Source of the DNA: Pseudomonadota bacterium
Lineage (GTDB): Bacteria; Desulfobacterota; Binatia; Binatales; Binataceae
DNA length: 64,000 bases
Direction: 5' to 3'
Assembly: GCA_021325355.1 (NCBI GenBank)
Contig: JAJPHI010000023.1
Location: 1-64,000 of the forward strand
In this document: positions 1 through 64,000 of the stretch, piece by piece
How the letters are laid out: every line of letters begins with the position of its first letter
Position numbering within the stretch: the stretch's first letter is position 1
Translations under genes and position numbers: made by a program
The notes under the pieces: generated by a model
Databases searched by the model: none
Seen by the model: only the letters and a program-made list of their open reading frames with translations
Told to the model about the DNA's origin: nothing

Positions 1-108
1 CGTTGCGGTAGGCGCCGATCAGCCGGCTCCCCTGCGGGATCAGCAGGTACTTTCCGGTTGCGCTGTCGAAGACGTTCTCGGCGACCTGCGCGATAATCGG
101 TCCCGGCC
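1..108 (-). pseudogene. TrbI/VirB10-like conjugation protein, internal fragment
   Basis: Read on the minus strand, this stretch encodes an uninterrupted segment ending ...IIAQVAENVFDSATGKY and LLIPQGSRLIGAYRN, which matches the conserved core of the TrbI/VirB10 family (bridge protein of type IV secretion/conjugation channels). The frame stays open off the left edge. The upstream (N-terminal) part of the gene is missing: at about 108-110 the family-like sequence stops and a tRNA 3' end begins on the other strand. An ATG at 148 is in frame but its first codons only read the antisense of the tRNA, so it is not a native start. I read this as a gene broken by integration or deletion. Whether it continues as a normal C-terminus outside the window cannot be seen. 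Confidence 0.6.
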
Positions 109-113
109 GAGGT

Positions 114-147
114 GAATCCTGTGCGGGTTCGAGTCCCGCCCCCGGCA
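114..147 (+). other. 3' fragment of a tRNA (possible att site)
   Basis: The stem GCGGG (123-127), loop TTCGAGT (128-134) and stem CCCGC (135-139) form a T-arm. It is followed by a seven-base acceptor strand CCCCGGC (140-146) and discriminator A147. No D-arm, anticodon arm or 5' acceptor strand lies upstream, where the sequence is TrbI-like instead. The acceptor strand would pair with GCCGGGG, which is common in tRNA-Leu; the bases before it could be part of a long variable arm. CCA is not encoded (TGC follows). tRNA 3' ends are the usual integration targets of ICEs and islands, so this is probably an attachment-site remnant. The Leu identity is a guess. Confidence 0.5.
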
Positions 148-148
148 T

Positions 149-813
149 GCAAAAAGCCGCGTTGTATTTGGCCCTCTGAAGCTTCCGCTCGACCAGCTAC
201 GCGGTCCGGACGCCGTCCGAGGATAGCGACGAGAAGTTAGCAGACGTCATACGAACGCGAGTGGGCGAGGCGTAACTTTTGGTTTGCATCCATGACGATC
301 AAGTCTTGCTCTTATGCATCATTTCGCAATGTAATGCTTAGCTGCCGCATTCTTTCCGACGCGTCTCACCGAGGCCATTTCCTGATCTTGATGACGTAGC
401 TGGAAAGGTGTTAGTGGACTCTGGCCATGCACTAACGCCATCAGGCGCGCGGGGAATGGGGGAATGCGGAGGCCACATCAACAGCTCAGGGCCGACGGGG
501 TGACTGGCGACAAAAGATGGCATCCGACGCACATCAGGACCGACGCGGAGGGTTGGGCGCGGGACCGTCTGAGCGGCCTCGCAGGCACGGTACGGACTCC
601 GATCTGTATCGGGTTGCGACGACTGAGTCGGCTCGCCGATTCTGTAGAGCCATCGCTCCACTGCTATCTTTCTGTCAAACGGTGACGGGTCCGTGAGAGC
701 ACGGCGCTTCGTCGGACGTGTGAAAGAGATGGATCGCGCGGCGCCTTTTTCCTCCGCTTCCGCGCGCCAGGTATCATGAGCGGTCGGATATAGGCAGCCT
801 CCAGGGTGTAGTC
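149..813. other. Intergenic stretch with no supported gene
   Basis: About 660 bases separate the tRNA fragment from the first polysaccharide gene. Short open frames exist on both strands (for example 338-661 minus and 464-685 plus), but their translations overlap each other, are rich in R, P and S, and match no family I recognise. Parts of the stretch (about 240-370) are visibly more AT-rich than the genes around it. It probably holds decayed sequence plus the promoter of the downstream polysaccharide locus; I could not identify a convincing promoter. Confidence 0.5.
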
Positions 814-3540
814 ATGTGGGCGAAATCGGCGAGGAGAATCGGCGCGGTGAGGCTGCAAAAATTCCTGGTCGTGGCCTTGCTGGCGATAGTCTGGATGATC
901 GTGCCGGCGGCGCACGCGGCCGACGACGGCGGGACCATGGCGGGAGATGGCGGCGCTGCCGACTCGTCAGGTTTAACGTCGGGGGATTCAGGCGCCGCTC
1001 TTACGGCCGGTCAGAACACCCCGGTCGGTAATCTCGACCCGACGCAGATCGGTCAAATCAAGGACATGATGGCGCAGGGCGGGCCGACGCCTCAGCAGAT
1101 GCAGCAGCTTTGTGCCGGGATTGCGGCGAAGCACGTGAGCCCGGCGGATCTCGAATCGGTCGGAGCATCGCTGGGGCTCTCACCGGACCAGATCAGTCAG
1201 TTGAAAAACTGTACAAAGAGCGGTGCCCCCGAGGAGGCTGCGCGGCCGGGTCAGCAAACCGCACAGCAGATTCGACGCCCACCAAAACCCCTGCCCAAGG
1301 GCCTCTCGCCGATTGAGGCGTCATTTCGCGACGGTTCAGCCCAGCGGCTGATGAAGCCCGATCCGAACCATCTGCGCCAGTTCGGCTACACGCTGTTTTC
1401 ATCCCAAGTCTCGACCTTTGCTCCGGTCGGCAATGTGCCGGTCGGCGCCGATTACATCCTGGGCCCCGGTGATGCGCTGAACGTGCTCTTTTGGGGGCGG
1501 CTGAATCGCACGATGCATCTGTCGGTCGAGCGCGACGGCAGTGTGCTGATGCCCGAGACCGGTCCGATTCAGGTGGCCGGGCTCACTTTCGAGCAGGCCA
1601 AGAAACTGATCGAAAGTCGGGCCGGGCAGATAACCGGCGTCCAGGTGGACGTTACCATGGGCACGCTGCGGACCATCCAGGTCTTCGTCATCGGCAAGGT
1701 AAAGCAGCCCGGGCTCTATACGGTGAGCGCGCTCTCGCACGTCTCCAATGCGCTCGTTGCCGCCGGCGGAATCAGCAAGATTGGCAGTCTGCGACGGATC
1801 GAACTGCGGCGTAACAACCGGACGATCCGCACCATCGATCTGTACGATATGCTCCTTCGCGGGGACACTTCCGCCGACCTCCAGCTCGAGCAGGGCGATG
1901 TAATCTTCGTCCCGGTCATCGGTCCGGTGGTGGGCGTGGTCGGCAACGTCAAGGATTCGGCGATTTACGAGCTGCGGGGTGGCGAGAGCCTGGGGCGCGT
2001 GCTGGCGATGGCGGGCGGCGTCGGGCCGTTTGGCTACGCGCAGCGGATTCAGATCGAGCGTATCGAGAATCACGAGCGCCGTATCGCCCTCGACATTGAT
2101 CTCGCAAGCTTAAGCGCCGCACGCTTCAGCGTGCGGGACGGCGACTTGATCAAGGTCTTCACCGTGCTGCCCCAGCAACAGAACGTGCTGCGGCTCAAGG
2201 GCAACGTGCACCGCCCGGGGATCTATGAGTGGCGCCCGGGTATGCGCGTCACCGATCTGCTGCAGCTCGGCGAGGGTGTCGCCGATCATACTTTTTTTGA
2301 CTATGCGCTGGTGCGCCGGATTGAAGGACCGGATCGGCAGGTCCGCTTCCTTCCGGTCAATCTGGGCGAAGCCCTGGCCGATCCGGACTCGGCCACCGCG
2401 AACCTGATGCTCCAGCCGCGCGACACGCTCACGATCTACAATGAGCGCGAGGTCGGCGACCTGCCGAAAGTGGCGGTCGCCGGTGCCGTTCGCAAACCCG
2501 GCTCGTTTCGCCTGACCCAGGGGATGAAGGTCAGCGATCTTATCTACGAAGCCGGCGGTCTCAAGGATAATGCCTACCTGCCGCACGCCGAAATCGCGCG
2601 CACAATCATCGTGAACGGTACCGCTCACTACATCAATCTCGATGTCGATCTGACGCAGGTACTGAGCGGCGATCTCCTGCGCGATCCGATACTCCATCGC
2701 GGCGACATGCTCTTCGTGCAGGAAGCGTCCAATTGGCACAAGCCATGGACGGTGCGGGTCGAAGGGGAAGTGATGCGGCCGGGGCCGTATGTGATCAGCG
2801 AAGGCGAGCGACTCGATTCAATTCTGATCCGTTGCGGCGGACTCCGCCCCGACGCCTACCTTCCGGCGGCAATCTTCATCCGCAAATCGGTCAAGCAACT
2901 GGAGCAGCAGCGGCTCGACGAGAGTCGCCAGCGCCTGGAGAACGCGGTGGCGCAGCTCGCCTTGAAGCCACAGCAACTAGGCGCGGCGGATACGGACAAG
3001 TCAAGCCTCGAGATGGTCCAACGGCTGCTCGCGGACACCAAAGCTCAGCAGGCCGTAGGTCGGATTGTCATACATCTGGTCTCGGTTGATGAGCTCCCCG
3101 CGTCTCACGACGATCTGGTGCTGCAGGACGGTGACCGCCTGATCGTTCCGAAACATCCGGCGGCCGTGGCCGTGCTCGGGCAGGTCTACAATCCGGGCGC
3201 GATCATTTACGAACCCGGACTCACGGTCAGGAGCTATCTGGCGCGGGCCGGCGGCGCCTCGGAATGGGCCGACGCGGATCACATCCTGGTGATCAAGGCC
3301 AACGGCGAAGTGCTTACCGATCAGGGCATTCGCGACAGCGGCGAGAACCGCTTCTTCCCGCTGCTGCCGGTCATTTCGGGCGGTCTGATGGACGTTCGTC
3401 TCGAGCCGGGCGACACCATCTATGTTCCGGACAAGCTGGTCTACGTGAGCGGGCTCAAGTATGCGACCGATATAACCCAGATCATCGCCAACAGCGCGAC
3501 GGCGCTCGCGGTGGTGGGTATCCTGGCGACGTCGCTCTGA
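814..3540 (+). CDS. SLBB-domain outer-membrane polysaccharide export protein
   Basis: This 908-residue protein belongs to the Wza/poly-export superfamily, which forms the outer-membrane and periplasmic conduit for surface polysaccharide. Residues 1-35 are a signal peptide ending ...VPAAHA. A linker rich in Q, P and G follows to about residue 205. The Poly_export domain begins at DYILGPGDALNVLFWG (about 213-228). After it, several SLBB modules repeat motifs such as GxVxxPGxY/F and LxxGDxIxVP up to the C-terminus, where a hydrophobic stretch (IIANSATALAVVGILATSL) ends the protein. It is more than twice as long as E. coli Wza and resembles the multi-SLBB exporters of Geobacter-like bacteria. It leads the polysaccharide locus and overlaps the next gene at ATGA. 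The ribosome-binding site is weak; an in-frame GTG 11 codons downstream is an alternative start. Confidence 0.9.
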   Translation: MWAKSARRIGAVRLQKFLVVALLAIVWMIVPAAHAADDGGTMAGDGGAADSSGLTSGDSGAALTAGQNTPVGNLDPTQIGQIKDMMAQGGPTPQQMQQLCAGIAAKHVSPADLESVGASLGLSPDQISQLKNCTKSGAPEEAARPGQQTAQQIRRPPKPLPKGLSPIEASFRDGSAQRLMKPDPNHLRQFGYTLFSSQVSTFAPVGNVPVGADYILGPGDALNVLFWGRLNRTMHLSVERDGSVLMPETGPIQVAGLTFEQAKKLIESRAGQITGVQVDVTMGTLRTIQVFVIGKVKQPGLYTVSALSHVSNALVAAGGISKIGSLRRIELRRNNRTIRTIDLYDMLLRGDTSADLQLEQGDVIFVPVIGPVVGVVGNVKDSAIYELRGGESLGRVLAMAGGVGPFGYAQRIQIERIENHERRIALDIDLASLSAARFSVRDGDLIKVFTVLPQQQNVLRLKGNVHRPGIYEWRPGMRVTDLLQLGEGVADHTFFDYALVRRIEGPDRQVRFLPVNLGEALADPDSATANLMLQPRDTLTIYNEREVGDLPKVAVAGAVRKPGSFRLTQGMKVSDLIYEAGGLKDNAYLPHAEIARTIIVNGTAHYINLDVDLTQVLSGDLLRDPILHRGDMLFVQEASNWHKPWTVRVEGEVMRPGPYVISEGERLDSILIRCGGLRPDAYLPAAIFIRKSVKQLEQQRLDESRQRLENAVAQLALKPQQLGAADTDKSSLEMVQRLLADTKAQQAVGRIVIHLVSVDELPASHDDLVLQDGDRLIVPKHPAAVAVLGQVYNPGAIIYEPGLTVRSYLARAGGASEWADADHILVIKANGEVLTDQGIRDSGENRFFPLLPVISGGLMDVRLEPGDTIYVPDKLVYVSGLKYATDITQIIANSATALAVVGILATSL

Positions 3541-4142
3541 TGTTGGCGCGAACGACCATCGCCATAGTTGCGCTCCTTTGCGTGCTGGCTCCGGCCGCGA
3601 TGGCCGGTGAAGGTTCCGAGCAGCGCGCCGCGGCGGCATTTATGCTTGCGGGATGGGCGTATGGGATCGATCCGGAACTGTTGCAGGCGATCGCTCAGGT
3701 CGAGTCGTCAGGAAACGCCGACGCGGTCTCGCCCGCCGGTGCGCTGGGCCTGATGCAGTTGATGCCGACGACGGCGGCACAATTCGGCGTCGCAGACCCT
3801 TTCGATCCGGCGGAAAGTATCGTCGGAGCCGCCAGAGTTTTGAGTTACATGCGCCAAGATCCGATGGTAGCCAGGCTGCCGCAGCTTCTCGCGGCCTACA
3901 ACGCGGGGCCGGGGGCGGTTTCACGTTACGGCGGCGTGCCGCCCTATCAGGAGACACGGGAATACATCCGTCGGGTGTTATGGTGGTATTTGGCCGGCAC
4001 CGTGCCGCCGCCAGCAACGACGACGAAACCCCTTCATCCGCGCCCGGCGCGTCTGCGCCAGGCTTCGCAGGACGACGACTCGACAATACTCCAGAGGCTT
4101 GCCCGGATTCGGGCGGCGGCGGATGGTGCAGGCGCCCCCTGA
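3540..4142 (+). CDS. Lytic transglycosylase (SLT domain), exported
   Basis: This 200-residue protein would cleave the beta-1,4 MurNAc-GlcNAc bond of peptidoglycan in the periplasm. It has a signal peptide (residues 1-22, ending AAMA). The soluble-lytic-transglycosylase fold follows, with catalytic Glu55 in the motif QVESSGNADAVSP, then GALGLMQLMP (67-76) and AAYNAGPGAV with YQETREYIRRV. The C-terminal tail is proline- and arginine-rich and unstructured. The start is taken at 3540 because its ATG overlaps the upstream stop (ATGA) and opens directly into the signal peptide; the longer frame upstream only shadows the SLBB gene. Its place between exporter and Wzi suggests it opens the peptidoglycan for the export machine; that role is inferred. 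Confidence 0.9.
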   Translation: MLARTTIAIVALLCVLAPAAMAGEGSEQRAAAAFMLAGWAYGIDPELLQAIAQVESSGNADAVSPAGALGLMQLMPTTAAQFGVADPFDPAESIVGAARVLSYMRQDPMVARLPQLLAAYNAGPGAVSRYGGVPPYQETREYIRRVLWWYLAGTVPPPATTTKPLHPRPARLRQASQDDDSTILQRLARIRAAADGAGAP

Positions 4143-4159
4143 GGTTGTGAAGGGCAGGG

Positions 4160-5884
4160 ATGACGTTGCGACGCGCGTGGATGGGGGCGGTTGCCGTGTT
4201 TGTCGCTGTGCTCGAGGCAGTCGCCGCGATCCCGTCCAGAGCGTCGACTTATGCCGTTTACATTCCTTTGGACGATCCGATTTACACCGAACTCGAGACC
4301 CTCAACGGGCTCGGTTACCTGTATACCTACCTCGACGAGATCAAACCCATCAGTCGGGTTGAGGCCGCGCGGCTTACGCTCGAAGCGGAAGAGCAACTGG
4401 AGGCTTCAACTGCGCCAGCGCCGCTGGCGAAGAGTCTGATCCGTACCCTGCGGATGCAGCTCCACGAGGAAGTCGGCTGGCTCGAGAGCAATTCCGAGGA
4501 TGACCTGCCGACCATGGCCCATCCGCTCGAGCGGATGCAACTGCAGTACATCTATTCCGACGGCAACCCGCGGCGCTGGCAAACCAGCCCGATCGGTACG
4601 CAACAGCAATGCTGCATCAATGCCGAAGAGGCGACACCTCTGCTGCCGAACAATGATGGCCTGCCCACGGCGTCGGGCAGCAATGAAGTCGCGAGCCTCT
4701 ACGGATGGGCCGGTGCGGGCGGCTTTCTCGCCGGCTATGCCGACGGCGCTCTGGCGGGTCCGCTGACCCATGACACGTCGGGAATCAGCCGGCTTCAGCC
4801 GATAGCGGCAGCCGCCGTCGCGAGCCTCGGCAACCTCGCAATCTCGTTCGGTCTCGAGCAGATGTGGTGGGGAGTCGGTTATTTCAACTCCCTCTCGCAG
4901 AGCAACAATGCGTCGCCGTTTCCGGCCCTGCGCCTGCAGAACATTCATCCGTTCCTGCTGCCGTGGTTCTTTCGTTATCTCGGCCAGTTCCGCACGCAGT
5001 TTGTCTTCGGGGAAATGAACGATTCCGGCTACCGGTACTTCTCGAACCCTTATCTTTTTGGCCAGAACTTCGTCTTCAAGCCGTTGCCGACCTTCGAACT
5101 CGGGTTTGATCACATGATCATGTTCGGCGGCCGCCATAATGACAATTACAGCTTCGGCGGTTTTCTGGGACGCGCCACCGGCTTCGATACCGGAAATCCC
5201 AACAACGGCAACACGCATTCGCGCGGCGGACTATATTTCAGGTTCTACTTCCCGAGTCTTCGCAATAGCCAGCTCTACTTCGAGACGATGGGCAACGACA
5301 ATCTGGCCTACGAAGTTCCCGGGGTCGGCCATTTCCTGCCGTTCCTTTCAGTCTCCTACCTCGCCGGCATCTATGTGCCGCGTCTCACTGAGGATGGGCT
5401 GACGGATCTGCGCTTCGAGTTCGAATACACCGACGTCAACGAAGAGCAACATGACGATTCTCTTTACTGGGCCTACGAGGGCCAGCTCATGGGAACTTCG
5501 CTCGGACCCAACGCGACCCAGGTTGACCTGCAGCTTGGTCGATGGATCGCTCTGCGCAACAAGCTGAGCGCGGATTTCTTTTACACCCAACAGGCGCCTT
5601 ATTGCTGCTCCAACGGACCGAGCGGCAGCTCCGGCTTTGCGTTTCCGGCCGCTTATTATCCCTACCCGCTCGCCAGTGAGCATAGCGAGGGTGTGGCCTT
5701 CGACTTTCTACAGTTGCCACGCCCGCTTCCCATATTGAGTGAGAGCCTCGCGACGCTGCGTGCGCGCGCCGCGGTTGAGTATGCGCAGAGCCTCAACTAT
5801 CAGGCGCATGCGGACTCCGTGCGTTTCCTGCTGATGTTTTCCGGTGCGCTTACGCCCGGATGGCCAAGTTGGATCTGGAAATGA
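4160..5884 (+). CDS. Capsule assembly Wzi family protein
   Basis: This 574-residue protein has an N-terminal signal peptide (about 1-29). The segment that follows (VYIPLDDPIYTELETLNGLG, then a region with ISRVEAARL) is typical of the Wzi / Caps_assemb_Wzi family. The rest is rich in aromatic residues and alternating beta-strand patterns (for example WWGVGYFNSLSQSNN and GGLYFRFYFPS), as expected of an outer-membrane beta-barrel. Wzi anchors or organises capsule at the cell surface. The gene starts 17 bases after the lytic transglycosylase and precedes the Wzz-like gene, so it belongs to the same transcription unit. The length is larger than E. coli Wzi (about 480) because of an N-terminal helical extension of about 100 residues, as seen in many deltaproteobacterial homologues. 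Confidence 0.85.
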   Translation: MTLRRAWMGAVAVFVAVLEAVAAIPSRASTYAVYIPLDDPIYTELETLNGLGYLYTYLDEIKPISRVEAARLTLEAEEQLEASTAPAPLAKSLIRTLRMQLHEEVGWLESNSEDDLPTMAHPLERMQLQYIYSDGNPRRWQTSPIGTQQQCCINAEEATPLLPNNDGLPTASGSNEVASLYGWAGAGGFLAGYADGALAGPLTHDTSGISRLQPIAAAAVASLGNLAISFGLEQMWWGVGYFNSLSQSNNASPFPALRLQNIHPFLLPWFFRYLGQFRTQFVFGEMNDSGYRYFSNPYLFGQNFVFKPLPTFELGFDHMIMFGGRHNDNYSFGGFLGRATGFDTGNPNNGNTHSRGGLYFRFYFPSLRNSQLYFETMGNDNLAYEVPGVGHFLPFLSVSYLAGIYVPRLTEDGLTDLRFEFEYTDVNEEQHDDSLYWAYEGQLMGTSLGPNATQVDLQLGRWIALRNKLSADFFYTQQAPYCCSNGPSGSSGFAFPAAYYPYPLASEHSEGVAFDFLQLPRPLPILSESLATLRARAAVEYAQSLNYQAHADSVRFLLMFSGALTPGWPSWIWK

Positions 5885-5990
5885 GGTTTGCAGTGATATG
5901 CTCCGGTCCGACCGTACAAAGCCGCGCCTGCCCGATGCTCTCCGGACGGCTGCGCAACCATCCGTCGCGGGCCGGTAACGGAGACGCCTG

Positions 5991-6974
5991 GTGAATCCAT
6001 TGGAGCTGCCACGTGACGACAGTCGGGAGTTTTTCGACTATTGGCTTGCCCTACGGGCGGGATGGCGGCTGCTCGCGGGATGCGCTTTGACGGCTGCGCT
6101 CGTGACCTTCGTCATTACCGAATTCATGATGACGCCTTATTATCGGGCGACCGCCTTGTTGCGACCGGTTGCCGAACAGAGCTCGGCCAGCCAGTTGCAA
6201 GGGATGCTGACGGGATCCGCTGGCGCGCTCAGTGGGATGCTCGGCGGATTGACGGAAGAGGCGCAACGGGCGCAGGAGTACCTGGCGATCCTGCGCAGCT
6301 ATCAGTTTACCCTCGCCCTGGTGAACGATAACGGGCTGGCGGCGGCCGTCGACCCGCCGGGAGGCTCAGTGTTGGATCGTTTCCTCGGTTCCGCCCCGCC
6401 GACGCAGTGGCAATTGTACGAGATCATGCAGAAACGTTTCGACTGCGATTACGATCGGCTGAGTGGCAATCTTAGCCTGTATTTCCTTGACCCCGATCCG
6501 GCGCGCGCTCGCCGGATCCTGCAGCTTTACATCGAGAACCTCCGCAGCAAGCTCCAGAGCGACGACGTTCGTCGTTCCGACGCGGCTATCAGTTCGCTCA
6601 CCGAGGCGGCTCGCAGCAGTTCCGATACTCTGCTGCAGGCGCAGCTCTACGAGCTGCTGGCGCGTCAGATCCAGCAAAAGAAACTCGCGCAGGTCTCGGC
6701 CGATTTCGCTCTCAAGGTGATCGATCCGCCGGTGGTCCCCGACCGGCCCTACACCCCGCGGGTGAAACTGGACTGCGCGCTGGCGGCGGGGTTGGCATTG
6801 CTCCTCGTCACCTTCGTCATCCTCGTGCACGATTCCTCTGTGCACACCGGAAGCTCGCCGGAGCGCGCGGTCGGCCCGAGCCAAAAAAAGCTCCCGATGG
6901 AGGGCGAAGCCGACGGGCCGCCTCGCGCGCTGCGTTTAGGCCAGGCCCGCCGCGTTGACGAGGAGCGCTCGTGA
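5991..6974 (+). CDS. Wzz-type polysaccharide chain-length determinant
   Basis: This 327-residue inner-membrane protein has the Wzz topology: an N-terminal helix (about 24-44, LLAGCALTAALVTFVITEF), a long periplasmic helical domain and a second membrane helix near 262-282 followed by a charged tail. The region before the second helix contains the P-rich segment VIDPPVVPDRPYTPRVKLD, the hallmark of PCP co-polymerases. There is no fused tyrosine-kinase/ATPase domain, so it is a PCP-1/short PCP-2 form rather than a complete Wzc. It starts at GTG (GTGAATCCATTGG), preceded by GGAGACGCCTG. It sits between the Wzi and methyltransferase genes and would set polymer length together with Wzy. Confidence 0.85.
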   Translation: MNPLELPRDDSREFFDYWLALRAGWRLLAGCALTAALVTFVITEFMMTPYYRATALLRPVAEQSSASQLQGMLTGSAGALSGMLGGLTEEAQRAQEYLAILRSYQFTLALVNDNGLAAAVDPPGGSVLDRFLGSAPPTQWQLYEIMQKRFDCDYDRLSGNLSLYFLDPDPARARRILQLYIENLRSKLQSDDVRRSDAAISSLTEAARSSSDTLLQAQLYELLARQIQQKKLAQVSADFALKVIDPPVVPDRPYTPRVKLDCALAAGLALLLVTFVILVHDSSVHTGSSPERAVGPSQKKLPMEGEADGPPRALRLGQARRVDEERS

Positions 6975-7045
6975 CCGCGCCTTGGCCTCGACCGTGCCAG
7001 TGACCTGCCAACCTGAGCAGCCATCGTGAGGGAAGTAGCCACGCC

Positions 7046-7936
7046 GTGAACGTCTATGACCATATGCTTGCACTCTTGCGGCGCTATCACACCAACGCCG
7101 AGGGTGAGCGTCTGGCCGGCGAGATGCTGATCGAGGGTTACAACGTGGTCAGCGATTTCCTTCGGCTCGAAGTGGGAGCGCCGTGGGTCTGGTCGGCGCG
7201 GATGGAGGAGTTTTATCGAGTCAGTGACGCTTTTGTTTATGAGCTACTGGTCTGGCATCATAAACCCTCGCGTATCGCGTGGCGCGCCGAGGTTGCGGAC
7301 CTGCTCAAGCGCCGGTATCCCGCCGGAGGAAGCATCCTCTGCCTCGGCGACGGCATCGGTTACGACTCGCTCTCGATTGCCCTCAACCTGCCTGACGCGG
7401 AAGTGACGAGCTTCGAGCTTCCCGGGCATTCGTCAGCCTTTGCCGCCAGATTGCACGATGATGCCGCTCGCGATCGACGCATTGCGCTGGTTAACGATCC
7501 GCACGCTCTGTTATCCGGCGTCTACGACGCCGTGCTTTCCTTTCATGTACTGGAGCATCTGCCGGCACCCTTAACGATGGTTCGGGATATCGCCACCTAC
7601 TTGAAGCCGGGTGGCTGCGCACTCATAGCTGAGGCTTTTACCGCGGTTGAGCCCAGCAAGCCCACCCACCTGGCCGCGAACCTGCAGTACGGCGGCCGCA
7701 CGATCGCGATGTTCGAACAGCAGGGATTAGCCTTCGAGGGCATGCTGCCCAACTGGATCTATATTTTCCGCAAGGGAGCCGGTCGCCATCCGCTGCGCCA
7801 TTTCCCCCTCCGGGCCAGATACAGGCTCGCCGGTTTGATCGCGGCCAAGCGCTTCGCGCGGGACTATCCCGAGGGCAGCACGGATCTGAAGCGGGTTCTC
7901 GGCGCGGGGCTGGCCGATGGTTGCGCGACCAGGTGA
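7046..7936 (+). CDS. SAM-dependent methyltransferase
   Basis: This 296-residue protein has the class I Rossmann methyltransferase signature: the glycine-rich SAM loop ILCLGDGIGYDSLSI at about residues 97-111, an acidic ribose-binding residue at the end of strand 2 (VTSFELPG), and the motif YDAVLSFHVLEHLPAPL about 60 residues later. The N-terminal 90 residues are an all-helical extension. The substrate is not evident; in this locus a sugar or lipid-linked intermediate is likely. It starts at GTG with a purine-rich stretch upstream and lies 27 bases before the flippase gene. Confidence 0.8.
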   Translation: MNVYDHMLALLRRYHTNAEGERLAGEMLIEGYNVVSDFLRLEVGAPWVWSARMEEFYRVSDAFVYELLVWHHKPSRIAWRAEVADLLKRRYPAGGSILCLGDGIGYDSLSIALNLPDAEVTSFELPGHSSAFAARLHDDAARDRRIALVNDPHALLSGVYDAVLSFHVLEHLPAPLTMVRDIATYLKPGGCALIAEAFTAVEPSKPTHLAANLQYGGRTIAMFEQQGLAFEGMLPNWIYIFRKGAGRHPLRHFPLRARYRLAGLIAAKRFARDYPEGSTDLKRVLGAGLADGCATR

Positions 7937-7963
7937 GATTAAGGGCACCGCCCGTTTTGTCGC

Positions 7964-9331
7964 ATGAGTCCGCCCTCGTCTTCAAGTCTGCCGCCTGCCG
8001 ATCTCGCGTCAATGGAGCGGCCGGAGCCTGCCAGTGTCTTCTCGATTGCCAGGGGTGCAGCGCTCACCTTCAGCATCACCGTCGGCGGCGCACTGGCGGC
8101 CTACGGCGTACAGTTCCTGCTCGCGCGCTGGATGGGCGTGAGCGCATACGGGGCCTACGTCTATGTATGGTCCTGGGCGTCGTTGCTGGCGGTGCCGGCC
8201 GCTCTCGGCTTTCCCGCGGCCCTCCTGCGGTTTATCCCGCAATACGAAGCGGAGGGGAACCCGGCGGAGCTCGGCGGCATCCTGCGCTGCAGCGTTTTGA
8301 CCGCGCTCGGCTGTGGCACGATGGTAGCGATCGTCGGCGGCGGCGGAGTTCTTCTATGGTCAGCGGGCGATCGTGTCCGTGCGTTAAGTCTGGCGATTGC
8401 CCTCGGCGCGGTCCCATTCATCACGCTCACGACACTGCTATCCGAAGGCTCGCGCGCGGTGGGGCGCGTGGTTCTGGCCTACGCGCCGTATCAGTTGCTC
8501 CGCCCCTGCGTATTGGCGCTGGTGGCGTGCTTCATAGTGCTCGAAACCGGTCGGCTCGGCATCTACTCCGCTCTCGCGGCGACGTTTGCGGCCATCATCG
8601 CGACGCTGACGGTCTCAGGCTACCTCTTTCGGCGGGCGTTGCCTCATCAAATCCATCGCGTCGCACCGGCCTTCGACGCGAAACTCTGGTTGCAGGTGGC
8701 CTGGCCGCTTGGCGCGGCCGCCACTCTCGGCGCGGTGCTGGACCAGGCGCCGACGGTGATTATCGGTCTGCTTCTGCGACCGTCCGACGTCGGCATCTAT
8801 TATGTTGCGGCGCGAAGCGCGGCGCTTATCAGCTTTGTGATTGCCGCGGTCAACGCGCTGGCCGCCCCGGCCTTTTCCGCTTTCCATTGGCGCAACCAGC
8901 GCGACGAATTGGCGCGGCTGGTCGACAGACTCTCCCATCTGATCTTCTGGCCGTCGCTGGCGGTTGCGCTGGTCATCGGTATTGCCGCCCGTCCGCTGCT
9001 CAGCATGTTCGGTCCCGCTTTCGAGGCTGGACAGCCGGTTCTGCTGGTGTTGGCAGGCGGCCAACTCATCAACGCGGGGGCGGGTTCGGTGGGCTATCTG
9101 CTGCAGATGACCGGTCATGAGATGGTCAATTTGAACGTGCTAATCGCCGCCGTGCTTATCGATGTAATCCTGCTCCTGACCCTGGTCCCCCTCATGGGAT
9201 GCGTCGGCGCGGCGATCGCCGGCGCACTCTCGATGGCCCTCTGGAACATCTGGCTGCATGTGCTGGTGACCAGGCGGCTGGGAGTTCGTCCGTCGATCAT
9301 CTTCGCGCTGCTGAGGCCGATGCGGAACTGA
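7964..9331 (+). CDS. Wzx-like oligosaccharide flippase
   Basis: This 455-residue polytopic membrane protein has about 12-14 hydrophobic helices and the Polysacc_synt/MATE-like arrangement (for example ALTFSITVGGALAAYGVQFL, LARWMGVSAYGAYVYVWSW). It would flip undecaprenyl-diphosphate-linked repeat units across the inner membrane. The family motif around GxxxxGxYxxxxS in the first helices is visible. Its stop codon overlaps the sulfotransferase start (TGATG), which indicates translational coupling. The family is divergent at sequence level, so the specificity cannot be predicted. Confidence 0.85.
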   Translation: MSPPSSSSLPPADLASMERPEPASVFSIARGAALTFSITVGGALAAYGVQFLLARWMGVSAYGAYVYVWSWASLLAVPAALGFPAALLRFIPQYEAEGNPAELGGILRCSVLTALGCGTMVAIVGGGGVLLWSAGDRVRALSLAIALGAVPFITLTTLLSEGSRAVGRVVLAYAPYQLLRPCVLALVACFIVLETGRLGIYSALAATFAAIIATLTVSGYLFRRALPHQIHRVAPAFDAKLWLQVAWPLGAAATLGAVLDQAPTVIIGLLLRPSDVGIYYVAARSAALISFVIAAVNALAAPAFSAFHWRNQRDELARLVDRLSHLIFWPSLAVALVIGIAARPLLSMFGPAFEAGQPVLLVLAGGQLINAGAGSVGYLLQMTGHEMVNLNVLIAAVLIDVILLLTLVPLMGCVGAAIAGALSMALWNIWLHVLVTRRLGVRPSIIFALLRPMRN

Positions 9332-10224
9332 TGAGAACCCCAAATTTTTTCATTATCGGCGGTCAGCGATGCGGCACCACCTCGCTCCGGCGCTACCTGG
9401 CTGACCATTCGCGGATCTTCATGTGTGAGAACCCGCCCGAACCGCGGCATTTTGCCACCGACTTCGTGACGAGTCGGAGCGGCAGGTTATCGCGCGCGGC
9501 CTATTTGAAGGCGTTCAGCGGGGCGGGCGAGCAGCATCTGGCGGTGGGCGAGGCGTCGCCCACCTATTTACCCTCGGCCGTGGCGATCGCCAACATTCTC
9601 CAATTCAACCCCGAAGCGAAGTTCATCGTGCTCTTGCGACCGCAGATCGATATGGCGCGGTCCCTTCACGCACGATTCTTTCTCGACGGGTTCGAGAATG
9701 TGGCGGATTTCGAGGAGGCCTGGCGTTTACAGTCCGCCAGGCGAGCCGGGCGGTTAGTGCCGAAGGCTTGTTTTGAACCGAAGCATCTTCAGTACGGCGA
9801 CTTCTGCAAGCTCGGCGAACAACTCGAGCGGCTCTACCAGCAGGTGCCTGAAGAACGCGTGCTCGTGATTTTTTCGCGCGAGTTCAGGACGCAAACGCAG
9901 GCGGTCTATGAGAGGATATTGAGCTTCCTCGGTGTGCCTTCGGATGGGCGCCAGCACTTTCCCATCTATGAGGAAAACCGCCAGCGCCGCTCCGAGCTCC
10001 TGAAACGCGGTCTGCTGACTATCGACCGGCTCAAAATCAGGCTCGGCATGAAATCCTTCGGGCTCGGAATCGCCAACGCGCTCGATAACCTCAACGAACG
10101 AAAGGAGGCGCGAAACCCGTTGCGACCGGACTTTTATGCTGAATTGGTTGAGTATTTCCGAGCTGACGTGGATAAGCTGTCCCAACTGACCCACCGCGAC
10201 CTGAGCGATTGGCTGCGCTCCTGA
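9331..10224 (+). CDS. Sulfotransferase family protein (PAPS-dependent)
   Basis: This 297-residue protein opens with FFIIGGQRCGTTSLRRYL (6-23), the 5'-phosphosulfate-binding loop of PAPS sulfotransferases. A second conserved segment, KFIVLLRPQIDMARSLHARF (97-116), carries the Arg and Ser of the 3'-phosphate-binding site. It would transfer sulfate from PAPS to a hydroxyl of the polysaccharide or its lipid intermediate. The start at 9331 is chosen because the TGATG overlap with the flippase gives coupling and the protein begins immediately at the PAPS loop; an earlier in-frame ATG lies inside the flippase gene. Its position implies a sulfated surface polymer. Confidence 0.85.
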   Translation: MRTPNFFIIGGQRCGTTSLRRYLADHSRIFMCENPPEPRHFATDFVTSRSGRLSRAAYLKAFSGAGEQHLAVGEASPTYLPSAVAIANILQFNPEAKFIVLLRPQIDMARSLHARFFLDGFENVADFEEAWRLQSARRAGRLVPKACFEPKHLQYGDFCKLGEQLERLYQQVPEERVLVIFSREFRTQTQAVYERILSFLGVPSDGRQHFPIYEENRQRRSELLKRGLLTIDRLKIRLGMKSFGLGIANALDNLNERKEARNPLRPDFYAELVEYFRADVDKLSQLTHRDLSDWLRS

Positions 10225-10288
10225 GGCGCGTCCTCAGTCCGATGGATTCACCGGTCTTGTCGTAGCGGCGGTTGGTCGAGGCCTTGGC

Positions 10289-11131
10289 GTGAAGTTCTCG
10301 CTCGTTTTAGCGACCGTCGATCGCATCGCCGAACCGGCGTGCTTTCTCAAGGCCTTGGCCGAACAGACCTATCGGGACTTTGAGCTGATCGTGGTGGACC
10401 AGAATCAGGACGATCGACTGGTCGCAGTGCTCAATTCTTATCGCGGACGGTTTCCGGTGGCGCATCTCAGGTCGTCGCCGCGGGGTGTGTCGCGCGCGCG
10501 CAACCTCGGCCTCCGGCATATCAGCGGCGACGTGGTGGCCTTCCCGGACGACGACTGCTGGTACGGTCCGGACCTGCTGGCACAGGTGGGGCGCATTTTC
10601 GACGAGTGCCCAGAGTGGGATGGGATCAGCGGCCGTGGCATCGACGGCGAGGTGCACGAAACGGTGCCGTTTCGGTGGCCCAATAAGTCGGCGCGGCTCA
10701 GCACGTACAAGATCTGGAGCATGGCGGATTGCTACACGGTTTTTCTGAGGCGCCCTGTAGTGGAGCGAGTCGGCCGGTTCGACGAAACGCTCGGCCCCGG
10801 ATCGGGAACGCCCTGGGGTTCGGGCGAGCCGGCAGATTACTTCTTGCGCGCCATCGCTGCGGGTTTCGAGATGCACTACGACCCTCGTATTGAAGTTTAC
10901 CATCCGCAGATCATTGTCGAGTATGATCCAAACGTTATCCGCAAGGCGCACGCCTACGCTTTAGGGGAGGGGCGAGTGCTCAGGCTCTACAGGTATCCGC
11001 TATGGTGGCTCGCGTATCGTTCGATGCGCACGCTGGCGGGTGGCGCGCTGGCGCTCGCAGGCGGAGAGGTCGCGCGGGCGGCGTATCATTGGCAAGTCTT
11101 CGAAGGACGGCTGCGCGGATGGCTGGCGTAA
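10289..11131 (+). CDS. Glycosyltransferase family 2
   Basis: This 280-residue GT-A fold enzyme begins FSLVLATVDRIAEPACFLKA, followed by YRDFELIVVDQNQDD, which binds the nucleotide. It has an acidic metal-binding motif VVAFPDDDCWYGP (about 85-97) and a later segment with EPADYFLRAIAAGFEMHYD. It would transfer a sugar from a nucleotide donor to a growing lipid-linked repeat unit on the cytoplasmic face. The start codon is GTG. Its 3' end overlaps the polymerase start by 13 bases. Confidence 0.85.
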   Translation: MKFSLVLATVDRIAEPACFLKALAEQTYRDFELIVVDQNQDDRLVAVLNSYRGRFPVAHLRSSPRGVSRARNLGLRHISGDVVAFPDDDCWYGPDLLAQVGRIFDECPEWDGISGRGIDGEVHETVPFRWPNKSARLSTYKIWSMADCYTVFLRRPVVERVGRFDETLGPGSGTPWGSGEPADYFLRAIAAGFEMHYDPRIEVYHPQIIVEYDPNVIRKAHAYALGEGRVLRLYRYPLWWLAYRSMRTLAGGALALAGGEVARAAYHWQVFEGRLRGWLA

Positions 11132-12561
11132 CCCTGGCCAACCGCTTGCGGGTCGATGCGTCGGGCGCCGGAGTGGTCGCTTTCGCTCTGCTGCTGACCG
11201 CCGGTGCGGTCGCGGCGTGCGTGACGGTCAGGCCCTGGGTGATTCTTTACGGCCTCCTGCTCACCCTGCTCCTCGTGCCCATGGCGCTCGACCTCCTGAA
11301 GGGGCGCTTTGACCTGTTCGCCGCGCACAATGTCTTCGCCGCCTACTTCTTCCTCGATTTCGGCCTCGGCATCATCAACGACGTTGTCCTCGGTCAGCGC
11401 GAAACCGTCGACCGCGCCGAGTTCATGGCGATGCTGCCGACGGCGCTCGCTTGTGCGAATCTCTCGTTGCTGTTGTTTTACCTGGGCTACTACCTGCCGC
11501 TCGGTCCGGCGCTGGCAGCGCGCTGCCGCCGTCTCCGCTCCGACTGGAAAAGCTCTCGTGTCAACCTGGTCGTGGCCACGTCGATGGCGGTCGGTATCCT
11601 CGCCTACCTGGGACTGCTCGAGGCCAAGGGCGGACTCAGCAACTTCCTGATGGGGCAGCAGCAGCTTGGCGCGAACGAGACCGGAGTTTACTACCTGCTG
11701 ATGCTCTCCTTCCGGCTGCCGTTGCTGGCGACGATGGTCTGCTTCCTATGGGCGCGTTCCACCATTGACCGGCGCTACACGATCGCTGCCGCGTGCATTG
11801 CCGCCATCACCTTCATTATCGGCGGGCTGTCCGGCGCGCGTGGAATGCCGCTGCGAACGCTGATCGCTCTGCTGGCGTGCGCCTATTACGTGCGGCCGGC
11901 GCAATCACTGTCGAAGCTCGTCAAGATCCTGCTCGCGTCGGCAGGCGTGATCGCGCTCACGATGGTGCTGATGGTCGAAACGGCGGTCAGAGACTTCGGC
12001 TATGTGCCGGGCCTCTCGGCGGTGGACGTGGTCGAGCAGGCCGGCACGAAAACCCTGACGGTGAGCCACTTCGAGAGCTTCATCACCGAGTTCGTCTCGC
12101 GCTTCATGGCATACGAGGAACTGGAGCGAGTCCTCGAGCGAACCGGCAAAAGCGTCACGCCGCAAGACGGCAAGACCTTTCTCGAAGCCTTCTGGGGCGT
12201 CGTGCCGCGCGCTCTTTGGCCCGGCAAGCCGGCCGGCGTCGCCGCGGTCGCCGGCGACCTGTTTCTCGATCATACGGCCACCGCGCAAATCTTCTGGTTC
12301 CCCACGCTGACGTGGCCCGGCGAATTGTATTGGAATTTCTTTCTGCCGGGAGTCGTCGTTGGCATGATTCTGAGCGGCGTCTTCTGCCGTTTCGTCTATG
12401 CGTACCTGCTGCTCAATCCGAACCTCTCCGGAGTGCTGCTGTACATCCCGATGCTGCTGTTCTTCCAAGTCTTCGTCATCGGCGGGCTCGGCGCCGTCAT
12501 TATCGAGACGATGATGCTGGTGATTCCGACGACCGCCGCCTACTTCGTACTCACCCGTTAG
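11119..12561 (+). CDS. Wzy-like oligosaccharide repeat-unit polymerase
   Basis: This 480-residue membrane protein has 10-12 predicted helices (for example VVAFALLLTAGAVAACVTV, WVILYGLLLTLLLVPMALD) and a large extracytoplasmic loop around residues 310-400 rich in charged residues. This fits the O-antigen ligase/polymerase (oligosaccharide repeat unit polymerase) family that joins repeat units in the periplasm. The start at 11119 avoids a 39-codon extension that shadows the preceding GT2 gene and gives a 13-base overlap. The flippase, PGT and Wzz nearby complete a Wzx/Wzy pathway. The 3' end overlaps the convergent beta-helix gene by 11 bases. Confidence 0.75.
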   Translation: MAGVTLANRLRVDASGAGVVAFALLLTAGAVAACVTVRPWVILYGLLLTLLLVPMALDLLKGRFDLFAAHNVFAAYFFLDFGLGIINDVVLGQRETVDRAEFMAMLPTALACANLSLLLFYLGYYLPLGPALAARCRRLRSDWKSSRVNLVVATSMAVGILAYLGLLEAKGGLSNFLMGQQQLGANETGVYYLLMLSFRLPLLATMVCFLWARSTIDRRYTIAAACIAAITFIIGGLSGARGMPLRTLIALLACAYYVRPAQSLSKLVKILLASAGVIALTMVLMVETAVRDFGYVPGLSAVDVVEQAGTKTLTVSHFESFITEFVSRFMAYEELERVLERTGKSVTPQDGKTFLEAFWGVVPRALWPGKPAGVAAVAGDLFLDHTATAQIFWFPTLTWPGELYWNFFLPGVVVGMILSGVFCRFVYAYLLLNPNLSGVLLYIPMLLFFQVFVIGGLGAVIIETMMLVIPTTAAYFVLTR

Positions 12562-14038
12562 CCGCGCTGGCCGCGATCGGCACCGTGGCGCGGCGCTTTG
12601 ACGCGGTCGATCGCGCCGACGCGGCGCGCGGTAGCGATGCGATCGGGTATTCATAGGCGCCGATACTCGGCGCTCGGTGCTCCGGTCGCGTCCGCCCGTC
12701 AATGTCACGCGTCACGCCGTACTTTGCGGCGCCCGCGGCGACGGCCGGACTGCCCGACCGCAGATGGAAATCGCCCGAACCGTCCGGATTATATTTGACG
12801 AAGCCCGGGTCGGCATCGGTAAGGTTGTCGGCCACGGTGTTGTGGCTGTCTGCAGTCGTCAGAATCGCCAGCCCGGCGCCCGCGTCGCTGCGGCAGAGGT
12901 TATCGCCGAGCAGGTTATGGCTCACCGTGGCGTCCTCGGCGTTCGAAACCACGATTCCGCAGCCGCCGCCGAAGGAGGGTCGAAGGCAGCGGAGATGCGC
13001 CACGGCGGACAGTGAGCATTGCGCATGCCATCCGCAGTGATAGACGATGTTGTTGGCTACGACGCTTTGGCGGTTCGGCAAACGATGAACCGCGTTGGCG
13101 CCGCACTCTTCGCTCGCTGACAACAGGATGCCGTGGACTCCCGCATCGACGACGGTGTTGTTAACAATCACCGCATGCGTCGCACAGTGCCAGGACGTGA
13201 TGCCGTCGCCTTCGACGCGAAAAATGACATTGTTCTCGACGCGGGCTGAGTACCGACCCTGTCGCGGATAATCGACGTCGCCGCCAAGCTCGATGTATAT
13301 TCCGTGCACCAGGTCGGCGTTCTGGGGATTGCGTGGATCGCCGATGTCGTGGATGACGTTGCCGATGGCGTCGTCGTCGTGATCGAGATTGTCGGTCGTG
13401 TTCGACAGGATGATGCCGCCGCCGCCGCTATAGTGCCCGGGGGCGCACCTCCCGAGCTTGCATGGGCCGGCAACGTCGTAGACCTCGTTGCCGATCACGC
13501 GATCGTACGACGCGCTACCGCCCGCACCGGTCACCTCGATGCCGGAAGGACCACCCGGATTACTCACTGCAAAGTTTGCGAATACTATGTGGCCGGCGCT
13601 GATCCTGACGGTTGGATCATAGGTTACTCCAATAATCTGCGCGCCCCATTTCTGATCGGAAACAAACCTGACCGGCTGTTCGGCAGTGCCGCTGCGGGTG
13701 ATCAATACATTCTCGCGGTAAACTCCCGGGCTGACATGCACGATGTCGCCCGGACCGGCGATCGCCGCAGCATGGCCGATCGTGCGCCACGGTTTTTCCG
13801 ATGTCCCCGGGTTCGAGTCGTCGCCCGAGGTCGCAACGTAAAGCGCCCCGGTCGCCGACGAGTCGGACGCCGTGCTGCGCTCCGCGGCAGGATCGTCAGG
13901 GCCGGCGGGTGTGCTTCCAGTGCGCGCGCTGCCGAAAGCCGCGCTTAAGCCGATTAGAAGCGCGGTCAGGATCGGCGCTGATCTAAACCTCGGAGCTAGC
14001 CGAGACCGCTGACGCCGTTGATTCATAGTCGCAAGCAA
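12551..14038 (-). CDS. Secreted right-handed parallel beta-helix protein
   Basis: This 495-residue protein has a positively charged N-terminus and a hydrophobic export segment (SAPILTALLIGLSAAFGSA). The segment ALYVATSGDDSNPGTSEKPW (about 85-104) and TIGHAAAIAGPGDIVHVSPG follow, typical of DUF1565/beta-helix proteins. Repeating coils such as VIVNNTVVDAGVHGILLS and SVVANNIVYHCG run to about residue 430, and the C-terminal GSPAVAAGA and GAYEYP motifs are those of choice-of-anchor-Q type proteins. An ATG four codons downstream (14026) is an alternative start. Such folds are found in polysaccharide lyases, epimerases and hydrolases. Its placement against the polymerase gene suggests it acts on the exported polymer, but no catalytic site was recognised. 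Confidence 0.8.
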   Translation of the reverse strand: MLATMNQRRQRSRLAPRFRSAPILTALLIGLSAAFGSARTGSTPAGPDDPAAERSTASDSSATGALYVATSGDDSNPGTSEKPWRTIGHAAAIAGPGDIVHVSPGVYRENVLITRSGTAEQPVRFVSDQKWGAQIIGVTYDPTVRISAGHIVFANFAVSNPGGPSGIEVTGAGGSASYDRVIGNEVYDVAGPCKLGRCAPGHYSGGGGIILSNTTDNLDHDDDAIGNVIHDIGDPRNPQNADLVHGIYIELGGDVDYPRQGRYSARVENNVIFRVEGDGITSWHCATHAVIVNNTVVDAGVHGILLSASEECGANAVHRLPNRQSVVANNIVYHCGWHAQCSLSAVAHLRCLRPSFGGGCGIVVSNAEDATVSHNLLGDNLCRSDAGAGLAILTTADSHNTVADNLTDADPGFVKYNPDGSGDFHLRSGSPAVAAGAAKYGVTRDIDGRTRPEHRAPSIGAYEYPIASLPRAASARSTASKRRATVPIAASAANG

Positions 14039-14128
14039 TAGCGGGCAACGGACTGAATTCCGCAGTTTGCCTGATGGCGGGCCTGAACGATCGCGGGCCT
14101 GAGTTAATGAACGTTAAGCGCCGGATCC

Positions 14129-15238
14129 CTAGCTGGCCGTGCATGGTCGTCGGTTGCCGAGCAGGCGCCGCCATAGCTGAGGTGTGCCGGCGATGCGAAT
14201 CAGACCAACCAGGGAACCTAGGCCGAACATGAGATGACGTCCCGCGAAGACTGGCGGCGCGACGAGAAAGAGTCCAGCGGTCCGTTCCCGAAGAGCGATC
14301 TGAGCGGCCGCGCCCGCCGTGGCGACAACGTAGGCGATCGCGACCGCGGCGAGTGCATCCGCTGCAAGGCTCGAAAACGGCGCCGCGATAGATCCGGCAA
14401 CGAGCGCAGCCACAAAAACCAAGGGCGTCAGATGGCGAGGCGAGAAGGGGAGCACCTTGCTCCGCGCCGCAGCCAGGATGACCCACATCCCGTCGCGAAA
14501 GCTGTGGACGAAAAACGATCGCAGGTCAGTGCGCGCGTAGTAGTTGCAGACTGCACGCGGCACAAGGACGAAGCGCGCGCCCATCCGTCTGAGCCTGACG
14601 GTGTACTCGAAATCCTGGTGCCGGACCAGTTGTTCGTTGAACTCTCCTGCCCGGAGCAACGTCGCGCGCCGGCAGCAAAAGAAGGGGACCAGATCGACCG
14701 GTTGCGGCTCGTCGCCGGCGGCGCGGCGATACTGCGCCGCGCCGCCGAATCGGTGGGTCATCACCGCGATGACGGCGCGGCTCACGATTCCATCGTTGCG
14801 CGGCACCACGTTCCAGATTCCCCCGGAGCCGTCCGCCCCATAGCGATCCAGCGCATCGACGCAGCGTTCGATATAGCCCGGCTGGTAGGTCGCGTGCGCA
14901 TCCAAGCGTATGACCACGTCGCCGCGGGCCCCGGCGATACCGATATTAAGCGCGCACGGGGTTATGCGTCGCGGATTCTCGAGCAGGCGGACAAAGGGAT
15001 ACGTATCGGCGTAAGTTCGCACGACCTCGCGCGTAGCATCTTCGCTCATGCCGTCCACCACCAGGATTTCCATGCGATCGTGCGGATAGCCGTTGCTTAT
15101 TACCGAGTCGAGACAGGCCCCGATGAACTGCGCTTCGTTGCGGCACGGAATCAGTACCGAGAGCGAAGGCAGATTGTGCACGTCAGGGGAGGATGGCGGG
15201 TCGGCCTTCGCGATCTCCTCGATGACGCCCGGGTCCAT
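14129..15238 (-). CDS. Glycosyltransferase family 2, ExoA-like, membrane-anchored
   Basis: This 369-residue enzyme contains the GT2 start LPSLSVLIPCRNEAQFIGAC (about 24-43), EILVVDGMSEDATREV and the acidic motif VVIRLDAHATY (about 110-120). A Q/R-x-R-like region follows the segment QDFEYTVRLRRMGARFVLVP. The C-terminal 110 residues contain three to four hydrophobic helices (LTPLVFVAALVAGSIA, LAAVAIAYVVATAGAAAQIA), a layout like succinoglycan ExoA. It would extend the lipid-linked repeat unit. It is transcribed leftward with asnB and the GT4 gene; the stop of the asnB-like gene is upstream by 16 bases. Confidence 0.85.
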   Translation of the reverse strand: MDPGVIEEIAKADPPSSPDVHNLPSLSVLIPCRNEAQFIGACLDSVISNGYPHDRMEILVVDGMSEDATREVVRTYADTYPFVRLLENPRRITPCALNIGIAGARGDVVIRLDAHATYQPGYIERCVDALDRYGADGSGGIWNVVPRNDGIVSRAVIAVMTHRFGGAAQYRRAAGDEPQPVDLVPFFCCRRATLLRAGEFNEQLVRHQDFEYTVRLRRMGARFVLVPRAVCNYYARTDLRSFFVHSFRDGMWVILAAARSKVLPFSPRHLTPLVFVAALVAGSIAAPFSSLAADALAAVAIAYVVATAGAAAQIALRERTAGLFLVAPPVFAGRHLMFGLGSLVGLIRIAGTPQLWRRLLGNRRPCTAS

Positions 15239-15254
15239 GAGTCGTCAGCGCGGT

Positions 15255-17132
15255 TCAGCCGAGAGCCAGACTGTCTTCGAAGCGCCTGGCCCAGAGTTCC
15301 AGGGCTATCGGGTTGAAAACGTCGTTGAAGGATACTGCGCCGCGCCCGCGACGGCGGCAGTACGCGTCGTAGCGGCGAATCAGAGCCTCCCGCTTGATCA
15401 GTCCCGCGTCGACAATCAGCATCTCGCTCTTCAGGAGCCGGGAAACCGTCGGCTCGAGTTCCTTTCTGAGCCACTCACCCTGAGGATTCAAGAAATACTG
15501 CTTGTCCTTGCGCCAGGCGATGGCCGGCGGCAGAAACGGCTCCATCGCCTTGCGGAATACCCATTTAGTCCACCCGGCGCGGAGTTTTACGTCCGGGTCG
15601 GCCGGCAGGATCAGGTTGACCAGGCGATAATCCAAAAACGGCAGCCGGATCTCGCGTCCCCAGGCCATCGAGCAGCGATCTTCGTAATGAACCAGGGCAG
15701 GGACCGAGAAGCGCTCCAGATCCTCGCGCTGGCGTTCCACCAGCGTGCGCCCGCCAAGATCGATATCCAGCCATCCGCCGTCCCGCAGACGGGGGCCGCG
15801 AACGTCGATCGCGCGGAATCTGAGCAGGCCGCCCATGTAGCGCTGCGCTTCGCGGAGGTCGAACTGATTAATCACCGTGCGGTTGCGCAGGAACCCGGCA
15901 ACCAGACCCGCCGCTTTGAGCGGGCGTCGCCGCCGCAAAAGTTCCTGTACACGGAAGCCGAGGAACTTGCTGTAACCGCAGAGCAACTCGTCGGCGCCCT
16001 GGCCGCTCAGGATTACGGTGATCCCGAGCTGCCGCGCTTCCTGCATCAGGAGAAAATGCGCCGCGGTCGAAAAGTTGCCGACCGGCTGCTCGTTGGCATG
16101 GATGACGTCGCCCAGCAGGTTCCACCATTCCTGCGGACTGCGGTCGAGCTTCACGAAGCTGATCGGACTCCTCAGATGGCGCGCCATGATCTCCATGAAC
16201 GGACGCTCGCCGTATCTCAGGTTATCGCTGGTCGCCGCCAGCAGACGCAGGTTTCCCTGGGGCCCGAGCAACTCACGCATCGCCGCCGCGATCGCCGATG
16301 AATCGACGCCGCCCGACAGGAGCACGCCAACCGGCACATCGCTGCGCAGCCGGAGCCGCACCGCGTCAAGGAAAGTCTCGCGGACCGCCCCGATCCGCTG
16401 CTGCTCGGTTCCAGCGAAGTTATCCGCGCGCGGCGCATGCCAATACGCCGTGACGGTCGGTTCTCTGGCCGGGGGCTCGTTCAGATCGAAACTGGCACTG
16501 TGGCCGGGGGCAAGCGTCCGGATTCCTTCGAAAAAGGTCTGCGGCTGCACATCGAGCAGACTCTGCGTCACAAAGGAACCCGCAGCTTCGTGGTTGAGGG
16601 CGAAGCGTCGCCGGGCGCCCGCCAGGATGCCTTTGACTTCGGACGCAAACCACACGCTTCGTCCGTCGTGGAAGTAGTGGAGGGGCTTTATCCCGAATCG
16701 ATCCCGCGACAACACGAGACGCCTGGTACTGAAGTCGAGCCAGGCAAATGCCCACATCCCGTTGAGTCTCGCGAGCGCCGCGTCACCCCAGACGCGCAGG
16801 GCCCAGAGCAAGACCTCGGTGTCGGTTTGGGTGCGAAAGCGGGCGCCGTGACCCTCGAGTTCCCCGCGCAGTTCGCGATAGTTGTAAATTTCGCCGTTGA
16901 AAATGATGAGGCTATTGCCATCCGCGAGCAGCATCGGCTGCTTGCCCGCATCGCTCAGATCGAGAATCGCCAGCCGCACATGGCCGAGGGCGAGCATGCA
17001 GTTGCCGACCCGCCCGACCCACTGTCCTTCGCCATCGGGTCCGCGATGGCGTTGGGCGGCGATCATGGCAGCGAGGCGCACCGCGAGGTCTTCGCGGGGT
17101 GCAGTTGAGACGATTCCCGCTATTCCGCACAT
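15255..17132 (-). CDS. asnB: Asparagine synthase (glutamine-hydrolysing) family amidotransferase
   Basis: This 625-residue protein starts MCGIAG, with Cys2 as the N-terminal nucleophile of class II glutamine amidotransferases. RHRGPDGEG and IIFNGEIYNY (76-85) follow. The C-terminal synthetase domain has the pyrophosphate loop LLSGGVDSSA (271-280). The full length matches AsnB. In a polysaccharide locus such paralogues often amidate sugar acids or amino-acid substituents (for example WbpS-like proteins), so it may decorate the polymer rather than make free asparagine. The sequence alone does not separate these roles. It is 21 bases downstream of the GT4 gene and in the same direction. Confidence 0.9.
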   Translation of the reverse strand: MCGIAGIVSTAPREDLAVRLAAMIAAQRHRGPDGEGQWVGRVGNCMLALGHVRLAILDLSDAGKQPMLLADGNSLIIFNGEIYNYRELRGELEGHGARFRTQTDTEVLLWALRVWGDAALARLNGMWAFAWLDFSTRRLVLSRDRFGIKPLHYFHDGRSVWFASEVKGILAGARRRFALNHEAAGSFVTQSLLDVQPQTFFEGIRTLAPGHSASFDLNEPPAREPTVTAYWHAPRADNFAGTEQQRIGAVRETFLDAVRLRLRSDVPVGVLLSGGVDSSAIAAAMRELLGPQGNLRLLAATSDNLRYGERPFMEIMARHLRSPISFVKLDRSPQEWWNLLGDVIHANEQPVGNFSTAAHFLLMQEARQLGITVILSGQGADELLCGYSKFLGFRVQELLRRRRPLKAAGLVAGFLRNRTVINQFDLREAQRYMGGLLRFRAIDVRGPRLRDGGWLDIDLGGRTLVERQREDLERFSVPALVHYEDRCSMAWGREIRLPFLDYRLVNLILPADPDVKLRAGWTKWVFRKAMEPFLPPAIAWRKDKQYFLNPQGEWLRKELEPTVSRLLKSEMLIVDAGLIKREALIRRYDAYCRRRGRGAVSFNDVFNPIALELWARRFEDSLALG

Positions 17133-17153
17133 CCAAGTCGGCGAAGACGCGCC

Positions 17154-18134
17154 TTACAGGGACGCGAGGACATGCAACAGCTCGCGGCGCCGTCGCTCCA
17201 ACGGAAACAGGTCCAGCACCCGTTCCCGCGCGCGATCGCCCAGGCCGCGATCGTCGAGCGCGGTTCTGGTCGCGGTGCAGGCGCTCTCGATATCGCCATA
17301 GTCGGCATAGTAGCCGGTGTCGCCGACCACCTCCGGCAACGAGCCCTGATGGGTGACGACCGGCACGCATCGCGCGAGCATCGCTTCCGCGACCGCCGCG
17401 CCGAAGCCCTCCATGAAGGAGAGCTGCAGATACGACCAGGTGCGGGACAGCAGATCTTGCAGTTCGGCGGCGGCGACATAGCCCGTCACGGCAAGGTTAG
17501 GCGGAGCCATCCGGCGCACGACCTCGAGGTAATCATCTTCGCCGGGGCGGCCCACCAGGTAGGCGGGAACACCGCCCAGGCGCTTCGTCACCTCGACGAA
17601 TTCGCGATGGCCCTTGCGAATCCAATTTTCCTGGTTGACCTCGCCCACGGTCACGATCTTCCTCTCTTTCTGACGCGGCGCCTTCCACCAGTCAGCGAAG
17701 CCCAGCGGCAGGATCCGCAACTTATCGGGCATGCGCTTCAGCACCGTGTTGCGCAGCGCCATCGCCTGCGAAAACGCCGAGGGCACCAGCACCAGGTCAG
17801 CGCGTGAGAGTATATAGTTGTTGACCGCGGCGCGCACCCCGCCGCGCATCGAGCCGTATTTGAACCATGGTTCGTTGGCCAGATCGTAGTCAGCGGCGGC
17901 GATCACGACCTTCTTGCGCAGCGTCCTGCCCAGAAATGTTGGCAGCACGGTATGATGGCTCGCGAACCAGCCGAAGATCAGATCCGCTCGCCGAGCTTCA
18001 CTTATCACTCGCCGCACAACGGCCGGCGTCCATCGAAACTTTATCCAGTTGACCTGATAGTGCGAAGCCAGAAGTTCATAATCAGTGGTAACAAAATTCG
18101 CTGGACTGCGATCGGCTACCAGCAGGACCCTCAT
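17154..18134 (-). CDS. Glycosyltransferase family 4
   Basis: This 326-residue GT-B protein starts MRVLLVADRSPANFVTTDYE, has a middle segment KIVTVGEVNQENWIRKGHRE and ends with the donor-binding region SFMEGFGAAVAEAMLARCVP (conserved E-x7-E pattern), then VTHQGSLPEVVGDTGYY. These are hallmarks of retaining GT4 enzymes. The start at ATG 18134 is preferred over GTG 18149 because GGAG lies at suitable spacing before it. It is the first gene of a three-gene minus-strand unit inside the polysaccharide locus and diverges from the methyltransferase gene at 18434. Confidence 0.85.
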   Translation of the reverse strand: MRVLLVADRSPANFVTTDYELLASHYQVNWIKFRWTPAVVRRVISEARRADLIFGWFASHHTVLPTFLGRTLRKKVVIAAADYDLANEPWFKYGSMRGGVRAAVNNYILSRADLVLVPSAFSQAMALRNTVLKRMPDKLRILPLGFADWWKAPRQKERKIVTVGEVNQENWIRKGHREFVEVTKRLGGVPAYLVGRPGEDDYLEVVRRMAPPNLAVTGYVAAAELQDLLSRTWSYLQLSFMEGFGAAVAEAMLARCVPVVTHQGSLPEVVGDTGYYADYGDIESACTATRTALDDRGLGDRARERVLDLFPLERRRRELLHVLASL

Positions 18135-18299
18135 GCTGCCTTTCTCCACTCAACGTGAGCAACCTGTCGACCGCCGGGTAGCGCTCGCCGCCCTCTCCGC
18201 CGTCCCAACATCCGCCTCTCCCTGCCTGTTGACAAACTGACAATTCCGGTGATCTGAGTCGGTAATTTCTTCAACCTGCTCGTTTCCCGACCGGCATTA

Positions 18300-18338
18300 C
18301 GTCGGCGATCGCGGAGCGATGCGCGATCATCGCCGACG
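18300..18338. promoter_or_regulatory. Inverted repeat in divergent intergenic region
   Basis: CGTCGGCGAT (18300-18309) pairs exactly with ATCGCCGACG (18329-18338). An inner CGCG/CGCG pair (18310-18313 and 18322-18325) lengthens the dyad, with three unpaired bases on one side. It lies between the divergent GT4 and methyltransferase genes, so it could be an operator for either or a transcript hairpin. A TTGACA hexamer is nearby (about 18228) but without a clear -10 match. Confidence 0.35.
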
Positions 18339-18433
18339 CCGCCTTGCAATTCGCTCGGGCATGACCGATCTTGAAACCCACCGTCAAAGTAACCGTACCG
18401 CCAACCAGAAACGTGCCGCCGGCGCGCCAACGG

Positions 18434-19162
18434 ATGCAGCATATGGACTCGTTGCTCTCTGAGGAGGATCGTATCAAGGCGGTATACGCCGGCCGAACCG
18501 CGGACGACATCCGTTACTCGGCGTTCAACTCGGCGCACCTTCTGGCAGTACAGCAATTGCATGCGGAGATACTCGCGTTGTTGCATCGCCGCGGACATGC
18601 CGACCTGCGCTCGCAAACGATTCTCGACGTCGGATGTGGTCGCGGCGAACTGCTCAGGCGACTCCTTGATTGGGGAGCGAGGCCCGCGAATGTCGTGGGG
18701 ATTGATCTGCTGCCGGAACGGATCGCCGAGGCGAAGGCGCTTTCGCCGGCCGATCTGCGATTGGTTTGCGGCAGCGCACGACAGCTCGACCTTCCGTCGG
18801 CGAGTTTCGATCTGGTCTTCCAGCTTACGGTGTTCACTTCGATCCTTGAACGACGGCTCAAACAGGAAATCGCCGCTGAAATGATGCGGGTCCTGCGTCC
18901 GGATGGTCTTATCGTCTGGTACGACTACTACTTCAACAATCCACGTAATCCGAATGTGCGCGGAGTCGGCAAGCGGGAAATCAGCGAGCTCTTTCCCGGG
19001 TGTGCGATCGTCCTGCGCCGTATCACGCTTGCGCCACCATTGGCGCGCGCGCTGGCGCCGTATTCAACTCTACTATGTCAAGTGCTGGGTAGAGTTGCAC
19101 CGCTTTGCACACATTATCTCGGAAGCATTCAAAAGCATCATTCTTCACCAACAATAGTGTAG
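18434..19162 (+). CDS. SAM-dependent methyltransferase (class I)
   Basis: The 242-residue protein carries the SAM loop ILDVGCGRGELLRRL (about 62-76), the acidic strand-2 end VVGIDLLPERIAEAK, motif SARQLDLPSASFDLVFQLTV and a post-motif VLRPDGLIVWYDYYFNNPRN. This is the Methyltransf_11/25 pattern. The substrate is unknown; its placement next to the PGT and CapD genes suggests methylation of a sugar or lipid-linked intermediate. The start is uncertain: the frame is open from a TTG at 18371, but no ribosome-binding site decides. ATG 18434 or 18443 leaves a protein that begins in the usual pre-SAM helical region. Confidence 0.75.
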   Translation: MQHMDSLLSEEDRIKAVYAGRTADDIRYSAFNSAHLLAVQQLHAEILALLHRRGHADLRSQTILDVGCGRGELLRRLLDWGARPANVVGIDLLPERIAEAKALSPADLRLVCGSARQLDLPSASFDLVFQLTVFTSILERRLKQEIAAEMMRVLRPDGLIVWYDYYFNNPRNPNVRGVGKREISELFPGCAIVLRRITLAPPLARALAPYSTLLCQVLGRVAPLCTHYLGSIQKHHSSPTIV

Positions 19163-19192
19163 TAGTCAGCAGCCGGATTAGAGGGGCAACCG

Positions 19193-19789
19193 GTGGGAAA
19201 GCGAGCATTTGATATAGCGCTGTCGCTAACCGCCATCGTCGTGTTCCTTCCGTTTTTCGGCATTATCGCATTACTCATCAAAATCGATTCCGCGGGTCCG
19301 GTGTTCTTCAAACAGGAGCGGATTGGCCGCGGCTTCCGGCCGTTCTTCATCTACAAGTTCCGCACAATGGTCAAGGATGCGCCCCGGCTCGGCCGCGACA
19401 TCACCGTCGGCGACGATCCGCGGATTACTCGGGTCGGCCGCTTTCTGCGGCGGACCAAGCTCGATGAAGTACCGCAACTGATTAATGTGCTCAAAGGGGA
19501 TATGAGTTTGGTCGGACCCCGACCGGAGCTGCCCCGGTATGTCGAGGCGTTTCGCGGTCAGTATGAGCAAATTCTGGCGGTTCGCCCGGGCCTGACCGAT
19601 CTTGCGTCGCTCAGATTCATCGACGAAGCGGCCGTGCTCGCGCAGGCGAGCGACCCGGAAGATGCCTATCGCGAAATTGTTCTGCCGAAAAAACTGGCGC
19701 TGGCGCGGCGATATGTGCGCGAGCGATCGTGGCGGCTTGACGTCATGCTTCTTGTCCGTACGCTTGACAGGTTGTTAACACGATCATGA
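19193..19789 (+). CDS. Bacterial sugar transferase (phosphoglycosyl transferase)
   Basis: This 198-residue protein is a compact, PglC-like phosphoglycosyl transferase. It transfers a sugar-1-phosphate to undecaprenyl phosphate, which starts repeat-unit assembly. A single N-terminal re-entrant hydrophobic helix ([20 protein letters not shown]) is followed by [20 protein letters not shown], the segment [20 protein letters not shown] and [14 protein letters not shown], which contain the catalytic Asp-Glu pair and the conserved P-R-P. It lacks the large N-terminal multi-helix domain of WbaP/WcaJ. The start is GTG, and the 3' end overlaps the CapD-like gene at ATGA. Confidence 0.9.
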
Positions 19790-21660
19790 CTGAATTATTA
19801 CTCGTTAAGTGCCGGCGGGTGGTGGTGATAGCCTTACATGTGGCAATTGTTGTCGCCGCGTACTATTCCGCCTTTGTTCTGCGCTTTAACGGCGCGATCG
19901 ATCCCGCCGACTTTCGCATCTTCATGCGGACGTTGCCGCTGGTCGCTGCGACTCAGTTAGGGGTTTTCATTCCGTTCCGGCTTTATCGGGGACTCTGGCG
20001 TTACGTCGGAATCCGCGACCTCAAGAACATTATCGGTGCAACCCTCGCCAGCACCATCATCGCCAGTGTGCTGATTGAATGGGTCCTCGGGGTCCGCGGC
20101 TATCCGCGCTCCGTATACGTAATCGACGCTTTGTTGCTCATTGTCTTTCTTGGCGGTGTTCGGATGGGTCGTCGTCTCTATCACGATATTGGCGCCCTCG
20201 AAGCGGCACGGCGGGTTCTGCTGATCGGCGCGGGCGACGCCGGAGAAATGATTGTGCGCGACATGCTCAACAACCCGTTCTACAGCCTTCAGCCGATCGG
20301 CTTTGTCGACGACGACCGCAGCAAGATCGGCCACACGATTCATAATCTGCCGGTGTTGGGGACCCGCCGCGAACTACCGCAGATCATCTCGAGCCATTCC
20401 CCGGACGAGATCCTGGTGGCGATCGCTCGCGCCGAGCCGCGACTCCTGCGCGAGATCGTCCGCTCGCTCGAGCCGTACAAGCTGCCGATAAAAACCCTGC
20501 CGAACCTGCGCGACCTGCTGAACGGCGCCGTCACCGTCAGCCAGATTCGCGATGTCTCGCTGGAAGACCTGCTGCAACGCGGGCCGGCCGGGCTCGACCC
20601 GCGCCCGCTGCGCCGCCTGATCGCGGGACGCCGCGTCCTCGTGACCGGTGCCGGCGGGTCGATTGGCTCGGAGCTCTGCCGACAGCTCAGTGCGCTCGAG
20701 GCCGGTCTTCTGCTGATGTTCGAGCGTTACGAGAACGCCCTGTATGCGATCGACGACGAGCTCCGCACGCGTGGCAGCCAAAGCGAGCTCGTTCCGCTGC
20801 TGGGCGACGCCACCAACCGGGTGCGTCTCCGCGAAGTTTTCGAGCGCTACCGCCCGGAGATTGTCCTTCACGCGGCGGCGCACAAGCACGTGCCATTGGT
20901 CGAGCTCAACGTGTGTGAAGCGGTCAAAAACAATCTCGGCGGCACGCGGGCGGTGGCCGAGTACGCCGCGCGCTACGGCGCCGAACGCTTCATCCTGATC
21001 TCGACCGACAAGGCGGTCCACCCTTCGAGCGTGATGGGCGCGACCAAGCGCGCCGGCGAGCTTATCGTCAGGCATCTCAGCCGGGGGAGCGGCACCTGCT
21101 TCGCCATGGTCAGGTTCGGCAACGTGCTCGGCAGCAATGGCAGCGTCATTCCCAAGTTTCTCGCGCAGATCCGCGCGGGTGGCCCGGTTACGGTGACCCA
21201 TCCCGAAATGGAGCGCTTCTTCATGACCATACCGGAGGCGGTCAACCTCGTGCTGCACGCGGCGACCCTCGAGACCAGCGGAGCGCTTTACGCTCTCGAC
21301 ATGGGGCGGCCGATTAAAGTGGTGGATATGGCGCGCCATCTTATCCGGCTCTCGGGCTTCATCCCGGGCGAAGAGATTCGTATCGAATTCACCGGCTTGC
21401 GCCCGGGAGAGAAGCTCAGCGAGCAGTTGTTCGACGATAATGAAAGGTCGGCGCCCTCGGCGATTCCGCAGATTATGAAGATAATCGGCGCTGCGCCGGA
21501 CCGCGCGGCCGGGCTCTACGATGACCTCGTGAGGCTCGAAACGCTCGCCGCCCGCGGCGCAGAGGAGACGGTTATCGCCGAACTTATGCGTATTGTGCCG
21601 GGATTCCGTCCACTTGCGCCGGCTTACGCCGCCGATCGCCTGGATGCCCTTCGCGCTTAG
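19786..21660 (+). CDS. CapD/FlaA1-type nucleoside-diphosphate sugar dehydratase, membrane-bound
   Basis: This 624-residue protein has four N-terminal membrane helices, a cytosolic Rossmann segment with VLLIGAGDAGEMIVRDML (about 143-160), and a second NAD-binding domain opening VLVTGAGGSIGSELCRQL (about 283-300). The catalytic region STDKAVHPSSVMGATKRAG (about 405-423) is that of the UDP-GlcNAc/GlcNAc C4,6-dehydratase (WbpM, PglF, CapD) group. The DEHYDRATASE product (a 4-keto-6-deoxy sugar) is the usual precursor for the sugar loaded by the neighbouring phosphoglycosyl transferase. The full length equals WbpM-like proteins. Its start overlaps the upstream stop by four bases. This gene closes the polysaccharide locus. 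Confidence 0.9.
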   Translation: MTELLLVKCRRVVVIALHVAIVVAAYYSAFVLRFNGAIDPADFRIFMRTLPLVAATQLGVFIPFRLYRGLWRYVGIRDLKNIIGATLASTIIASVLIEWVLGVRGYPRSVYVIDALLLIVFLGGVRMGRRLYHDIGALEAARRVLLIGAGDAGEMIVRDMLNNPFYSLQPIGFVDDDRSKIGHTIHNLPVLGTRRELPQIISSHSPDEILVAIARAEPRLLREIVRSLEPYKLPIKTLPNLRDLLNGAVTVSQIRDVSLEDLLQRGPAGLDPRPLRRLIAGRRVLVTGAGGSIGSELCRQLSALEAGLLLMFERYENALYAIDDELRTRGSQSELVPLLGDATNRVRLREVFERYRPEIVLHAAAHKHVPLVELNVCEAVKNNLGGTRAVAEYAARYGAERFILISTDKAVHPSSVMGATKRAGELIVRHLSRGSGTCFAMVRFGNVLGSNGSVIPKFLAQIRAGGPVTVTHPEMERFFMTIPEAVNLVLHAATLETSGALYALDMGRPIKVVDMARHLIRLSGFIPGEEIRIEFTGLRPGEKLSEQLFDDNERSAPSAIPQIMKIIGAAPDRAAGLYDDLVRLETLAARGAEETVIAELMRIVPGFRPLAPAYAADRLDALRA

Positions 21661-21805
21661 AGCCCCGAGCGGCTCTGACTGCTCACGGCCAACCGCGGGC
21701 CGATCAGGTGCGAAGCCACCGCTGCAGAGCGCGTCTCGCGATAAGCCCTGCGGTATGATGCCCCTTCCATTCGATGATCGCTCCTGAGGTGCGCAAAAGG
21801 ACCAC

Positions 21806-24163
21806 GTGGTAGCTGAGAAGCCGCCAACGCCCAATCCCGCCGGACCGTCGGCCGCGGCGATGGCTCCGGCGGGACTCTCGAGCGCCGAGGCCAGCCGGCG
21901 TCTTAGCGAGTTCGGTCCTAATGCGGTAGCCGCGAAAAAGCCGCATGTACTGCGCGATCTCGTCGGCAAGTTCTGGGCTCCCGTCCCCTGGATGCTCGAG
22001 GCCACGATCGTGCTCGAGCTTACGCTGGGCAAGGCTTTGGAGGCTGCCGTCATTGGCGTGCTGCTCATCTTTAACGCCTCGCTGAGCTTCTTCCAGGAGG
22101 CTCGGGCGCGGGGTGCGCTCGAGCTTCTGCAGAAGCGGCTGAGCGTTCGCGCGCGAGTTCGCCGTGACGGCGACTGGCGAGGGATCGCCGCCGAGCAGTT
22201 GGTTCCAGGTGATTTCATTCACCTGCAGATGGGTGATCTGGTGCCGGCCGACACGGTCATTCAGGAGGGCGAATTGGCGCTCGATCAGTCGGCATTAACC
22301 GGGGAGTCGCTGCCGGTCGAGGTCGCGCCAGGGATGACCGCATACGCCGGTTCCCTGGTTAAGCGCGGCGAGGCCAGCGGCGAGGTCAGCGCGACGGGCG
22401 CGCGAACCTATTTCGGTAAAACCGCCGAACTGGTCCGCTCCGCCGAAACGGTCAGCCACCTGCAGAGCGTCATCTTCTCAATCGTTAAGTATCTCGTCGC
22501 CATGGATGCGATACTCGCGGCCGCGGTCTTCGCTTATGCGGTGGTAACCGCTCTGCCGTTGGCCGAGACGCTGCCCTTCGTGCTCATCCTGCTGGTCGCA
22601 TCGGTGCCGGTTGCGTTGCCGGCCACCTTTACCCTGGCAACCGCGCTCGGCGCACTGGAGCTGGCGCAGAGTGGTGTCCTGGTGACGCGCCTGTCGGCGA
22701 TCGAGGAAGCCGCCGCCATGGACGTCTTGTGCAGCGACAAGACCGGAACCATCACGCAGAATCAGTTGTCGCTGTCGGTGGTGCATCCGTACCCTCCATT
22801 CAGCGCGCGCGAGGTGCTGCGGTTTGCCGCGTACGCGAGCGACGAAGCGAGCCAGGATCCGATCGATCTAGCCGTGTTGGCTCGGGCCGCCGCTGAGGGC
22901 CTATCGGCGGCCGCCGCTCAGCGAATCAGTTTCATTCCATTCGATCCGCTGACGAAGCTTGCCGAAGCAACCGTCGTCGTGGACGGAAAGAAAGTGCGGG
23001 CTCTCAAGGGCGCACCGCCGGCGGTTGGCGCGCGGTCAGACGGCGCAACTGAGACGGACGACGACGTCGAACGCCTCGCGCGCGACGGCTATCGCGTGTT
23101 GGCGGTGGCCGGGGGCGAAGGGGCCTCGCGTCTGATGGGTCTCCTGGCTTTCGCGGACCCGCCGCGCGCGGATTCCGGATCGGTGGTGAAACGGCTCAAC
23201 CAACTGGGGGTGCGGGTTGCGATGGTGACCGGCGACGGACTCGCGACGGCGCGGGCTGTAGCGGCTCAGGTCGGAATCACGGGCCGCGCGTGTTCGTCGC
23301 GTGAGCTGCGCGCGAATCTCACGGACACGCTCGATTGCGCGATCTTTGCCGGAGTCTTCCCGGAAGACAAGTTTGAGCTCGTGCGCGCACTCCAGCACGC
23401 CGGTCATGTCGTGGGAATGACGGGGGATGGGGTTAACGACGCGCCGTCCCTCAAGCAGGCCGAAGTCGGGATCGCCGTGGCGACGGCCACGGATGTCGCG
23501 AAAGCCTCGGCCAGTCTGGTGCTCACCGAGGCCGGGCTCACAGGGATACTGGCGGCAGTGGAGACCAGCCGGCGCATCTATCAGCGCATGCTGACCTATA
23601 CGCTCAACAAGGTGATCAAGACCGTTGAGATCGGACTGTTCCTGAGCCTCGGCGTCATCCTTGCGCGTGCGTTTATCATTACGCCGTTGCTTATCGTGCT
23701 GCTGCTGTTCACCAACGACTTCGTCACGATGTCACTTGCGACCGATCACGTAACGCCCTCGGCGGCACCCGATCGCTGGCACATCCGGCCCCTGATGCTT
23801 GCCGGAATGAGCCTCGGCGGACTCATCCTGATCCTCTCATTCAGCCTGTTTTTTTACGGGCGCGAATTCATGCGATGGTCGCTCCCGCAGTTGCAAACTT
23901 TGGTGTTCATCACGCTCGTGTTCAGCGGCCAGGGGATGGTCTATCTGGTGCGCGAACGCCGCCACTTCTGGAGCTCCGCCCCGAGCGGCTGGATGATTCT
24001 CAGTTCGCTTGTCGACGTCGCGGTGGTGTTCGCGATGGCGGCGCACGGTATCTGGATGGCGCCGCTGCCGCTTGATGGACTGACGTTGGTGTTGAGCGCC
24101 AGTGCGCTCTACCTGATAGCGTTGGACTTCGTGAAGGTGCCGATTCTGTCGCGCCTGCAGTAA
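21806..24163 (+). CDS. P3A-type plasma-membrane H+-transporting ATPase
   Basis: This 785-residue P-type ATPase pumps protons out of the cell using ATP. Visible landmarks are the cation_ATPase_N region (GLSSAEASRRLSEFGPNAVA), the actuator motif LTGES (about residue 165), the phosphorylation site CSDKTGTITQNQ (about 308-319) and the hinge motif MTGDGVNDAPSLKQAEVGIA (about 537-556). About ten membrane helices are arranged as two, two and six. The length and the P3A-like motifs match fungal/plant and bacterial/archaeal H+-ATPases. It has a GTG start with AAAAGG six bases upstream. The histidine kinase gene begins about 110 bases downstream in the same direction, so it may be coregulated. The ion specificity is inferred from the family. 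Confidence 0.85.
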   Translation: MVAEKPPTPNPAGPSAAAMAPAGLSSAEASRRLSEFGPNAVAAKKPHVLRDLVGKFWAPVPWMLEATIVLELTLGKALEAAVIGVLLIFNASLSFFQEARARGALELLQKRLSVRARVRRDGDWRGIAAEQLVPGDFIHLQMGDLVPADTVIQEGELALDQSALTGESLPVEVAPGMTAYAGSLVKRGEASGEVSATGARTYFGKTAELVRSAETVSHLQSVIFSIVKYLVAMDAILAAAVFAYAVVTALPLAETLPFVLILLVASVPVALPATFTLATALGALELAQSGVLVTRLSAIEEAAAMDVLCSDKTGTITQNQLSLSVVHPYPPFSAREVLRFAAYASDEASQDPIDLAVLARAAAEGLSAAAAQRISFIPFDPLTKLAEATVVVDGKKVRALKGAPPAVGARSDGATETDDDVERLARDGYRVLAVAGGEGASRLMGLLAFADPPRADSGSVVKRLNQLGVRVAMVTGDGLATARAVAAQVGITGRACSSRELRANLTDTLDCAIFAGVFPEDKFELVRALQHAGHVVGMTGDGVNDAPSLKQAEVGIAVATATDVAKASASLVLTEAGLTGILAAVETSRRIYQRMLTYTLNKVIKTVEIGLFLSLGVILARAFIITPLLIVLLLFTNDFVTMSLATDHVTPSAAPDRWHIRPLMLAGMSLGGLILILSFSLFFYGREFMRWSLPQLQTLVFITLVFSGQGMVYLVRERRHFWSSAPSGWMILSSLVDVAVVFAMAAHGIWMAPLPLDGLTLVLSASALYLIALDFVKVPILSRLQ

Positions 24164-24271
24164 ACGCTTGCCCGGCGGATGGTCGCGGGCACTGGGCGCG
24201 ACTGGAGACGTGCGCCCGCCGGACTCTATGATTCAATCCGGCCCTCAGGCCGCCGGGAGGCAGGTCTTGTT

Positions 24272-26059
24272 ATGACTCCGCCGTCGTTGCGTCGGCGTAT
24301 CCGCAATGGCACGTTGTCGATGCTGGGGATTGCGCTGGTCTTCGGCACCGTGGCGCTGCCGCGGGTCCATCGCCTCGGCCGAGCTATCCGCGACACGCTC
24401 TACCGCAATTACACTAGCATCAAGTCAGCGACACACATGCAGCAGGCGCTCTATCAGCTCGAGCTTGCGCAGAGCGCCGGGACCTTGAGCGCGGTCTTGC
24501 CCGCAAGTCGCGCGTCGTTTGTTCACTGGCTCGATCTCGAGAAGCATAACGAAACCGAGATCGGCGAGGCCGAGGTCGTGACGACAGTCGAAAGGCAGTG
24601 GCATGAGTTGGTGGCGCGCCTGCAGGATGGGCAGTTGGTCCCGCCGCAGGATTTCAGGAACCTGGACAACCAGTTGACGAAAATCAGCGAAATCAACGAA
24701 ACCGCGATGTTCCGCGCGGATAGCCGGGCCAATAAAATGAGCAGCGAGGTCGCCTCCGAGTTTACCATCGGACTGACTCTGCTGCTCGTCCTGGGCACCG
24801 TGCTTTCCTTGACGCTCGCGCGGAACATCGCGCATCCGCTGTCCGAGCTCTCCGATCGCCTGCGCAATTTCGATCTGCCCGGCAATCGCGCTCGGCTCGC
24901 CGATCAGCCGCTGGCCGAGCTGCAGGCGGTGGCGACGGAATTCAACAAGATGGCCGATCGCCTCGAACAATTCGAGCGCCTGAACGTCGATCGGCTGGTC
25001 ATGGAAAAGAACAAGACCGAAGCAATCGTTGAAAATATCGACGACGGTATCGTGCTAATCGACCATGACGCCAGAATCGCCCATCTCAACGAGGTGGCCG
25101 CGACGATTCTCGGGGTCGATCGCGCGGCGGTGATCGGCAGGTCGTTTGCTTCGCTCGGCAGTGCGAGTCCCGCCTACACCAGGATTCGGGCGGCCTTTGA
25201 GCACGACTCGAACCAGAACGCCGCGACCGGCCGACTCGAAGTCGAGGGGCGCCGCGGTGCCGAGCGCCGCCGCTATGCGTTGAAGGTGCTGCGCCTGCGC
25301 GCCGAAGGCGATCAGTCGTCGGGCAGGATCCTGGTCCTGCAGGACGTTACCTATCTGCGCGATCGCGCGAATCTGGTCGCTACGCTCTCGCATGAACTAA
25401 AAACCCCCCTGACTTCGCTCGGCGCGGCGGCCGAGCTTCTTCACGAGGCGCGCCCCCGCTTGGATGACAAGGATCAGGAGCTGATCGCAACCATCAATGA
25501 GGATATCGGCCTGATGCGCCAACTGGTCGAGGACCTGCTTGCCCTCGCGCGCGGCGAGATCGGTTCGATCGCCATCCATACGGCGCCGCTCGACCTGGAG
25601 GCTCTGATTCGCTCCGTGATGAGAACCTTCACGCCGCAGGCCGAGCAGAAGGGTGTCACGCTGCGCGCGATAACCACCGCGTCGTTACCCCCGGTCAGCG
25701 CCGACCGGGTGAAGCTCTCGTGGGTCTTCTCAAATCTTATCGCCAACGCCTTGCGTTATACGCCGGCCGGCGGAACGATCGCGATCTCCGCTCGCCCGAC
25801 CCCCGGCGCGGTCGAACTTGAAGTGCGGGATAGCGGTATCGGAATTGATCCGTCGATCGTCGATCACCTGTTCGAGCGATTTACCCAGTGGGAAGTCGAC
25901 GGCGCCGTGCCCGGTTCGGCGGGCCTTGGCCTGGCGATCGCCCGCGATATCGTCGAGGCGCATGGCGGCCGGATTTCAGTGGACAGCAGGAGCGGGGAAG
26001 GCACCTGCTTTACGGTTGAGCTACCCTTTCCGCGGCAGGACGCATGGCGCGACTTCTAA
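24272..26059 (+). CDS. Sensor histidine kinase (HAMP-PAS-HisKA-HATPase)
   Basis: The 595-residue protein has an N-terminal membrane helix (about 15-35), a periplasmic helical sensing region, a second helix (about 163-185), a HAMP linker, a PAS domain (about 245-350), a HisKA phosphoacceptor site LSHELKTPLTS (His at about 375) and an ATPase domain with SNLIANALRYTP, VRDSGIGID, FERFTQWE and GSAGLGLAIARDIVEAHGG. The start at 24272 follows GGGAGGCAGG at good spacing; an upstream in-frame ATG at 24179 gives an unlikely leader. It overlaps the regulator gene by 16 bases and is its probable partner. The signal is unknown. Confidence 0.9.
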   Translation: MTPPSLRRRIRNGTLSMLGIALVFGTVALPRVHRLGRAIRDTLYRNYTSIKSATHMQQALYQLELAQSAGTLSAVLPASRASFVHWLDLEKHNETEIGEAEVVTTVERQWHELVARLQDGQLVPPQDFRNLDNQLTKISEINETAMFRADSRANKMSSEVASEFTIGLTLLLVLGTVLSLTLARNIAHPLSELSDRLRNFDLPGNRARLADQPLAELQAVATEFNKMADRLEQFERLNVDRLVMEKNKTEAIVENIDDGIVLIDHDARIAHLNEVAATILGVDRAAVIGRSFASLGSASPAYTRIRAAFEHDSNQNAATGRLEVEGRRGAERRRYALKVLRLRAEGDQSSGRILVLQDVTYLRDRANLVATLSHELKTPLTSLGAAAELLHEARPRLDDKDQELIATINEDIGLMRQLVEDLLALARGEIGSIAIHTAPLDLEALIRSVMRTFTPQAEQKGVTLRAITTASLPPVSADRVKLSWVFSNLIANALRYTPAGGTIAISARPTPGAVELEVRDSGIGIDPSIVDHLFERFTQWEVDGAVPGSAGLGLAIARDIVEAHGGRISVDSRSGEGTCFTVELPFPRQDAWRDF

Positions 26060-27372
26060 TAGTCGATGACGGCAAAAACATCCGCCGCCATCTGGCGACC
26101 TACTTCGAGCGGCGCGGCTATCAGGTGAGCACCGCCGCGAGCGCTCTCGAGGCGCTCGCGATGCAATCCGCCGAGCCCGGCTATGACGTGATCCTGACCG
26201 ACTACCGGATGGCCGAGATGAACGGTCTTGAACTGCTGCGCGAGGTTCGCCGCCGCGACGCCGGCGCGATCGTCATCCTGATGACCGCCTATGCGACCGT
26301 GCCCAACGCCGTGGCTGCGCTCAAGGCCGGGGCCTATGACTATCTGACCAAGCCGTTCTCGCTCGAACATGTCGCGCAAGTGGTGGAGCGCGCTTTGGAG
26401 CTACGGCGGCTGCGCTCGCAGAATCGCCGGTGGTTGGATCGCACCGAAACTCAGCCGTGGCTGGAGTCGCGCGACGACGAGATGAACCGCCTGCTGCGGA
26501 TGGCCCGGCAGTTGGCCGTGACCGCCGAACCGATCTTGATCGTGGGTGAGCGGGGCGTGGGCAAGAAGGTTCTGGCGCGTCAGATCCATCGCTGGAGCGG
26601 GCGGCGCGACAAGCCCCTGGTGGTCGCCGATTGCGAAGGTTTCCCCGAAGAACTGCTCGACCGTGAACTGTTCGGCGCGGAATCGCCGGCGGCGAGCGGT
26701 GACGGCGGTGAGCGGCCCGGGCTGGTTGACGCCGCCGAGGGCGGCTCGCTGCTTCTGGAAAAGGTCGAGAGCCTCGGTGCCATGCCGCAGAACCGCCTGT
26801 TGCGCCTGATTAAACATTCCACCTTCGAACGTCAGGGCGGCGTCGCGACGGTCGCCGCTGACATCCGGCTCCTCCTCGATTCGACCGTTGAGCTGAGAGA
26901 GCGCGTGACCGCAAAACAGTTCCATCCCGATCTCTATCATCACTTGAGCGCGGCGATTCTGCGGATTCCCCCGCTGCGGAGCCGTCCGGAAGATATCCTT
27001 CCCCTGGCCGAACATATCCTGTCGAGTCCCGCCCTGATGGCCGGACGACGACGGTCACTGTCGCCGGCCGCCGCGGCCCGACTCGTCCGCTATCAATGGC
27101 CGGGCAATGTGCGCGAGCTGCGCAGCGTCCTCGAACGCGCCGCACTGCTCTCCGACAAGGATACGCTCGACCTCGAGCATCTGCCCGAAGTGGTGCTGCG
27201 GGGCCCTGCGGCGGACGGGACGGCGATGCTGACGACGACCATGAATGAGCTCGAACGCGACCATATCATGCACGTGATCGCCACTACGGCCTCGCTCGAA
27301 GAGGCGGCGGAAAAGCTCGGGATCAATCCGGCGACGCTCTGGCGCAAACGCAAGCGTTACGGTATCGGCTGA
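26044..27372 (+). CDS. NtrC-like response regulator with degenerate sigma54 module
   Basis: This 442-residue protein has a CheY-like receiver (acidic pair D8-D9, phosphoacceptor D53, T81, K103), an AAA+ central domain and a C-terminal Fis-type helix-turn-helix (ASLEEAAEKLGINPATLWRK). Walker A is recognisable (GERGVGKK, 168-175). The sigma54-contact loop that should read GAFTGA is absent: after ELFGAE (about 208-213) the sequence runs SPAASGDGGERPGL. Walker B lacks its acidic pair (SLLLEKVES, about 235-243), and the FREDLYYRL segment reads FHPDLYHHL (293-301). It therefore probably binds DNA and regulates sigma70 genes, like AlgB- or NtrC-derived regulators, without opening sigma54 promoters. 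It overlaps its kinase gene. Confidence 0.9.
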   Translation: MARLLIVDDGKNIRRHLATYFERRGYQVSTAASALEALAMQSAEPGYDVILTDYRMAEMNGLELLREVRRRDAGAIVILMTAYATVPNAVAALKAGAYDYLTKPFSLEHVAQVVERALELRRLRSQNRRWLDRTETQPWLESRDDEMNRLLRMARQLAVTAEPILIVGERGVGKKVLARQIHRWSGRRDKPLVVADCEGFPEELLDRELFGAESPAASGDGGERPGLVDAAEGGSLLLEKVESLGAMPQNRLLRLIKHSTFERQGGVATVAADIRLLLDSTVELRERVTAKQFHPDLYHHLSAAILRIPPLRSRPEDILPLAEHILSSPALMAGRRRSLSPAAAARLVRYQWPGNVRELRSVLERAALLSDKDTLDLEHLPEVVLRGPAADGTAMLTTTMNELERDHIMHVIATTASLEEAAEKLGINPATLWRKRKRYGIG

Positions 27373-27515
27373 GCCGACCCCGTCGCAGTCGCCTCGCCTA
27401 CCCTAAGCCGCGGGGCGCAAGCCCTTCGGAGCGGCAGATGCCGCTGATTTGAACACCGCCGGACAGGTCCTCCGGCAGCCCGACGGCGCTCCGCGTCATT
27501 TCACGTTAGATTTCC

Positions 27516-27559
27516 GTATTGCATTTCTGCAATTTCTTCGGATTGCAGAAATGCAATAC
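27516..27559. promoter_or_regulatory. Perfect 18-bp inverted repeat upstream of ammonium transporter
   Basis: GTATTGCATTTCTGCAAT (27516-27533) and ATTGCAGAAATGCAATAC (27542-27559) are exact reverse complements separated by eight bases. Each arm also contains its own dyad, ATTGCA-N4-TGCAAT, so the site looks like two tandem operators with centres 24 bases apart. The region is AT-rich against the local background. It lies just upstream of the -24/-12 promoter for amt, at about -72 to -29 from the predicted transcription start. A protein-binding site is more likely than a terminator, but a transcript hairpin is possible. Confidence 0.7.
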
Positions 27560-27562
27560 ACG

Positions 27563-27576
27563 GGCATGTCATTTGC
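27563..27576 (+). promoter_or_regulatory. Putative sigma54 (-24/-12) promoter of amt
   Basis: The stretch GGGCATGTCATTTGCT carries GG at 27563-27564 and GC at 27575-27576 with exactly ten bases between. It matches the TGGCAC-N5-TTGCW consensus at GG, CA, G, TTTGC and the final W. Transcription would begin near 27588, leaving a leader of about 77 bases to the ATG at 27665. Ammonium transporters are commonly sigma54-controlled, which raises confidence. Confidence 0.65.
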
Positions 27577-27664
27577 TGAGCCTCGGTCGCAAACCCAACC
27601 GCAGCGGTGGGTATGGCTCGCATTGTCGAGCGCGAAACGCACACGACGGAGGATGAAGCAGCGC

Positions 27665-29227
27665 ATGAACCTGTGGTCTACCCAACTGGCTCGGCGGTTG
27701 ATGGAACGGCTGAGAGATCCGGAGGTCCGGCGCAAGGCCGGGATGCTCCTTCTCGGCAAAACCATCGGTCTCGGGATCGTCGTCCTGCTGATGTCGAAAT
27801 GGTATCTGCCGGACGCCGCCTATGCGGATGCGACGCCGCCTTTGCCGCCGCCGCATATCAACGCAATTAATACGGTCTGGACCCTGGTGGCCGCCTACCT
27901 CGTCTTCTGTATGCAGGTCGGCTTCGTGATGCTCGAGTCGGGGTTCGCCCGCTCGCGCGAAACGGTCAATATCCTGGTTGAAGGGATTGCCGATACCTGC
28001 ATCTGCGGCGTGACCTTCTGGCTCTGGGGCTTCGCCTTCATGTTCTGTCCGGGTACGCCGTGGATCGGTACCACCGGCTTCATGCTGCACGGGCTGCCCG
28101 CAACCTACGGCACCACGGGTGTGCCTCTGCTCGCTTACTGGGTTTTCCAGTACGCCTTTGCCGATACCTGCTCGACCGTGACTTCGGGCGCGATGATCGG
28201 ACGCTGCGACTTTATCGGCGATCTGCTCTACAGCGTCGGCGTCACCGGCTTTATCTATCCCATCATCGGTCACTGGGCGTGGGGTCCGGACGGCTGGCTG
28301 GCCAACATGAACCCGATCCCGTTCCACGATTTCGCCGGATCGACCGTGGTGCATACCATCGGCGGGACGATTTCCCTCGCCGGCGCTATCGTGCTGGGTC
28401 CGCGGCTCGGACGGGTTTTCAAGCGCGACGGCGGCGAGCCAATGAAACCCCACGACCTCATTATCGGCGCCACCGGCGGCTTGATTCTCTGGTTCGGCTG
28501 GTACGGCTTCAATCCGGGAAGCACGCTGTCGGCACTCGACGCGCAGGGTATCGGGCGCGTTTCCTTCAACACCACGCTGGCGGCCTGTTCGGCCGGCCTG
28601 ACCGCCCTCTTTTATTCGTACATCAAGCTGCGCAAATGGGATCTGGCGCTCACGGTCAACGGCTTCCTGGCGGGACTCGTGGCGATTACCTGCCCGTGTT
28701 ACTGGGTCGATCCCGAAGGCGCCTTCCTGCTCGGCATCGGCGCCGGGATCGTGGTGGTCTGGGGTATCGATCTGCTTGAGTACCTGCGTATCGATGATCC
28801 GATCGGCGCCGTGCCGGTCCACATGATCGCGGGCATCTGGGGGACCCTTTCGCTCGGATTGTTTGCCGCAGGCAAGTACGGCGCGCCGACCGCGACCGGC
28901 GCCGATACCAGCACCGTGGTGACCGGCCTCTTCTACGGCGGAGGATTCGGCGTACTCAAGGCGCAGATGATTGGCAGCTTCTCGATCACCATCGCCACCT
29001 TTATCGTCTCGATGGCCCTGATGTACGCAATCCACGTCGGCTTCCGCCTGCGGATTCCTACCGAAGGCGAGATCGAAGGCCTCGATCTCCATGAACACGG
29101 CTTCCCGGCCTATCCGGAATACGTGGTGACGGGCGACGACGGCTGTCCGAAGTCGATCGACGACGTTCCAATCGGGCGCCGCACGCGCACCCGATTGCCA
29201 CGCATCAAAATGAAAGAAGCCAGTTAG
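27665..29227 (+). CDS. amt: Ammonium transporter (Amt/MEP/Rh family)
   Basis: This about 520-residue protein has a charged N-terminus, a first hydrophobic helix (MLLLGKTIGLGIVVLLMS; likely signal or extra helix) and eleven Amt helices. It holds the twin histidines of the conduction pore, in FAGSTVVHTIGG (His at about 229) and PVHMIAGIWGTL (about 385), and the Amt signature segment DFAGSTVVHTIGG. A C-terminal tail of about 60 residues (DLHEHGFPAYPEY) contacts regulatory P-II proteins in relatives. No glnK lies next to it. The start at 27665 has GGAGG 12 bases upstream; ATG 27653 directly abuts that Shine-Dalgarno. Upstream codons from 27449 are not supported because they cross the inverted repeat and promoter. 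Confidence 0.9.
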   Translation: MNLWSTQLARRLMERLRDPEVRRKAGMLLLGKTIGLGIVVLLMSKWYLPDAAYADATPPLPPPHINAINTVWTLVAAYLVFCMQVGFVMLESGFARSRETVNILVEGIADTCICGVTFWLWGFAFMFCPGTPWIGTTGFMLHGLPATYGTTGVPLLAYWVFQYAFADTCSTVTSGAMIGRCDFIGDLLYSVGVTGFIYPIIGHWAWGPDGWLANMNPIPFHDFAGSTVVHTIGGTISLAGAIVLGPRLGRVFKRDGGEPMKPHDLIIGATGGLILWFGWYGFNPGSTLSALDAQGIGRVSFNTTLAACSAGLTALFYSYIKLRKWDLALTVNGFLAGLVAITCPCYWVDPEGAFLLGIGAGIVVVWGIDLLEYLRIDDPIGAVPVHMIAGIWGTLSLGLFAAGKYGAPTATGADTSTVVTGLFYGGGFGVLKAQMIGSFSITIATFIVSMALMYAIHVGFRLRIPTEGEIEGLDLHEHGFPAYPEYVVTGDDGCPKSIDDVPIGRRTRTRLPRIKMKEAS

Positions 29228-29240
29228 TTGCGATCCGCAT

Positions 29241-29264
29241 CCGGCCATCCGCTGGGGTGGCCGG
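29241..29264 (+). terminator. Hairpin after amt
   Basis: CCGGCCATCC (29241-29250) pairs with GGGTGGCCGG (29255-29264) through a four-base loop GCTG, giving ten base pairs with one G-U. It stands 14 bases after the amt stop. No U-rich run follows, so it is a weak intrinsic terminator or an mRNA end protector. Confidence 0.45.
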
Positions 29265-29293
29265 GGCGTTCCTTCCCGTAGGTGTGCTGCGAA

Positions 29294-29785
29294 ATGATCC
29301 TGATACCGAAACGAGTGTCGATGTGGCTGGTACGTCTGATGGCCAAGGTGTCGAATTTTTATCGTGCGCACGTGTTCTGGCGAAAAGTTGAAAGTGCGCT
29401 CGCTCTCCATCAGCGCGGCGAAGCGCGCGCCGATGGTCTCGAGATCCTGTCGGCGAAAACCGTCCTGCAGATCGAATGGCTGGCGCGCGCGATTCATCCG
29501 TGGGATCGCGATCTGCCGCCGAGCGCGATCGAACGCCGGTTTGCGAAACAGTGTCTGACCGATACCGACGCGGCGCTCAAGCGGCTGTTCGACGAAATTC
29601 CCATACTCGATCGCGTCGAAATCGCCGTTCGACGCGCTCCCACCCGTCCGCCGCTGATTCGGGGAACGGTGCAGCGGAAGCATCTCAATGAGAGCCGCGC
29701 CGAGTCGGTCGGCATGCGGCTCCGGGCGCTCGGCCTGGGCTTCCGCATGAGTAACCTCGGCCTTGAGGAAATGGAGTCGCCCTGA
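29294..29785 (+). CDS. Conserved-looking hypothetical protein
   Basis: This 163-residue, predominantly helical, basic protein is not one I recognise. Its composition is protein-like (for example TVLQIEWLARAIHPWDRDLP, ERRFAKQCLTDTDAALKRLF), and the third-position GC bias follows the neighbouring genes. No signal peptide, membrane helix or metal motif is visible. It starts at ATG 29294; a GTG at 29282 is in frame. It lies downstream of amt behind a hairpin and may be independent. Confidence 0.5.
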   Translation: MILIPKRVSMWLVRLMAKVSNFYRAHVFWRKVESALALHQRGEARADGLEILSAKTVLQIEWLARAIHPWDRDLPPSAIERRFAKQCLTDTDAALKRLFDEIPILDRVEIAVRRAPTRPPLIRGTVQRKHLNESRAESVGMRLRALGLGFRMSNLGLEEMESP

Positions 29786-30139
29786 TCGTCGCGGTGAGTA
29801 ACGGCGGCAGGGCTTCCGCGGGGCGCGCGGGAATGACGTCGCGGGGCGCAAAGGACAAAGGGGGATAGTTTTGCGCGCGGGATTCCTCGCACGCCGCGGC
29901 GTGCGAGGAATTCTCGCGTCGCGCTCAGCCGGTCGCGAGCGGCACTATCTGCGGTCAGGAGGCGAGTTGGGCGGGCGGCCTCGGCTCGGCGTCCAGTGGC
30001 GGCCACGGATCCTCGGCGGCGCAGGGAGAGGACCGTTGACGGCAAACATCGCAGGATGGTACTGCGTGGTTTCACGCCGCCATACCAACCAGCAAGTGGG
30101 CGGAAATTACCTGACTCTGGAGACCAAAGCAGGGAGACC
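29786..30139. other. Intergenic region with a perfect 30-nt palindrome
   Basis: The stretch between the hypothetical gene and the DUF35 gene contains no supported gene. At 29882-29911 the bases ATTCCTCGCACGCC GC GGCGTGCGAGGAAT read as a self-complementary 30-mer without a loop. Upstream the sequence ends the neighbouring gene. The frame that runs through it from 29996 on the plus strand becomes the real DUF35 gene only at ATG 30140. A minus-strand frame of 227 codons also crosses it but is Ser/Arg/Pro-rich and shadows. Confidence 0.5.
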
Positions 30140-30553
30140 ATGCCCAAACAGTCACCGATTCCCGACGAGCTGGACAAACCCTTCTACGACGCGTGCAACG
30201 CCGAGCGACTGGTCGCCCAGTATTGTACCAGTTGCCGCAGATATCAGTTTCCGCCGCGTCCCAGGTGTATCCGATGCGGCAAAGATACGGCGGTCGAATG
30301 GCGGCCGCTCAGCGGGCGTGGACGCATTATCAGCCGCGTCGTGGTGTACGACACCCCGACCTCGTCGCTGATTCCGGGACAGCCTTTCAATGTTGCCGCG
30401 ATCGCCCTCGACGACGAGCCCGAAATCATCATGTTGTCCCATCTGCCAGGCACGCCGGTGGATCAAGTGCCGGTCGGGGCGGCGGTCGAGGTGATTTTTG
30501 AAACGACGCCCGCGACGGGTCAGAAGGTGCCCGAATGGCGGGTGATCGCCTAG
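30140..30553 (+). CDS. DUF35 OB-fold/zinc-ribbon protein (thiolase partner)
   Basis: This 137-residue protein has an N-terminal rubredoxin-like zinc ribbon (C29-x2-C32 in QYCTSCRR, C43-x2-C46 in RCIRCGK). The OB-fold half starts LSGRGRIISRVVVYDTPTSS. DUF35 proteins associate with thiolase-like enzymes and bind acyl-CoA; in steroid side-chain degradation they form the aldolase and hydratase complexes. The start ATG at 30140 has GGGAG upstream. It is 49 bases before the thiolase gene, so they probably act as a complex. Confidence 0.85.
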   Translation: MPKQSPIPDELDKPFYDACNAERLVAQYCTSCRRYQFPPRPRCIRCGKDTAVEWRPLSGRGRIISRVVVYDTPTSSLIPGQPFNVAAIALDDEPEIIMLSHLPGTPVDQVPVGAAVEVIFETTPATGQKVPEWRVIA

Positions 30554-30602
30554 GGCTTGTCAGGATCAGGTACGAGGGCAAAGCACCGCAGGGAGAATAC
30601 TC

Positions 30603-31931
30603 ATGCCGCATCCGGTAGTTCCGCGCGAGTGGTTTCGCAATAAAGAGGGCCTGGGGCTGTGGGAAGGGCGAGGCAAGGTGGTCGCCACCGGAGTCGGGAC
30701 TTCGCCTACCGCGCGGCGCTGGGACGAGAAGCCCGAGACCAGCATGGGCGCCCTGACGATCCTCGCGATCCGCAAGGCGATCGCCGATGCCGGAATTGCT
30801 CCCGAAGAGATCGACGGACTGGTCCTGACTCCTGAGTCCACGACCGGAATTTCCAAAGATCCCAATACCCCGCCGCCGCCGGGTTGGGAGAAGCACTTCA
30901 AGATGGCATCCTTCCCGCAGGCCGGCATCACCCGAGGCGACATCGACTGGCTCCTGTTGAACATGCCGGAGCTCAAGAATGTCAAGTTCATGATGAACGG
31001 TCCCATCTGCATGTCGGTGTCATTCGTTGCGGCGGCGGAGGCGGTGGCGCGCGGTCTCACCAAGACCTGTCTCGTCGCGCGCGGATGGCACAATCTGGCC
31101 GGCCGCTACTACGTCGGCGTCGGCGCGAGCGCGCTCAACACCGCTTCCGGCCGCTTCAAGTACAGCAGCATCTGGGGCCTGCCGGCTTGCGGCACCACTG
31201 CGATGGTCTTCGAGGAGTACTGCCGCAAGTACGGCAAGAGCCATGATCAGATGGCTAACTTTGTCGTGACCTCACGCCGCAACGGCCTGATGAATCCCGA
31301 CGGCTACTATAGCCAGCATCGGCCTGAGATGATCACCGTCGAGGACTATCTGACGGCGCGATGGATCGCCAAGCCGGCCAATATCTACGACAACGACCTG
31401 CCGATTATGGCTGCCCTGGCGGTCGTCTTCACGACGCCGGAGCGCGCCCGAGATCACAAGCAGAAGCCGGTTTATATCCTGAGCCATGGCCAGACCCGGC
31501 CGGAATCGATGGGTGTCGTGCCGACCCTCGAGCAGTGGGAGCGAAGCACCGACCGCATGGGCCGGATCCTTTACGAAGGCGCCGGCGTCGGTCCCGACGA
31601 TCTCGACTTCGAGAACATGTACGACGGCTTCACCCTGTTTCATCAATTCCATCTGGAAGGGCTGCGCTATGCGGCGCGCGGAGAGAAGCGGGGCTACGCG
31701 CTCGATCTCTACGAGACGGATATCAGTATCGAAGGGCCGAATCCGGTGTCGCCGAGCGGCGGCAATAATGGTAACGGACGCACCCGCTGGTGGAACCACC
31801 GCGACAGTATCCTGCAGTTACAGGGACGGTCGCCGTCGCAGATCCGGAAAAAGGCCGAGATCGGCGTCTCGGGTGCGCCGATGCCCGATAGCTGCGACGC
31901 CCTGATCTGGAGCGCCAAGCCGCCGGTTTAG
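30603..31931 (+). CDS. Thiolase-superfamily protein (lipid-transfer/aldolase type)
   Basis: This 442-residue thiolase-fold protein has the N-half segment ALTILAIRKAIADAGIAPEE, a Cys in the NGPICMSVS segment (C136) and the C-half motif NMYDGFT (about 338-344) of the lipid-transfer/Ltp2 group. The canonical C-terminal GHPxGxxG motif is missing: its place reads GGNNGNGRTRWWNH (about 385-398). Family members that lack this motif and pair with DUF35 proteins act as retro-aldolases or substrate-transfer proteins, not as ordinary thiolases. It follows the DUF35 gene closely and precedes a small HAD gene. Confidence 0.85.
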   Translation: MPHPVVPREWFRNKEGLGLWEGRGKVVATGVGTSPTARRWDEKPETSMGALTILAIRKAIADAGIAPEEIDGLVLTPESTTGISKDPNTPPPPGWEKHFKMASFPQAGITRGDIDWLLLNMPELKNVKFMMNGPICMSVSFVAAAEAVARGLTKTCLVARGWHNLAGRYYVGVGASALNTASGRFKYSSIWGLPACGTTAMVFEEYCRKYGKSHDQMANFVVTSRRNGLMNPDGYYSQHRPEMITVEDYLTARWIAKPANIYDNDLPIMAALAVVFTTPERARDHKQKPVYILSHGQTRPESMGVVPTLEQWERSTDRMGRILYEGAGVGPDDLDFENMYDGFTLFHQFHLEGLRYAARGEKRGYALDLYETDISIEGPNPVSPSGGNNGNGRTRWWNHRDSILQLQGRSPSQIRKKAEIGVSGAPMPDSCDALIWSAKPPV

Positions 31932-31981
31932 GGCGCGGTTCGAATGCGGCATGACAGGTCTTGACGCGAGGAGGACGGAAG

Positions 31982-32350
31982 TTGGCTTTTCTGATCAGCT
32001 TTGACATCGACGGCACCATGGAATTCGGCGATCCGCCCGGCGGTGTCACGGTAGAGATGGTCCGCAGAGCCAAAGAGTTGGGCTTCATCGTTGGCAGTTG
32101 TTCCGACCGCTTTCCTTCATGGCAAAAACAGGTCTGGGACAGTCACGGTATCCCGGTGGATTTCTGGGTGGCCAAGCACATGCTCCCTGACGTAAAGGCC
32201 CGTTTTCAGGCGGAGCGCTACGTTCATATCGGCGACCGCGACATCGATCGCCAGCTCGCCGAACAGGTCGGATTCCATTTCTGGTGGGATTACGAGGCGG
32301 TGGCGGAGCCCTGGCTGGCCTGGCTGGCCTGGCTGGATGATCAGCGTTGA
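31982..32350 (+). CDS. Small HAD-like hydrolase without cap
   Basis: This 122-residue protein carries all HAD motifs at short spacing: FDIDGT (motif I, D-x-D), SCSDR (motif II), AKHML (motif III lysine) and GDRDIDRQLAEQ (motif IV). No cap domain is present, so it is a C0-type HAD. The C-terminus contains a tandem W-L-A repeat from a nine-base DNA repeat. The start is TTG at 31982, because GAGGAGG stands eight bases before it; the longer frame from 31961 would cover the ribosome-binding site. The substrate is unknown. It sits between the thiolase and phosphoesterase genes. Confidence 0.75.
   Translation: MAFLISFDIDGTMEFGDPPGGVTVEMVRRAKELGFIVGSCSDRFPSWQKQVWDSHGIPVDFWVAKHMLPDVKARFQAERYVHIGDRDIDRQLAEQVGFHFWWDYEAVAEPWLAWLAWLDDQR
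32312..32338 (+). repeat. Three tandem 9-bp units within the HAD gene
   Basis: TGGCTGGCC occurs at 32312-32320 and 32321-32329 and nearly again at 32330-32338 (TGGCTGGAT). It encodes W-L-A twice and W-L-D once near the C-terminus. Because the unit is a multiple of three, slippage would keep frame. Confidence 0.85.
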
Positions 32351-32380
32351 GCGGTTCAACGCCGAAATCCTAACTGCGGC

Positions 32381-32941
32381 ATGAAGATCGGTCTCATCTC
32401 AGACACCCACATTCCGTCGATGGGGCCGGAGCCGCCCGCCCAGGTGATCCGGGCTTTCGCCGGCGTCGATCTCATCCTCCATGCCGGCCACGTCGACATC
32501 CCGTCCTGTATCGAATGGCTCGAGCGCATCGCCCCGGTTACGGCAACCACGTCGTGGCTGGTCGGCACGGGGGAGGCGCTGCCACGGGTGAACACCACCG
32601 CGGTGATCGAGGCGGAGAACCACACGATCGGCCTCTGCCACGAACTAATCCTGACGAGCCTCGGCGACGACGTCATCCCGGGAGCGATCGGGAGGTCGTT
32701 CCCTGCCGAGGAATCGCTGCCCGCGGCCGTCGCGGATATTTTCGGCAAGCCAGTGGACGTCGTGGTCTTCGGCTACACGCATGAGGCGATGGTCGAGACT
32801 CATCAGGGGGTGCTTTTCGTCAATCCGGGAAGTCCCAGTCTGGTGCGGCAGAATCCACGGCTCGGCACCGTCGCCATTTTGGAGCTTACGCCCGCGAGCA
32901 GAACCGCGCGGATAATTGATCTGGCCGCACTGGCGAAGTGA
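32381..32941 (+). CDS. YfcE/MJ0936-type calcineurin-like phosphoesterase, altered metal site
   Basis: This 186-residue protein has the fold of small metallophosphoesterases (MKIGLISDTHIPS, D8 and H10 of motif I). Several metal ligands expected in the family differ: the bridging Asp of the LLHAGD motif is His37 (LILHAGHVD), the GNCD motif reads VGTGE (61-65), and GHTH reads GYTH (Y132, H134). H87 in GLCHE is retained. Activity may be lost or altered. The gene follows the HAD gene with a 30-base gap. Confidence 0.75.
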   Translation: MKIGLISDTHIPSMGPEPPAQVIRAFAGVDLILHAGHVDIPSCIEWLERIAPVTATTSWLVGTGEALPRVNTTAVIEAENHTIGLCHELILTSLGDDVIPGAIGRSFPAEESLPAAVADIFGKPVDVVVFGYTHEAMVETHQGVLFVNPGSPSLVRQNPRLGTVAILELTPASRTARIIDLAALAK

Positions 32942-32959
32942 GCGAGCCAATCTGCCGCT

Positions 32960-33568
32960 ATGGAAAACAGGCCAACTGGCGATTTGATCCGTCTTCTAAC
33001 GGAACCGAAGTCCGGAGCCGAATGCTTTCACTCCAATGGACATGTGTTAGGACCAACGTTACTAGATTTTTGGAGATGGAGCACATCGGACCTTGTCAGC
33101 AACGTAACACGTGGACGGCTGGCGGAGTTTATTGTCGCGAGCGCACTGGGACTTTCGACCGTAGGCGTTCGCGACGAGTGGAGTCCGTTCGATCTCCAGA
33201 CTAAGGACGGCGTGAAAGTCGAGGTTAAGTCTGCGGCATATATTCAGAGTTGGTTTCAATCGAAGCTCTCAGCAATCAGCTTCAGAACTCCTAAGACTCG
33301 AGCCTTCGACGCAGGAACGAATAGTCATGAATCAGAGGCAAGGCGTCAGGCAGATGTGTACGTCTTCGCGCTGCTAAAGCATCAGGACAAGAACACGATA
33401 GACCCTTTAAACGTGGATCAATGGGAATTCTATGTGGTGCCAACCGCTGACTTGGATAGGCGAGTTCGCAGCCAGTACGGCATAACGTTACCGAGCCTAA
33501 TAAAGCTATGCACGCCAGTCGATTTCAACGGATTGCAAGCCGCCGTGTCACGAGCCGCGCATAGGTAG
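32960..33568 (+). CDS. PD-(D/E)XK-superfamily-like orphan protein
   Basis: This 202-residue protein carries a Glu in GRLAEFIVASALG (E56), D78 in the segment WSPFDLQ, and the pair E88-V-K90 in VKVEVKSAAY, spaced like the active site of restriction-endonuclease-fold nucleases (E...D...ExK). No methyltransferase or DNA-binding partner is encoded nearby. The coding sequence is clearly lower in GC than the neighbours (many A/T third positions), which suggests recent transfer. Its first codons overlap nothing; the start ATG at 32960 lies 18 bases after the phosphoesterase stop. It may be a solitary restriction or repair-type nuclease, or a defence remnant; the function is unproven. Confidence 0.65.
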   Translation: MENRPTGDLIRLLTEPKSGAECFHSNGHVLGPTLLDFWRWSTSDLVSNVTRGRLAEFIVASALGLSTVGVRDEWSPFDLQTKDGVKVEVKSAAYIQSWFQSKLSAISFRTPKTRAFDAGTNSHESEARRQADVYVFALLKHQDKNTIDPLNVDQWEFYVVPTADLDRRVRSQYGITLPSLIKLCTPVDFNGLQAAVSRAAHR

Positions 33569-33763
33569 GAGGCTCGATGAATCGCGCGCCGGCCTTCGCG
33601 GATGGCATGCTCAAGCCCGCGAATTTGCCTGGCGCGAATAACCGCGGGCTGCGAGCAAGTTGAGCTGACCTCGGTGTTTGTCAATTCGCGCTTATCTGTG
33701 AGAATCTGAATCAGAATTGAAACTGGAAATCTCCGGATTGGAGCATTCCAAGGAGACTCGGCC

Positions 33764-34894
33764 ATGAGCTTCGAATACAAGCGCATCGATGTGGACAGCC
33801 ATTGTCAGGAAAAACCTGATACCTGGACCAGTCGGATGTCCAAGGCCAAATGGGGCGACCGCATTCCGCAGATCGTCGAGCAGGACGGTCGCGAAGTATG
33901 GATGTGCGACGGCCGCGTGATGGGCTTCGGCTGGCTCTGCCTCTGTCACGGCGTCATTCCTGATCGCAAAACCCTGCCGACCCATTGGCGCGACGTGCCC
34001 TCGATGGTCTATACGGCGGACGGGCGGATGCGCGCGATGGACCGCGACGGGGTTTCGGCGCAGGTGCTCTTCCCCAACACCGCCGGGGTCGGGGGCGAGG
34101 CCTTCATGATGAAGATGGATCCCGAACTGCAGAAGGATTGCGTGCGAGCGTACAACGATTATCTCGCCGAGGAATTCTACGACGTTGCGCCGCATCGCTT
34201 CATCACGCTGGCCGAACTGCCGCTGGCCACCGTCGAGGCGGCGGTTGCCGAGCTGCAACATGCGGCGAAGCGCGGCCATCGCGGCTTCCTGATGATCGGC
34301 GCCACCGAGCAATATCGTCTGCCGGCGTTTGCCGATCGCTACTGGGATCCGCTGTGGGCAACCGCCCAGGATCTCGATATGCCGGTGCATTTCCATAACG
34401 TGGCCGGGGCCAAACGCCTCTCGCTGGGTACCGAGCCCGGCGCGAGCGATATGAAGACCCTGGCGATGGGCAGTGCGAACTCGTTTGCGCTCTCCTCGCA
34501 GATCTTTGCCAATCTGTTGTTGAGCGGGGTGCTCGAGCGCTTTCCGAAACTGACCTTCGTCGGCGCCGAGAGCGGTATCGGATGGGTGCCGTACGTGCTC
34601 GAGGCCTGCGACTACGAGTGGGAGCGCAACCAGCTTTACAAAAACGGGCTCAAGCGCAAACCCAGCGATGCGTTCCGCCAGCAATGCTACGTCGATTTCT
34701 GGTACGAGCGGGCAGGGATCGAGCTGCGCGATTTTATCGGTATCGACCGTATCCTGTGGGAGACCGACTTCCCCCATCCGACGTCGATTTGGCCCGCCGC
34801 GGACAAGTGGCTGAAGTGGAGTTTCGAGGGCGTGCCGGAGGCGGATCAGCACAAGATTCTGGTCGAAAATCCGCGCCGCGTGTACAAGCTCTAG
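33764..34894 (+). CDS. Amidohydrolase family protein (COG2159), intact metal motifs
   Basis: This 376-residue TIM-barrel enzyme starts with DVDSHCQEKPDTW (the D-x-H/E motif of amidohydrolase_2), has FHN in PVHFHNVAG, the segment FVGAESGIGWVPYVLEA and the C-terminal DFPHPTSIW (Asp336 region, catalytic/ligand). These residues fit the decarboxylase/hydrolase branch of COG2159. The ribosome-binding site AAGGAGA lies about eight bases upstream. It is the first of two adjacent paralogues and probably acts in degradation of aromatic or other organic substrates; no more specific substrate can be named. Confidence 0.85.
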   Translation: MSFEYKRIDVDSHCQEKPDTWTSRMSKAKWGDRIPQIVEQDGREVWMCDGRVMGFGWLCLCHGVIPDRKTLPTHWRDVPSMVYTADGRMRAMDRDGVSAQVLFPNTAGVGGEAFMMKMDPELQKDCVRAYNDYLAEEFYDVAPHRFITLAELPLATVEAAVAELQHAAKRGHRGFLMIGATEQYRLPAFADRYWDPLWATAQDLDMPVHFHNVAGAKRLSLGTEPGASDMKTLAMGSANSFALSSQIFANLLLSGVLERFPKLTFVGAESGIGWVPYVLEACDYEWERNQLYKNGLKRKPSDAFRQQCYVDFWYERAGIELRDFIGIDRILWETDFPHPTSIWPAADKWLKWSFEGVPEADQHKILVENPRRVYKL

Positions 34895-34961
34895 GCGAAC
34901 CGCGGCGATCAGGAGCAAACCCGCGACGGCTGCCGGCTCACCGGCATGAAAGAGTGACGCC

Positions 34962-36104
34962 ATGACCTTGCGATTCGGCGTGATCTCGGTCGACGACCAC
35001 GTAGTCGAACCTCCAGATCTGTGGACGCGTTCCATGTCGCGCGCGAAATGGGGCGACCGTTTGCCGCATCTGGCGGTGCAACCGGACCGCACCGAACGAT
35101 GGGTCATCGATGGACAGGTCAGTACTTTGGCGTCGCCGGCCCCTGTCGGCGCTTTATCCGACGATCGCGGCGCCGAACCTCAGACCTGGAGCCAGGTGCC
35201 CGGCAGTGCGTACGAGCCCAAGGCGCGGCTGGCTGCGATGGACGCCGACGGCATCGACTGTTCGGTCCTGTATCCCTCCGCCGCGGGGGTCAGTGGTGAG
35301 GCGATAAGCGCCATCAAGGACCTCGAGCTGCAGATTGAATGCGCGCGCGTCTACAACGACTGGATAATCGATGTGTGGACGGCGACCAGCCCCCGCTTCG
35401 TGCCGCAGGCGATCCTGCCGACCGGATCAGTTGAAGCGGCGACCGCCGAGGCCAGGCGCGCGGTGAGCCGCGGCCATAAGGGCGTCATCATGCCGGCGCA
35501 GCCCTCCCAGGTGAACCCGGCTTCACCGCATTTGTATAAATCCGAGTGGGACGCGCTCTGGGTCACCCTTCAGGAGTTGGACGTTCCCGTATGCTTTCAC
35601 GCCGGAAGTGCGCCCAGCGTGATGTTCGAAATCAGCCCGGCGTATGATACGGCCGGCGCCCGCGCCTTCGATAACGTCCGTCAGGCCGCGGGGAGCGCCG
35701 CACTGATCAACGGCATGGTGCTGTCGGGGATTCTCTATCGCTTTCCCCGATTGCAGCCGGTCTTTGCCGGCAGTGCGATCGATTACGTCCCGTTCGGGCT
35801 CGAAGCGCTGGACCATCAATGGGAACGGCAGCGTCTGGCCGAAAACGAAGGCTTCGCCGAACGTCCGTCAGCGATCTTCCGTCGGCAATGTTACGTGACC
35901 ACGTGGAAGGAAAAAGTAGGATTGCGCAACCGCAAGTATATCGGCGTTGACCGCATCCTGTGGCAGTCGGAGTTTCCACGCGCGAGCTCGACCTATCCCG
36001 AGACCGCGCGCATGATCGATCACAATTTCGCCGAGGTTCCGCAGCCCGATCGCGACGCGATCCTGTGGCGCAACGCCGCCCGGCTCTACAAACTGACGAT
36101 TTGA
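34962..36104 (+). CDS. Amidohydrolase family paralogue with substituted active-site residues
   Basis: This 380-residue protein aligns along its full length with the upstream amidohydrolase (VDDHVVEPPDLWTRSM; PVCFHAGS; ILWQSEFPRASSTYP). At two positions it departs: the E of the AESGIGWVP segment is S in FAGSAIDYVP, and the TDFPH motif reads SEFPR, so the Asp used for catalysis and metal binding in the family is replaced. It may be a non-metal or non-catalytic partner of the first protein. The gap between the genes is 67 bases. Confidence 0.8.
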   Translation: MTLRFGVISVDDHVVEPPDLWTRSMSRAKWGDRLPHLAVQPDRTERWVIDGQVSTLASPAPVGALSDDRGAEPQTWSQVPGSAYEPKARLAAMDADGIDCSVLYPSAAGVSGEAISAIKDLELQIECARVYNDWIIDVWTATSPRFVPQAILPTGSVEAATAEARRAVSRGHKGVIMPAQPSQVNPASPHLYKSEWDALWVTLQELDVPVCFHAGSAPSVMFEISPAYDTAGARAFDNVRQAAGSAALINGMVLSGILYRFPRLQPVFAGSAIDYVPFGLEALDHQWERQRLAENEGFAERPSAIFRRQCYVTTWKEKVGLRNRKYIGVDRILWQSEFPRASSTYPETARMIDHNFAEVPQPDRDAILWRNAARLYKLTI

Positions 36105-36139
36105 GTTGCGGCCCGTCCGATGACCGCACGCCGCCCGTC

Positions 36140-36592
36140 CTAGGGCGTGACGCTGAGCAATTCGACGTCGAAAATCAGCGTCGCGTTCGGCGGAATCACG
36201 CCGCCGGCTCCGGCTGCTCCATAACCGAGATTGGGCGGTATGATCAGTTCGCGCTCGCCGCCAACCTTCATCCCCTGCACCCCTTCGTCCCAACCTTTGA
36301 TCACCTGACCCTGCCCAAGGCCGAATTGAAACGGCTGGTTGCGGTCTTTGCTCGAATCGAACTTCTGTCCTTTACTGCCGTCGGGCTTCTGCAGCCAGCC
36401 GGTGTATTGGACCGACACCTGATCGCCGGCCTTCGCAACTTCGCCCTTGCCGACGCTGAGATCCACGTATTGCAATCCGGAAGGAGTGGTAATTTTTGCA
36501 GCAGACATAGCTTGTGAACTCCACAGCAGCGCGGCAATCAGCGCCGCAGTCAGGCTCAGGAACCGTTGATTGACGGTAAAGTTTCCGCGCAT
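36140..36592 (-). CDS. FKBP-type peptidyl-prolyl cis-trans isomerase, exported
   Basis: This 150-residue protein has a signal peptide (about 1-32, ending SSQAMSA) and an FKBP domain: ITTPSGLQYVDLSVGKGE, VSVQYTGWLQKPDG, FDSSKDRNQPFQFGLGQGQV, IKGWDEGVQGMKVGGERELI and IPPNLGYGAAGAGG. It accelerates proline isomerisation in periplasmic protein folding. The start at ATG 36592 is preferred because it places the signal peptide at the N-terminus; the frame remains open 25 codons further upstream without signal-like sequence. It is a stand-alone gene converging on the amidohydrolase pair. Confidence 0.9.
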   Translation of the reverse strand: MRGNFTVNQRFLSLTAALIAALLWSSQAMSAAKITTPSGLQYVDLSVGKGEVAKAGDQVSVQYTGWLQKPDGSKGQKFDSSKDRNQPFQFGLGQGQVIKGWDEGVQGMKVGGERELIIPPNLGYGAAGAGGVIPPNATLIFDVELLSVTP

Positions 36593-36755
36593 CCGGCCTC
36601 CATCCTCGCATCGCTTGGTCGCGGTATTCTGCCGATATTCGCCGCTTCCCACAACCGCTGCCGTCACCCGGAAGCCGACGCGCCGGCGCGGGACGATAAG
36701 CGACGTCGTTTCAGCGTTGATGACAGGGGACTGCGAGGAGCGCCGGCATCGCCGC

Positions 36756-37424
36756 CTACCGATTGGCCTCCGCGCCGCCGTCGAGGACGCGTGCCTGCAG
36801 AAAGGCCGACAGATCGCGCACGCCGTCGGCGCTCACTTCGTGACCGCAGTCGTACTGGCGAAAATCGACCGTCGCGCCGAGTTCGCGCAATAGCTCGACG
36901 GACTTTCGCGCGCGGGCCGGCTCGAGCATCTCGTCGGCCCGCCCGTGTTGAACCATCACCGGCAGTTTGGCAATCGCTTCCCGATTCTTGGCGCGCTCGA
37001 ACAGATAATCGGGAAATGCCGTCGAGATGCCGACGAGCGCCGCGAATTTGTCTGGCCAGCGCATCGCCAGGTTGTACGCCATCATGCCGCCCTGGCTGAA
37101 ACCGATCAGCACGATTTTTCGCCGATCCACCGGATAGCGGCCGCACGCTTCATTGATGAAATCCCGCAGCTCGTCGATCGCGGCGTCGACCTTTTCCTCG
37201 TCGGGCCGCCCGCCCGGCTTCATTTCGTACCATCCGAAGCCATTGACTGCGCCGATTTCGACTTCGTGCCGTCCCTGGGGACAGATTACGAGAAAGCGTC
37301 CGCCGGCGATGAACGGCGCAATACCATGCAGATCGAGCGCGTTCGATCCCCATCCATGCATCGCCAGGATCGTCGGAAAAGGACCTTCGCCCGCAGGCTC
37401 ATAAAGGGTGTGGACCAGTTTCAT
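36756..37424 (-). CDS. Alpha/beta hydrolase, carboxylesterase/phospholipase type
   Basis: This 222-residue enzyme has the catalytic nucleophile in GFSQGG (S110), Asp164 in HGRADEM and His195 in YDCGHEVS, the triad order of the Abhydrolase_2/carboxylesterase family. Oxyanion residues sit near AMHGWGSNA (about 21-29). It is probably a cytosolic esterase; no signal peptide is present. It is divergent from the membrane glycosyltransferase gene at 37552, with a 127-base shared promoter region. Confidence 0.85.
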   Translation of the reverse strand: MKLVHTLYEPAGEGPFPTILAMHGWGSNALDLHGIAPFIAGGRFLVICPQGRHEVEIGAVNGFGWYEMKPGGRPDEEKVDAAIDELRDFINEACGRYPVDRRKIVLIGFSQGGMMAYNLAMRWPDKFAALVGISTAFPDYLFERAKNREAIAKLPVMVQHGRADEMLEPARARKSVELLRELGATVDFRQYDCGHEVSADGVRDLSAFLQARVLDGGAEANR

Positions 37425-37551
37425 CGGCGGCGCGCCTCCCTCGCCTTCGCATCTTAATCGCAGCGCGACCCGTCCAGCCAGCGCCGTGATTCAGCCGACT
37501 CGGCCCGTGCGCTATGGTAATGGGCTTGAGCTGAACCCAGGAAGGGAAACG

Positions 37552-40530
37552 ATGATCGCGGGAATGGTAACTGAGGTTTCGAGTCGGCACCGCTCGGCCG
37601 CCTGCCTTCTCCCGGCACTGTTTCTGTTCGGGGCGACCGCCGCCTTTGCCGACGAAGCGATCCCGACCTCCTCGACTGGTGATTGGGCGGCCGGAGTTTT
37701 CGCCGGTCTTGCGCTGAGCGCACTGGTCGCCTACGCGCTTTATCTCGCGGTGCGTCAGCTTATCGCTGCGCGCGATCGCGGCTTCTACTACGCGATTCTG
37801 TGTCTCGCCGTACTCTGGATCGTCAAGGCAATCGCGGTTGTCTATTGCCCCGGCTTCAAGGTTGACGTCGGAACCTACGAGGCCTGGGCGCTCGATATCG
37901 CCCGCAATGGTCCGGCGGCGATGTATCGTCCCGGCTCCTTCCTCGATTATCCGCCCGCCTATCTTTACCCGTTGTGGGCGGCAGGCGCGTTCGCCCGATG
38001 GGTTCAGCCGGCCGATTCGACGCTCCGTGTGATTACCGAAACGCCCGCACTCGCCGCAGATTTCGCCCTCGCGGTCCTCATCTTCGCCGTCGTTCGTCGC
38101 CGCGCGAGCCTCGCGATGGCCTCAGTCGCGACGGCGTTCTTTGCGCTCAACCCGACGCTGCTCTTTGACACTGTGGCGTGGGGGCAGGCCGATTCTGCGC
38201 TGGCCCTCGTGATGTTTCTCGGCGTCGCGATGATGCTCGAGGACGAAGTCGAGCTCAGTTGGGCACTCGCCGCGCTCGCTCTACTGATCAAACCACAGGC
38301 CATCATGTTGATGCCGGTCCTCGGGGTCTGGACCCTCCTCAAGAGCGGACTCTCGGTCTGGATAAGATCCGCCCTGGCGTTCCTCGCGGTTGCCGTCATT
38401 ACGGTCGCGCCGTTCCAGATAAACCATGACTGGAACTGGCTTCCGCAGCTTTATATGACGACGGCGCAGTATTATCACGAGACCTCGGTCAACGCCTTCA
38501 ACTTCATGGCGCTGATCGGCGGGCTGCGCCAGAACGACGGCGGTACGCTCTTTGGCGTCAGCTATTTTGCTCTGGGGATGGCGCTCCTCGCGCCATTGTA
38601 TGCGCTGGTGACGTGGGCGCTCTGGCGCAACGCTTCGCAGCGCAATCTCTGGATGGTTTCCTTCATCGCGCTCTTCGGCTTTTTCATGCTCGCTCCCCGG
38701 ATGCACGAGCGATACCTCTATGCGGCGCTGGTCTTCGCTATTCCCCTGACCATTTCGGAAACCGCGATGCTTGGCGTGTTCGCCCTGGTTACGGCAACCG
38801 GATTGGTGAACCTCGCCTACGTCCTTCACACACTCAATACCGTCGTATTTCTCGATCCGCGGGACGGTCTCGCAATGCTCTGTGCCGGAATTAACTGCCT
38901 CGCGCTCACGCTCGCGATCGTGTATGGGATGGCGCCCGCGCGGGTGGATAGTCCGGATTTTGCCGCGGCGCCCAACGCTTTCAGCGCCCTGTTTGCCGGA
39001 TGGGGCGACAGCATGGTCCGCGCCGTCCCGCCAGTCGATACCTACCTGCAGTTGCCGTGGCTTCGGCGCGATACCGTGGTGCTCGCACTCCTGGTGCTGG
39101 TCAGCGGGGTATTGCGTTTCTGGCACATCGGCCATCCGCCCGAAATTGTCTTTGACGAAGTGCACTTTGTTGGTCAGGCCCGCCATTATCTTCACAACGA
39201 ACCCTTCCTCGATCCGCATCCGCCGATTGCCAAGCTGCTAATCGCCGCCGGCATCCTCCTGCACGGCGATACGTCGGCGAGCTGGCGGCTGGCCAACGCG
39301 ACGCTCGGCACTCTGATGGTCGCGATAACCTATCTTCTCGGGCGCCGTCTTTTCCGCTCGCGTCTCGCCGCTTTCTTCGCTGCCGCCCTCGTGGCGCTCG
39401 ACGGCTACTTCATCGTCGATTCGCGCATCGGCTGCATCGACATCGTCTATCTGACCTTTGCCGCTGCCGCCTACCTGTTGCTGTTTCGCTTTCTCCAGAC
39501 GCCGAGCCTGCTCGGCCGGCGGCGCGTGCTTCTGCCCCTGGCCGTCGCCCTCGGTCTGTGTCTGGGATCAAAGCTTTACGTTCCGGCAATTACCTTTCTC
39601 CTGGTCGCGTCGTTTGCGTTCTATGCGATGCTGCAGCGGCCGCTTCCAGAAATTGCATCACGTCGTCAGAGCGGCAGTGCCGATCTAAATCGCATGCGAC
39701 CGGCGTTCGGCGCCCTGCTGATGACGAGCGCTATCGCCGCTATGGTGTACATTCTTTCCTTTACTCCGCATTATCTACTCGGCTGGTGGGGTGGAATCGC
39801 CGATCTCTTTCACTACTACAAAGATGTCATCTGGTATGAAAAAAGCGTCGCATCCGCCACCCATCCGTACGCTTCGCCATGGTGGAGCTGGCCGCTGATG
39901 CTGCGCCCGGTGGCCTATTGGCAGAATTTCCCTCCCCAGGGCGCCATCGTCGCCACTATCTGGGGAGCCGGTAATCCTCTTACCTGGTGGGCCGTAGTGC
40001 CGGCGATGGCAATTACCGCAGTGCGCGCGCTCGAGCGTCCCAGCCTGACCCGCGTCTTCCTGGTTATCGGCTTTATCGCCTACTATGTAATCTGGATTCC
40101 AATCGGACGCGTACTATTTCTCTATCATTATATGCCGTCAGTCTATATCGGTTATCTGGCGCTCGGCGGCCTGCTTGCCGACTTCTGGCAGGGTGAGGCT
40201 GAACTATGGGAGATGCTGGCGGTGCTCGGCGCGGTGATGCCGGTCCCGTTGCTGGGAATTAATCACATTGTGTTTCAATATTATCCCGACGCAACGGGGC
40301 CGATAACGTACCTTGGCTTTGCTGTCGCCGCGGTGATTCTGACGGCTTGCCTTATCGCCGCCTATTACGGACCGCGCGCCGCCGGCCGTGTGGTGACAGT
40401 GGTTTTCAGCGCTACCGCGGTCGCCCTGTTCATTTACTTTCTGCCGGTGTGGTTGGGGACTCCGATTTCGCGAGTCGGCTATTACGCGCGGATGTGGCTG
40501 CAGGGACCCGGACTGAGAAATTGGATATGA
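37552..40530 (+). CDS. Double GT-C glycosyltransferase fusion (GT87-like + PMT-like)
   Basis: This 992-residue protein consists of two multipass GT-C halves. The first (residues 1 to about 520) has a signal/first helix, the loop KVDVGTYEAWALDIARNGP (about 103-121) with a D and the DYPPAYLYP motif, typical of GT87-like and mannosyltransferase proteins, and about ten helices. The second (about 530 to the end) begins FDEVHFVGQARHYL with the Asp-Glu of dolichyl-phosphate-mannose protein mannosyltransferases and the segment DPHPPIAKLLIAAG, then about ten helices. Both halves should use polyprenyl-phosphate sugar donors at the periplasmic face. The start at 37552 follows AGGAAGGG; upstream in-frame codons are excluded because they lie over the divergent promoter. 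It overlaps the next gene at ATGA. Confidence 0.8.
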   Translation: MIAGMVTEVSSRHRSAACLLPALFLFGATAAFADEAIPTSSTGDWAAGVFAGLALSALVAYALYLAVRQLIAARDRGFYYAILCLAVLWIVKAIAVVYCPGFKVDVGTYEAWALDIARNGPAAMYRPGSFLDYPPAYLYPLWAAGAFARWVQPADSTLRVITETPALAADFALAVLIFAVVRRRASLAMASVATAFFALNPTLLFDTVAWGQADSALALVMFLGVAMMLEDEVELSWALAALALLIKPQAIMLMPVLGVWTLLKSGLSVWIRSALAFLAVAVITVAPFQINHDWNWLPQLYMTTAQYYHETSVNAFNFMALIGGLRQNDGGTLFGVSYFALGMALLAPLYALVTWALWRNASQRNLWMVSFIALFGFFMLAPRMHERYLYAALVFAIPLTISETAMLGVFALVTATGLVNLAYVLHTLNTVVFLDPRDGLAMLCAGINCLALTLAIVYGMAPARVDSPDFAAAPNAFSALFAGWGDSMVRAVPPVDTYLQLPWLRRDTVVLALLVLVSGVLRFWHIGHPPEIVFDEVHFVGQARHYLHNEPFLDPHPPIAKLLIAAGILLHGDTSASWRLANATLGTLMVAITYLLGRRLFRSRLAAFFAAALVALDGYFIVDSRIGCIDIVYLTFAAAAYLLLFRFLQTPSLLGRRRVLLPLAVALGLCLGSKLYVPAITFLLVASFAFYAMLQRPLPEIASRRQSGSADLNRMRPAFGALLMTSAIAAMVYILSFTPHYLLGWWGGIADLFHYYKDVIWYEKSVASATHPYASPWWSWPLMLRPVAYWQNFPPQGAIVATIWGAGNPLTWWAVVPAMAITAVRALERPSLTRVFLVIGFIAYYVIWIPIGRVLFLYHYMPSVYIGYLALGGLLADFWQGEAELWEMLAVLGAVMPVPLLGINHIVFQYYPDATGPITYLGFAVAAVILTACLIAAYYGPRAAGRVVTVVFSATAVALFIYFLPVWLGTPISRVGYYARMWLQGPGLRNWI

Positions 40531-41288
40531 CCGCTGTCGTTCGTCCAGGGTTCTGGCTGCTGCTGGTTGCTCTGATGGCTGTGCCGACGCTCGATGCGCG
40601 CGCCGCCGCGGCGCCGAAGAATCTGTTGAACAACGGTTCCTTTCGCGTCGGCTCAGGAAACTCAGTCGATGGCTGGCGACAGGACGCCTGGATCCAGGAC
40701 CCCGGGTCCACCGACTATATATGGCATCCGCCGGAGCCCGGTAAGCCGGGCGAGCTTGAAGTGCTGAGCCATCGTGATAACGATGCGCGCTGGTCGCAGT
40801 TGCTGAGCCTCGGACCGGGTTGGTACCACATCAGTGTTGAGTCGCGCGCCATCGGCGCGCAGCCTTTTACTACCGGGGCGAATATCAGTCTTCTCGAAGA
40901 TGGTATCACCTCACGTGATCTGCGCGGCACAACCGATTGGCAGCGTATCGGGTTCTACCTCAGAATTGGATCGCAGGGGGCGGATGTCGAGGTTGCCCTC
41001 CGCTTGGGCGGTTTTGGTCGGCTGACGCGCGGCGATGCGCGTTTTCGCGAGGCGCGGGTGGTCAAAGTCGCGGGGCCGCAACCCGGCGAACCCGCATATG
41101 ATCTGGTGGCGATCCGCAAGGCGTCAGCGACCGGGCCAATCGGCTCGCCGTGGACGTTGGTCGCTACCCTGCTGTTCTTATTGCTGCTCGCCGCGGTGGG
41201 ATGGCGCATGATAGCCGAACCGCCTGCGGCGGTCGAAGCCAAAGTCGAGCAGCGTGCGTCGAGAAAGCGCAAAGCCGGTGCACGCTGA
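40527..41288 (+). CDS. Signal-peptide and C-terminal-TM protein with lectin-like ectodomain
   Basis: This 253-residue protein has a signal peptide (about 1-27, ...TLDARAAAA), an ectodomain of about 170 residues opening NLLNNGSFRVGSGNSVDGW, and one C-terminal membrane helix (LVATLLFLLLLAAVGWRMIA, about 210-229) with a basic cytosolic tail. The N-terminal pattern (nonGxF...W...) and WYHISVESRA with beta-strand alternation resemble carbohydrate-binding CBM-like folds, but I could not assign a family. It lies between two glycosyltransferase genes, coupled by ATGA to the first and overlapping the second by 11 to 35 bases, so it probably works with them at the membrane. Confidence 0.6.
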   Translation: MTAVVRPGFWLLLVALMAVPTLDARAAAAPKNLLNNGSFRVGSGNSVDGWRQDAWIQDPGSTDYIWHPPEPGKPGELEVLSHRDNDARWSQLLSLGPGWYHISVESRAIGAQPFTTGANISLLEDGITSRDLRGTTDWQRIGFYLRIGSQGADVEVALRLGGFGRLTRGDARFREARVVKVAGPQPGEPAYDLVAIRKASATGPIGSPWTLVATLLFLLLLAAVGWRMIAEPPAAVEAKVEQRASRKRKAGAR

Positions 41289-43269
41289 GCCGGCGCGATC
41301 GCCTGAGCGTCTATATTTCGCCGGATTGTGCAGCCGCACCGAGGCTTACCTTTTCAGTCTCGCCTTTATTACTTTCGCATTCTTCTACCAGGGCGCCGAT
41401 CAAAGTACCGCCGCGCGTTTTGATCTGATGCGATCTTTGGTCGAGCGTCGGACTCTGTGGATCGATGGCTACTGCGGCTATAACACCGCGGATATTATTT
41501 CGCTATACGGCCACTACTACTCAGTAAAGGCACCCGGCGGATCTTTTACCGGATTGATCCAATGGATTTTTTTCAGCCTTATCCTGTGGCCACTGAAGGT
41601 CGGTCACGAGGCTCTCTACTGGGCGCTGACAACCTGGTTGACGATTATTTTTTCGACCAGTCTTCTGGTCGCGTTTGCGGCCGTCCTGATGTACCGACTG
41701 GTGATATTGCTGACGGCCGATCGGGCACGAGCGATCATCTGCGCAGTTGTGCTGCCATTTGGGACGATTATGTTTCCCTATGCGACGGAGATGACTGGCG
41801 AACCGATCGCGGCAGCGGCCTGCCTTCTGGCATTCTATCTGCTCGTAAGCGAACGCACGCTTCATGATGCGGGTCGCGCGATGGTCGCCGGCGCCGCAGC
41901 CGGCTGGGCCGTGTTGTGCGACTTTCCAACCGTTCTGATCGCGGTTGCTCTGGCTGCGTATGCTTTGTGGCGGTTGGGCCCGACGCTCAGACTGGTCGCG
42001 TTTGCGGGCGGTGCGGGGGCCATTGCGCTTTTGCTCTTCGCATACAATTTGCGAGCCTTTGGAAGTCCATTTTTTCTGAGTTATGAAGCCTACAAGCTGG
42101 CGGGAAACAGTCAGTTTCCCGAGCAGGCCGTGGGCTTTGTCGGCTTGACCTATCCGCGACCCGCGATTCTTTACAAAATACTGCTCGATCCTCAGCGCGG
42201 ACTGTTTTACTGCAACCCGGTGTTAATTCTCAGTCTCTTCGGCGTCGTTGGGATGGCGAAGCGTCGAAAGCTCCGAGCGGAGTTTTTGATTGTAGTCTCT
42301 GCCGCAATTTCGATGATCCTTTTTAATTCCGCGTTTGGTGCTTCTATTGTGTCATGGGGCGGCGGCACCGCGACCGGTCCGCGTCAAATCGTCGCCGCGA
42401 TTCCATTTCTGGTCCTGCCGCTGGCGTTTCTGCCCCGCGGGGCCAAATGGTGGTTGCTGGCGCTCGGCTTTCTGTCGGCCTTCCTGATGCTGATGGCGAC
42501 CGCGGTCGAACCGCACTTTCCGTATGAGTACGGCAATCCGTTGCGCGACTTTATCTGGCCGGCCTACCTGCGCGGCGATCTCGCCTACAACAGCGACGCC
42601 TATTTCGGCGGACCGCCCATTGTCGATGAATCGACCGCTTTCAACCTCGGTAAACTCGCGCGTCTGCCCGGGGCGATCGCCTTGCTGCCGCTCGCGGCGT
42701 TATGGTTGTGGGGCGCCGCAAAACTGATGGGCGACGATGGTTTCAAAGCTGTCACGAGCACCCATCGTGCCGCGGTCTATTGTGCGATCGGCGCGATGTT
42801 CCTGCCGCCGCTGCTCGGTCCGTCGCTCGGCCGATTACGAGCGCCGTCGAGTCACGGTTTGATGGCGCGTTACTATCGCGGGCTCGAACCGAACGGCTTT
42901 CCACCGCATATCGAGCGTGTCGATCGCGAACTTGATTTCGGCAGCGTGGCCGAGCTTGGTGCCTTGCCTGCGCCGTCGCGAATTGTATGGAGCGGAACTC
43001 TGCTTGCCCCGATCAGCGGGCGGTATCGCTTTGCAATTAATGTTGATGACAGCGGATGGCTGAACGTCGACGGCCGTGCGGTGATCCGCGACCCCGGTGA
43101 GGTGACGCAAGGCATCGGCGAAGGCACGGTCGTGCTGACCGCGGGGCCGCATCGTGTCGAAGCCGGCGAGCGTAATCTCGCCGGCGACGCCGCGATGCGG
43201 CTTCTGTGGCAGCCTCCGGGCGCCGCCGAGTTGCAGGTCATACCTTCGACCGCGCTGCTGCCGCATTGA
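41254..43269 (+). CDS. Multipass membrane protein with C-terminal PA14 domain
   Basis: This 671-residue protein has 10-11 hydrophobic helices in residues 25-520, with loops containing RFDLMRSLVERRTLWIDGYC and GAPGGSFTGL-like polar segments resembling GT-C glycosyltransferases. The final 135 residues are a PA14 domain: GLMARYYRGLEPNGFP, VWSGTLLAPISGRYRFAI, VDDSGWLNVDGRAVI and LTAGPHRVEAGERN. PA14 binds carbohydrate and would sit in the periplasm. The start GTG 41254 overlaps the upstream gene by 35 bases; GTG 41278 (11-base overlap) is an alternative. The stop lies inside a long hairpin. Confidence 0.7.
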   Translation: MRRESAKPVHAEPARSPERLYFAGLCSRTEAYLFSLAFITFAFFYQGADQSTAARFDLMRSLVERRTLWIDGYCGYNTADIISLYGHYYSVKAPGGSFTGLIQWIFFSLILWPLKVGHEALYWALTTWLTIIFSTSLLVAFAAVLMYRLVILLTADRARAIICAVVLPFGTIMFPYATEMTGEPIAAAACLLAFYLLVSERTLHDAGRAMVAGAAAGWAVLCDFPTVLIAVALAAYALWRLGPTLRLVAFAGGAGAIALLLFAYNLRAFGSPFFLSYEAYKLAGNSQFPEQAVGFVGLTYPRPAILYKILLDPQRGLFYCNPVLILSLFGVVGMAKRRKLRAEFLIVVSAAISMILFNSAFGASIVSWGGGTATGPRQIVAAIPFLVLPLAFLPRGAKWWLLALGFLSAFLMLMATAVEPHFPYEYGNPLRDFIWPAYLRGDLAYNSDAYFGGPPIVDESTAFNLGKLARLPGAIALLPLAALWLWGAAKLMGDDGFKAVTSTHRAAVYCAIGAMFLPPLLGPSLGRLRAPSSHGLMARYYRGLEPNGFPPHIERVDRELDFGSVAELGALPAPSRIVWSGTLLAPISGRYRFAINVDDSGWLNVDGRAVIRDPGEVTQGIGEGTVVLTAGPHRVEAGERNLAGDAAMRLLWQPPGAAELQVIPSTALLPH

Positions 43270-43324
43270 GGGGGGCGAGTGGGAGGGCGGCGCCGCCGCC
43301 CTCCCACTCGCCCCCCTCAATGCG
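43262..43324. terminator. Perfect 30-bp stem hairpin between convergent genes
   Basis: The arms 43262-43291 and 43295-43324 are exact complements with a three-base loop (GCC). The stem is GC-rich (GGGGGGCGAGTGGGAGGGCGG and its complement). It contains the stop codon of the PA14 protein and ends seven bases before the convergent lipoprotein gene's stop. It can serve as a two-way terminator. There is no T tract on either side, so it is not a textbook intrinsic terminator. Confidence 0.75.
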
Positions 43325-43330
43325 CGACCG

Positions 43331-43849
43331 CTACTTCAGCACATTCCCGTGCGTCGGTTCCGGCCGATGCTCCCGCGTGGCCTCGATCTGGATCTCATTC
43401 AACAGGCGCGCTTCCTGCCGCCCGCGCGAAACACAGTGCACGCTCGACAGCGGCCGCAAGGGCACATGCAACGGTGCCGTAAACGTCGCTGCAACGCTCA
43501 CCGTGCTTTGCTCGCGCTCGATGGGCTTGATGGTGAAGTCATAAACCGCCGATGAGTCCGGGTCCGGCTCCTCGTTGACTTTGCCGGCGATCCCTCGCAG
43601 TGCTCCGCAATCGGCGTCCTGCAGGGTGAACGGGACGGGGGCCTCCGCCTCGAGTGTGCCGTCGTTCGGGTTGGCGGTGACGATATGAAATTGGTTGTTC
43701 GCGACCACGGTCTGCACCGCGTCCCACGCTAGATCGTAGGGCAGGGCGAGCGTTACGGTGGTTCGGTTTGCTGCCGGCGGGTTCTGCTGGGGCGCATAAA
43801 CGCATCCAGCGACGACGGCGATCAGAACAGGCGCAATGCGGGATTTCAT
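43331..43849 (-). CDS. Hypothetical lipoprotein
   Basis: This 172-residue protein has a lipobox at its N-terminus (IAPVLIAVVAGC, Cys16) and a soluble domain with alternating beta patterns. A helical segment YDLAWDAVQTVVANNQFHIV occurs early in it, a pattern seen in secreted DUF-type lipoproteins that probably fold as alpha+beta. The function is unknown. It converges with the PA14 gene and is followed on its 3' side by the shared hairpin. Confidence 0.75.
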   Translation of the reverse strand: MKSRIAPVLIAVVAGCVYAPQQNPPAANRTTVTLALPYDLAWDAVQTVVANNQFHIVTANPNDGTLEAEAPVPFTLQDADCGALRGIAGKVNEEPDPDSSAVYDFTIKPIEREQSTVSVAATFTAPLHVPLRPLSSVHCVSRGRQEARLLNEIQIEATREHRPEPTHGNVLK

Positions 43850-43979
43850 TCGTGCGGCGAGCGCCCATCATAGCAAACGTCCTCGTGAAAAATGCACCCT
43901 GACGCGATGCTTCTTGTGTCGGCCGTTATGGTAAAATGCTGCGCATATCGGGACCCGGTTCCGGCGGAGGCATGCGGTC

Positions 43980-44735
43980 ATGTCCGGCCATTCCAAATGG
44001 AGTTCGATCAAGCACAAGAAGGCGGCGCGTGATGCGAAGCGCGGTAAGGTTTTTACCAAGCTGATCAAGGAAATCACCATCGCCGCGCGGCTCGGCGGCG
44101 GTGATATCAACGCCAACCCCCGCCTGCGCACCGCGGTTGCCGCCGCCAAGGCGCAGTCGATGCCTAACGATAATATCGAGCGGGCAATCAAGAAGGGCAC
44201 CGGCGAACTGGGCGGCGGCCAACTCGAACAGGTCGCCTACGAGGGCTATGGACCGGGGGGCGTCGCCCTTATCATCGATGTCCTGACGGATAACCGCAAC
44301 CGCACGGTTTCGGAGCTGCGGTTCCTTCTCTCGAAAGCCGGTGGCAATCTTGGCGAAACCGGATGCGTGGCCTGGATGTTCCATCGGCGCGGTGTCATCA
44401 CGATCGAACGCGCCGCGGTCGATGAAGACCGCCTGATGGAAATCGCGCTCGAAGCCGGTGCCGACGACGTTACCGGCGACAGCGATTCGTACCAGGTGCT
44501 GACCTCGCAGGAAAGCTTTGCCGCCGTGCGCGACGCTCTCGAAGCGGCGCGGATCCCGATGACGGCGGCCGAGATCACGATGGTTCCGGAAACGACGGTC
44601 AAGGTATCGGGTCATCAGGCGGAGCAGGTGCTCAAACTGATGGAAGACCTCGACGATCACGACGACGTCCAGAGCGTTTCGGCGAACTTCGATATCGATG
44701 AGGCCGAGATGGAACAGTTGTCGGCCGCCGGCTAG
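43980..44735 (+). CDS. yebC: YebC/PmpR-family regulator or translation factor
   Basis: This 251-residue protein begins [20 protein letters not shown] and contains the three-domain YebC pattern ([50 protein letters not shown]). YebC-family proteins act on translation of proline-rich sequences or as regulators. Its position immediately before ruvC-ruvA-ruvB is conserved across bacteria. The start ATG follows GGAGGCATGCGG. Confidence 0.95.
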
Positions 44736-44772
44736 TTACAAAGGCGAGGCAACGGCTGTGGGGGGAAGCGGG

Positions 44773-45297
44773 ATGCGGATAATCGGCGTGGACCCGGGCA
44801 GCAGCGTCACGGGTTTCGGCATCATCGACCAACATCCCGCGCCATCCTACGTTGCCGCCGGAGCTATCAGGATCGCCGATACGATGCGCGGCGGCGTGCG
44901 TCTGGCCGAGATCTACGGCCGACTGCTCGCGCTTATCGACCAATACGCGCCGACCGCGATGAGCCTCGAGCGCAGCTTCGTCGCCGTCAATATCCAGAGC
45001 GCTTTCCGGCTCGGCGAAGCGCGCGCGGTGGCGATGCTCGCTGCGGCCCATTGTGACCTTGCGCTTTTCGAATACAGCCCGACCGACGTCAAGCTGACAG
45101 TCGCCGGCTACGGGCGCGCCGACAAGGCGCAGGTGTCCGCGATGGTGCGGCGAACGCTCGGTCTCGAGGGCGGCGCGGCATTGCCGCACGACGCCACCGA
45201 CGCGCTGGCGCTGGCGCTCTGTCATGTTTTTCGCGCGCGCTTCAGTGGCGCCGTCTCCACCGACTCGACGCGACCAAACGCCAGGGTCCGCCGATGA
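44773..45297 (+). CDS. ruvC: Crossover junction endodeoxyribonuclease RuvC
   Basis: This 174-residue Holliday-junction resolvase has the catalytic Asp in MRIIGVDPGSSVTGFGI (D7), Glu in SLERSFVAVNIQSAF (about 68), and the C-terminal HDATDALALAL acidic pair (about 141 and 144). The start at ATG 44773 follows GGGGAAGCGGG; the frame is open 25 codons further without sense. The stop overlaps ruvA at ATGA. Confidence 0.95.
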   Translation: MRIIGVDPGSSVTGFGIIDQHPAPSYVAAGAIRIADTMRGGVRLAEIYGRLLALIDQYAPTAMSLERSFVAVNIQSAFRLGEARAVAMLAAAHCDLALFEYSPTDVKLTVAGYGRADKAQVSAMVRRTLGLEGGAALPHDATDALALALCHVFRARFSGAVSTDSTRPNARVRR

Positions 45298-45905
45298 TCA
45301 CCTCCCTCAGCGGACGCCTGCGTGTCCGCGAATCCGGACGCGTGGTCCTGCAGACCGGCGGCATCGGCTATGAAGTCTTCATCCCGCTCAGCACCTACTA
45401 TCGCCTGCCCTCAGCCGGCGACGAAACCGAGCTCGAGATTCGCCAGGTGATTCGTGAGGACTCGATCACGCTGTACGGCTTTGCCACGCTCGCGGAAAAG
45501 CGCGCATTCGACCTCCTGATGGGCGTGCAGCACGTCGGACCCAAGCTCGCGCTCGCCGTGCTCTCGGTGCTTGCGCCTGACGAACTCGCATCGGCGATAA
45601 GCGACGGCGACGTCGAGCGGATTGACGCCGTACCCGGAGTCGGCGCGCGCGTGGCCGAACGGATCGTGCGCGAGTTGCGCAACAAGATTGCCGAACTGAA
45701 TTTCACCGAAGCCGCGCCCCGACCTTCCGTCAACGGGAGCGGCCGCAGTCCCGCCAACGCGATGCTCGACGATGCCGTCTCGGCCCTGGTGAATCTCGGC
45801 TACAAGCCGGCCGAGGCCAAACGCGCAGTCGAAGTCGCGGGAGAGGAGGGCGGACTCGAAGCGATACTCCGCCGCTCACTCGCGGTTATTCTGGGTGAAA
45901 AATGA
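45294..45905 (+). CDS. ruvA: Holliday junction DNA helicase subunit RuvA
   Basis: This 203-residue protein has the N-terminal OB domain ([20 protein letters not shown]), two helix-hairpin-helix motifs ([33 protein letters not shown]) and a C-terminal UBA-like domain ([20 protein letters not shown]) that binds RuvB. It recognises the four-way junction and loads RuvB. Coupled at ATGA to ruvC and to ruvB. Confidence 0.95.
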
Positions 45906-46993
45906 ACCACGCCGACGACGACCTGCAGCCGGACGCGATCCTTGAACGCCTGAAGGGGGCGGCGGAAGCGTCGAAGAAGCGCGCGGACAAGAACCGTGTT
46001 GCCTCGCCGTCGGCCGACGTCGCCGAACAACAGATCGATCTCTCTCTGCGGCCGCGTTCACTGGCGGAGTTCATTGGTCAGCAGCGCATCCGCAAGGTCC
46101 TCGGCATTGCCATCGCGGCGGCGCGCGGGCGCAACGAGGTGCTCGATCATGTGCTGTTCTCGGGCCCGCCCGGACTCGGCAAGACCTCGCTCGCTCACAT
46201 CATTGCGCGCGAGCTCGGCGTCAACCTGCGCGCCACCTCGGGTCCGGCGATCGAGCGGGCCGGCGACCTTGCCGCGATCGTCAACGATCTCGACCGCGGC
46301 GATGTTCTTTTTATCGATGAAATTCATCGGCTGTCCCGCGTCGTCGAGGAGATTCTCTATCCGGCGATGGAGGACTTCGAGCTCAATATCGTGGTTGGCA
46401 AGGGTCCGGGCGCGCGCACGATGCGGCTTGCGGTCAAACCTTTCACTCTGGTCGGCGCGACCACCCGCTCGGGCCTCCTGAGCTCGCCCCTGCGCGATCG
46501 CTTCGGCCAGCACTACCATCTCGATTTCTACTCGCGCGCCGAATTGACCGAGATCGTGCGACGGTCCGCCGGCCTGCTCAAGGTCAGGCTCGACGACGAC
46601 GGGGCGGCCGAGCTGGCCGCGCGATCGCGCGGCACGCCGCGCATCGCCAATCGTCTGCTCCGCCGGATCCGCGACTATGCGCAGATTAATCACGCGGCCG
46701 TTGTCACCCGGGAAGTTGCTCTCGGCGCGCTCGAGCTGCTCGAAGTCGACGGCTTTGGCTTCGACCGGATGGATCGCGCGATTCTCTCCGCGCTGATCGA
46801 AAAATTTAATGGCGGGCCGGTCGGGATCGAGAGCCTCGCTGCCGCCGTCGGCGAAGAGGCCGATACGATTGGCGAAGTGTACGAGCCTTATCTCCTGCAG
46901 GAGGGCTTCATCGCGCGCACCAATCGCGGCCGCGTCGCCACCCAGCGCGCCTATGATCACCTCGGCGTCAAACGCCGCGGTACTCTGCTCTAG
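45902..46993 (+). CDS. ruvB: Holliday junction branch-migration ATPase RuvB
   Basis: The 363-residue AAA+ motor has Walker A in [20 protein letters not shown] (about 81-100), Walker B in [20 protein letters not shown], sensor residues in [17 protein letters not shown], and a C-terminal winged-helix domain ([12 protein letters not shown]). The N-terminus carries an extra charged extension of about 40 residues ([15 protein letters not shown]). The start overlaps the ruvA stop by four bases. Confidence 0.95.
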
Positions 46994-47050
46994 TTGGTTG
47001 CCGCTCGGCGCGATTCGCGCAGGTCGCACACACCTGGGCTCGCCGCGCTT

Positions 47051-48148
47051 TCAGGTCCAGACCGAATGCGCGACCTCGGCCACCAGGCGCATCTTCGCCT
47101 CCTGCACCTCCGGCGTAATCGGATTGCCACCGACGCCCGAGGCGAAGCCGCACTGCGGCGACAGGGCCAGTTGCTCGCGCGGAAAGAAGCGCGCCGCTTC
47201 GTCGATGCGGCGGCGCAGCTCCGCCGCCGATTCCATTGCGGGTCGCTTGGTTGACACCAGACCCAGCACCACCGTCTTATCCGACGAGACGTCGGCGAGC
47301 GGAGCGAAGCCGCCCGATCGCGCGTCGTCGTATTCGAGGAGCAGCACCGCATAACGCGGCGCCCGCCGGAAAACCTCCTTCGAGATGGCCTCGTAACCCC
47401 CTGACGCCAACCAGCGCCCGTCGTTGTTGCCGCGACACAGATGAAGACCGAAAGTCACACCCGAGGCCTCGGCGAGTGAATTCAGGATTTCGAGGCCCTC
47501 GGTCAACAGCCGGCGCGAAGCGATCCCGCTCTGTTCAAAAACCCTTTCGGCCGCAGCCGGATCTGTGAGCATCGCGAGCTCGGGCGCGTCGATCTGCACG
47601 TACTCGCATCCCTGTCGCGCCAATTCCGCGATTTCGGCCTGGATCACGCGCGCCCCGTCTTCGAACAGCTCGAAGGGATCTCGATAAACGTCGCGCGCCG
47701 CCTCCGCCGACCAGAACAGGTTGAGCATCAGCGGACTCGGCAGACTGACCTTGACTGGTCGCTGCGCTCGACCACGCGCATACGCGTACTCTTCCGCGAC
47801 CATCGAACGGGTTCGCCGGACTTTGCCGGTTACGACCAACCCCAATGACAGCTCGCTTATCCGGCCGTCCTGCTCGTGCCAGGGCTTCGTCACCGCATCG
47901 CTGCGGGCGAGGCCCTCAGTCGCCTCCAAGAGCGCGCCGAGAAAACTTGCGCGACGCTGTTCGCCGTCGGTTACGACGTCGAGTCCCGCTCGTTCCTGGA
48001 GCGCGATCGCTTCGTCGACCGCGCGATCCTCGATTCGCTTGAAAGCCGCGGCCGCCAGTTCGCCGCGGCGCACCTGGCGGCGCGCCTCACGCAGCCATTG
48101 CGGCCGCAGCATCGAGCCCACGGTTTCGGCGCGAAATGGCCGGTTCAT
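47051..48148 (-). CDS. MetE C-terminal-like methionine synthase II family protein
   Basis: This 365-residue TIM-barrel protein matches the cobalamin-independent methionine synthase catalytic domain: an N-terminal VGSMLRP and TDGEQRRASF, a metal-binding His-x-Cys in FGLHLCRGN and a third ligand Cys in LSPQCGFASG. It lacks the N-terminal half of full MetE. Such proteins include MtaA-type methyltransferases, epoxyalkane-CoM transferases and methylcobalamin:homocysteine enzymes; the substrate cannot be assigned. Neighbours offer no clue. Confidence 0.8.
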   Translation of the reverse strand: MNRPFRAETVGSMLRPQWLREARRQVRRGELAAAAFKRIEDRAVDEAIALQERAGLDVVTDGEQRRASFLGALLEATEGLARSDAVTKPWHEQDGRISELSLGLVVTGKVRRTRSMVAEEYAYARGRAQRPVKVSLPSPLMLNLFWSAEAARDVYRDPFELFEDGARVIQAEIAELARQGCEYVQIDAPELAMLTDPAAAERVFEQSGIASRRLLTEGLEILNSLAEASGVTFGLHLCRGNNDGRWLASGGYEAISKEVFRRAPRYAVLLLEYDDARSGGFAPLADVSSDKTVVLGLVSTKRPAMESAAELRRRIDEAARFFPREQLALSPQCGFASGVGGNPITPEVQEAKMRLVAEVAHSVWT

Positions 48149-48292
48149 CGATCGAGACCTCAGGGAAAAGTGGATCGCGTTTCCTTTGAAGCCCGGTACT
48201 ATTCCCGACTTTTCGCTCCCGTCATCCAGGAAAGTATCGGCACGGCGGCGACGGCTGTCTGCGCGGCGGCAGCTTCGGCGTTTCGCACAAAC

Positions 48293-48475
48293 TTAATGTT
48301 TTGGTTCAATCCGGCGACCGTACGAAACCTCGCCCTTATCGACACGCAGACTAAAGCCGCACTCCGGATTGGTGCAGGCCCACGCCTTGAAAATCACCGA
48401 AGCGCCCTCCTGACCATAGTCTGAGAGTGGAATCAGCGTGCCATTGTTGCACTTTTGGCACTTCGGCAGCTCCAT
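48293..48475 (-). CDS. Small zinc-ribbon protein
   Basis: This 60-residue protein has four cysteines in the arrangement CQKC (6 and 9) and CTNPEC (34 and 39), a zinc-ribbon. The ATG at 48475 is chosen because AGGAGG stands seven bases before it; an ATG 8 codons upstream at 48499 would place the Shine-Dalgarno inside the gene. The function is unknown. Confidence 0.7.
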   Translation of the reverse strand: MELPKCQKCNNGTLIPLSDYGQEGASVIFKAWACTNPECGFSLRVDKGEVSYGRRIEPKH

Positions 48476-48589
48476 CAACCCGCCTCCTTGGCCGTCCACG
48501 GCGACCCTCCAACGCCCAAACTATCGAACGGATTTTGCTAAAGCAATGAAATCAGGACGCCGTCGCCGAAAGCATCGGATAGCGCCAAA

Positions 48590-48617
48590 TTGTCCATTAG
48601 TTTGGCTGTGTTACACT
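48590..48617 (+). promoter_or_regulatory. Possible sigma70-type promoter for AstA-like gene
   Basis: TTGTCC (48590-48595) and TACACT (48612-48617) are separated by 16 bases and match the -35/-10 consensus moderately. The gene's ATG begins at 48625, only seven bases after the -10 box, with no Shine-Dalgarno visible, so the message may be leaderless. Confidence 0.35.
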
Positions 48618-48624
48618 GTCACTG

Positions 48625-49665
48625 ATGACCGCTGAAGCTCCCGGGTTTCTCCTCCGCGAGGCCCGGATGCAGGACCACGACGACCTGCTGGCCCTTGCGC
48701 GCGAACTCGATTCGATTAACCTGCCGACCGATCCGAAAAATCTCGAGCTCGCGCTCGCCCGTTCGCTGCGCTCGTTTCGCGGTCGCGTCCGCAATCGCGC
48801 GCGCGCCGTTTATATCTTCTGCGCCGAAGAGACGGCCAGCGGACGCGTGGTCGCCGCCTCGATGATCATCGGCAAGCATGGCACGCCGGAGGCTCCGCAC
48901 TACTACCTCGAGTTGAATTCCGACGATCGCTATTCTCACTCGCTCCGCAAGATGTTTCGCCATCCGTACCTGCGTCTGCGCTACTCGATGGAGGGTCCGA
49001 CGGAGATCGGCGGGCTGATTGTCTCCCCCGCGATGCGCGGTCATCCGCAACGCCTCGGCAAGCAAATCTCGTGGGTGCGATTTCTTTATATGGGGCGCCA
49101 TCTGCCGCGCTTCGAGCCGCAGGTGGTCGCCGAAATGCTTGGTCCGATGCTGCCCGATCACGGCAATCTCTTCTGGGATCACTATGGCCGCCGCATCACC
49201 GGGCTGTCGTTTCGCGAGGCCGACATTCTCTCGACCCGCGACAAGGAATTCATTCGCGCGCTTTTCCCGGAAGCGCCGCTGTATACCTTCCTCCTCCCCG
49301 ACCCGGTGCGCGACGCGATCGGCAAGGTCGGCAAAAATACGATGGGCGCCGTTCTGCTCCTGCAGCAGGCCGGGATGCGGTTTTTGAATCAGGTCGATCC
49401 CTTCGACGGAGGTCCCTATTACGGCGCGGCGACGGCCGAACTCGAGCCCGTCAGGAATCGGCGCGTCCTCAAGGTTATCAGCGGCGAGCCGACTCCGGAA
49501 AAGTGCCGCACCTTCCTGCTCGGCGTTGATGACAAGCGAGGCTTCCGCGCCGTCCGCGCCGAAGCCGAGCTTACTGAAGATGCGGGTCTTCTGGTGACGC
49601 CCGCGGTCCTCGATCGGCTTGAGATAGCGCCGGCGTCAGCCGTCGATGCCATAAGTTTGCCTTAA
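48625..49665 (+). CDS. AstA/arginine N-succinyltransferase-like acyltransferase
   Basis: This 346-residue protein has the GNAT-like segments of the AstA/AruG family: an N-terminal FLLREARMQDHDDLLALA, EIGGLIVSPAMRGHPQRLGK, LPDHGNLFWDHYGRR and the segment LFPEAPLYTFLLP. AstA transfers succinyl-CoA to arginine in the ammonia-producing AST pathway. No other ast genes are near, so the substrate here is uncertain. A leaderless start with a short promoter is possible. Confidence 0.8.
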   Translation: MTAEAPGFLLREARMQDHDDLLALARELDSINLPTDPKNLELALARSLRSFRGRVRNRARAVYIFCAEETASGRVVAASMIIGKHGTPEAPHYYLELNSDDRYSHSLRKMFRHPYLRLRYSMEGPTEIGGLIVSPAMRGHPQRLGKQISWVRFLYMGRHLPRFEPQVVAEMLGPMLPDHGNLFWDHYGRRITGLSFREADILSTRDKEFIRALFPEAPLYTFLLPDPVRDAIGKVGKNTMGAVLLLQQAGMRFLNQVDPFDGGPYYGAATAELEPVRNRRVLKVISGEPTPEKCRTFLLGVDDKRGFRAVRAEAELTEDAGLLVTPAVLDRLEIAPASAVDAISLP

Positions 49666-49763
49666 GTTTATTTCCAGCAGGACTTGTCAGGGACCGGGCA
49701 AAAGGGGTAGTCCTACGCGGATGCGAAGGCAGTTACCGCAAAGCTCCCGGGTGAGGTGGTCTC

Positions 49764-50216
49764 ATGAATGGAATGCGTGATCTGGCGGCGTTGATCGGCA
49801 GGATCCTGATCGCCCTGATTTTCATCATGTCCGGATGGTCCAAGATCACCGGCTTCGCCTCGACCGGTGGATACATGGCCAGCGCCGGCATCCCCGCAGC
49901 TTTGGTTACTCCCGGCCTGATTGCAAGCATCCTGGTGGAACTTGGCTGCGGCCTGTTGATAGTGCTCGGCTTCAAAGCGCGCTGGGCCGCCCTGATTATC
50001 TTTCTCTGGCTGATTCCGGTTACCACGATTTTTCACCTGATGCCGATGCGCGCCGGTCAGAACGCCATGATCAATATGGTCATGGTGATGAAGAACCTCT
50101 CGATAATGGGCGGGCTGTTGATTCTCGTCGGGATGGGCCCCGGGGCCTACAGTCTCGATGGCGCGGATTTGACCACCCGCAACGAGCGACTCACCGGCCG
50201 CGAAGCCCTGGCCTGA
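49764..50216 (+). CDS. DoxX family membrane protein
   Basis: This 150-residue protein has four membrane helices, starting LIGRILIALIFIMSGWSKIT and including the motif ELGCGLLIVLGFKARWAALI, typical of DoxX (DoxX/SURF4/quinol-oxidase-associated). The role in this organism is unknown; DoxX members take part in thiosulfate oxidation, redox defence or detoxification. The start ATG has GGTGG upstream. Confidence 0.85.
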   Translation: MNGMRDLAALIGRILIALIFIMSGWSKITGFASTGGYMASAGIPAALVTPGLIASILVELGCGLLIVLGFKARWAALIIFLWLIPVTTIFHLMPMRAGQNAMINMVMVMKNLSIMGGLLILVGMGPGAYSLDGADLTTRNERLTGREALA

Positions 50217-50289
50217 GTCGGCCGCCGGCCGCTTCGCATTTCAAGGTCGAGCGCGCCCTTCCGAGGGTCGGCGTTGCGACCGGATGCGG

Positions 50290-51006
50290 TTATTTGTCGT
50301 GCATCGCACCGTTGACGTGTGCTGAGTTGGGCGGCAGCAGCTTGTCCTCGAGACAGTTCTGCCGCTCTTCCATCTCGTCGAGCCGGACGCCGAGTTTGTT
50401 CAACTTATCGACCAGTGTGGAGAGCGCCTTCGCGACCGGGTCGGGCAGACGCGCGTGGTCGAGCTGCGCGACGTCCTGCCGCGTCGTTTCGCCCTCGATC
50501 ACCTTGCCGGGGATACCGACAATCGTCGAATAGGGTGGGGCGGAGGAAACCACCACCGCGCCGGCGCCGATCTTGCTGCCGCGACCGATTCGCACGGGTC
50601 CTATCACGGACGCTCCCGCGCTGATCATTACTTCGTCCTCGATCGTCGGATGGCGCTTTTCCTTCTTCAGGCTGGTGCCGCCCAACGTGACACCCTGGTA
50701 CATCAGAACGTCGTTGCCGATTTCCGCGGTCTCGCCGATAACCACGCCCATCCCATGATCGATAAACAACCGTCGGCCGATCCGGGCCCCTGGATGAATC
50801 TCGATACCGGTCACGAAGCGCGACAGTTCGCTGACCAGACGCCCGAGCAGCTTGAGGTCGTGAACCCACAGCCAATGGGCGACGCGATGGAACCAGATTG
50901 CATGAAGACCGGGGTATGCGAGGACCACTTCGAGCGTGGTGCGCGCCGCGGGATCATGCTGAAAAACCGCCTGAATATCTTCCCGCATCGATTGGAGTAT
51001 GCTCAT
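50290..51006 (-). CDS. cysE: Serine O-acetyltransferase
   Basis: This 238-residue protein has the CysE helical N-terminus ([20 protein letters not shown]) and hexapeptide left-handed helix repeats ([30 protein letters not shown]) ending in the C-terminal [12 protein letters not shown]. It makes O-acetylserine from acetyl-CoA and serine for cysteine synthesis. The start at ATG 51006 is the usual CysE start; codons upstream are unlikely. It is the last gene of the amino-acid operon, after a hairpin. Confidence 0.9.
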
Positions 51007-51094
51007 CGGCCGTCCTCCGCAGGATCGCCAGTAACCGCCTACCGCATCGCCGCCCGCCCCAATCCGCACCGTGGTCTGTACGACCCTTGCACAG

Positions 51095-51115
51095 GTCCTC
51101 CGCGCCGCGGAGGAC
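51095..51115 (-). terminator. Short hairpin between cimA and cysE
   Basis: GTCCTCCGC (51095-51103) pairs with GCGGAGGAC (51107-51115) across a three-base loop. It stands 15 bases after the cimA stop on the minus strand and about 90 bases before cysE. No T tract follows, so it may only attenuate cysE expression. Confidence 0.45.
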
Positions 51116-51129
51116 TCATCGAATTCCGC

Positions 51130-52848
51130 CTAGCGCGACTCGCTCGAGGCCGTTGCCACAGTCGGCCCGCTGCGCTTTCGGCCGGTTCGTCGGGTGGCGC
51201 GTCCGGCGCCGTTGGTCAGCGCGGCCGCCGCTTTCGGCACTTTCCGCGGGCTCCGACCGAGTCGGGGTCGCGCGTTGTCTTTGTGCAGCTTGTACTCGAT
51301 TGAGTCAACCAGCGCCTGCCAACTGGCCTCGACCACGTTGCTCGACAGACCGACCGTGCCCCACTGCCGCGTGCCGTCGGTTGATTCGATCAGCACCCGC
51401 ACCCGCGCGCCGGTGCCGACGCCGTCATCGAGCACCCGCACCTTGTAATCCACGAGCTGCATCCGCTCGAGCTTCGGATAATAGGGTAAGAGGGCGCGTC
51501 GCAGCGCCGAGTCGAGCGCGTTGACCGGACCGTTGCCGATCGCCGTCGTTCGCGATCGTTGCCCGTCCGGGCCCTCGATGATGACCACCGCTTCGCTGAA
51601 CGGCGCCTGGTCCTCGTGCCATTTGTCATCGAACACGCGAAAGCTGACGAATCTGAAATGGTCGGTAGCGAGGCCCAACGTCCGCATCATCAATAATTCA
51701 AACGAGGCGTCGGCGCCGTCAAAGGTGTAACCCTCGCCCTCGAGACGCTTGAGTTCGTCCAGTAGCCGGTCGAGCTGCTCCGGCGTGAGCTCGGAGCGCA
51801 TCCCGAACTCTCGGGTCTTGTAGAGAATATTCGCGCGGCCCGAGAGCTCCGACAGGAGCACGCGGCGATCATTGCCGACCAGCGCCGGATCGATATGCTC
51901 GTACGTTCGCGCATTGCGCTGAATCCCCGACACGTGCAGTCCCGCCTTATGCGCGAACGCCGACCGTCCAACGTACGCCTGGCGCGGATGGGGCGGGATA
52001 TTGGCGAGCTCATACACCAAACGTGAGGTCTCGCTCAGCATCTTGAGCCGCTCGGGCGGCACGCATTCGTACCCCAGCTTGAGCTGCAGGTTGGCGATAA
52101 TCGAAATCAGGTTCGCATTGCCGCAGCGCTCGCCGAGACCGTTCACGGTGCCCTGCACCTGGACGGCGCCATTGCGCACGCCCGCGATGGTATTGGCGAC
52201 GGCCACTTCCGCGTCGTTGTGGCAATGGATTCCCAACGGCGTGGGGACGGCTTCACGCGCGGCTCGTACCGTCGCCCCGACTTCCTCCGGCAGCCGTCCG
52301 CCGTTGGTGTCGCACAGGCAGATAAGGTCGGCTCCCGCTTCCGCCACGGCCCGGATACACTCGAGCGCGTACTCGGGATTCACGGCGTAGCCATCGAAAA
52401 AATGCTCGGCGTCGAAAAACACCTCGTCGAGGCGCTGTTTAAGGTAGCGGATCGTGTCCTGCAGGATCTCGAGGTTGGCCTTCAGCGGAATCCGCAGCGC
52501 CTCGCGCACGTGGAGATCCCAGGTCTTGCCGACGACGCAGGCCGCCGAAGTGTTCGCGCGCAGGATCAGCTCGAGGTTGCGATCCTGACCGGCCTTGACC
52601 CCATGTCGGCGGGTCGATCCGAAGGCGACGATCCGCGCATGTCGCAAGCGGACCCGCTTGATTTCGCTGAAAAAGGCCGCATCCCGCGGATTCGACCCCG
52701 GCCATCCACCTTCGATATAGTCGATGCCGAAGTCGTCGAGTCGCTGAGCGATCTGAACTTTGTTCTCGACCGTCAGCGAGACGTCCTCGGACTGACAGCC
52801 GTCACGCAGCGTGGTGTCGTAAAGCTGGATTTTCCTCGTCGCCGCCAT
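51130..52848 (-). CDS. cimA: (R)-citramalate synthase
   Basis: This 572-residue enzyme opens with YDTTLRDGCQSEDVSLT, the HMGL/2-isopropylmalate synthase active-site signature. It includes CLCDTNGGRLPEEVGATVRA and the C-terminal LeuA dimer/allosteric domain (VVIIEGPDGQRSRTTAIGNG). It condenses pyruvate and acetyl-CoA into citramalate, which leads to isoleucine without threonine. The length and C-terminal domain match CimA rather than LeuA. It lies five bases downstream of aspartate kinase. Confidence 0.9.
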   Translation of the reverse strand: MAATRKIQLYDTTLRDGCQSEDVSLTVENKVQIAQRLDDFGIDYIEGGWPGSNPRDAAFFSEIKRVRLRHARIVAFGSTRRHGVKAGQDRNLELILRANTSAACVVGKTWDLHVREALRIPLKANLEILQDTIRYLKQRLDEVFFDAEHFFDGYAVNPEYALECIRAVAEAGADLICLCDTNGGRLPEEVGATVRAAREAVPTPLGIHCHNDAEVAVANTIAGVRNGAVQVQGTVNGLGERCGNANLISIIANLQLKLGYECVPPERLKMLSETSRLVYELANIPPHPRQAYVGRSAFAHKAGLHVSGIQRNARTYEHIDPALVGNDRRVLLSELSGRANILYKTREFGMRSELTPEQLDRLLDELKRLEGEGYTFDGADASFELLMMRTLGLATDHFRFVSFRVFDDKWHEDQAPFSEAVVIIEGPDGQRSRTTAIGNGPVNALDSALRRALLPYYPKLERMQLVDYKVRVLDDGVGTGARVRVLIESTDGTRQWGTVGLSSNVVEASWQALVDSIEYKLHKDNARPRLGRSPRKVPKAAAALTNGAGRATRRTGRKRSGPTVATASSESR

Positions 52849-52853
52849 CTGGA

Positions 52854-54089
52854 TCAGGCGCCGGGCCGCGCGCCGCCTCCTTCGCCCAGGAATGCATCAT
52901 GCAGCGCGCGCATCGCCAACTCGCCGTACTTGGCGTTGACCACCACTGATACCTTGATTTCCGAGGTCGCGATCATTTCGATGTTGATCGACTCGCTCGC
53001 CAGCACCGCAAACATCCTTGCTGCCACCCCGGCATGCGTCCGCATGCCGACGCCGACGATCGAAACCTTCGCGACCTGCTCCTGATGCATCACGCCGGTT
53101 GCCCCGATTTCGCCGGCGACGACGTTGATCAGTTCGAGCGCCCGGCGCAGGTCGGCGCGCGGCACCGTGAAGGTGATGTCGGTGCGACCCTCGGCGCCCG
53201 CATTCTGGATAATCATATCGACGACGATCCCGGCCGCGGCGATGGGGCCGAAGATTTTCGCTGCCAGACCGGGACGATCCTGCACGCCTGCCAGGGTTAT
53301 CTTGCTTTGGTTCTGGTCGAGCGTCACGCCCGACACCAACACGTCCTCCATCGCGGCTTCCTCCTCGCTGACCCGCGTGCCTTCGCCCTCGACAAAGCTT
53401 GAGCGCACGACCAGCGGCACGTTATAGCGGCGCGCGAGTTCGACCGAGCGCAGCTGCAGCACTTTGGCGCCGAGTCCGGCCATCTCCAGCATCTCATCGT
53501 ACGAAATATGCGACAGGCGCCTTGCGTGGGGGCAGATATTCGGATCGGCCGTATAGACCCCGTCCACGTCAGTATAGATTTCGCAGATATCCGCCTTGAG
53601 CGTCGCCGCCAGCGCGACCGCTGTCAGATCCGAGGCGCCACGCCCCAGCGTCGTGATATTTCCGTCGCTGTCTATCCCCTGGTAGCCGGCGACCACCGGA
53701 ACCCGCCCGCTCTCGAGCGCGGCCCGCAGGCGCGTGCTGTCCACGGCCTTGATTTGCGCGCCGCCGTGGCGCGAGTCGGTCACCAGCTTGAGTTGATGGG
53801 CCAGGAAGGAGACCGTCGGAACCGCGAGCTCCTGCAGCCGAATCGCCAGCAGCGCCGCCGAGACCTGCTCACCCGTCGCGACCAGCACGTCGGTCTCGCG
53901 CGGATCGGGTCTGCTGCTGAGCTGCTCAGCCAGCGCAAACAGCCGATTCGTCTCGCCGGCCATCGCGGAAACCACTACCACCAGTTGAGCGCCGCCGGCG
54001 CGTGCCCGCGCCACCCGCTCGGCCACCGCCTTGATACGCTCGACCGAGCCTACCGAAGTCCCGCCGTACTTCTGAACAATTATCGCCAT
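52854..54089 (-). CDS. lysC: Aspartate kinase
   Basis: This 411-residue enzyme has the kinase-domain motif VQKYGGTSVGSVERIKAVAE, the segment GRGASDLTAVALAATLKADI, and two C-terminal ACT domains (ITLAGVQDRPGLAAKIFGPI; VSIVGVGMRTHAGVAARMF) for lysine or threonine feedback. It phosphorylates aspartate at the head of the lysine, methionine and threonine routes. The start is placed at MAIIVQKYGG (54089), two codons after ORF opening ML, which has no separate support. The neighbour cimA makes isoleucine precursors. Confidence 0.9.
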   Translation of the reverse strand: MAIIVQKYGGTSVGSVERIKAVAERVARARAGGAQLVVVVSAMAGETNRLFALAEQLSSRPDPRETDVLVATGEQVSAALLAIRLQELAVPTVSFLAHQLKLVTDSRHGGAQIKAVDSTRLRAALESGRVPVVAGYQGIDSDGNITTLGRGASDLTAVALAATLKADICEIYTDVDGVYTADPNICPHARRLSHISYDEMLEMAGLGAKVLQLRSVELARRYNVPLVVRSSFVEGEGTRVSEEEAAMEDVLVSGVTLDQNQSKITLAGVQDRPGLAAKIFGPIAAAGIVVDMIIQNAGAEGRTDITFTVPRADLRRALELINVVAGEIGATGVMHQEQVAKVSIVGVGMRTHAGVAARMFAVLASESINIEMIATSEIKVSVVVNAKYGELAMRALHDAFLGEGGGARPGA

Positions 54090-54097
54090 CAGCAAAG

Positions 54098-54111
54098 CCG
54101 GGCTTGCCCGG
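54098..54111 (-). terminator. Short hairpin between tsaE and aspartate kinase
   Basis: CCGGG and CCCGG arms (54098-54102, 54107-54111) surround a four-base loop CTTG, immediately before the aspartate kinase start on the minus strand. A short T-rich stretch (CTTTG) follows the hairpin in that direction. It is a weak candidate for termination of tsaE transcripts. Confidence 0.3.
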
Positions 54112-54169
54112 AAAGATCGCCCATTATGCGTTGAACCGGCGCGTTAAACCAGTAGCCTGCCGCCGGCGG

Positions 54170-54658
54170 CTAAGCCTCGTCGAGGTTCTGGCGCGATCGC
54201 AGACGTTCGACCATCGCGCGGTAGGGCGCGCCGATCCCGACAATTTCGATGGTCCGTCGATTCGCCGCGGCAAACCGGATCTGGATAGCCAGCCGCTCGA
54301 TGGCTTCGCCTTCGCTCAGCCGGTCGTACCACTCGACCGCCGCCACCCCCTCGGAAAACAGGTATTCGCGCAGCCCCAAATCGTCCAGCCCCACGCGCTC
54401 CAGCCGATAGAGATCAATATGGTAGAGCGGCAGGCGGCCGCGATGCTCCTGGATCATGGTGAAGGTGGGACTCAGAATCTGCTCTTCGCGCAGTTGCAGA
54501 CCGCGTCCCAGGCCCTTGATAAAGCAGGTTTTACCGGCCCCCAGATCGCCCACCAGCGCAATCAGCTCGCCGCCCTTCAACAGCGAAGCCAGCCGCCGCG
54601 CCCAGGCCTTGGTTTCGCGCGGTGACGCCGTCTCCAATATCAAACGCGTTTCCTCCAT
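54170..54658 (-). CDS. tsaE: tRNA threonylcarbamoyladenosine biosynthesis ATPase TsaE
   Basis: This 162-residue P-loop protein has GDLGAGKTCFIKGLGRGL (Walker A, about 38-55), the segment SPTFTMIQEHRGRLPLYHID (64-85) and LREYLFSEGVAAVEWYDRL. TsaE binds TsaD/TsaB and is needed for t6A at position 37 of ANN-decoding tRNAs. It lies 39 bases after the adenosine-specific kinase gene. Confidence 0.95.
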   Translation of the reverse strand: MEETRLILETASPRETKAWARRLASLLKGGELIALVGDLGAGKTCFIKGLGRGLQLREEQILSPTFTMIQEHRGRLPLYHIDLYRLERVGLDDLGLREYLFSEGVAAVEWYDRLSEGEAIERLAIQIRFAAANRRTIEIVGIGAPYRAMVERLRSRQNLDEA

Positions 54659-54697
54659 CGACTCTGCCCCAGACCAGCTCCGATGATGCCACCGGGA

Positions 54698-55183
54698 CTA
54701 TTGCTTGTAGCCGAAGCGCCGCAGCATCGCGTGCCGCGCCGCGCGATCGTTCTCACTCTCGACGCCCTTGGGCATCGCCCCGTCGATTACGCCGACGATC
54801 CCGCGTCCGCCGTCGTCCTCGGCGACAATCACCTTCAGCGGATTAGCCGTGGCGCAGAACACCCGGCAAACCTCGCTCACCGCCTTAATCTGATTGAGCA
54901 CATTAATCGGAAACAGATTGCCGAGCATCACGACGAAAACGTGCCCCGCGCCGATCAGCGTGGCCGCCGCGACCGCAGCCTCTTCGAGCTCGCGGTCGGT
55001 TCCCGTGTGCCGCACCAGGCATGGTCCGGAGGCTTCACAGAAGGCCACCCCGAATTTCGCGCCCGGCACCGCCTGCACGATAACCTCGTAAAGGTCCTCG
55101 ACCGTCTTGATGAAATGGGCCTGCCCGATAATCACATTCAAGTCGGCGGTTGGCTTCGGCAGCGGAATTATCTTCAGTTCCAT
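54698..55183 (-). CDS. Adenosine-specific kinase
   Basis: This 161-residue protein matches the adenosine-specific kinase (PF04008) family: ELKIIPLPKPTADLNVIIGQ, VPGAKFGVAFCEASGPCLVR and the C-terminal DGGRGIVGVIDGAMPKGVES. The family is known mainly from archaea and thermophiles. It would bind adenosine and phosphorylate it; few functional data exist. The gene's start and that of the divergent zincin share CATG. Confidence 0.85.
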   Translation of the reverse strand: MELKIIPLPKPTADLNVIIGQAHFIKTVEDLYEVIVQAVPGAKFGVAFCEASGPCLVRHTGTDRELEEAAVAAATLIGAGHVFVVMLGNLFPINVLNQIKAVSEVCRVFCATANPLKVIVAEDDGGRGIVGVIDGAMPKGVESENDRAARHAMLRRFGYKQ

Positions 55184-55796
55184 GTTGGTATTCGACGCGC
55201 GACGCGTTGCTTTTCCCGCGGCGCCTCCCCACGATCATAATGCGGTGGCGGCGGCAGACAAAGATGGCGGGCGGGGCGGCGGCGAGCATCTGCCCGCCTG
55301 GTTCTATCGACTGTCACCGCGCGCCCAGCGCGTTTATCTCAAGAGCGACGCCATCGATCGGTTCGAGCTCCGCCCCGCCGAAACCGCTGCGCGTCTTGTG
55401 GAGGACCTGGTCGCCGCCCTCGCGAGCGGTGCCGCCACCACGGTCGAGCGCGCCGCCCAGCGTCTCCTCGACGATCTCGCGCAGCGCGCCGGTGTCGCCC
55501 CGGTGCGGCTTGAAGTTCGCAACGTGCGGCCCCATAATGCGCGCGGCGAGCTGCACGGTATCTTCTATCCGCGCGGTTGCGGCGGTCGTCCCGCAGCGCC
55601 CCTGATCATCCTCTGGATGCGCACGGCGCAGCGTCACGACGTCGTCAAACCACGGACGTTTGTGCGTACCCTGATGCACGAGTTCGGCCATTACCTCGAT
55701 TATGCGCTGCTGCGCCTCGGCGGTTCGCCGCACACCGGCGGCTTCTTCCGCCGTGAATCTTTTCTGGTGCGCGCGCTCAGCCCGACTCTCGACTGA
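55182..55796 (+). CDS. Zincin-like metallopeptidase domain protein
   Basis: This 204-residue protein contains the HExxH motif HEFGHYLDYALLRL (H166, E167, H170), followed by GSPHTGGFFRRESFL, which supplies a further His and Glu. This is a zincin-like peptidase of unknown specificity. The N-terminal residues are low complexity. The start at ATG 55182 overlaps the divergent adenosine kinase start (CATG); GTG 55245 is an alternative that removes the overlap. Confidence 0.7.
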   Translation: MLVFDARRVAFPAAPPHDHNAVAAADKDGGRGGGEHLPAWFYRLSPRAQRVYLKSDAIDRFELRPAETAARLVEDLVAALASGAATTVERAAQRLLDDLAQRAGVAPVRLEVRNVRPHNARGELHGIFYPRGCGGRPAAPLIILWMRTAQRHDVVKPRTFVRTLMHEFGHYLDYALLRLGGSPHTGGFFRRESFLVRALSPTLD

Positions 55797-55806
55797 GCCT
55801 GCAACG

Positions 55807-56265
55807 ATGGATGCTGTCACGCGAGCGTTGCGTTCGATTTCGCCACAGGCGCGCCGTCTGCGGCGCCTGGCGGCGATTGCCGGCGCCGCCGAAGCCCAGG
55901 CCGCGATTCTACGCCGGCATGCGGCGATCACGCGCCTGCCCGGCTTTCGCCAAGCGCTCGAGAGCCTCGCCGCTGCCGAGAGTGCGGACGCCAAAGCCCT
56001 TCGCGAACTCCTGCTGACGCATCGCCTATGGCCGATTCCGCCGGCGCCGGCGGTTACCGAGGGCAGCAACAACTGGCAACGGATCAGCCTCGATCTGCAG
56101 GCTGAGATCGAGATGGCCCGGGCGCTCGGTCGCGCGATCGCCGAATGGGAAGGCCGCGACCGGCAGCTAGCCGCAGAGCTTCGCACGATCGCCGCCCATA
56201 AGGAGGAGATCGCCGGTCATCTGCGCGACCTCGCCCTGCGATGCGATCCGCAGGCGCTCGATTAG
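55807..56265 (+). CDS. Hypothetical helical protein
   Basis: This 152-residue protein is almost all helical and Ala/Arg/Leu-rich (RLRRLAAIAGAAEAQAAILR, QAEIEMARALGRAIAEWEGR), probably a small coiled-coil or helical bundle. I do not recognise it. It starts at ATG 55807, ten bases after the zincin stop, and probably shares its transcript. It converges with the mannose-1-phosphate guanylyltransferase gene. Confidence 0.55.
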   Translation: MDAVTRALRSISPQARRLRRLAAIAGAAEAQAAILRRHAAITRLPGFRQALESLAAAESADAKALRELLLTHRLWPIPPAPAVTEGSNNWQRISLDLQAEIEMARALGRAIAEWEGRDRQLAAELRTIAAHKEEIAGHLRDLALRCDPQALD

Positions 56266-56275
56266 GCGCGCGCGC

Positions 56276-57340
56276 TTAAAGAAAGCTGTGCAAACCGCGC
56301 CGCTTCAGTTCGTCGAGCACCTGGCCGACCTCCTGCGATCGCGATTTGTGCGCGATGAGCAGCGCGTCTTCGGTGTCGATCGCAACGAGGTCTTCGACGC
56401 CCAGCAGCACCATCAGGCGTTTGCCGCCGCGGGCGAGCACGCCGCTGCTGTGCAGCGCGACCACTTGGCCGGTGACGACGCTGTGCGACTCCCCGCGCAT
56501 CGCCGCCCATAGGCCTTCCCAACTGCCGACGTCATTCCAGGTGAAACGCGCCCGCACTCCGAGCAGGCGTCGGCTCTTTTCCGCGACCACGCGATCGAAC
56601 GAATCGAAGACGAGCCGATGATAGACCCGGCCGAGCTCCGCCGGCTTCATCGCGCCGAAGCGATCCATCATCGCCGCGAGCGCCGGTGCGTGCTGGTCGA
56701 GCTCGCGGCGCAGCGTGGTGAGACTCATCACAAAAATGCCGGCGTTCCACAGGTACCTGCCCGATCGCACCATCCGCCGTGCCCGCGCGGCATCGGGTTT
56801 TTCGACGAACCGCGCGACCTGGAAACCCGCACCGATCGCTCTACCGATCTGCTGGTAGCCGTATCCGGTCTCCGGCCGCGTCGGCGTCACGCCGATGACG
56901 ACAATTGCGTGCTCGCGCCGGGCCAGTTCGCTCGCCTCGCCGATCGTGCGGCTGAAGGCTTCGGCTTCGGGCACGAAATGGTCGGCGGGCATGATCGCGA
57001 CGATCACTTCCGGACCGACGCGATGCCCGATAATCGCCGTGCCATAGGCGATTGCCACGGCGGTCCCGCGGCCTTCCGGCTCAACGATAAGGTTCGCGGC
57101 GGGCAGCAGTCCTTTCAGCGCGCGTTTGAAGGCGCGCGCCTGATCCGCCGCCACCAGCACGAAAATCCGTTCAGATGGAATGCGCGGCTGCACCCGCGCG
57201 ATCGTGTCTTCGAGCAGCGACCGCTCGCCGTCAAAACGAAACAGCGGCTTCGGTCGATGGCTGCGGGCCTCGGGCCAGAAGCGCGTGCCGCGACCCCCCG
57301 CGATGATCAACGCCGCCAGCGGCTGGGTAGGCCGTTTCAC
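56276..57340 (-). CDS. manC: Mannose-1-phosphate guanylyltransferase
   Basis: This 354-residue nucleotidyltransferase has the N-terminal GGRGTRFWPEARSHRPKP (about 13-30) and FVEKPDAARARRMVRSGRYL with WNAGIFVM, typical of GDP-mannose pyrophosphorylase. It lacks the C-terminal phosphomannose isomerase domain of bifunctional enzymes. It converts mannose-1-phosphate and GTP to GDP-mannose. It follows the phosphomannomutase gene by 4 bases on the minus strand. Confidence 0.9.
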   Translation of the reverse strand: MKRPTQPLAALIIAGGRGTRFWPEARSHRPKPLFRFDGERSLLEDTIARVQPRIPSERIFVLVAADQARAFKRALKGLLPAANLIVEPEGRGTAVAIAYGTAIIGHRVGPEVIVAIMPADHFVPEAEAFSRTIGEASELARREHAIVVIGVTPTRPETGYGYQQIGRAIGAGFQVARFVEKPDAARARRMVRSGRYLWNAGIFVMSLTTLRRELDQHAPALAAMMDRFGAMKPAELGRVYHRLVFDSFDRVVAEKSRRLLGVRARFTWNDVGSWEGLWAAMRGESHSVVTGQVVALHSSGVLARGGKRLMVLLGVEDLVAIDTEDALLIAHKSRSQEVGQVLDELKRRGLHSFL

Positions 57341-57344
57341 CGCT

Positions 57345-58703
57345 TCAAAGGCCCTTGCCGAGTTCGTTCAGCTTGTCCTCGAACAGTCGGCGAATCTCGC
57401 CCAGCCGCTCGGCGCTTTCCGCCTCGAAGCGCATCACCAGCGCCGGCTGAGTATTCGACGCCCGCACCAGACCCCATCCGCCGGGCAGGTTCACCCGCAC
57501 GCCATCGACGTCGATCGTCTCGTAGTGCGCGCGGAAGTACTCCGCCGCTCGCCGCACCAGTTCGAACTTCCGGTCGTCGGGGCAATCCAGCCGAATCTCC
57601 GGCGTGAACTTCGTCCGCGGCAGGTCGCTCAGGATCGCGCCCAACCCCCGATTTTCGCGCCCGAGCAGCTCCAGCAGGCGAAACGAGGCGTAGATGGCGT
57701 CGTCGAAACCGAAGTAGCGGTCATTGAAGAACATGTGCCCGCTCATCTCGCCCGCCAACGCCGCGTGTTCCTCCTTGAGCTTGGCCTTCATCAGGGAGTG
57801 GCCGGTCTTCCACATGATCGGTTTGCCGCCGTGCCGCCGGATATCCTCGTACATGCGGTTCGAACACTTGACCTCGCCGATTATTGCCGCGCCCGGGCGC
57901 TCTTTCAGAATCGATCGCGAAAACGCGACCATCAGTTCGTCGCCCCACACAATCTGGCCGTTTTCGTCAACCGCGCCGATGCGATCGGCGTCGCCGTCGT
58001 AAGCGATTCCCACATCCGCGTGATGCTGTCTGACCGCGGCCTGCAGATCGCGCATGTTCTCTTCGACAGTCGGGTCGGGATGATGATGCGGGAAGCGGCC
58101 ATCCATCTCGATATAAAGCTCGATCGTCTCGACGCCCATCGCACGCATCAGCGGCGCCGCGATCGCCCCGCCGGTGCCGTTGCCGCCGTCAACCGCGACG
58201 CGCATCCCCGGCTTTAACGAAATGTTTTTCTTGATGTACTCGTAGTAGTCAGGGATCACCGGTCGCGCGGTCAGGCTCCCCTTGATGCCGAGCGTCCGGA
58301 ACGCCCGTTCCTCGATAATGCGCCGCACGCGCTGAATCTGCTCGCCGTAAATGGTCGACGGTCCCACTCCCAGCTTGAAACCGTTGTACTCCGCCGCGTT
58401 GTGGCTGCCAGTGATCATCGCGCCGCCGTCCATGCCCCAGTGGAGCACCGAAAAATACAGCAGCGGAGTCGGCACGACGCCGACATCGACGACGTTGATT
58501 CCGGCAGGCAGCATGCCCTCGATCAGCAGATCGCGGAGCGCATCGGAGGTGAGTCGGCAGTCCCGGCCCAGCGTGATGGTCTGCTTGCCCGCTTCAATCA
58601 GGATCGTGGCATACGCGCGACCCAAGCTGATGACAAAATCGTCGTCGAAATCGTTCTCGACGACGCCTCGGATATCGTATTCGCGGAAGACCTGGGGATT
58701 CAT
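57345..58703 (-). CDS. algC: Phosphomannomutase/phosphoglucomutase
   Basis: This 452-residue enzyme has the phosphoserine loop MITGSHNAAEYNGFK (S100), the metal site AYDGDADRIG (about 235) and the C-terminal phosphate-binding region GWGLVRASNTQPALVMRFEA. It interconverts the 6- and 1-phosphates of mannose and glucose, feeding manC and possibly glgC. The start is the only ATG. Confidence 0.9.
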   Translation of the reverse strand: MNPQVFREYDIRGVVENDFDDDFVISLGRAYATILIEAGKQTITLGRDCRLTSDALRDLLIEGMLPAGINVVDVGVVPTPLLYFSVLHWGMDGGAMITGSHNAAEYNGFKLGVGPSTIYGEQIQRVRRIIEERAFRTLGIKGSLTARPVIPDYYEYIKKNISLKPGMRVAVDGGNGTGGAIAAPLMRAMGVETIELYIEMDGRFPHHHPDPTVEENMRDLQAAVRQHHADVGIAYDGDADRIGAVDENGQIVWGDELMVAFSRSILKERPGAAIIGEVKCSNRMYEDIRRHGGKPIMWKTGHSLMKAKLKEEHAALAGEMSGHMFFNDRYFGFDDAIYASFRLLELLGRENRGLGAILSDLPRTKFTPEIRLDCPDDRKFELVRRAAEYFRAHYETIDVDGVRVNLPGGWGLVRASNTQPALVMRFEAESAERLGEIRRLFEDKLNELGKGL

Positions 58704-58808
58704 CGGCTATTGATTGTCGGCGCGAAGCTCCGTTGAATCAATGCGGAATCTGAGGAGGCGCTCCGCTCCGGCTTGATCCCGCTGGACGCCGACGGCTCTT
58801 TAACAGCA

Positions 58809-59537
58809 ATGACCGTGAAGGCCGAAAAAGTTGCCATCGTAACCGGCGCCGGACGCGGAATCGGCCGCGCCGCGGCCTGCGCACTGGCCCGCGAGGGCTA
58901 TGCGCTCGTCCTCGCCGCCCGCACCTTTGCGCAGCTCGAGGAGACCCGGGCCGACACCGGACTGGCACCGCGCGACGCGCTTATCGTCCTGCTCGATCTC
59001 GCCGATCCCAACGCGCCCGAAAATCTTGTCGGCGCCGCGCTCGATCATTTCGGACGGATTGATCTGCTGATTAACAACGCCGGATGGGCGCCGCCGAGGA
59101 CTCCCCTGATGAAGCTCGGCGCCGATGATCTCGACCGCATGCTCGCGGTGAATCTGCGCGCGCCCCTTGAACTGGCGCGCCGCTGCGCGCGACGGATGGC
59201 AAACCAGACCGAGGGCGGGTTCATCTTGAACGTCGCCTCGGCGGCCGCTCGTCATTGCCCCGCCGGCGAAGCGGTCTATGCCGCGACCAAGTCGGGCTTG
59301 ATCGCCTTTACCCGCGCCTGCTTCGAAGAATTTCGCGGATCCAGGCTGCGCACGGCGGTGATAGTTCCGGGACTCACCGACACCACGCTCATTCCGCAAA
59401 ACAAGCGCCTCGATCGCACCGCGATGCTGCATCCGGACGAGGTCGCCGAGGCGATCGTGCGGATGGTCACGACGCCGCCGCCACTCTGCCCGCTGGAGCT
59501 GGTCCTTGAGCCCTCGCGAAATCCGCTCCGCGCCTGA
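58809..59537 (+). CDS. Short-chain dehydrogenase/reductase
   Basis: This 242-residue SDR has the TGxxxGxG cofactor loop (IVTGAGRGIGRAAACALARE), NNAG in LLINNAGWAPP, a Ser in LNVASAAARH and the catalytic YxxxK in AVYAATKSGL. It is a classical NAD(P)-dependent reductase of unknown substrate. The start at 58809 leaves the protein opening as usual; an earlier in-frame ATG (58773) is not supported. It overlaps the protease gene by 32 bases. Confidence 0.85.
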   Translation: MTVKAEKVAIVTGAGRGIGRAAACALAREGYALVLAARTFAQLEETRADTGLAPRDALIVLLDLADPNAPENLVGAALDHFGRIDLLINNAGWAPPRTPLMKLGADDLDRMLAVNLRAPLELARRCARRMANQTEGGFILNVASAAARHCPAGEAVYAATKSGLIAFTRACFEEFRGSRLRTAVIVPGLTDTTLIPQNKRLDRTAMLHPDEVAEAIVRMVTTPPPLCPLELVLEPSRNPLRA

Positions 59538-60432
59538 GATCTTTGCCTCGCGCTCGCGCCACCAGTCCTTCCTGGGGGTCTTCGTACTAGCCCTGATAAT
59601 CGCGATCGGCGCGGCGGCCATAATCGCGCCTTTCGCCGCGGACGCGCTCGCTCTCGCCGGGTTTCGCTTTCCGTTCCCGCGTATCTTCGATCGTGTCGTG
59701 ATGGTTGCGGCAGTTGTCACACTGCTCTGTAGCGCGCGATGGCTCCGCCTGACCGTCCTTATCGGCGACGCGCTGGCCGAGCCGCGCACCGGCATGCGCG
59801 AGATACTGTTCGGTTTCGCCGCGGCTCTCGCCGCCATCGTGATCCTGTTTGCGGTTGCCGCCGTAGTCACGGTTCATCATCCGACCGTATTGAACCTGAC
59901 CGCCCACGCGATGCTCTATCTGCCGGCGGCGCTAACGATCGCGCTCATCGAAGAAGCCTTCTTCCGCGCGCTCATTCTCGGCGGACTTAGCGGCGATTTT
60001 GGTCGTCCGGCGGCCTTGATCATCAGTGCCGCCATCTATGCGCTGACTCACCTTATCCGGGCGCCGGCGCACTACTATCTCGTCGGATTGCATCCCGCCG
60101 CCGGCCTCGCGAACCTCGTGGCTTCGGCCTCGCGCCTGGTCCATCCCGGCGCCTTGCTCGGGATGGTCTTCGGGCTGTTCCTGCTCGGACTCATGCTCGG
60201 CCGCGCCTTTCTTCTGACCGGGCGCATCTACCTGCCGCTCGGCCTTCACGCCGGAGTGGTGCTCGGCGCGAAATGCTGGCGGACGCTCGTCGATGGTGAG
60301 GCGCTCCCGCGATGGCTCGCCGGTCCCGGCCCGGTTCCGCTTATCGCGGCGCCGGCCGCCTGGCTTCTCGCGGTGGTTCTGTTCCTGATCCTGCCGAGCC
60401 TCTGCCGACGGCGCGAGTCTCAGGCGTCGTAG
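59506..60432 (+). CDS. CPBP family intramembrane metalloprotease
   Basis: This 308-residue membrane protein has eight or so helices and the CPBP motifs: EExxxR in IALIEEAFFRALIL (about 146-159), a His in YALTHLIRAP, and LGLHAGVV near the end. It is related to Rce1/Abi proteases. The start is TTG at 59506 with a 32-base overlap with the SDR; an internal start cannot be excluded. It converges with the LpxL-like gene, overlapping by 13 bases. Confidence 0.75.
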   Translation: MSPREIRSAPEIFASRSRHQSFLGVFVLALIIAIGAAAIIAPFAADALALAGFRFPFPRIFDRVVMVAAVVTLLCSARWLRLTVLIGDALAEPRTGMREILFGFAAALAAIVILFAVAAVVTVHHPTVLNLTAHAMLYLPAALTIALIEEAFFRALILGGLSGDFGRPAALIISAAIYALTHLIRAPAHYYLVGLHPAAGLANLVASASRLVHPGALLGMVFGLFLLGLMLGRAFLLTGRIYLPLGLHAGVVLGAKCWRTLVDGEALPRWLAGPGPVPLIAAPAAWLLAVVLFLILPSLCRRRESQAS

Positions 60433-61490
60433 ATGGGTGGATCCTCGCGCCGCGGGCGCGTCCGGTAGCGCCGATGCATCCACAGGAATTGCTCCGGATA
60501 GCGTCGCACGATGGTTTCGATCGCGCGGACGAAGCGCCGCGTGTTCTCGATCACGTCGGCTTCCGCGTCGGCCGAGCGCTGGAGCGGAATCTCGTCGTGG
60601 ATCTCGATCACGTGACTGCGCTGGTCCGGCTGACGCACGATAAACACCGGCGCCACGGGCGCACCGGATAGCGCCGCCAGGCGCGCCAATCCGCTCGAGG
60701 TGGCCGCGATTTCGTTGAAGAACGGCACGAACACCGCCTCGCTGCGCTTGGCGTTCTGATCGAAGGGGATACCGACCAGTTCGCCTTCGCGCAGGGCCTT
60801 CAACACCGCCCGCGCGGCCGCGTGCTTGCGAATGATACGCACGCCGGCGCGCTCGCGCACGAAACTCATCAGCGCATCCCCGGCCAGAAATCGTTGGGTA
60901 TGATGAACCAGCGAAATCTGATGCCCGTGCAGGGCGTGCGCCGCCAGCAACAGTTCGAAATTGCCGAAATGCGCCGACAGCACCAGCACCCCCTTGCCCG
61001 GATAGCGCCGCTGAATCTCGGCCCAGTACTCGAAGCGATGGTAGCTCACTTTGCGGCGAAAACGCTTCGCGAAAAACCCCGCCAGACGCACGTACTCGGC
61101 GCCGCTGCGCCCCAGATTCACGTAGGACGCGCGCAGGATCCGCCGCCGTTCGGCCTCGCTGCGCTCGGGAAAAGCGATCGCCAGATTACGCATCCCGATG
61201 CTTACGTGGCGCTTATCAAGCAGGAAGGTGAGCCACCCGACCGCTATCCCGATCGGATACAGGAGGAAATCCGGCAGCAGGCTCAGCAGATGGATCAACC
61301 CCACCATCAGGTAAAACAGCAGGCGCTGGCCCGCATTCAGCTTGAGTTCGACGACCTGCTTGCGATGGGGCCGGCCGGTCCGGCCAACTCGCACCCGCGC
61401 GCTTCTCGCGCTGGCCGACTCGTTGCCGCGCGCGCCGGATGCGGAACGCTCCGCTTCCGGCGAAACCGACTCGCTAGGTGCCTGGCGCAT
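60420..61490 (-). CDS. LpxL/HtrB-like lipid acyltransferase
   Basis: This 356-residue membrane-anchored enzyme has one N-terminal helix after a charged, flexible 50-residue tail, and the HX4E acyltransferase active site in LSAHFGNFEL (H174, E179). FDQNAKRSEAVFVPFFNE follows. It would transfer an acyl chain to lipid A or a related lipid precursor. The tail (residues 1-50) is Ser/Arg-rich and unusual, so the start could be downstream, for example near VVELKLNAGQRLL. It lies four bases from the glgC stop. Confidence 0.85.
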   Translation of the reverse strand: MRQAPSESVSPEAERSASGARGNESASARSARVRVGRTGRPHRKQVVELKLNAGQRLLFYLMVGLIHLLSLLPDFLLYPIGIAVGWLTFLLDKRHVSIGMRNLAIAFPERSEAERRRILRASYVNLGRSGAEYVRLAGFFAKRFRRKVSYHRFEYWAEIQRRYPGKGVLVLSAHFGNFELLLAAHALHGHQISLVHHTQRFLAGDALMSFVRERAGVRIIRKHAAARAVLKALREGELVGIPFDQNAKRSEAVFVPFFNEIAATSSGLARLAALSGAPVAPVFIVRQPDQRSHVIEIHDEIPLQRSADAEADVIENTRRFVRAIETIVRRYPEQFLWMHRRYRTRPRREDPPIYDA

Positions 61491-61493
61491 GCT

Positions 61494-62729
61494 TCAATTA
61501 AATACCGGGTCGTGCTTGGGCGCCTTGGGAATCACCACGATCCCCGAGTCGGTGACAAAAAAGCGCTTGCGGTCGCGCTCGAGGTCGTAGCCAATCTCGT
61601 CGCCCTCGGGGACCTGCACGTACTTGTCGATAATCGCCCGACGCACTCGGGCGTTGCGGCCGATGTCGCAGTAGTCCATCAGCACCGAATCTTCAACGTG
61701 GCTGTAGGAATGCACGAACACGGAACGACCGAGGATCGAATTGATCACGGTTCCGCCCGAAATAATCGAGCCTTCAGAAACGATCGAATGCAGGGCGCGA
61801 CCGCGCCGCGCATGCTCGCTGAACACGAACTTCGCCGGCGGTTGATTGTAATACGCGGTCCGCAGCGGCCAATAATGATTGTAGAGGTTCAGTTGCGGCC
61901 GCGCGTCGCGCAGATCCATGTTGGCCTCGAAGTAGGAATCGATCGTGCCGACATCGCGCCAGTAACTCAGATTTTCTTCCGAGTCCCCGCGAATCCGATT
62001 GGTCATGAAGTTGTAGGCGTAGACCGGCACCCGTTCGATCAGGTTCGGAATGAGGTCGCGGCCGAAATCGTGATGGCTGTCGCTCCGTTGCGCATCCTCG
62101 ATGAGCGCCGAGCGGAGCGTTTGCGGATCAAACAGGTAGTTGCCCATCGAGGCCAGGCACCTGCCCGGCGCTCCCGGCATCGGCCGGGGTTCGGCCGGTT
62201 TTTCCTCGAAGCCGACGATCCGCAGTCCGGAGTTGACCTCGAGCACCCCGAAACTCCTGGCCTCCTCGAGCGTTACCGGCAGCGACGCGACCGTCACCGC
62301 GGCCTTGCGCTCGACGTGAAAGTCGATCATCTGCGCCACGTCCATCCGGTAGATGTGATCGGCACCGAAGACCGCCACCAGGTCGGGCTTAAAATCGTCA
62401 ATCAGGTTGAGGTTTTGGAAGATGGCGTCGGCGGTGCCCTGATACCAGTTCTCGCCCATGCGCATCTGCGCCGGCACCGGCACGATAAAGTGATCGTGCA
62501 TGATTCGCCCGAACTGCCAGCCGTCCTTGAGGTGCTCGATGAGCGACTGTGAGCGCCATTGCACCAGCACGTAAATCGAAAAGATTCCGGAATTGACCAT
62601 GTTCGAGAGCACGAAATCCACGATGCGATATTTGCCGCCGAACGGCACCGCCGGTTTGGCGCGATCGCGCGTCAAGGGGTAAAGACGCGTGCCCTGTCCT
62701 CCCGCCATGATCAAGGCGAGTGTTCTCAT
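61494..62729 (-). CDS. glgC: Glucose-1-phosphate adenylyltransferase
   Basis: This 411-residue enzyme has MAGGQGTRLYPLTRDRAKPA (8-27), FGGKYRIVDFVLSN, AVFGADHIYRMD and the C-terminal left-handed beta-helix (SIISGGTVINSILGRSVFVH). It makes ADP-glucose for glycogen. The upstream region holds no sigma-like site that I could assign. Confidence 0.95.
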   Translation of the reverse strand: MRTLALIMAGGQGTRLYPLTRDRAKPAVPFGGKYRIVDFVLSNMVNSGIFSIYVLVQWRSQSLIEHLKDGWQFGRIMHDHFIVPVPAQMRMGENWYQGTADAIFQNLNLIDDFKPDLVAVFGADHIYRMDVAQMIDFHVERKAAVTVASLPVTLEEARSFGVLEVNSGLRIVGFEEKPAEPRPMPGAPGRCLASMGNYLFDPQTLRSALIEDAQRSDSHHDFGRDLIPNLIERVPVYAYNFMTNRIRGDSEENLSYWRDVGTIDSYFEANMDLRDARPQLNLYNHYWPLRTAYYNQPPAKFVFSEHARRGRALHSIVSEGSIISGGTVINSILGRSVFVHSYSHVEDSVLMDYCDIGRNARVRRAIIDKYVQVPEGDEIGYDLERDRKRFFVTDSGIVVIPKAPKHDPVFN

Positions 62730-63076
62730 CGTCTCGCAGCTCCGCCTGTCCTGCCGACGCCGTCAAGCATAGCTTTTCGTTAACATCCGTAAAGGCCCCG
62801 GAGTGATCGCCTGCCGCCGCGTCGTCGGCATGAACTCTTTTTCTTAACAGTTTCGTTTAAGTTTCCGATTCTGCCGCGCGCGAGTCCAACCCCGGTCGTG
62901 ACTGGGCAGGCGCGCTGTCAAATCGAGTACGCAAGCGCGATCATCGGGGGCGCGCCGCCAGGTGTTCGCGCTGCCGACGTTCGAGTTCCTCGAAGGAGGG
63001 CAGGGGGCGCCGCTTGCGCAGGGAATCGCTCTTACCGCGATGCCCAACCCGTCCGAAAACCTGAAGGAGAAAGGAG
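62730..63076. other. Intergenic region between glgC and tRNA-Met
   Basis: No supported gene lies here. The stretch includes an AT-richer patch (about 62775-62870, with CTTTTTCTTAACAGTTTCGTTTAAG) suitable for the glgC promoter on the minus strand. A minus-strand frame at 62941-63135 ends in a plausible basic sequence but has to start inside the tRNA. Confidence 0.5.
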
Positions 63077-63150
63077 TGGCGGCGCGGAGACTCGAACTCC
63101 GGACACTGCGGATATGAGCCGCATGCTCTGACCAACTGAGCTACGCCGCC
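63077..63150 (-). tRNA. tRNA-Met(CAT)
   Basis: The minus strand folds as a complete cloverleaf: acceptor GGCGGCG/CGCCGCC, D-arm GCTC...GAGC, anticodon stem TGCGG/CCGCA with loop CTCATAT (anticodon CAT), T-arm CGGAG TTCGAGT CTCCG and discriminator A. CCA is not encoded (CTCC follows). The sequence fits elongator methionine; an isoleucine tRNA with modified CAT cannot be fully excluded. Confidence 0.9.
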
Positions 63151-63199
63151 AATGAACGCATCAGGATAGCGAGCGTGAAGCGATTGCGAAAGCCCGCCC

Positions 63200-63916
63200 T
63201 CAGCCTAAATCGACGGCAGTCTTTTTGACCGCATGGCTGCCGCGACTCACCTGGTACAGCACACCCTCGGTCAATTCAATACAGCTCAGCTTGCCGCCAT
63301 AGACCAGGCCGGTGTCGATCCCCAGCTTGAACGGCGGATCGACCATTACCGTACGCATCGGCGTATGTCCGAAGACCACCGTCAGCCCCAGTTGATGCTC
63401 GTTCAGGACAAACTCCTGGCGAATCCACAGCATATCCTCGACCGTCTGCTCCCCCAGCGGACGCCCCGGCTGGATGCCCGCATGGACGAACAGGAAGGGA
63501 TCGCTGCGATAGCTGTCGCGCAGGCCGCTGAAGAAACTCAGATGGGACTGTGGGAGCGCGCCCCGCAACTCCTCAGGTTCCGCCTCGGTGCAGCCGTAGC
63601 TCGCCAAGGTCTGGCTGCCGCCGTTGAAGATGAACGCGTCGCCGTAGCGACCCGGCAAGCCGAGGAAGTTCAGCAGCATGTCCTCATGGTTGCCCTTGAG
63701 GCAGATAATCTCCGCGGGACCGTTACGATAACCCAGCAGCAGCTCGACCACCTCGCAGGAAGCCGGGCCGCGGTCGATATAGTCACCGACAAAGACCACG
63801 CGATCCCCCGCGCCCGCCGCGATCGCCTTGAGCATCGTGCCGAGCTCGTCGACGCAGCCGTGGATATCGCCGATAGCGAATAACCGATGTTCCGCTGGTT
63901 TTCTTCGTCTGGACAT
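63200..63916 (-). CDS. PPP-family serine/threonine phosphatase / diadenosine tetraphosphatase-like
   Basis: This 238-residue protein has the PPP signatures GDIHG (FAIGDIHGCVDE), GDYIDRG (VFVGDYIDRGPASC) and GNHE (LKGNHEDMLL), then GHTPM and a His-containing region near DTGLVYGGKL. It may be a bis(5'-nucleosyl)-tetraphosphatase (ApaH) or a protein phosphatase. The start is ATG 63916, which overlaps the stop of the upstream ORF as TGATG; a GTG one codon before is in frame. Confidence 0.85.
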   Translation of the reverse strand: MSRRRKPAEHRLFAIGDIHGCVDELGTMLKAIAAGAGDRVVFVGDYIDRGPASCEVVELLLGYRNGPAEIICLKGNHEDMLLNFLGLPGRYGDAFIFNGGSQTLASYGCTEAEPEELRGALPQSHLSFFSGLRDSYRSDPFLFVHAGIQPGRPLGEQTVEDMLWIRQEFVLNEHQLGLTVVFGHTPMRTVMVDPPFKLGIDTGLVYGGKLSCIELTEGVLYQVSRGSHAVKKTAVDLG

Positions 63917-64000
63917 CACCGTTGTGGCTTCAGTTCGCGCGGCTCTGCCAGCAACTCCGCGATCGCCATACGGTTTTCCATTATACGCCGGCAGGCGCTA
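63916..64000 (-). CDS. C-terminal end of an upstream ORF (partial)
   Basis: An open frame enters from the right edge and ends at TGA (63916-63918), overlapping the phosphatase start as TGATG. The visible residues end ...ENRMAIAELLAEPRELKPQR. It may be the tail of a coupled gene that lies outside the window or a 21-residue small ORF from its ATG; the sequence does not decide. Confidence 0.4.
   Translation of the reverse strand, partial: SACRRIMENRMAIAELLAEPRELKPQR

Follow-up and report, generated by a model that had tools for sequence, protein, structure and literature searches.

We show here that two genes of Candidatus Binataceae (Binatota) form an obligate pair, in which a tandem GT-C protein, ORF1, is accompanied by a small membrane-anchored protein, ORF2, whose ectodomain is predicted to adopt the fold of a carbohydrate-binding module (CBM). 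ORF1 joins an ALG3/ALG6/PimE-like N-terminal half to a C-terminal half that resembles protein O-mannosyltransferases (PMT, GT39). The pair is the core of a cassette to which ORF3, a multipass protein with a PA14 domain, belongs as an optional member. Fusions of ORF2-like domains to each GT-C partner make a physical complex likely.

Gene layout and conservation

The window is the whole stretch of 64,000 nt that was analysed, and its host lineage is Candidatus Binataceae, of the uncultured, soil-dwelling Binatota. Scanning it against Rfam and for tRNA genes gave one tRNA-Met. The cassette lies on the forward strand. ORF1 (37552-40530, 992 amino acids) starts with ATG and its frame extends 5' to a GTG at 37408. 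The ATG of ORF2 (40527-41288, 253 amino acids) shares 4 nt with the TGA of ORF1. ORF3 (41278-43269) encodes 663 amino acids from a GTG, or 671 from an alternative GTG at 41254. These are open, overlapping frames, and the three overlapping genes including a GT-C fusion, which the initial annotation had described, are real.

ORF2 was found in 39 of 41 Binataceae genomes, the host's own included, and in all 34 genomes of good quality. At each of the 37 main relative loci, ORF1 adjoins ORF2. Because of this frequency and adjacency, the layout is far beyond chance. ORF3 is substantial in 24 of the 41 genomes, and is absent, a fragment only (G009) or a remote match (G031) in 17. All 24 substantial copies are tied to ORF2: 20 follow it and four are fused to an ORF2-like domain. 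No gene replacing ORF3 at its site was seen in the two loci L055 and L058. In an even draw of 143 class genomes, ORF3 matches outside Binataceae did not exceed 125 bits and were mostly partial. Hence, of the trio conserved in order that had been proposed, the ORF1-ORF2 adjacency holds, while a fixed trio is ruled out by the distribution of ORF3.

ORF1 is a tandem GT-C protein

A simple hydrophobicity scan, used for all transmembrane counts, gave 26 hydrophobic segments in ORF1. The protein starts with a signal-like segment, a 15-residue stub and a transmembrane segment (residues 15-67), followed by an ALG3/ALG6/GT87-like N half (P1N, residues about 81-460) and a PMT/GT39-like C half (P1C, residues about 508-992). 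Solved PMTs carry an acidic DE motif, located in their first outer loop, as well as an HPP motif. P1C contains VFDEVHF and HPPIAK, and in PDB sequence matches VFDEVHF and HPP align with the solved PMTs 9i5k and 6p25; D535, E536 and H556-P558 are kept at at least 93% of 51 aligned rows. Within residues 514-984, Pfam PMT (E 5e-26, 92 bits, gathering threshold 22.7) and PMT_4TMC (E 1e-18, 68 bits, threshold 32.4) both match above threshold. For the NCBIfam protein O-mannosyltransferase equivalog NF058602, ORF1 scores 67 bits where 800 are needed; this is far short, so the acceptor of ORF1 need not be a protein. A Pfam scan of the cassette proteins found no MIR domain.

The N half stays below the Pfam gathering thresholds for GT87 (18.1 versus 25) and ALG3 (21.7 versus 23.6) and also weakly resembles Alg6, and 11 of 13 aligned N-half members match GT87 at E <=1. 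A search of the PDB with the N-half profile gave no match at E 5, and hence fold comparison was used instead, with the model of a natural fused homologue (L216) standing in for the window protein. The predicted N half of this homologue shares the fold of ALG6 (Z 26.2), ALG3 (Z 26.0), GPI mannosyltransferase I (Z 24.3) and PimE (Z 19.9). Its modelled C part aligns with Pmt1 at Z 30.7 over 430 aligned residues, and scores fall from about 30 for protein O-mannosyltransferases to 23.7 for ArnT, 17.2 for AftA and 15-17 for Emb.

ORF2 has a predicted CBM-like fold and ORF3 a PA14 domain

The initial annotation had also described a lectin-like single-pass ectodomain protein. The hydrophobicity scan agrees: ORF2 has a signal-like segment at the N terminus, taken as a signal peptide, and a single transmembrane segment near the C terminus (residues 208-226 in the scan, assigned as 208-230), the latter followed by a basic tail. 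Between them lies a predicted jelly roll (residues about 28-187), lectin/CBM-like at the level of the modelled fold (pLDDT 91). The model matches the hyaluronan-binding module 4d0q (Z 17.8, rmsd 2.7, 144 aligned residues) and the CBM16 structure 3oeb with mannopentaose (Z 14.3), and many of its best-matching folds are carbohydrate-binding modules. Sharing a jelly roll does not by itself prove sugar binding. No Pfam or NCBIfam family matches ORF2 at E 0.1, and none in Pfam even at E 1; a PHROGs search gave a single weak match to an entry of unknown function. A lone weak PDB sequence match to a C-type lectin (E 0.02) was judged to be chance. All 35 aligned rows keep Trp50 and Trp138, and nearly all keep Trp55. 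Weak matches to CBM_4_9 or CBM_4_9_1, below the Pfam cut-off, occur in six of seven Bacillota proteins with an ORF2-like domain that were scanned.

ORF3 is a multipass GT-C-like protein with 13 hydrophobic segments and one weak one. The PA14 domain that had been assigned to it is borne out at its C terminus (residues about 527-663), where Pfam PA14 matches residues 534-658 above threshold (E 1e-8, 35.5 bits, gathering 24). PA14 lectins have an Asp-Asp calcium site, and the pair D590 D591 is kept at at least 90% of 18 rows. The GT-C part of ORF3 weakly resembles the putative glycosyltransferase family LA_3751/LA_3752 (NF047440; 36.8 bits, cut-off 200), from which ORF3 differs in carrying PA14.

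Fusions and spread of ORF2-like domains

ORF1-type double GT-C proteins, some of them fused to an ORF2-like domain (P2), are also found in other Binatia and in Bacillota, and the system is wider than Binataceae. P2 is joined to whole ORF1-type proteins in two further Binatia families and in some Bacillota. The P2-P1N-P1C fusion was found in family f13 (13 complete loci, every one with a second P2 downstream), in family f17 (four complete and two cut loci) and outside Binatia (9 of 36 loci). P2-P1N fusions occur at nine Binataceae loci, one ending at a contig end, and a P2-P1C fusion at one locus. In the ORF2 tree, the recurrent fusions of the ORF2 domain to each GT-C partner fall on different branches. 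They rule out a purely local operon without deeper links and back a complex better than operon arrangement alone. That the cassette proteins form a complex, as had been proposed, is made likely by these fusions together with the ORF1-ORF2 pairing. The joint would also be topologically sensible, with the basic tail of ORF2, probably cytoplasmic, leading into the GT-C N terminus. The signal-stub-transmembrane start of ORF1, read by eye, suggests that ORF1 may have arisen from a fused ancestor by losing an N-terminal ectodomain; the ORF2 tree fits either direction.

An ORF2-like domain is not needed everywhere, since 20 of the 36 loci from outside Binatia have the double GT-C protein without a detectable one. 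At two of these 20 (L224 and L253), about 200 unmatched residues lie ahead of the double GT-C protein. Next to eight ORF2-like genes, namely L043, L044 and six from family f17, there is no multi-transmembrane frame, which rules out that the domain is exclusively a part of GT-C systems.

Donor supply

A polyprenyl-phosphate sugar synthase had been expected in the genome, and GT2 candidates resembling DPM or undecaprenyl-phosphate sugar synthases are present. One of them is nearest to DPM synthase; several are closer to GtrB-like synthases or to undecaprenyl-phosphate Ara4FN transferase. Relatives of the best DPM-synthase candidate at no less than 63% identity are confined to 35 of the 41 genomes, and the six genomes lacking one (G017, G020, G023, G034, G035 and G037) all have ORF1-ORF2. 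On the reverse strand of the window, a ManC-like mannose-1-phosphate guanylyltransferase gene (56276-57340) and, upstream of it, a ManB/PgmG-like phosphomannomutase/phosphoglucomutase gene (57345-58703) may contribute GDP-mannose to donor supply.

Discussion

Family membership or predicted fold, the strict ORF1-ORF2 pairing and the fusions are demonstrated above; from them we infer a complex, its donor and acceptor, sugar binding and an order of action. ORF1 would be a membrane glycosyltransferase with two active sites. On an exported protein rich in Ser/Thr, its PMT-like C half would begin the glycan, which the ALG3/PimE-like N half would then lengthen on the outer side of the inner membrane. 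The sugar added is most likely mannose, donated by polyprenyl-phosphate-mannose. ORF2 would act as a membrane-anchored subunit that keeps the glycosylated acceptor close to these active sites, a role that may be likened to that of the MIR domain in eukaryotic PMTs. Where present, ORF3 could add a further sugar inside the same complex. Taken as a whole, this model is tentative and we would not quite call it probable.

A similar split of work is known from actinobacteria, where, according to one report, a separate PMT starts protein O-mannosylation and the GT87 enzyme PimE extends it (PMC12757957). ORF1, in contrast, is one polypeptide with dedicated CBM-like partners. Compared to the GT39 enzymes yeast Pmt1/2/4 and actinobacterial PMT, with which P1C shares Pfam families, motifs and, for the homologue, fold, the PMT half sits behind a second GT-C enzyme, and the CBM-like ectodomain is a separate subunit or N-terminal fusion in place of MIR. 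Likewise, P1N differs from PimE, ALG3 and GPI mannosyltransferase I, which its homologue resembles in fold (Z 20-26), in being part of a double enzyme and in its sub-threshold Pfam scores. The arabinosyltransferases EmbC/EmbB and the GT136 enzymes with CBMs also combine a GT-C enzyme, a polyprenyl-phosphate donor and a lectin-like module, which in EmbC binds the acceptor; their module is in the same chain, C-terminal in EmbC (PMC3044687, PMC11127046). In the system described here the module is either a single-transmembrane protein of its own or fused at the N terminus, and it accompanies a double, PMT-like catalytic part. A literature search by title and start of abstract, which covered subscription literature only partly, found no paper on double GT-C/CBM proteins.

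Several other readings have to be weighed. In the periplasm, the complex might decorate a lipoglycan, a glycolipid or a cell-surface polysaccharide and not a protein, similar to EmbC or the GT136 enzyme ORF12, with the CBM and PA14 domains binding that polymer. The published GT-C enzymes with CBMs do act on polymers (PMC3044687, PMC11127046). The low PMT equivalog score fits as well, and so do the genes of exopolysaccharide type that the window carries at 0.8-21.7 kb. However, the cassette is about 16 kb away from these genes, beside what we take, by eye, to be yebC-ruvCAB, and in fold the homologue's modelled C half lies nearer to PMTs than to ArnT, AftA or Emb, so that we regard a polymer acceptor as possible but rather unlikely. 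That the donor carries another sugar, such as glucose, galactose or a pentose, within the same architecture seems unlikely. Fold does not reveal donor choice in GT-C enzymes and several GT2 candidates are not most DPM-like, but the solved structures nearest to the C half are mannosyltransferases, and so are two of the three that come closest to the N half, the exception being ALG6, solved with Dol-P-Glc; the DPM-like GT2 and the ManB/ManC-like genes also speak for mannose.

Similarly improbable is that ORF2 and PA14 bind no sugar and serve as scaffolds or bind proteins instead. Jelly rolls are versatile, ORF2 has no Pfam CBM match and ORF2-like genes can stand without a GT-C neighbour, yet the CBM folds among its best matches, the conserved tryptophans and the weak Bacillota CBM matches speak against this. 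Finally, the genes could merely be co-expressed in one pathway. The frequent absence of ORF3 would agree with this, but the recurrent fusions on separate tree branches and the invariant ORF1-ORF2 adjacency leave it very little room.

Beyond the preferred protein-glycan model, one may imagine a one-chain synthase that both initiates and elongates protein O-glycans, whose CBM-like ectodomain shifts between fused and subunit states as a bacterial MIR counterpart giving processivity, and whose complex can take on a third transferase with a PA14 domain; on balance we hold this broader picture to be possible, if somewhat unlikely. With its obligate place beside a PMT-like protein in one family, and its fusion to the same kind of protein elsewhere, the CBM-like ectodomain is a ready, testable candidate. 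Linked proteins in named Paenibacillus strains (L239, L244 and L251) carry the connection beyond uncultured Binatota and make bench testing feasible, and a natural protein that unites an enzyme presumed to start chains with one presumed to extend them would be a one-gene glycoengineering tool.

Conserved pairing of a double transferase and a CBM-like partner

The cassette comprises three overlapping forward-strand genes: ORF1 (37552-40530, +), encoding a double GT-C protein, ORF2 (40527-41288, +), a CBM-like single-TM protein whose start overlaps the ORF1 end, and ORF3 (41278-43269, +), a GT-C-like protein with PA14 whose start overlaps the ORF2 end. The window covers bases 1-64000 of contig 32 (C32) in a 3.36 Mb genome that is 95% complete. 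Relatives of ORF1 are found in 40 of 41 Binataceae (Binatota) genomes and relatives of ORF2 in 39, its own included (34/34 of those of good quality). Searching at order level added no genome to the 41 obtained at family level; the class search covered 148. In all 37 main relative loci taken for the adjacency count (L055-L091), a separate ORF2 lies behind the PMT half on the same strand, with an HMM gap of 12-268 nt. The other three relatives are G009 and G038, with ORF1 cut by the contig end, and G025, with an ORF2-ORF3 fusion without an ORF1 match. An ORF3 counted as substantial, with a score of at least 550 bits, occurs in 24/41 genomes; that of G036 is cut by a contig end and that of G004 is broken by a frame change. 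It lies behind ORF2 in 20 of these 24, window included, and is fused behind an ORF2-like domain in four (L039-L042). G009 has a PA14 fragment at the contig end and G031 a remote ORF3 match only. The three-gene membrane glycosylation cassette of the initial annotation is not a fixed trio, but its first two members are always adjacent in the main loci. A more fitting description is a double transferase paired obligately with a CBM-like protein, the PA14 transferase being optional.

Two further features were seen around the cassette. In five loci of genus g2 (L078, L080, L083, L084, L086) the profile of the PMT half matches in two overlapping pieces, one covering positions 1 to about 200 and the other running from about 153-163 to 469; a loop may have been inserted or duplicated here. 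A small gene at 43331-43849, lipoprotein-like by eye, lies between ORF3 and genes resembling yebC-ruvCAB; it stays beside the cassette in many relatives and matches no Pfam or NCBIfam family.

Enzyme types and predicted folds

The C-terminal half of ORF1 is PMT-like by sequence: Pfam PMT and PMT_4TMC both exceed their cut-offs in a Pfam scan, and its VFDEVHF and HPP motifs align with solved PMTs in a PDB sequence comparison. The NCBIfam PMT equivalog is far from reached (67 of 800 bits). No family passes the Pfam cut-off in the N-terminal half; GT87, ALG3 and Alg6 match weakly, all below cut-off, and D105, DYPP (132-135) and RMHERY (383-388) are invariant in an alignment of 13 rows. The fold of this type of protein was predicted on L216, a natural fused homologue (1178 aa, 37% identity to window ORF1; pLDDT 85, pTM 0.69). 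In this model, residues 26-183 match a hyaluronan-binding module (Z 18.5), residues about 230-628 match ALG6 (Z 26.2), ALG3 (26.0), GPI mannosyltransferase I (24.3) and PimE (19.9), and residues 684-1178 match Pmt1 (Z 30.7). Thus, proteins of this kind are predicted to join two GT-C enzymes, one of ALG type in front and one of PMT type behind.

ORF2 is assigned to no Pfam or NCBIfam family. Its model (mean pLDDT 91, from 35 rows) is a beta-sandwich with a TM helix at 208-230. PDB fold matches cover residues 28-187, with carbohydrate-binding modules making up many of the top-scoring ones: the hyaluronan-binding module 4d0q (Z 17.8, rmsd 2.7, 144 aligned), CBM16 with mannopentaose (3oeb, Z 14.3), and CBM4 and CBM61 (Z about 14). 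The same fold in phage tailspikes and in domains of insecticidal proteins also gives matches at Z 13-15. The body of ORF3 is GT-C-like, and across 20 rows it shows conservation of acidic and NTAD stretches; its PA14 domain has a conserved Asp-Asp pair (18 rows).

Fusions and history of the ORF2 domain

Architectures were read with five module profiles: P2 (ORF2 domain), P1N and P1C (ORF1 halves), P3GT (GT-C part of ORF3) and PA14. P2 occurs in 60/148 class genomes (39 of family f1, the Binataceae, 14 f13, 6 f17, 1 f10). Single proteins combine P2-P1N in nine Binataceae loci (one cut), P2-P3GT-PA14 in four, and P2-P1N-P1C in 13 complete f13 loci, each with a second, separate P2 within about 70 nt behind, and in four complete f17 loci with no P2 directly behind (two more are cut by contig ends). 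P2-P1N-P2 occurs once (L140:4568-7153), with two ectodomains round one GT-C half, as does a lone P1C ahead of P2 (L052). The 80 best of 506 relatives gave 36 loci outside Binatia. Of these, nine encode P2-P1N-P1C, one P2-P1C (L243), 20 P1N-P1C without a P2 match and five P1N with no P1C in the same called protein; one (L237) has nothing called. In the family of Paenibacillus contaminans (L239), 17/104 genomes carry a P2 scoring at least 173 bits, which in 16 lies in a frame of 1271-1343 aa, with P1N/P1C content checked for L239 only; the next best match has 62 bits, a level at which generic CBM-like domains also score. Four Bacillota proteins (L224, L236, L240, L244) show an F5/8 type C-like match between the catalytic halves, just over the Pfam cut-off in L244 and below it in the others, perhaps a second ectodomain. 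L218 (CAMBZJ010000029.1), a record titled Klebsiella pneumoniae, encodes a P2-P1N-P1C fusion and is probably a mislabelled MAG of f13, from the window's class.

In a tree of 110 P2 domains, the fusion types fall on separate branches (P2-ORF3 fusions 96/82; Binataceae P2-P1N 100/99; f13 100/97; f17 plus non-Binatia 95/87); nine labels require nine changes, the minimum possible being eight. Read by eye, most Binataceae ORF1 N termini have a signal-like segment that a short stub, of 15 residues in the window, separates from a TM helix. These sit where fused relatives carry signal, P2 and TM, so that the ORF1 start may be the remnant of a lost N-terminal ectodomain.

The link of P2 to GT-C is not exclusive. 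P2 lacks an adjoining multi-TM frame in two Binataceae loci, L043 and L044, whose short frames (204 and 218 aa) may encode secreted binding proteins, and in six f17 loci (L137, L138, L143, L144, L145, L154). In three f13 loci (L139, L142, L155) the frame next to it is multi-TM and matches PMT weakly (22-25 bits); in L141 (f10) it ends a 10-TM protein. These loci argue against P2 as purely a GT-C part; they do not weigh against its partnership with ORF1.

Putative donor supply and proposed mechanism

The search for a polyprenyl-phosphate sugar synthase, which the initial annotation had called for, yielded candidates among 23 GT2 matches in the genome. For the GT2 at C32:109376-110176, DPM synthase is nearest among solved structures (E 7e-17); others resemble undecaprenyl-P-sugar synthases, and none of six GT2 proteins scanned reached an NCBIfam cut-off. 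Relatives of the GT2 nearest to DPM synthase reach at least 63% identity in 35/41 genomes; the match is only 47-50% in G034 and G035 and lower in G017, G020, G023 and G037, and ORF1-ORF2 is present in all six. About 13 kb from the cassette lie adjacent ManC-like and ManB/PgmG-like genes (56276-58703, -), over Pfam cut-offs and below those of NCBIfam.

Families or predicted folds, the ORF1-ORF2 pairing and the fusions come directly from this analysis; donor, acceptor, sugar binding, complex and order of action we infer. Actinobacterial PMT is described to initiate protein O-mannosylation and the GT87 enzyme PimE to extend it, both with polyprenyl-P-Man as donor (PMC12757957); MIR domains of eukaryotic PMTs interact with O-mannosyl peptides (PMC7759382), while bacterial PMTs are stated to lack MIR, the compensation being called open (PMC12331936); and single Trp changes in the two binding sites of the EmbC C-terminal domain inhibit chain extension (PMC3044687). 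Put together, these facts suggest a division of labour in which ORF1 would most likely start and extend a glycan, ORF2 would hold the acceptor or product and ORF3 would add a further sugar. The strongest rival to a protein acceptor is a polysaccharide, kept alive by an exopolysaccharide-type gene set in the same window (814-21660: SLBB/Poly_export, Wzz-like, Wzx-like flippase, sulfotransferase-like, GT2s, asparagine synthase, EPS sugar transferase, Polysacc_synt_2/PseB-like dehydratase).

The literature searched, judged by titles and abstract openings, contains no account of a double GT-C/CBM system. The cassette is a real, conserved and modular GT-C system.
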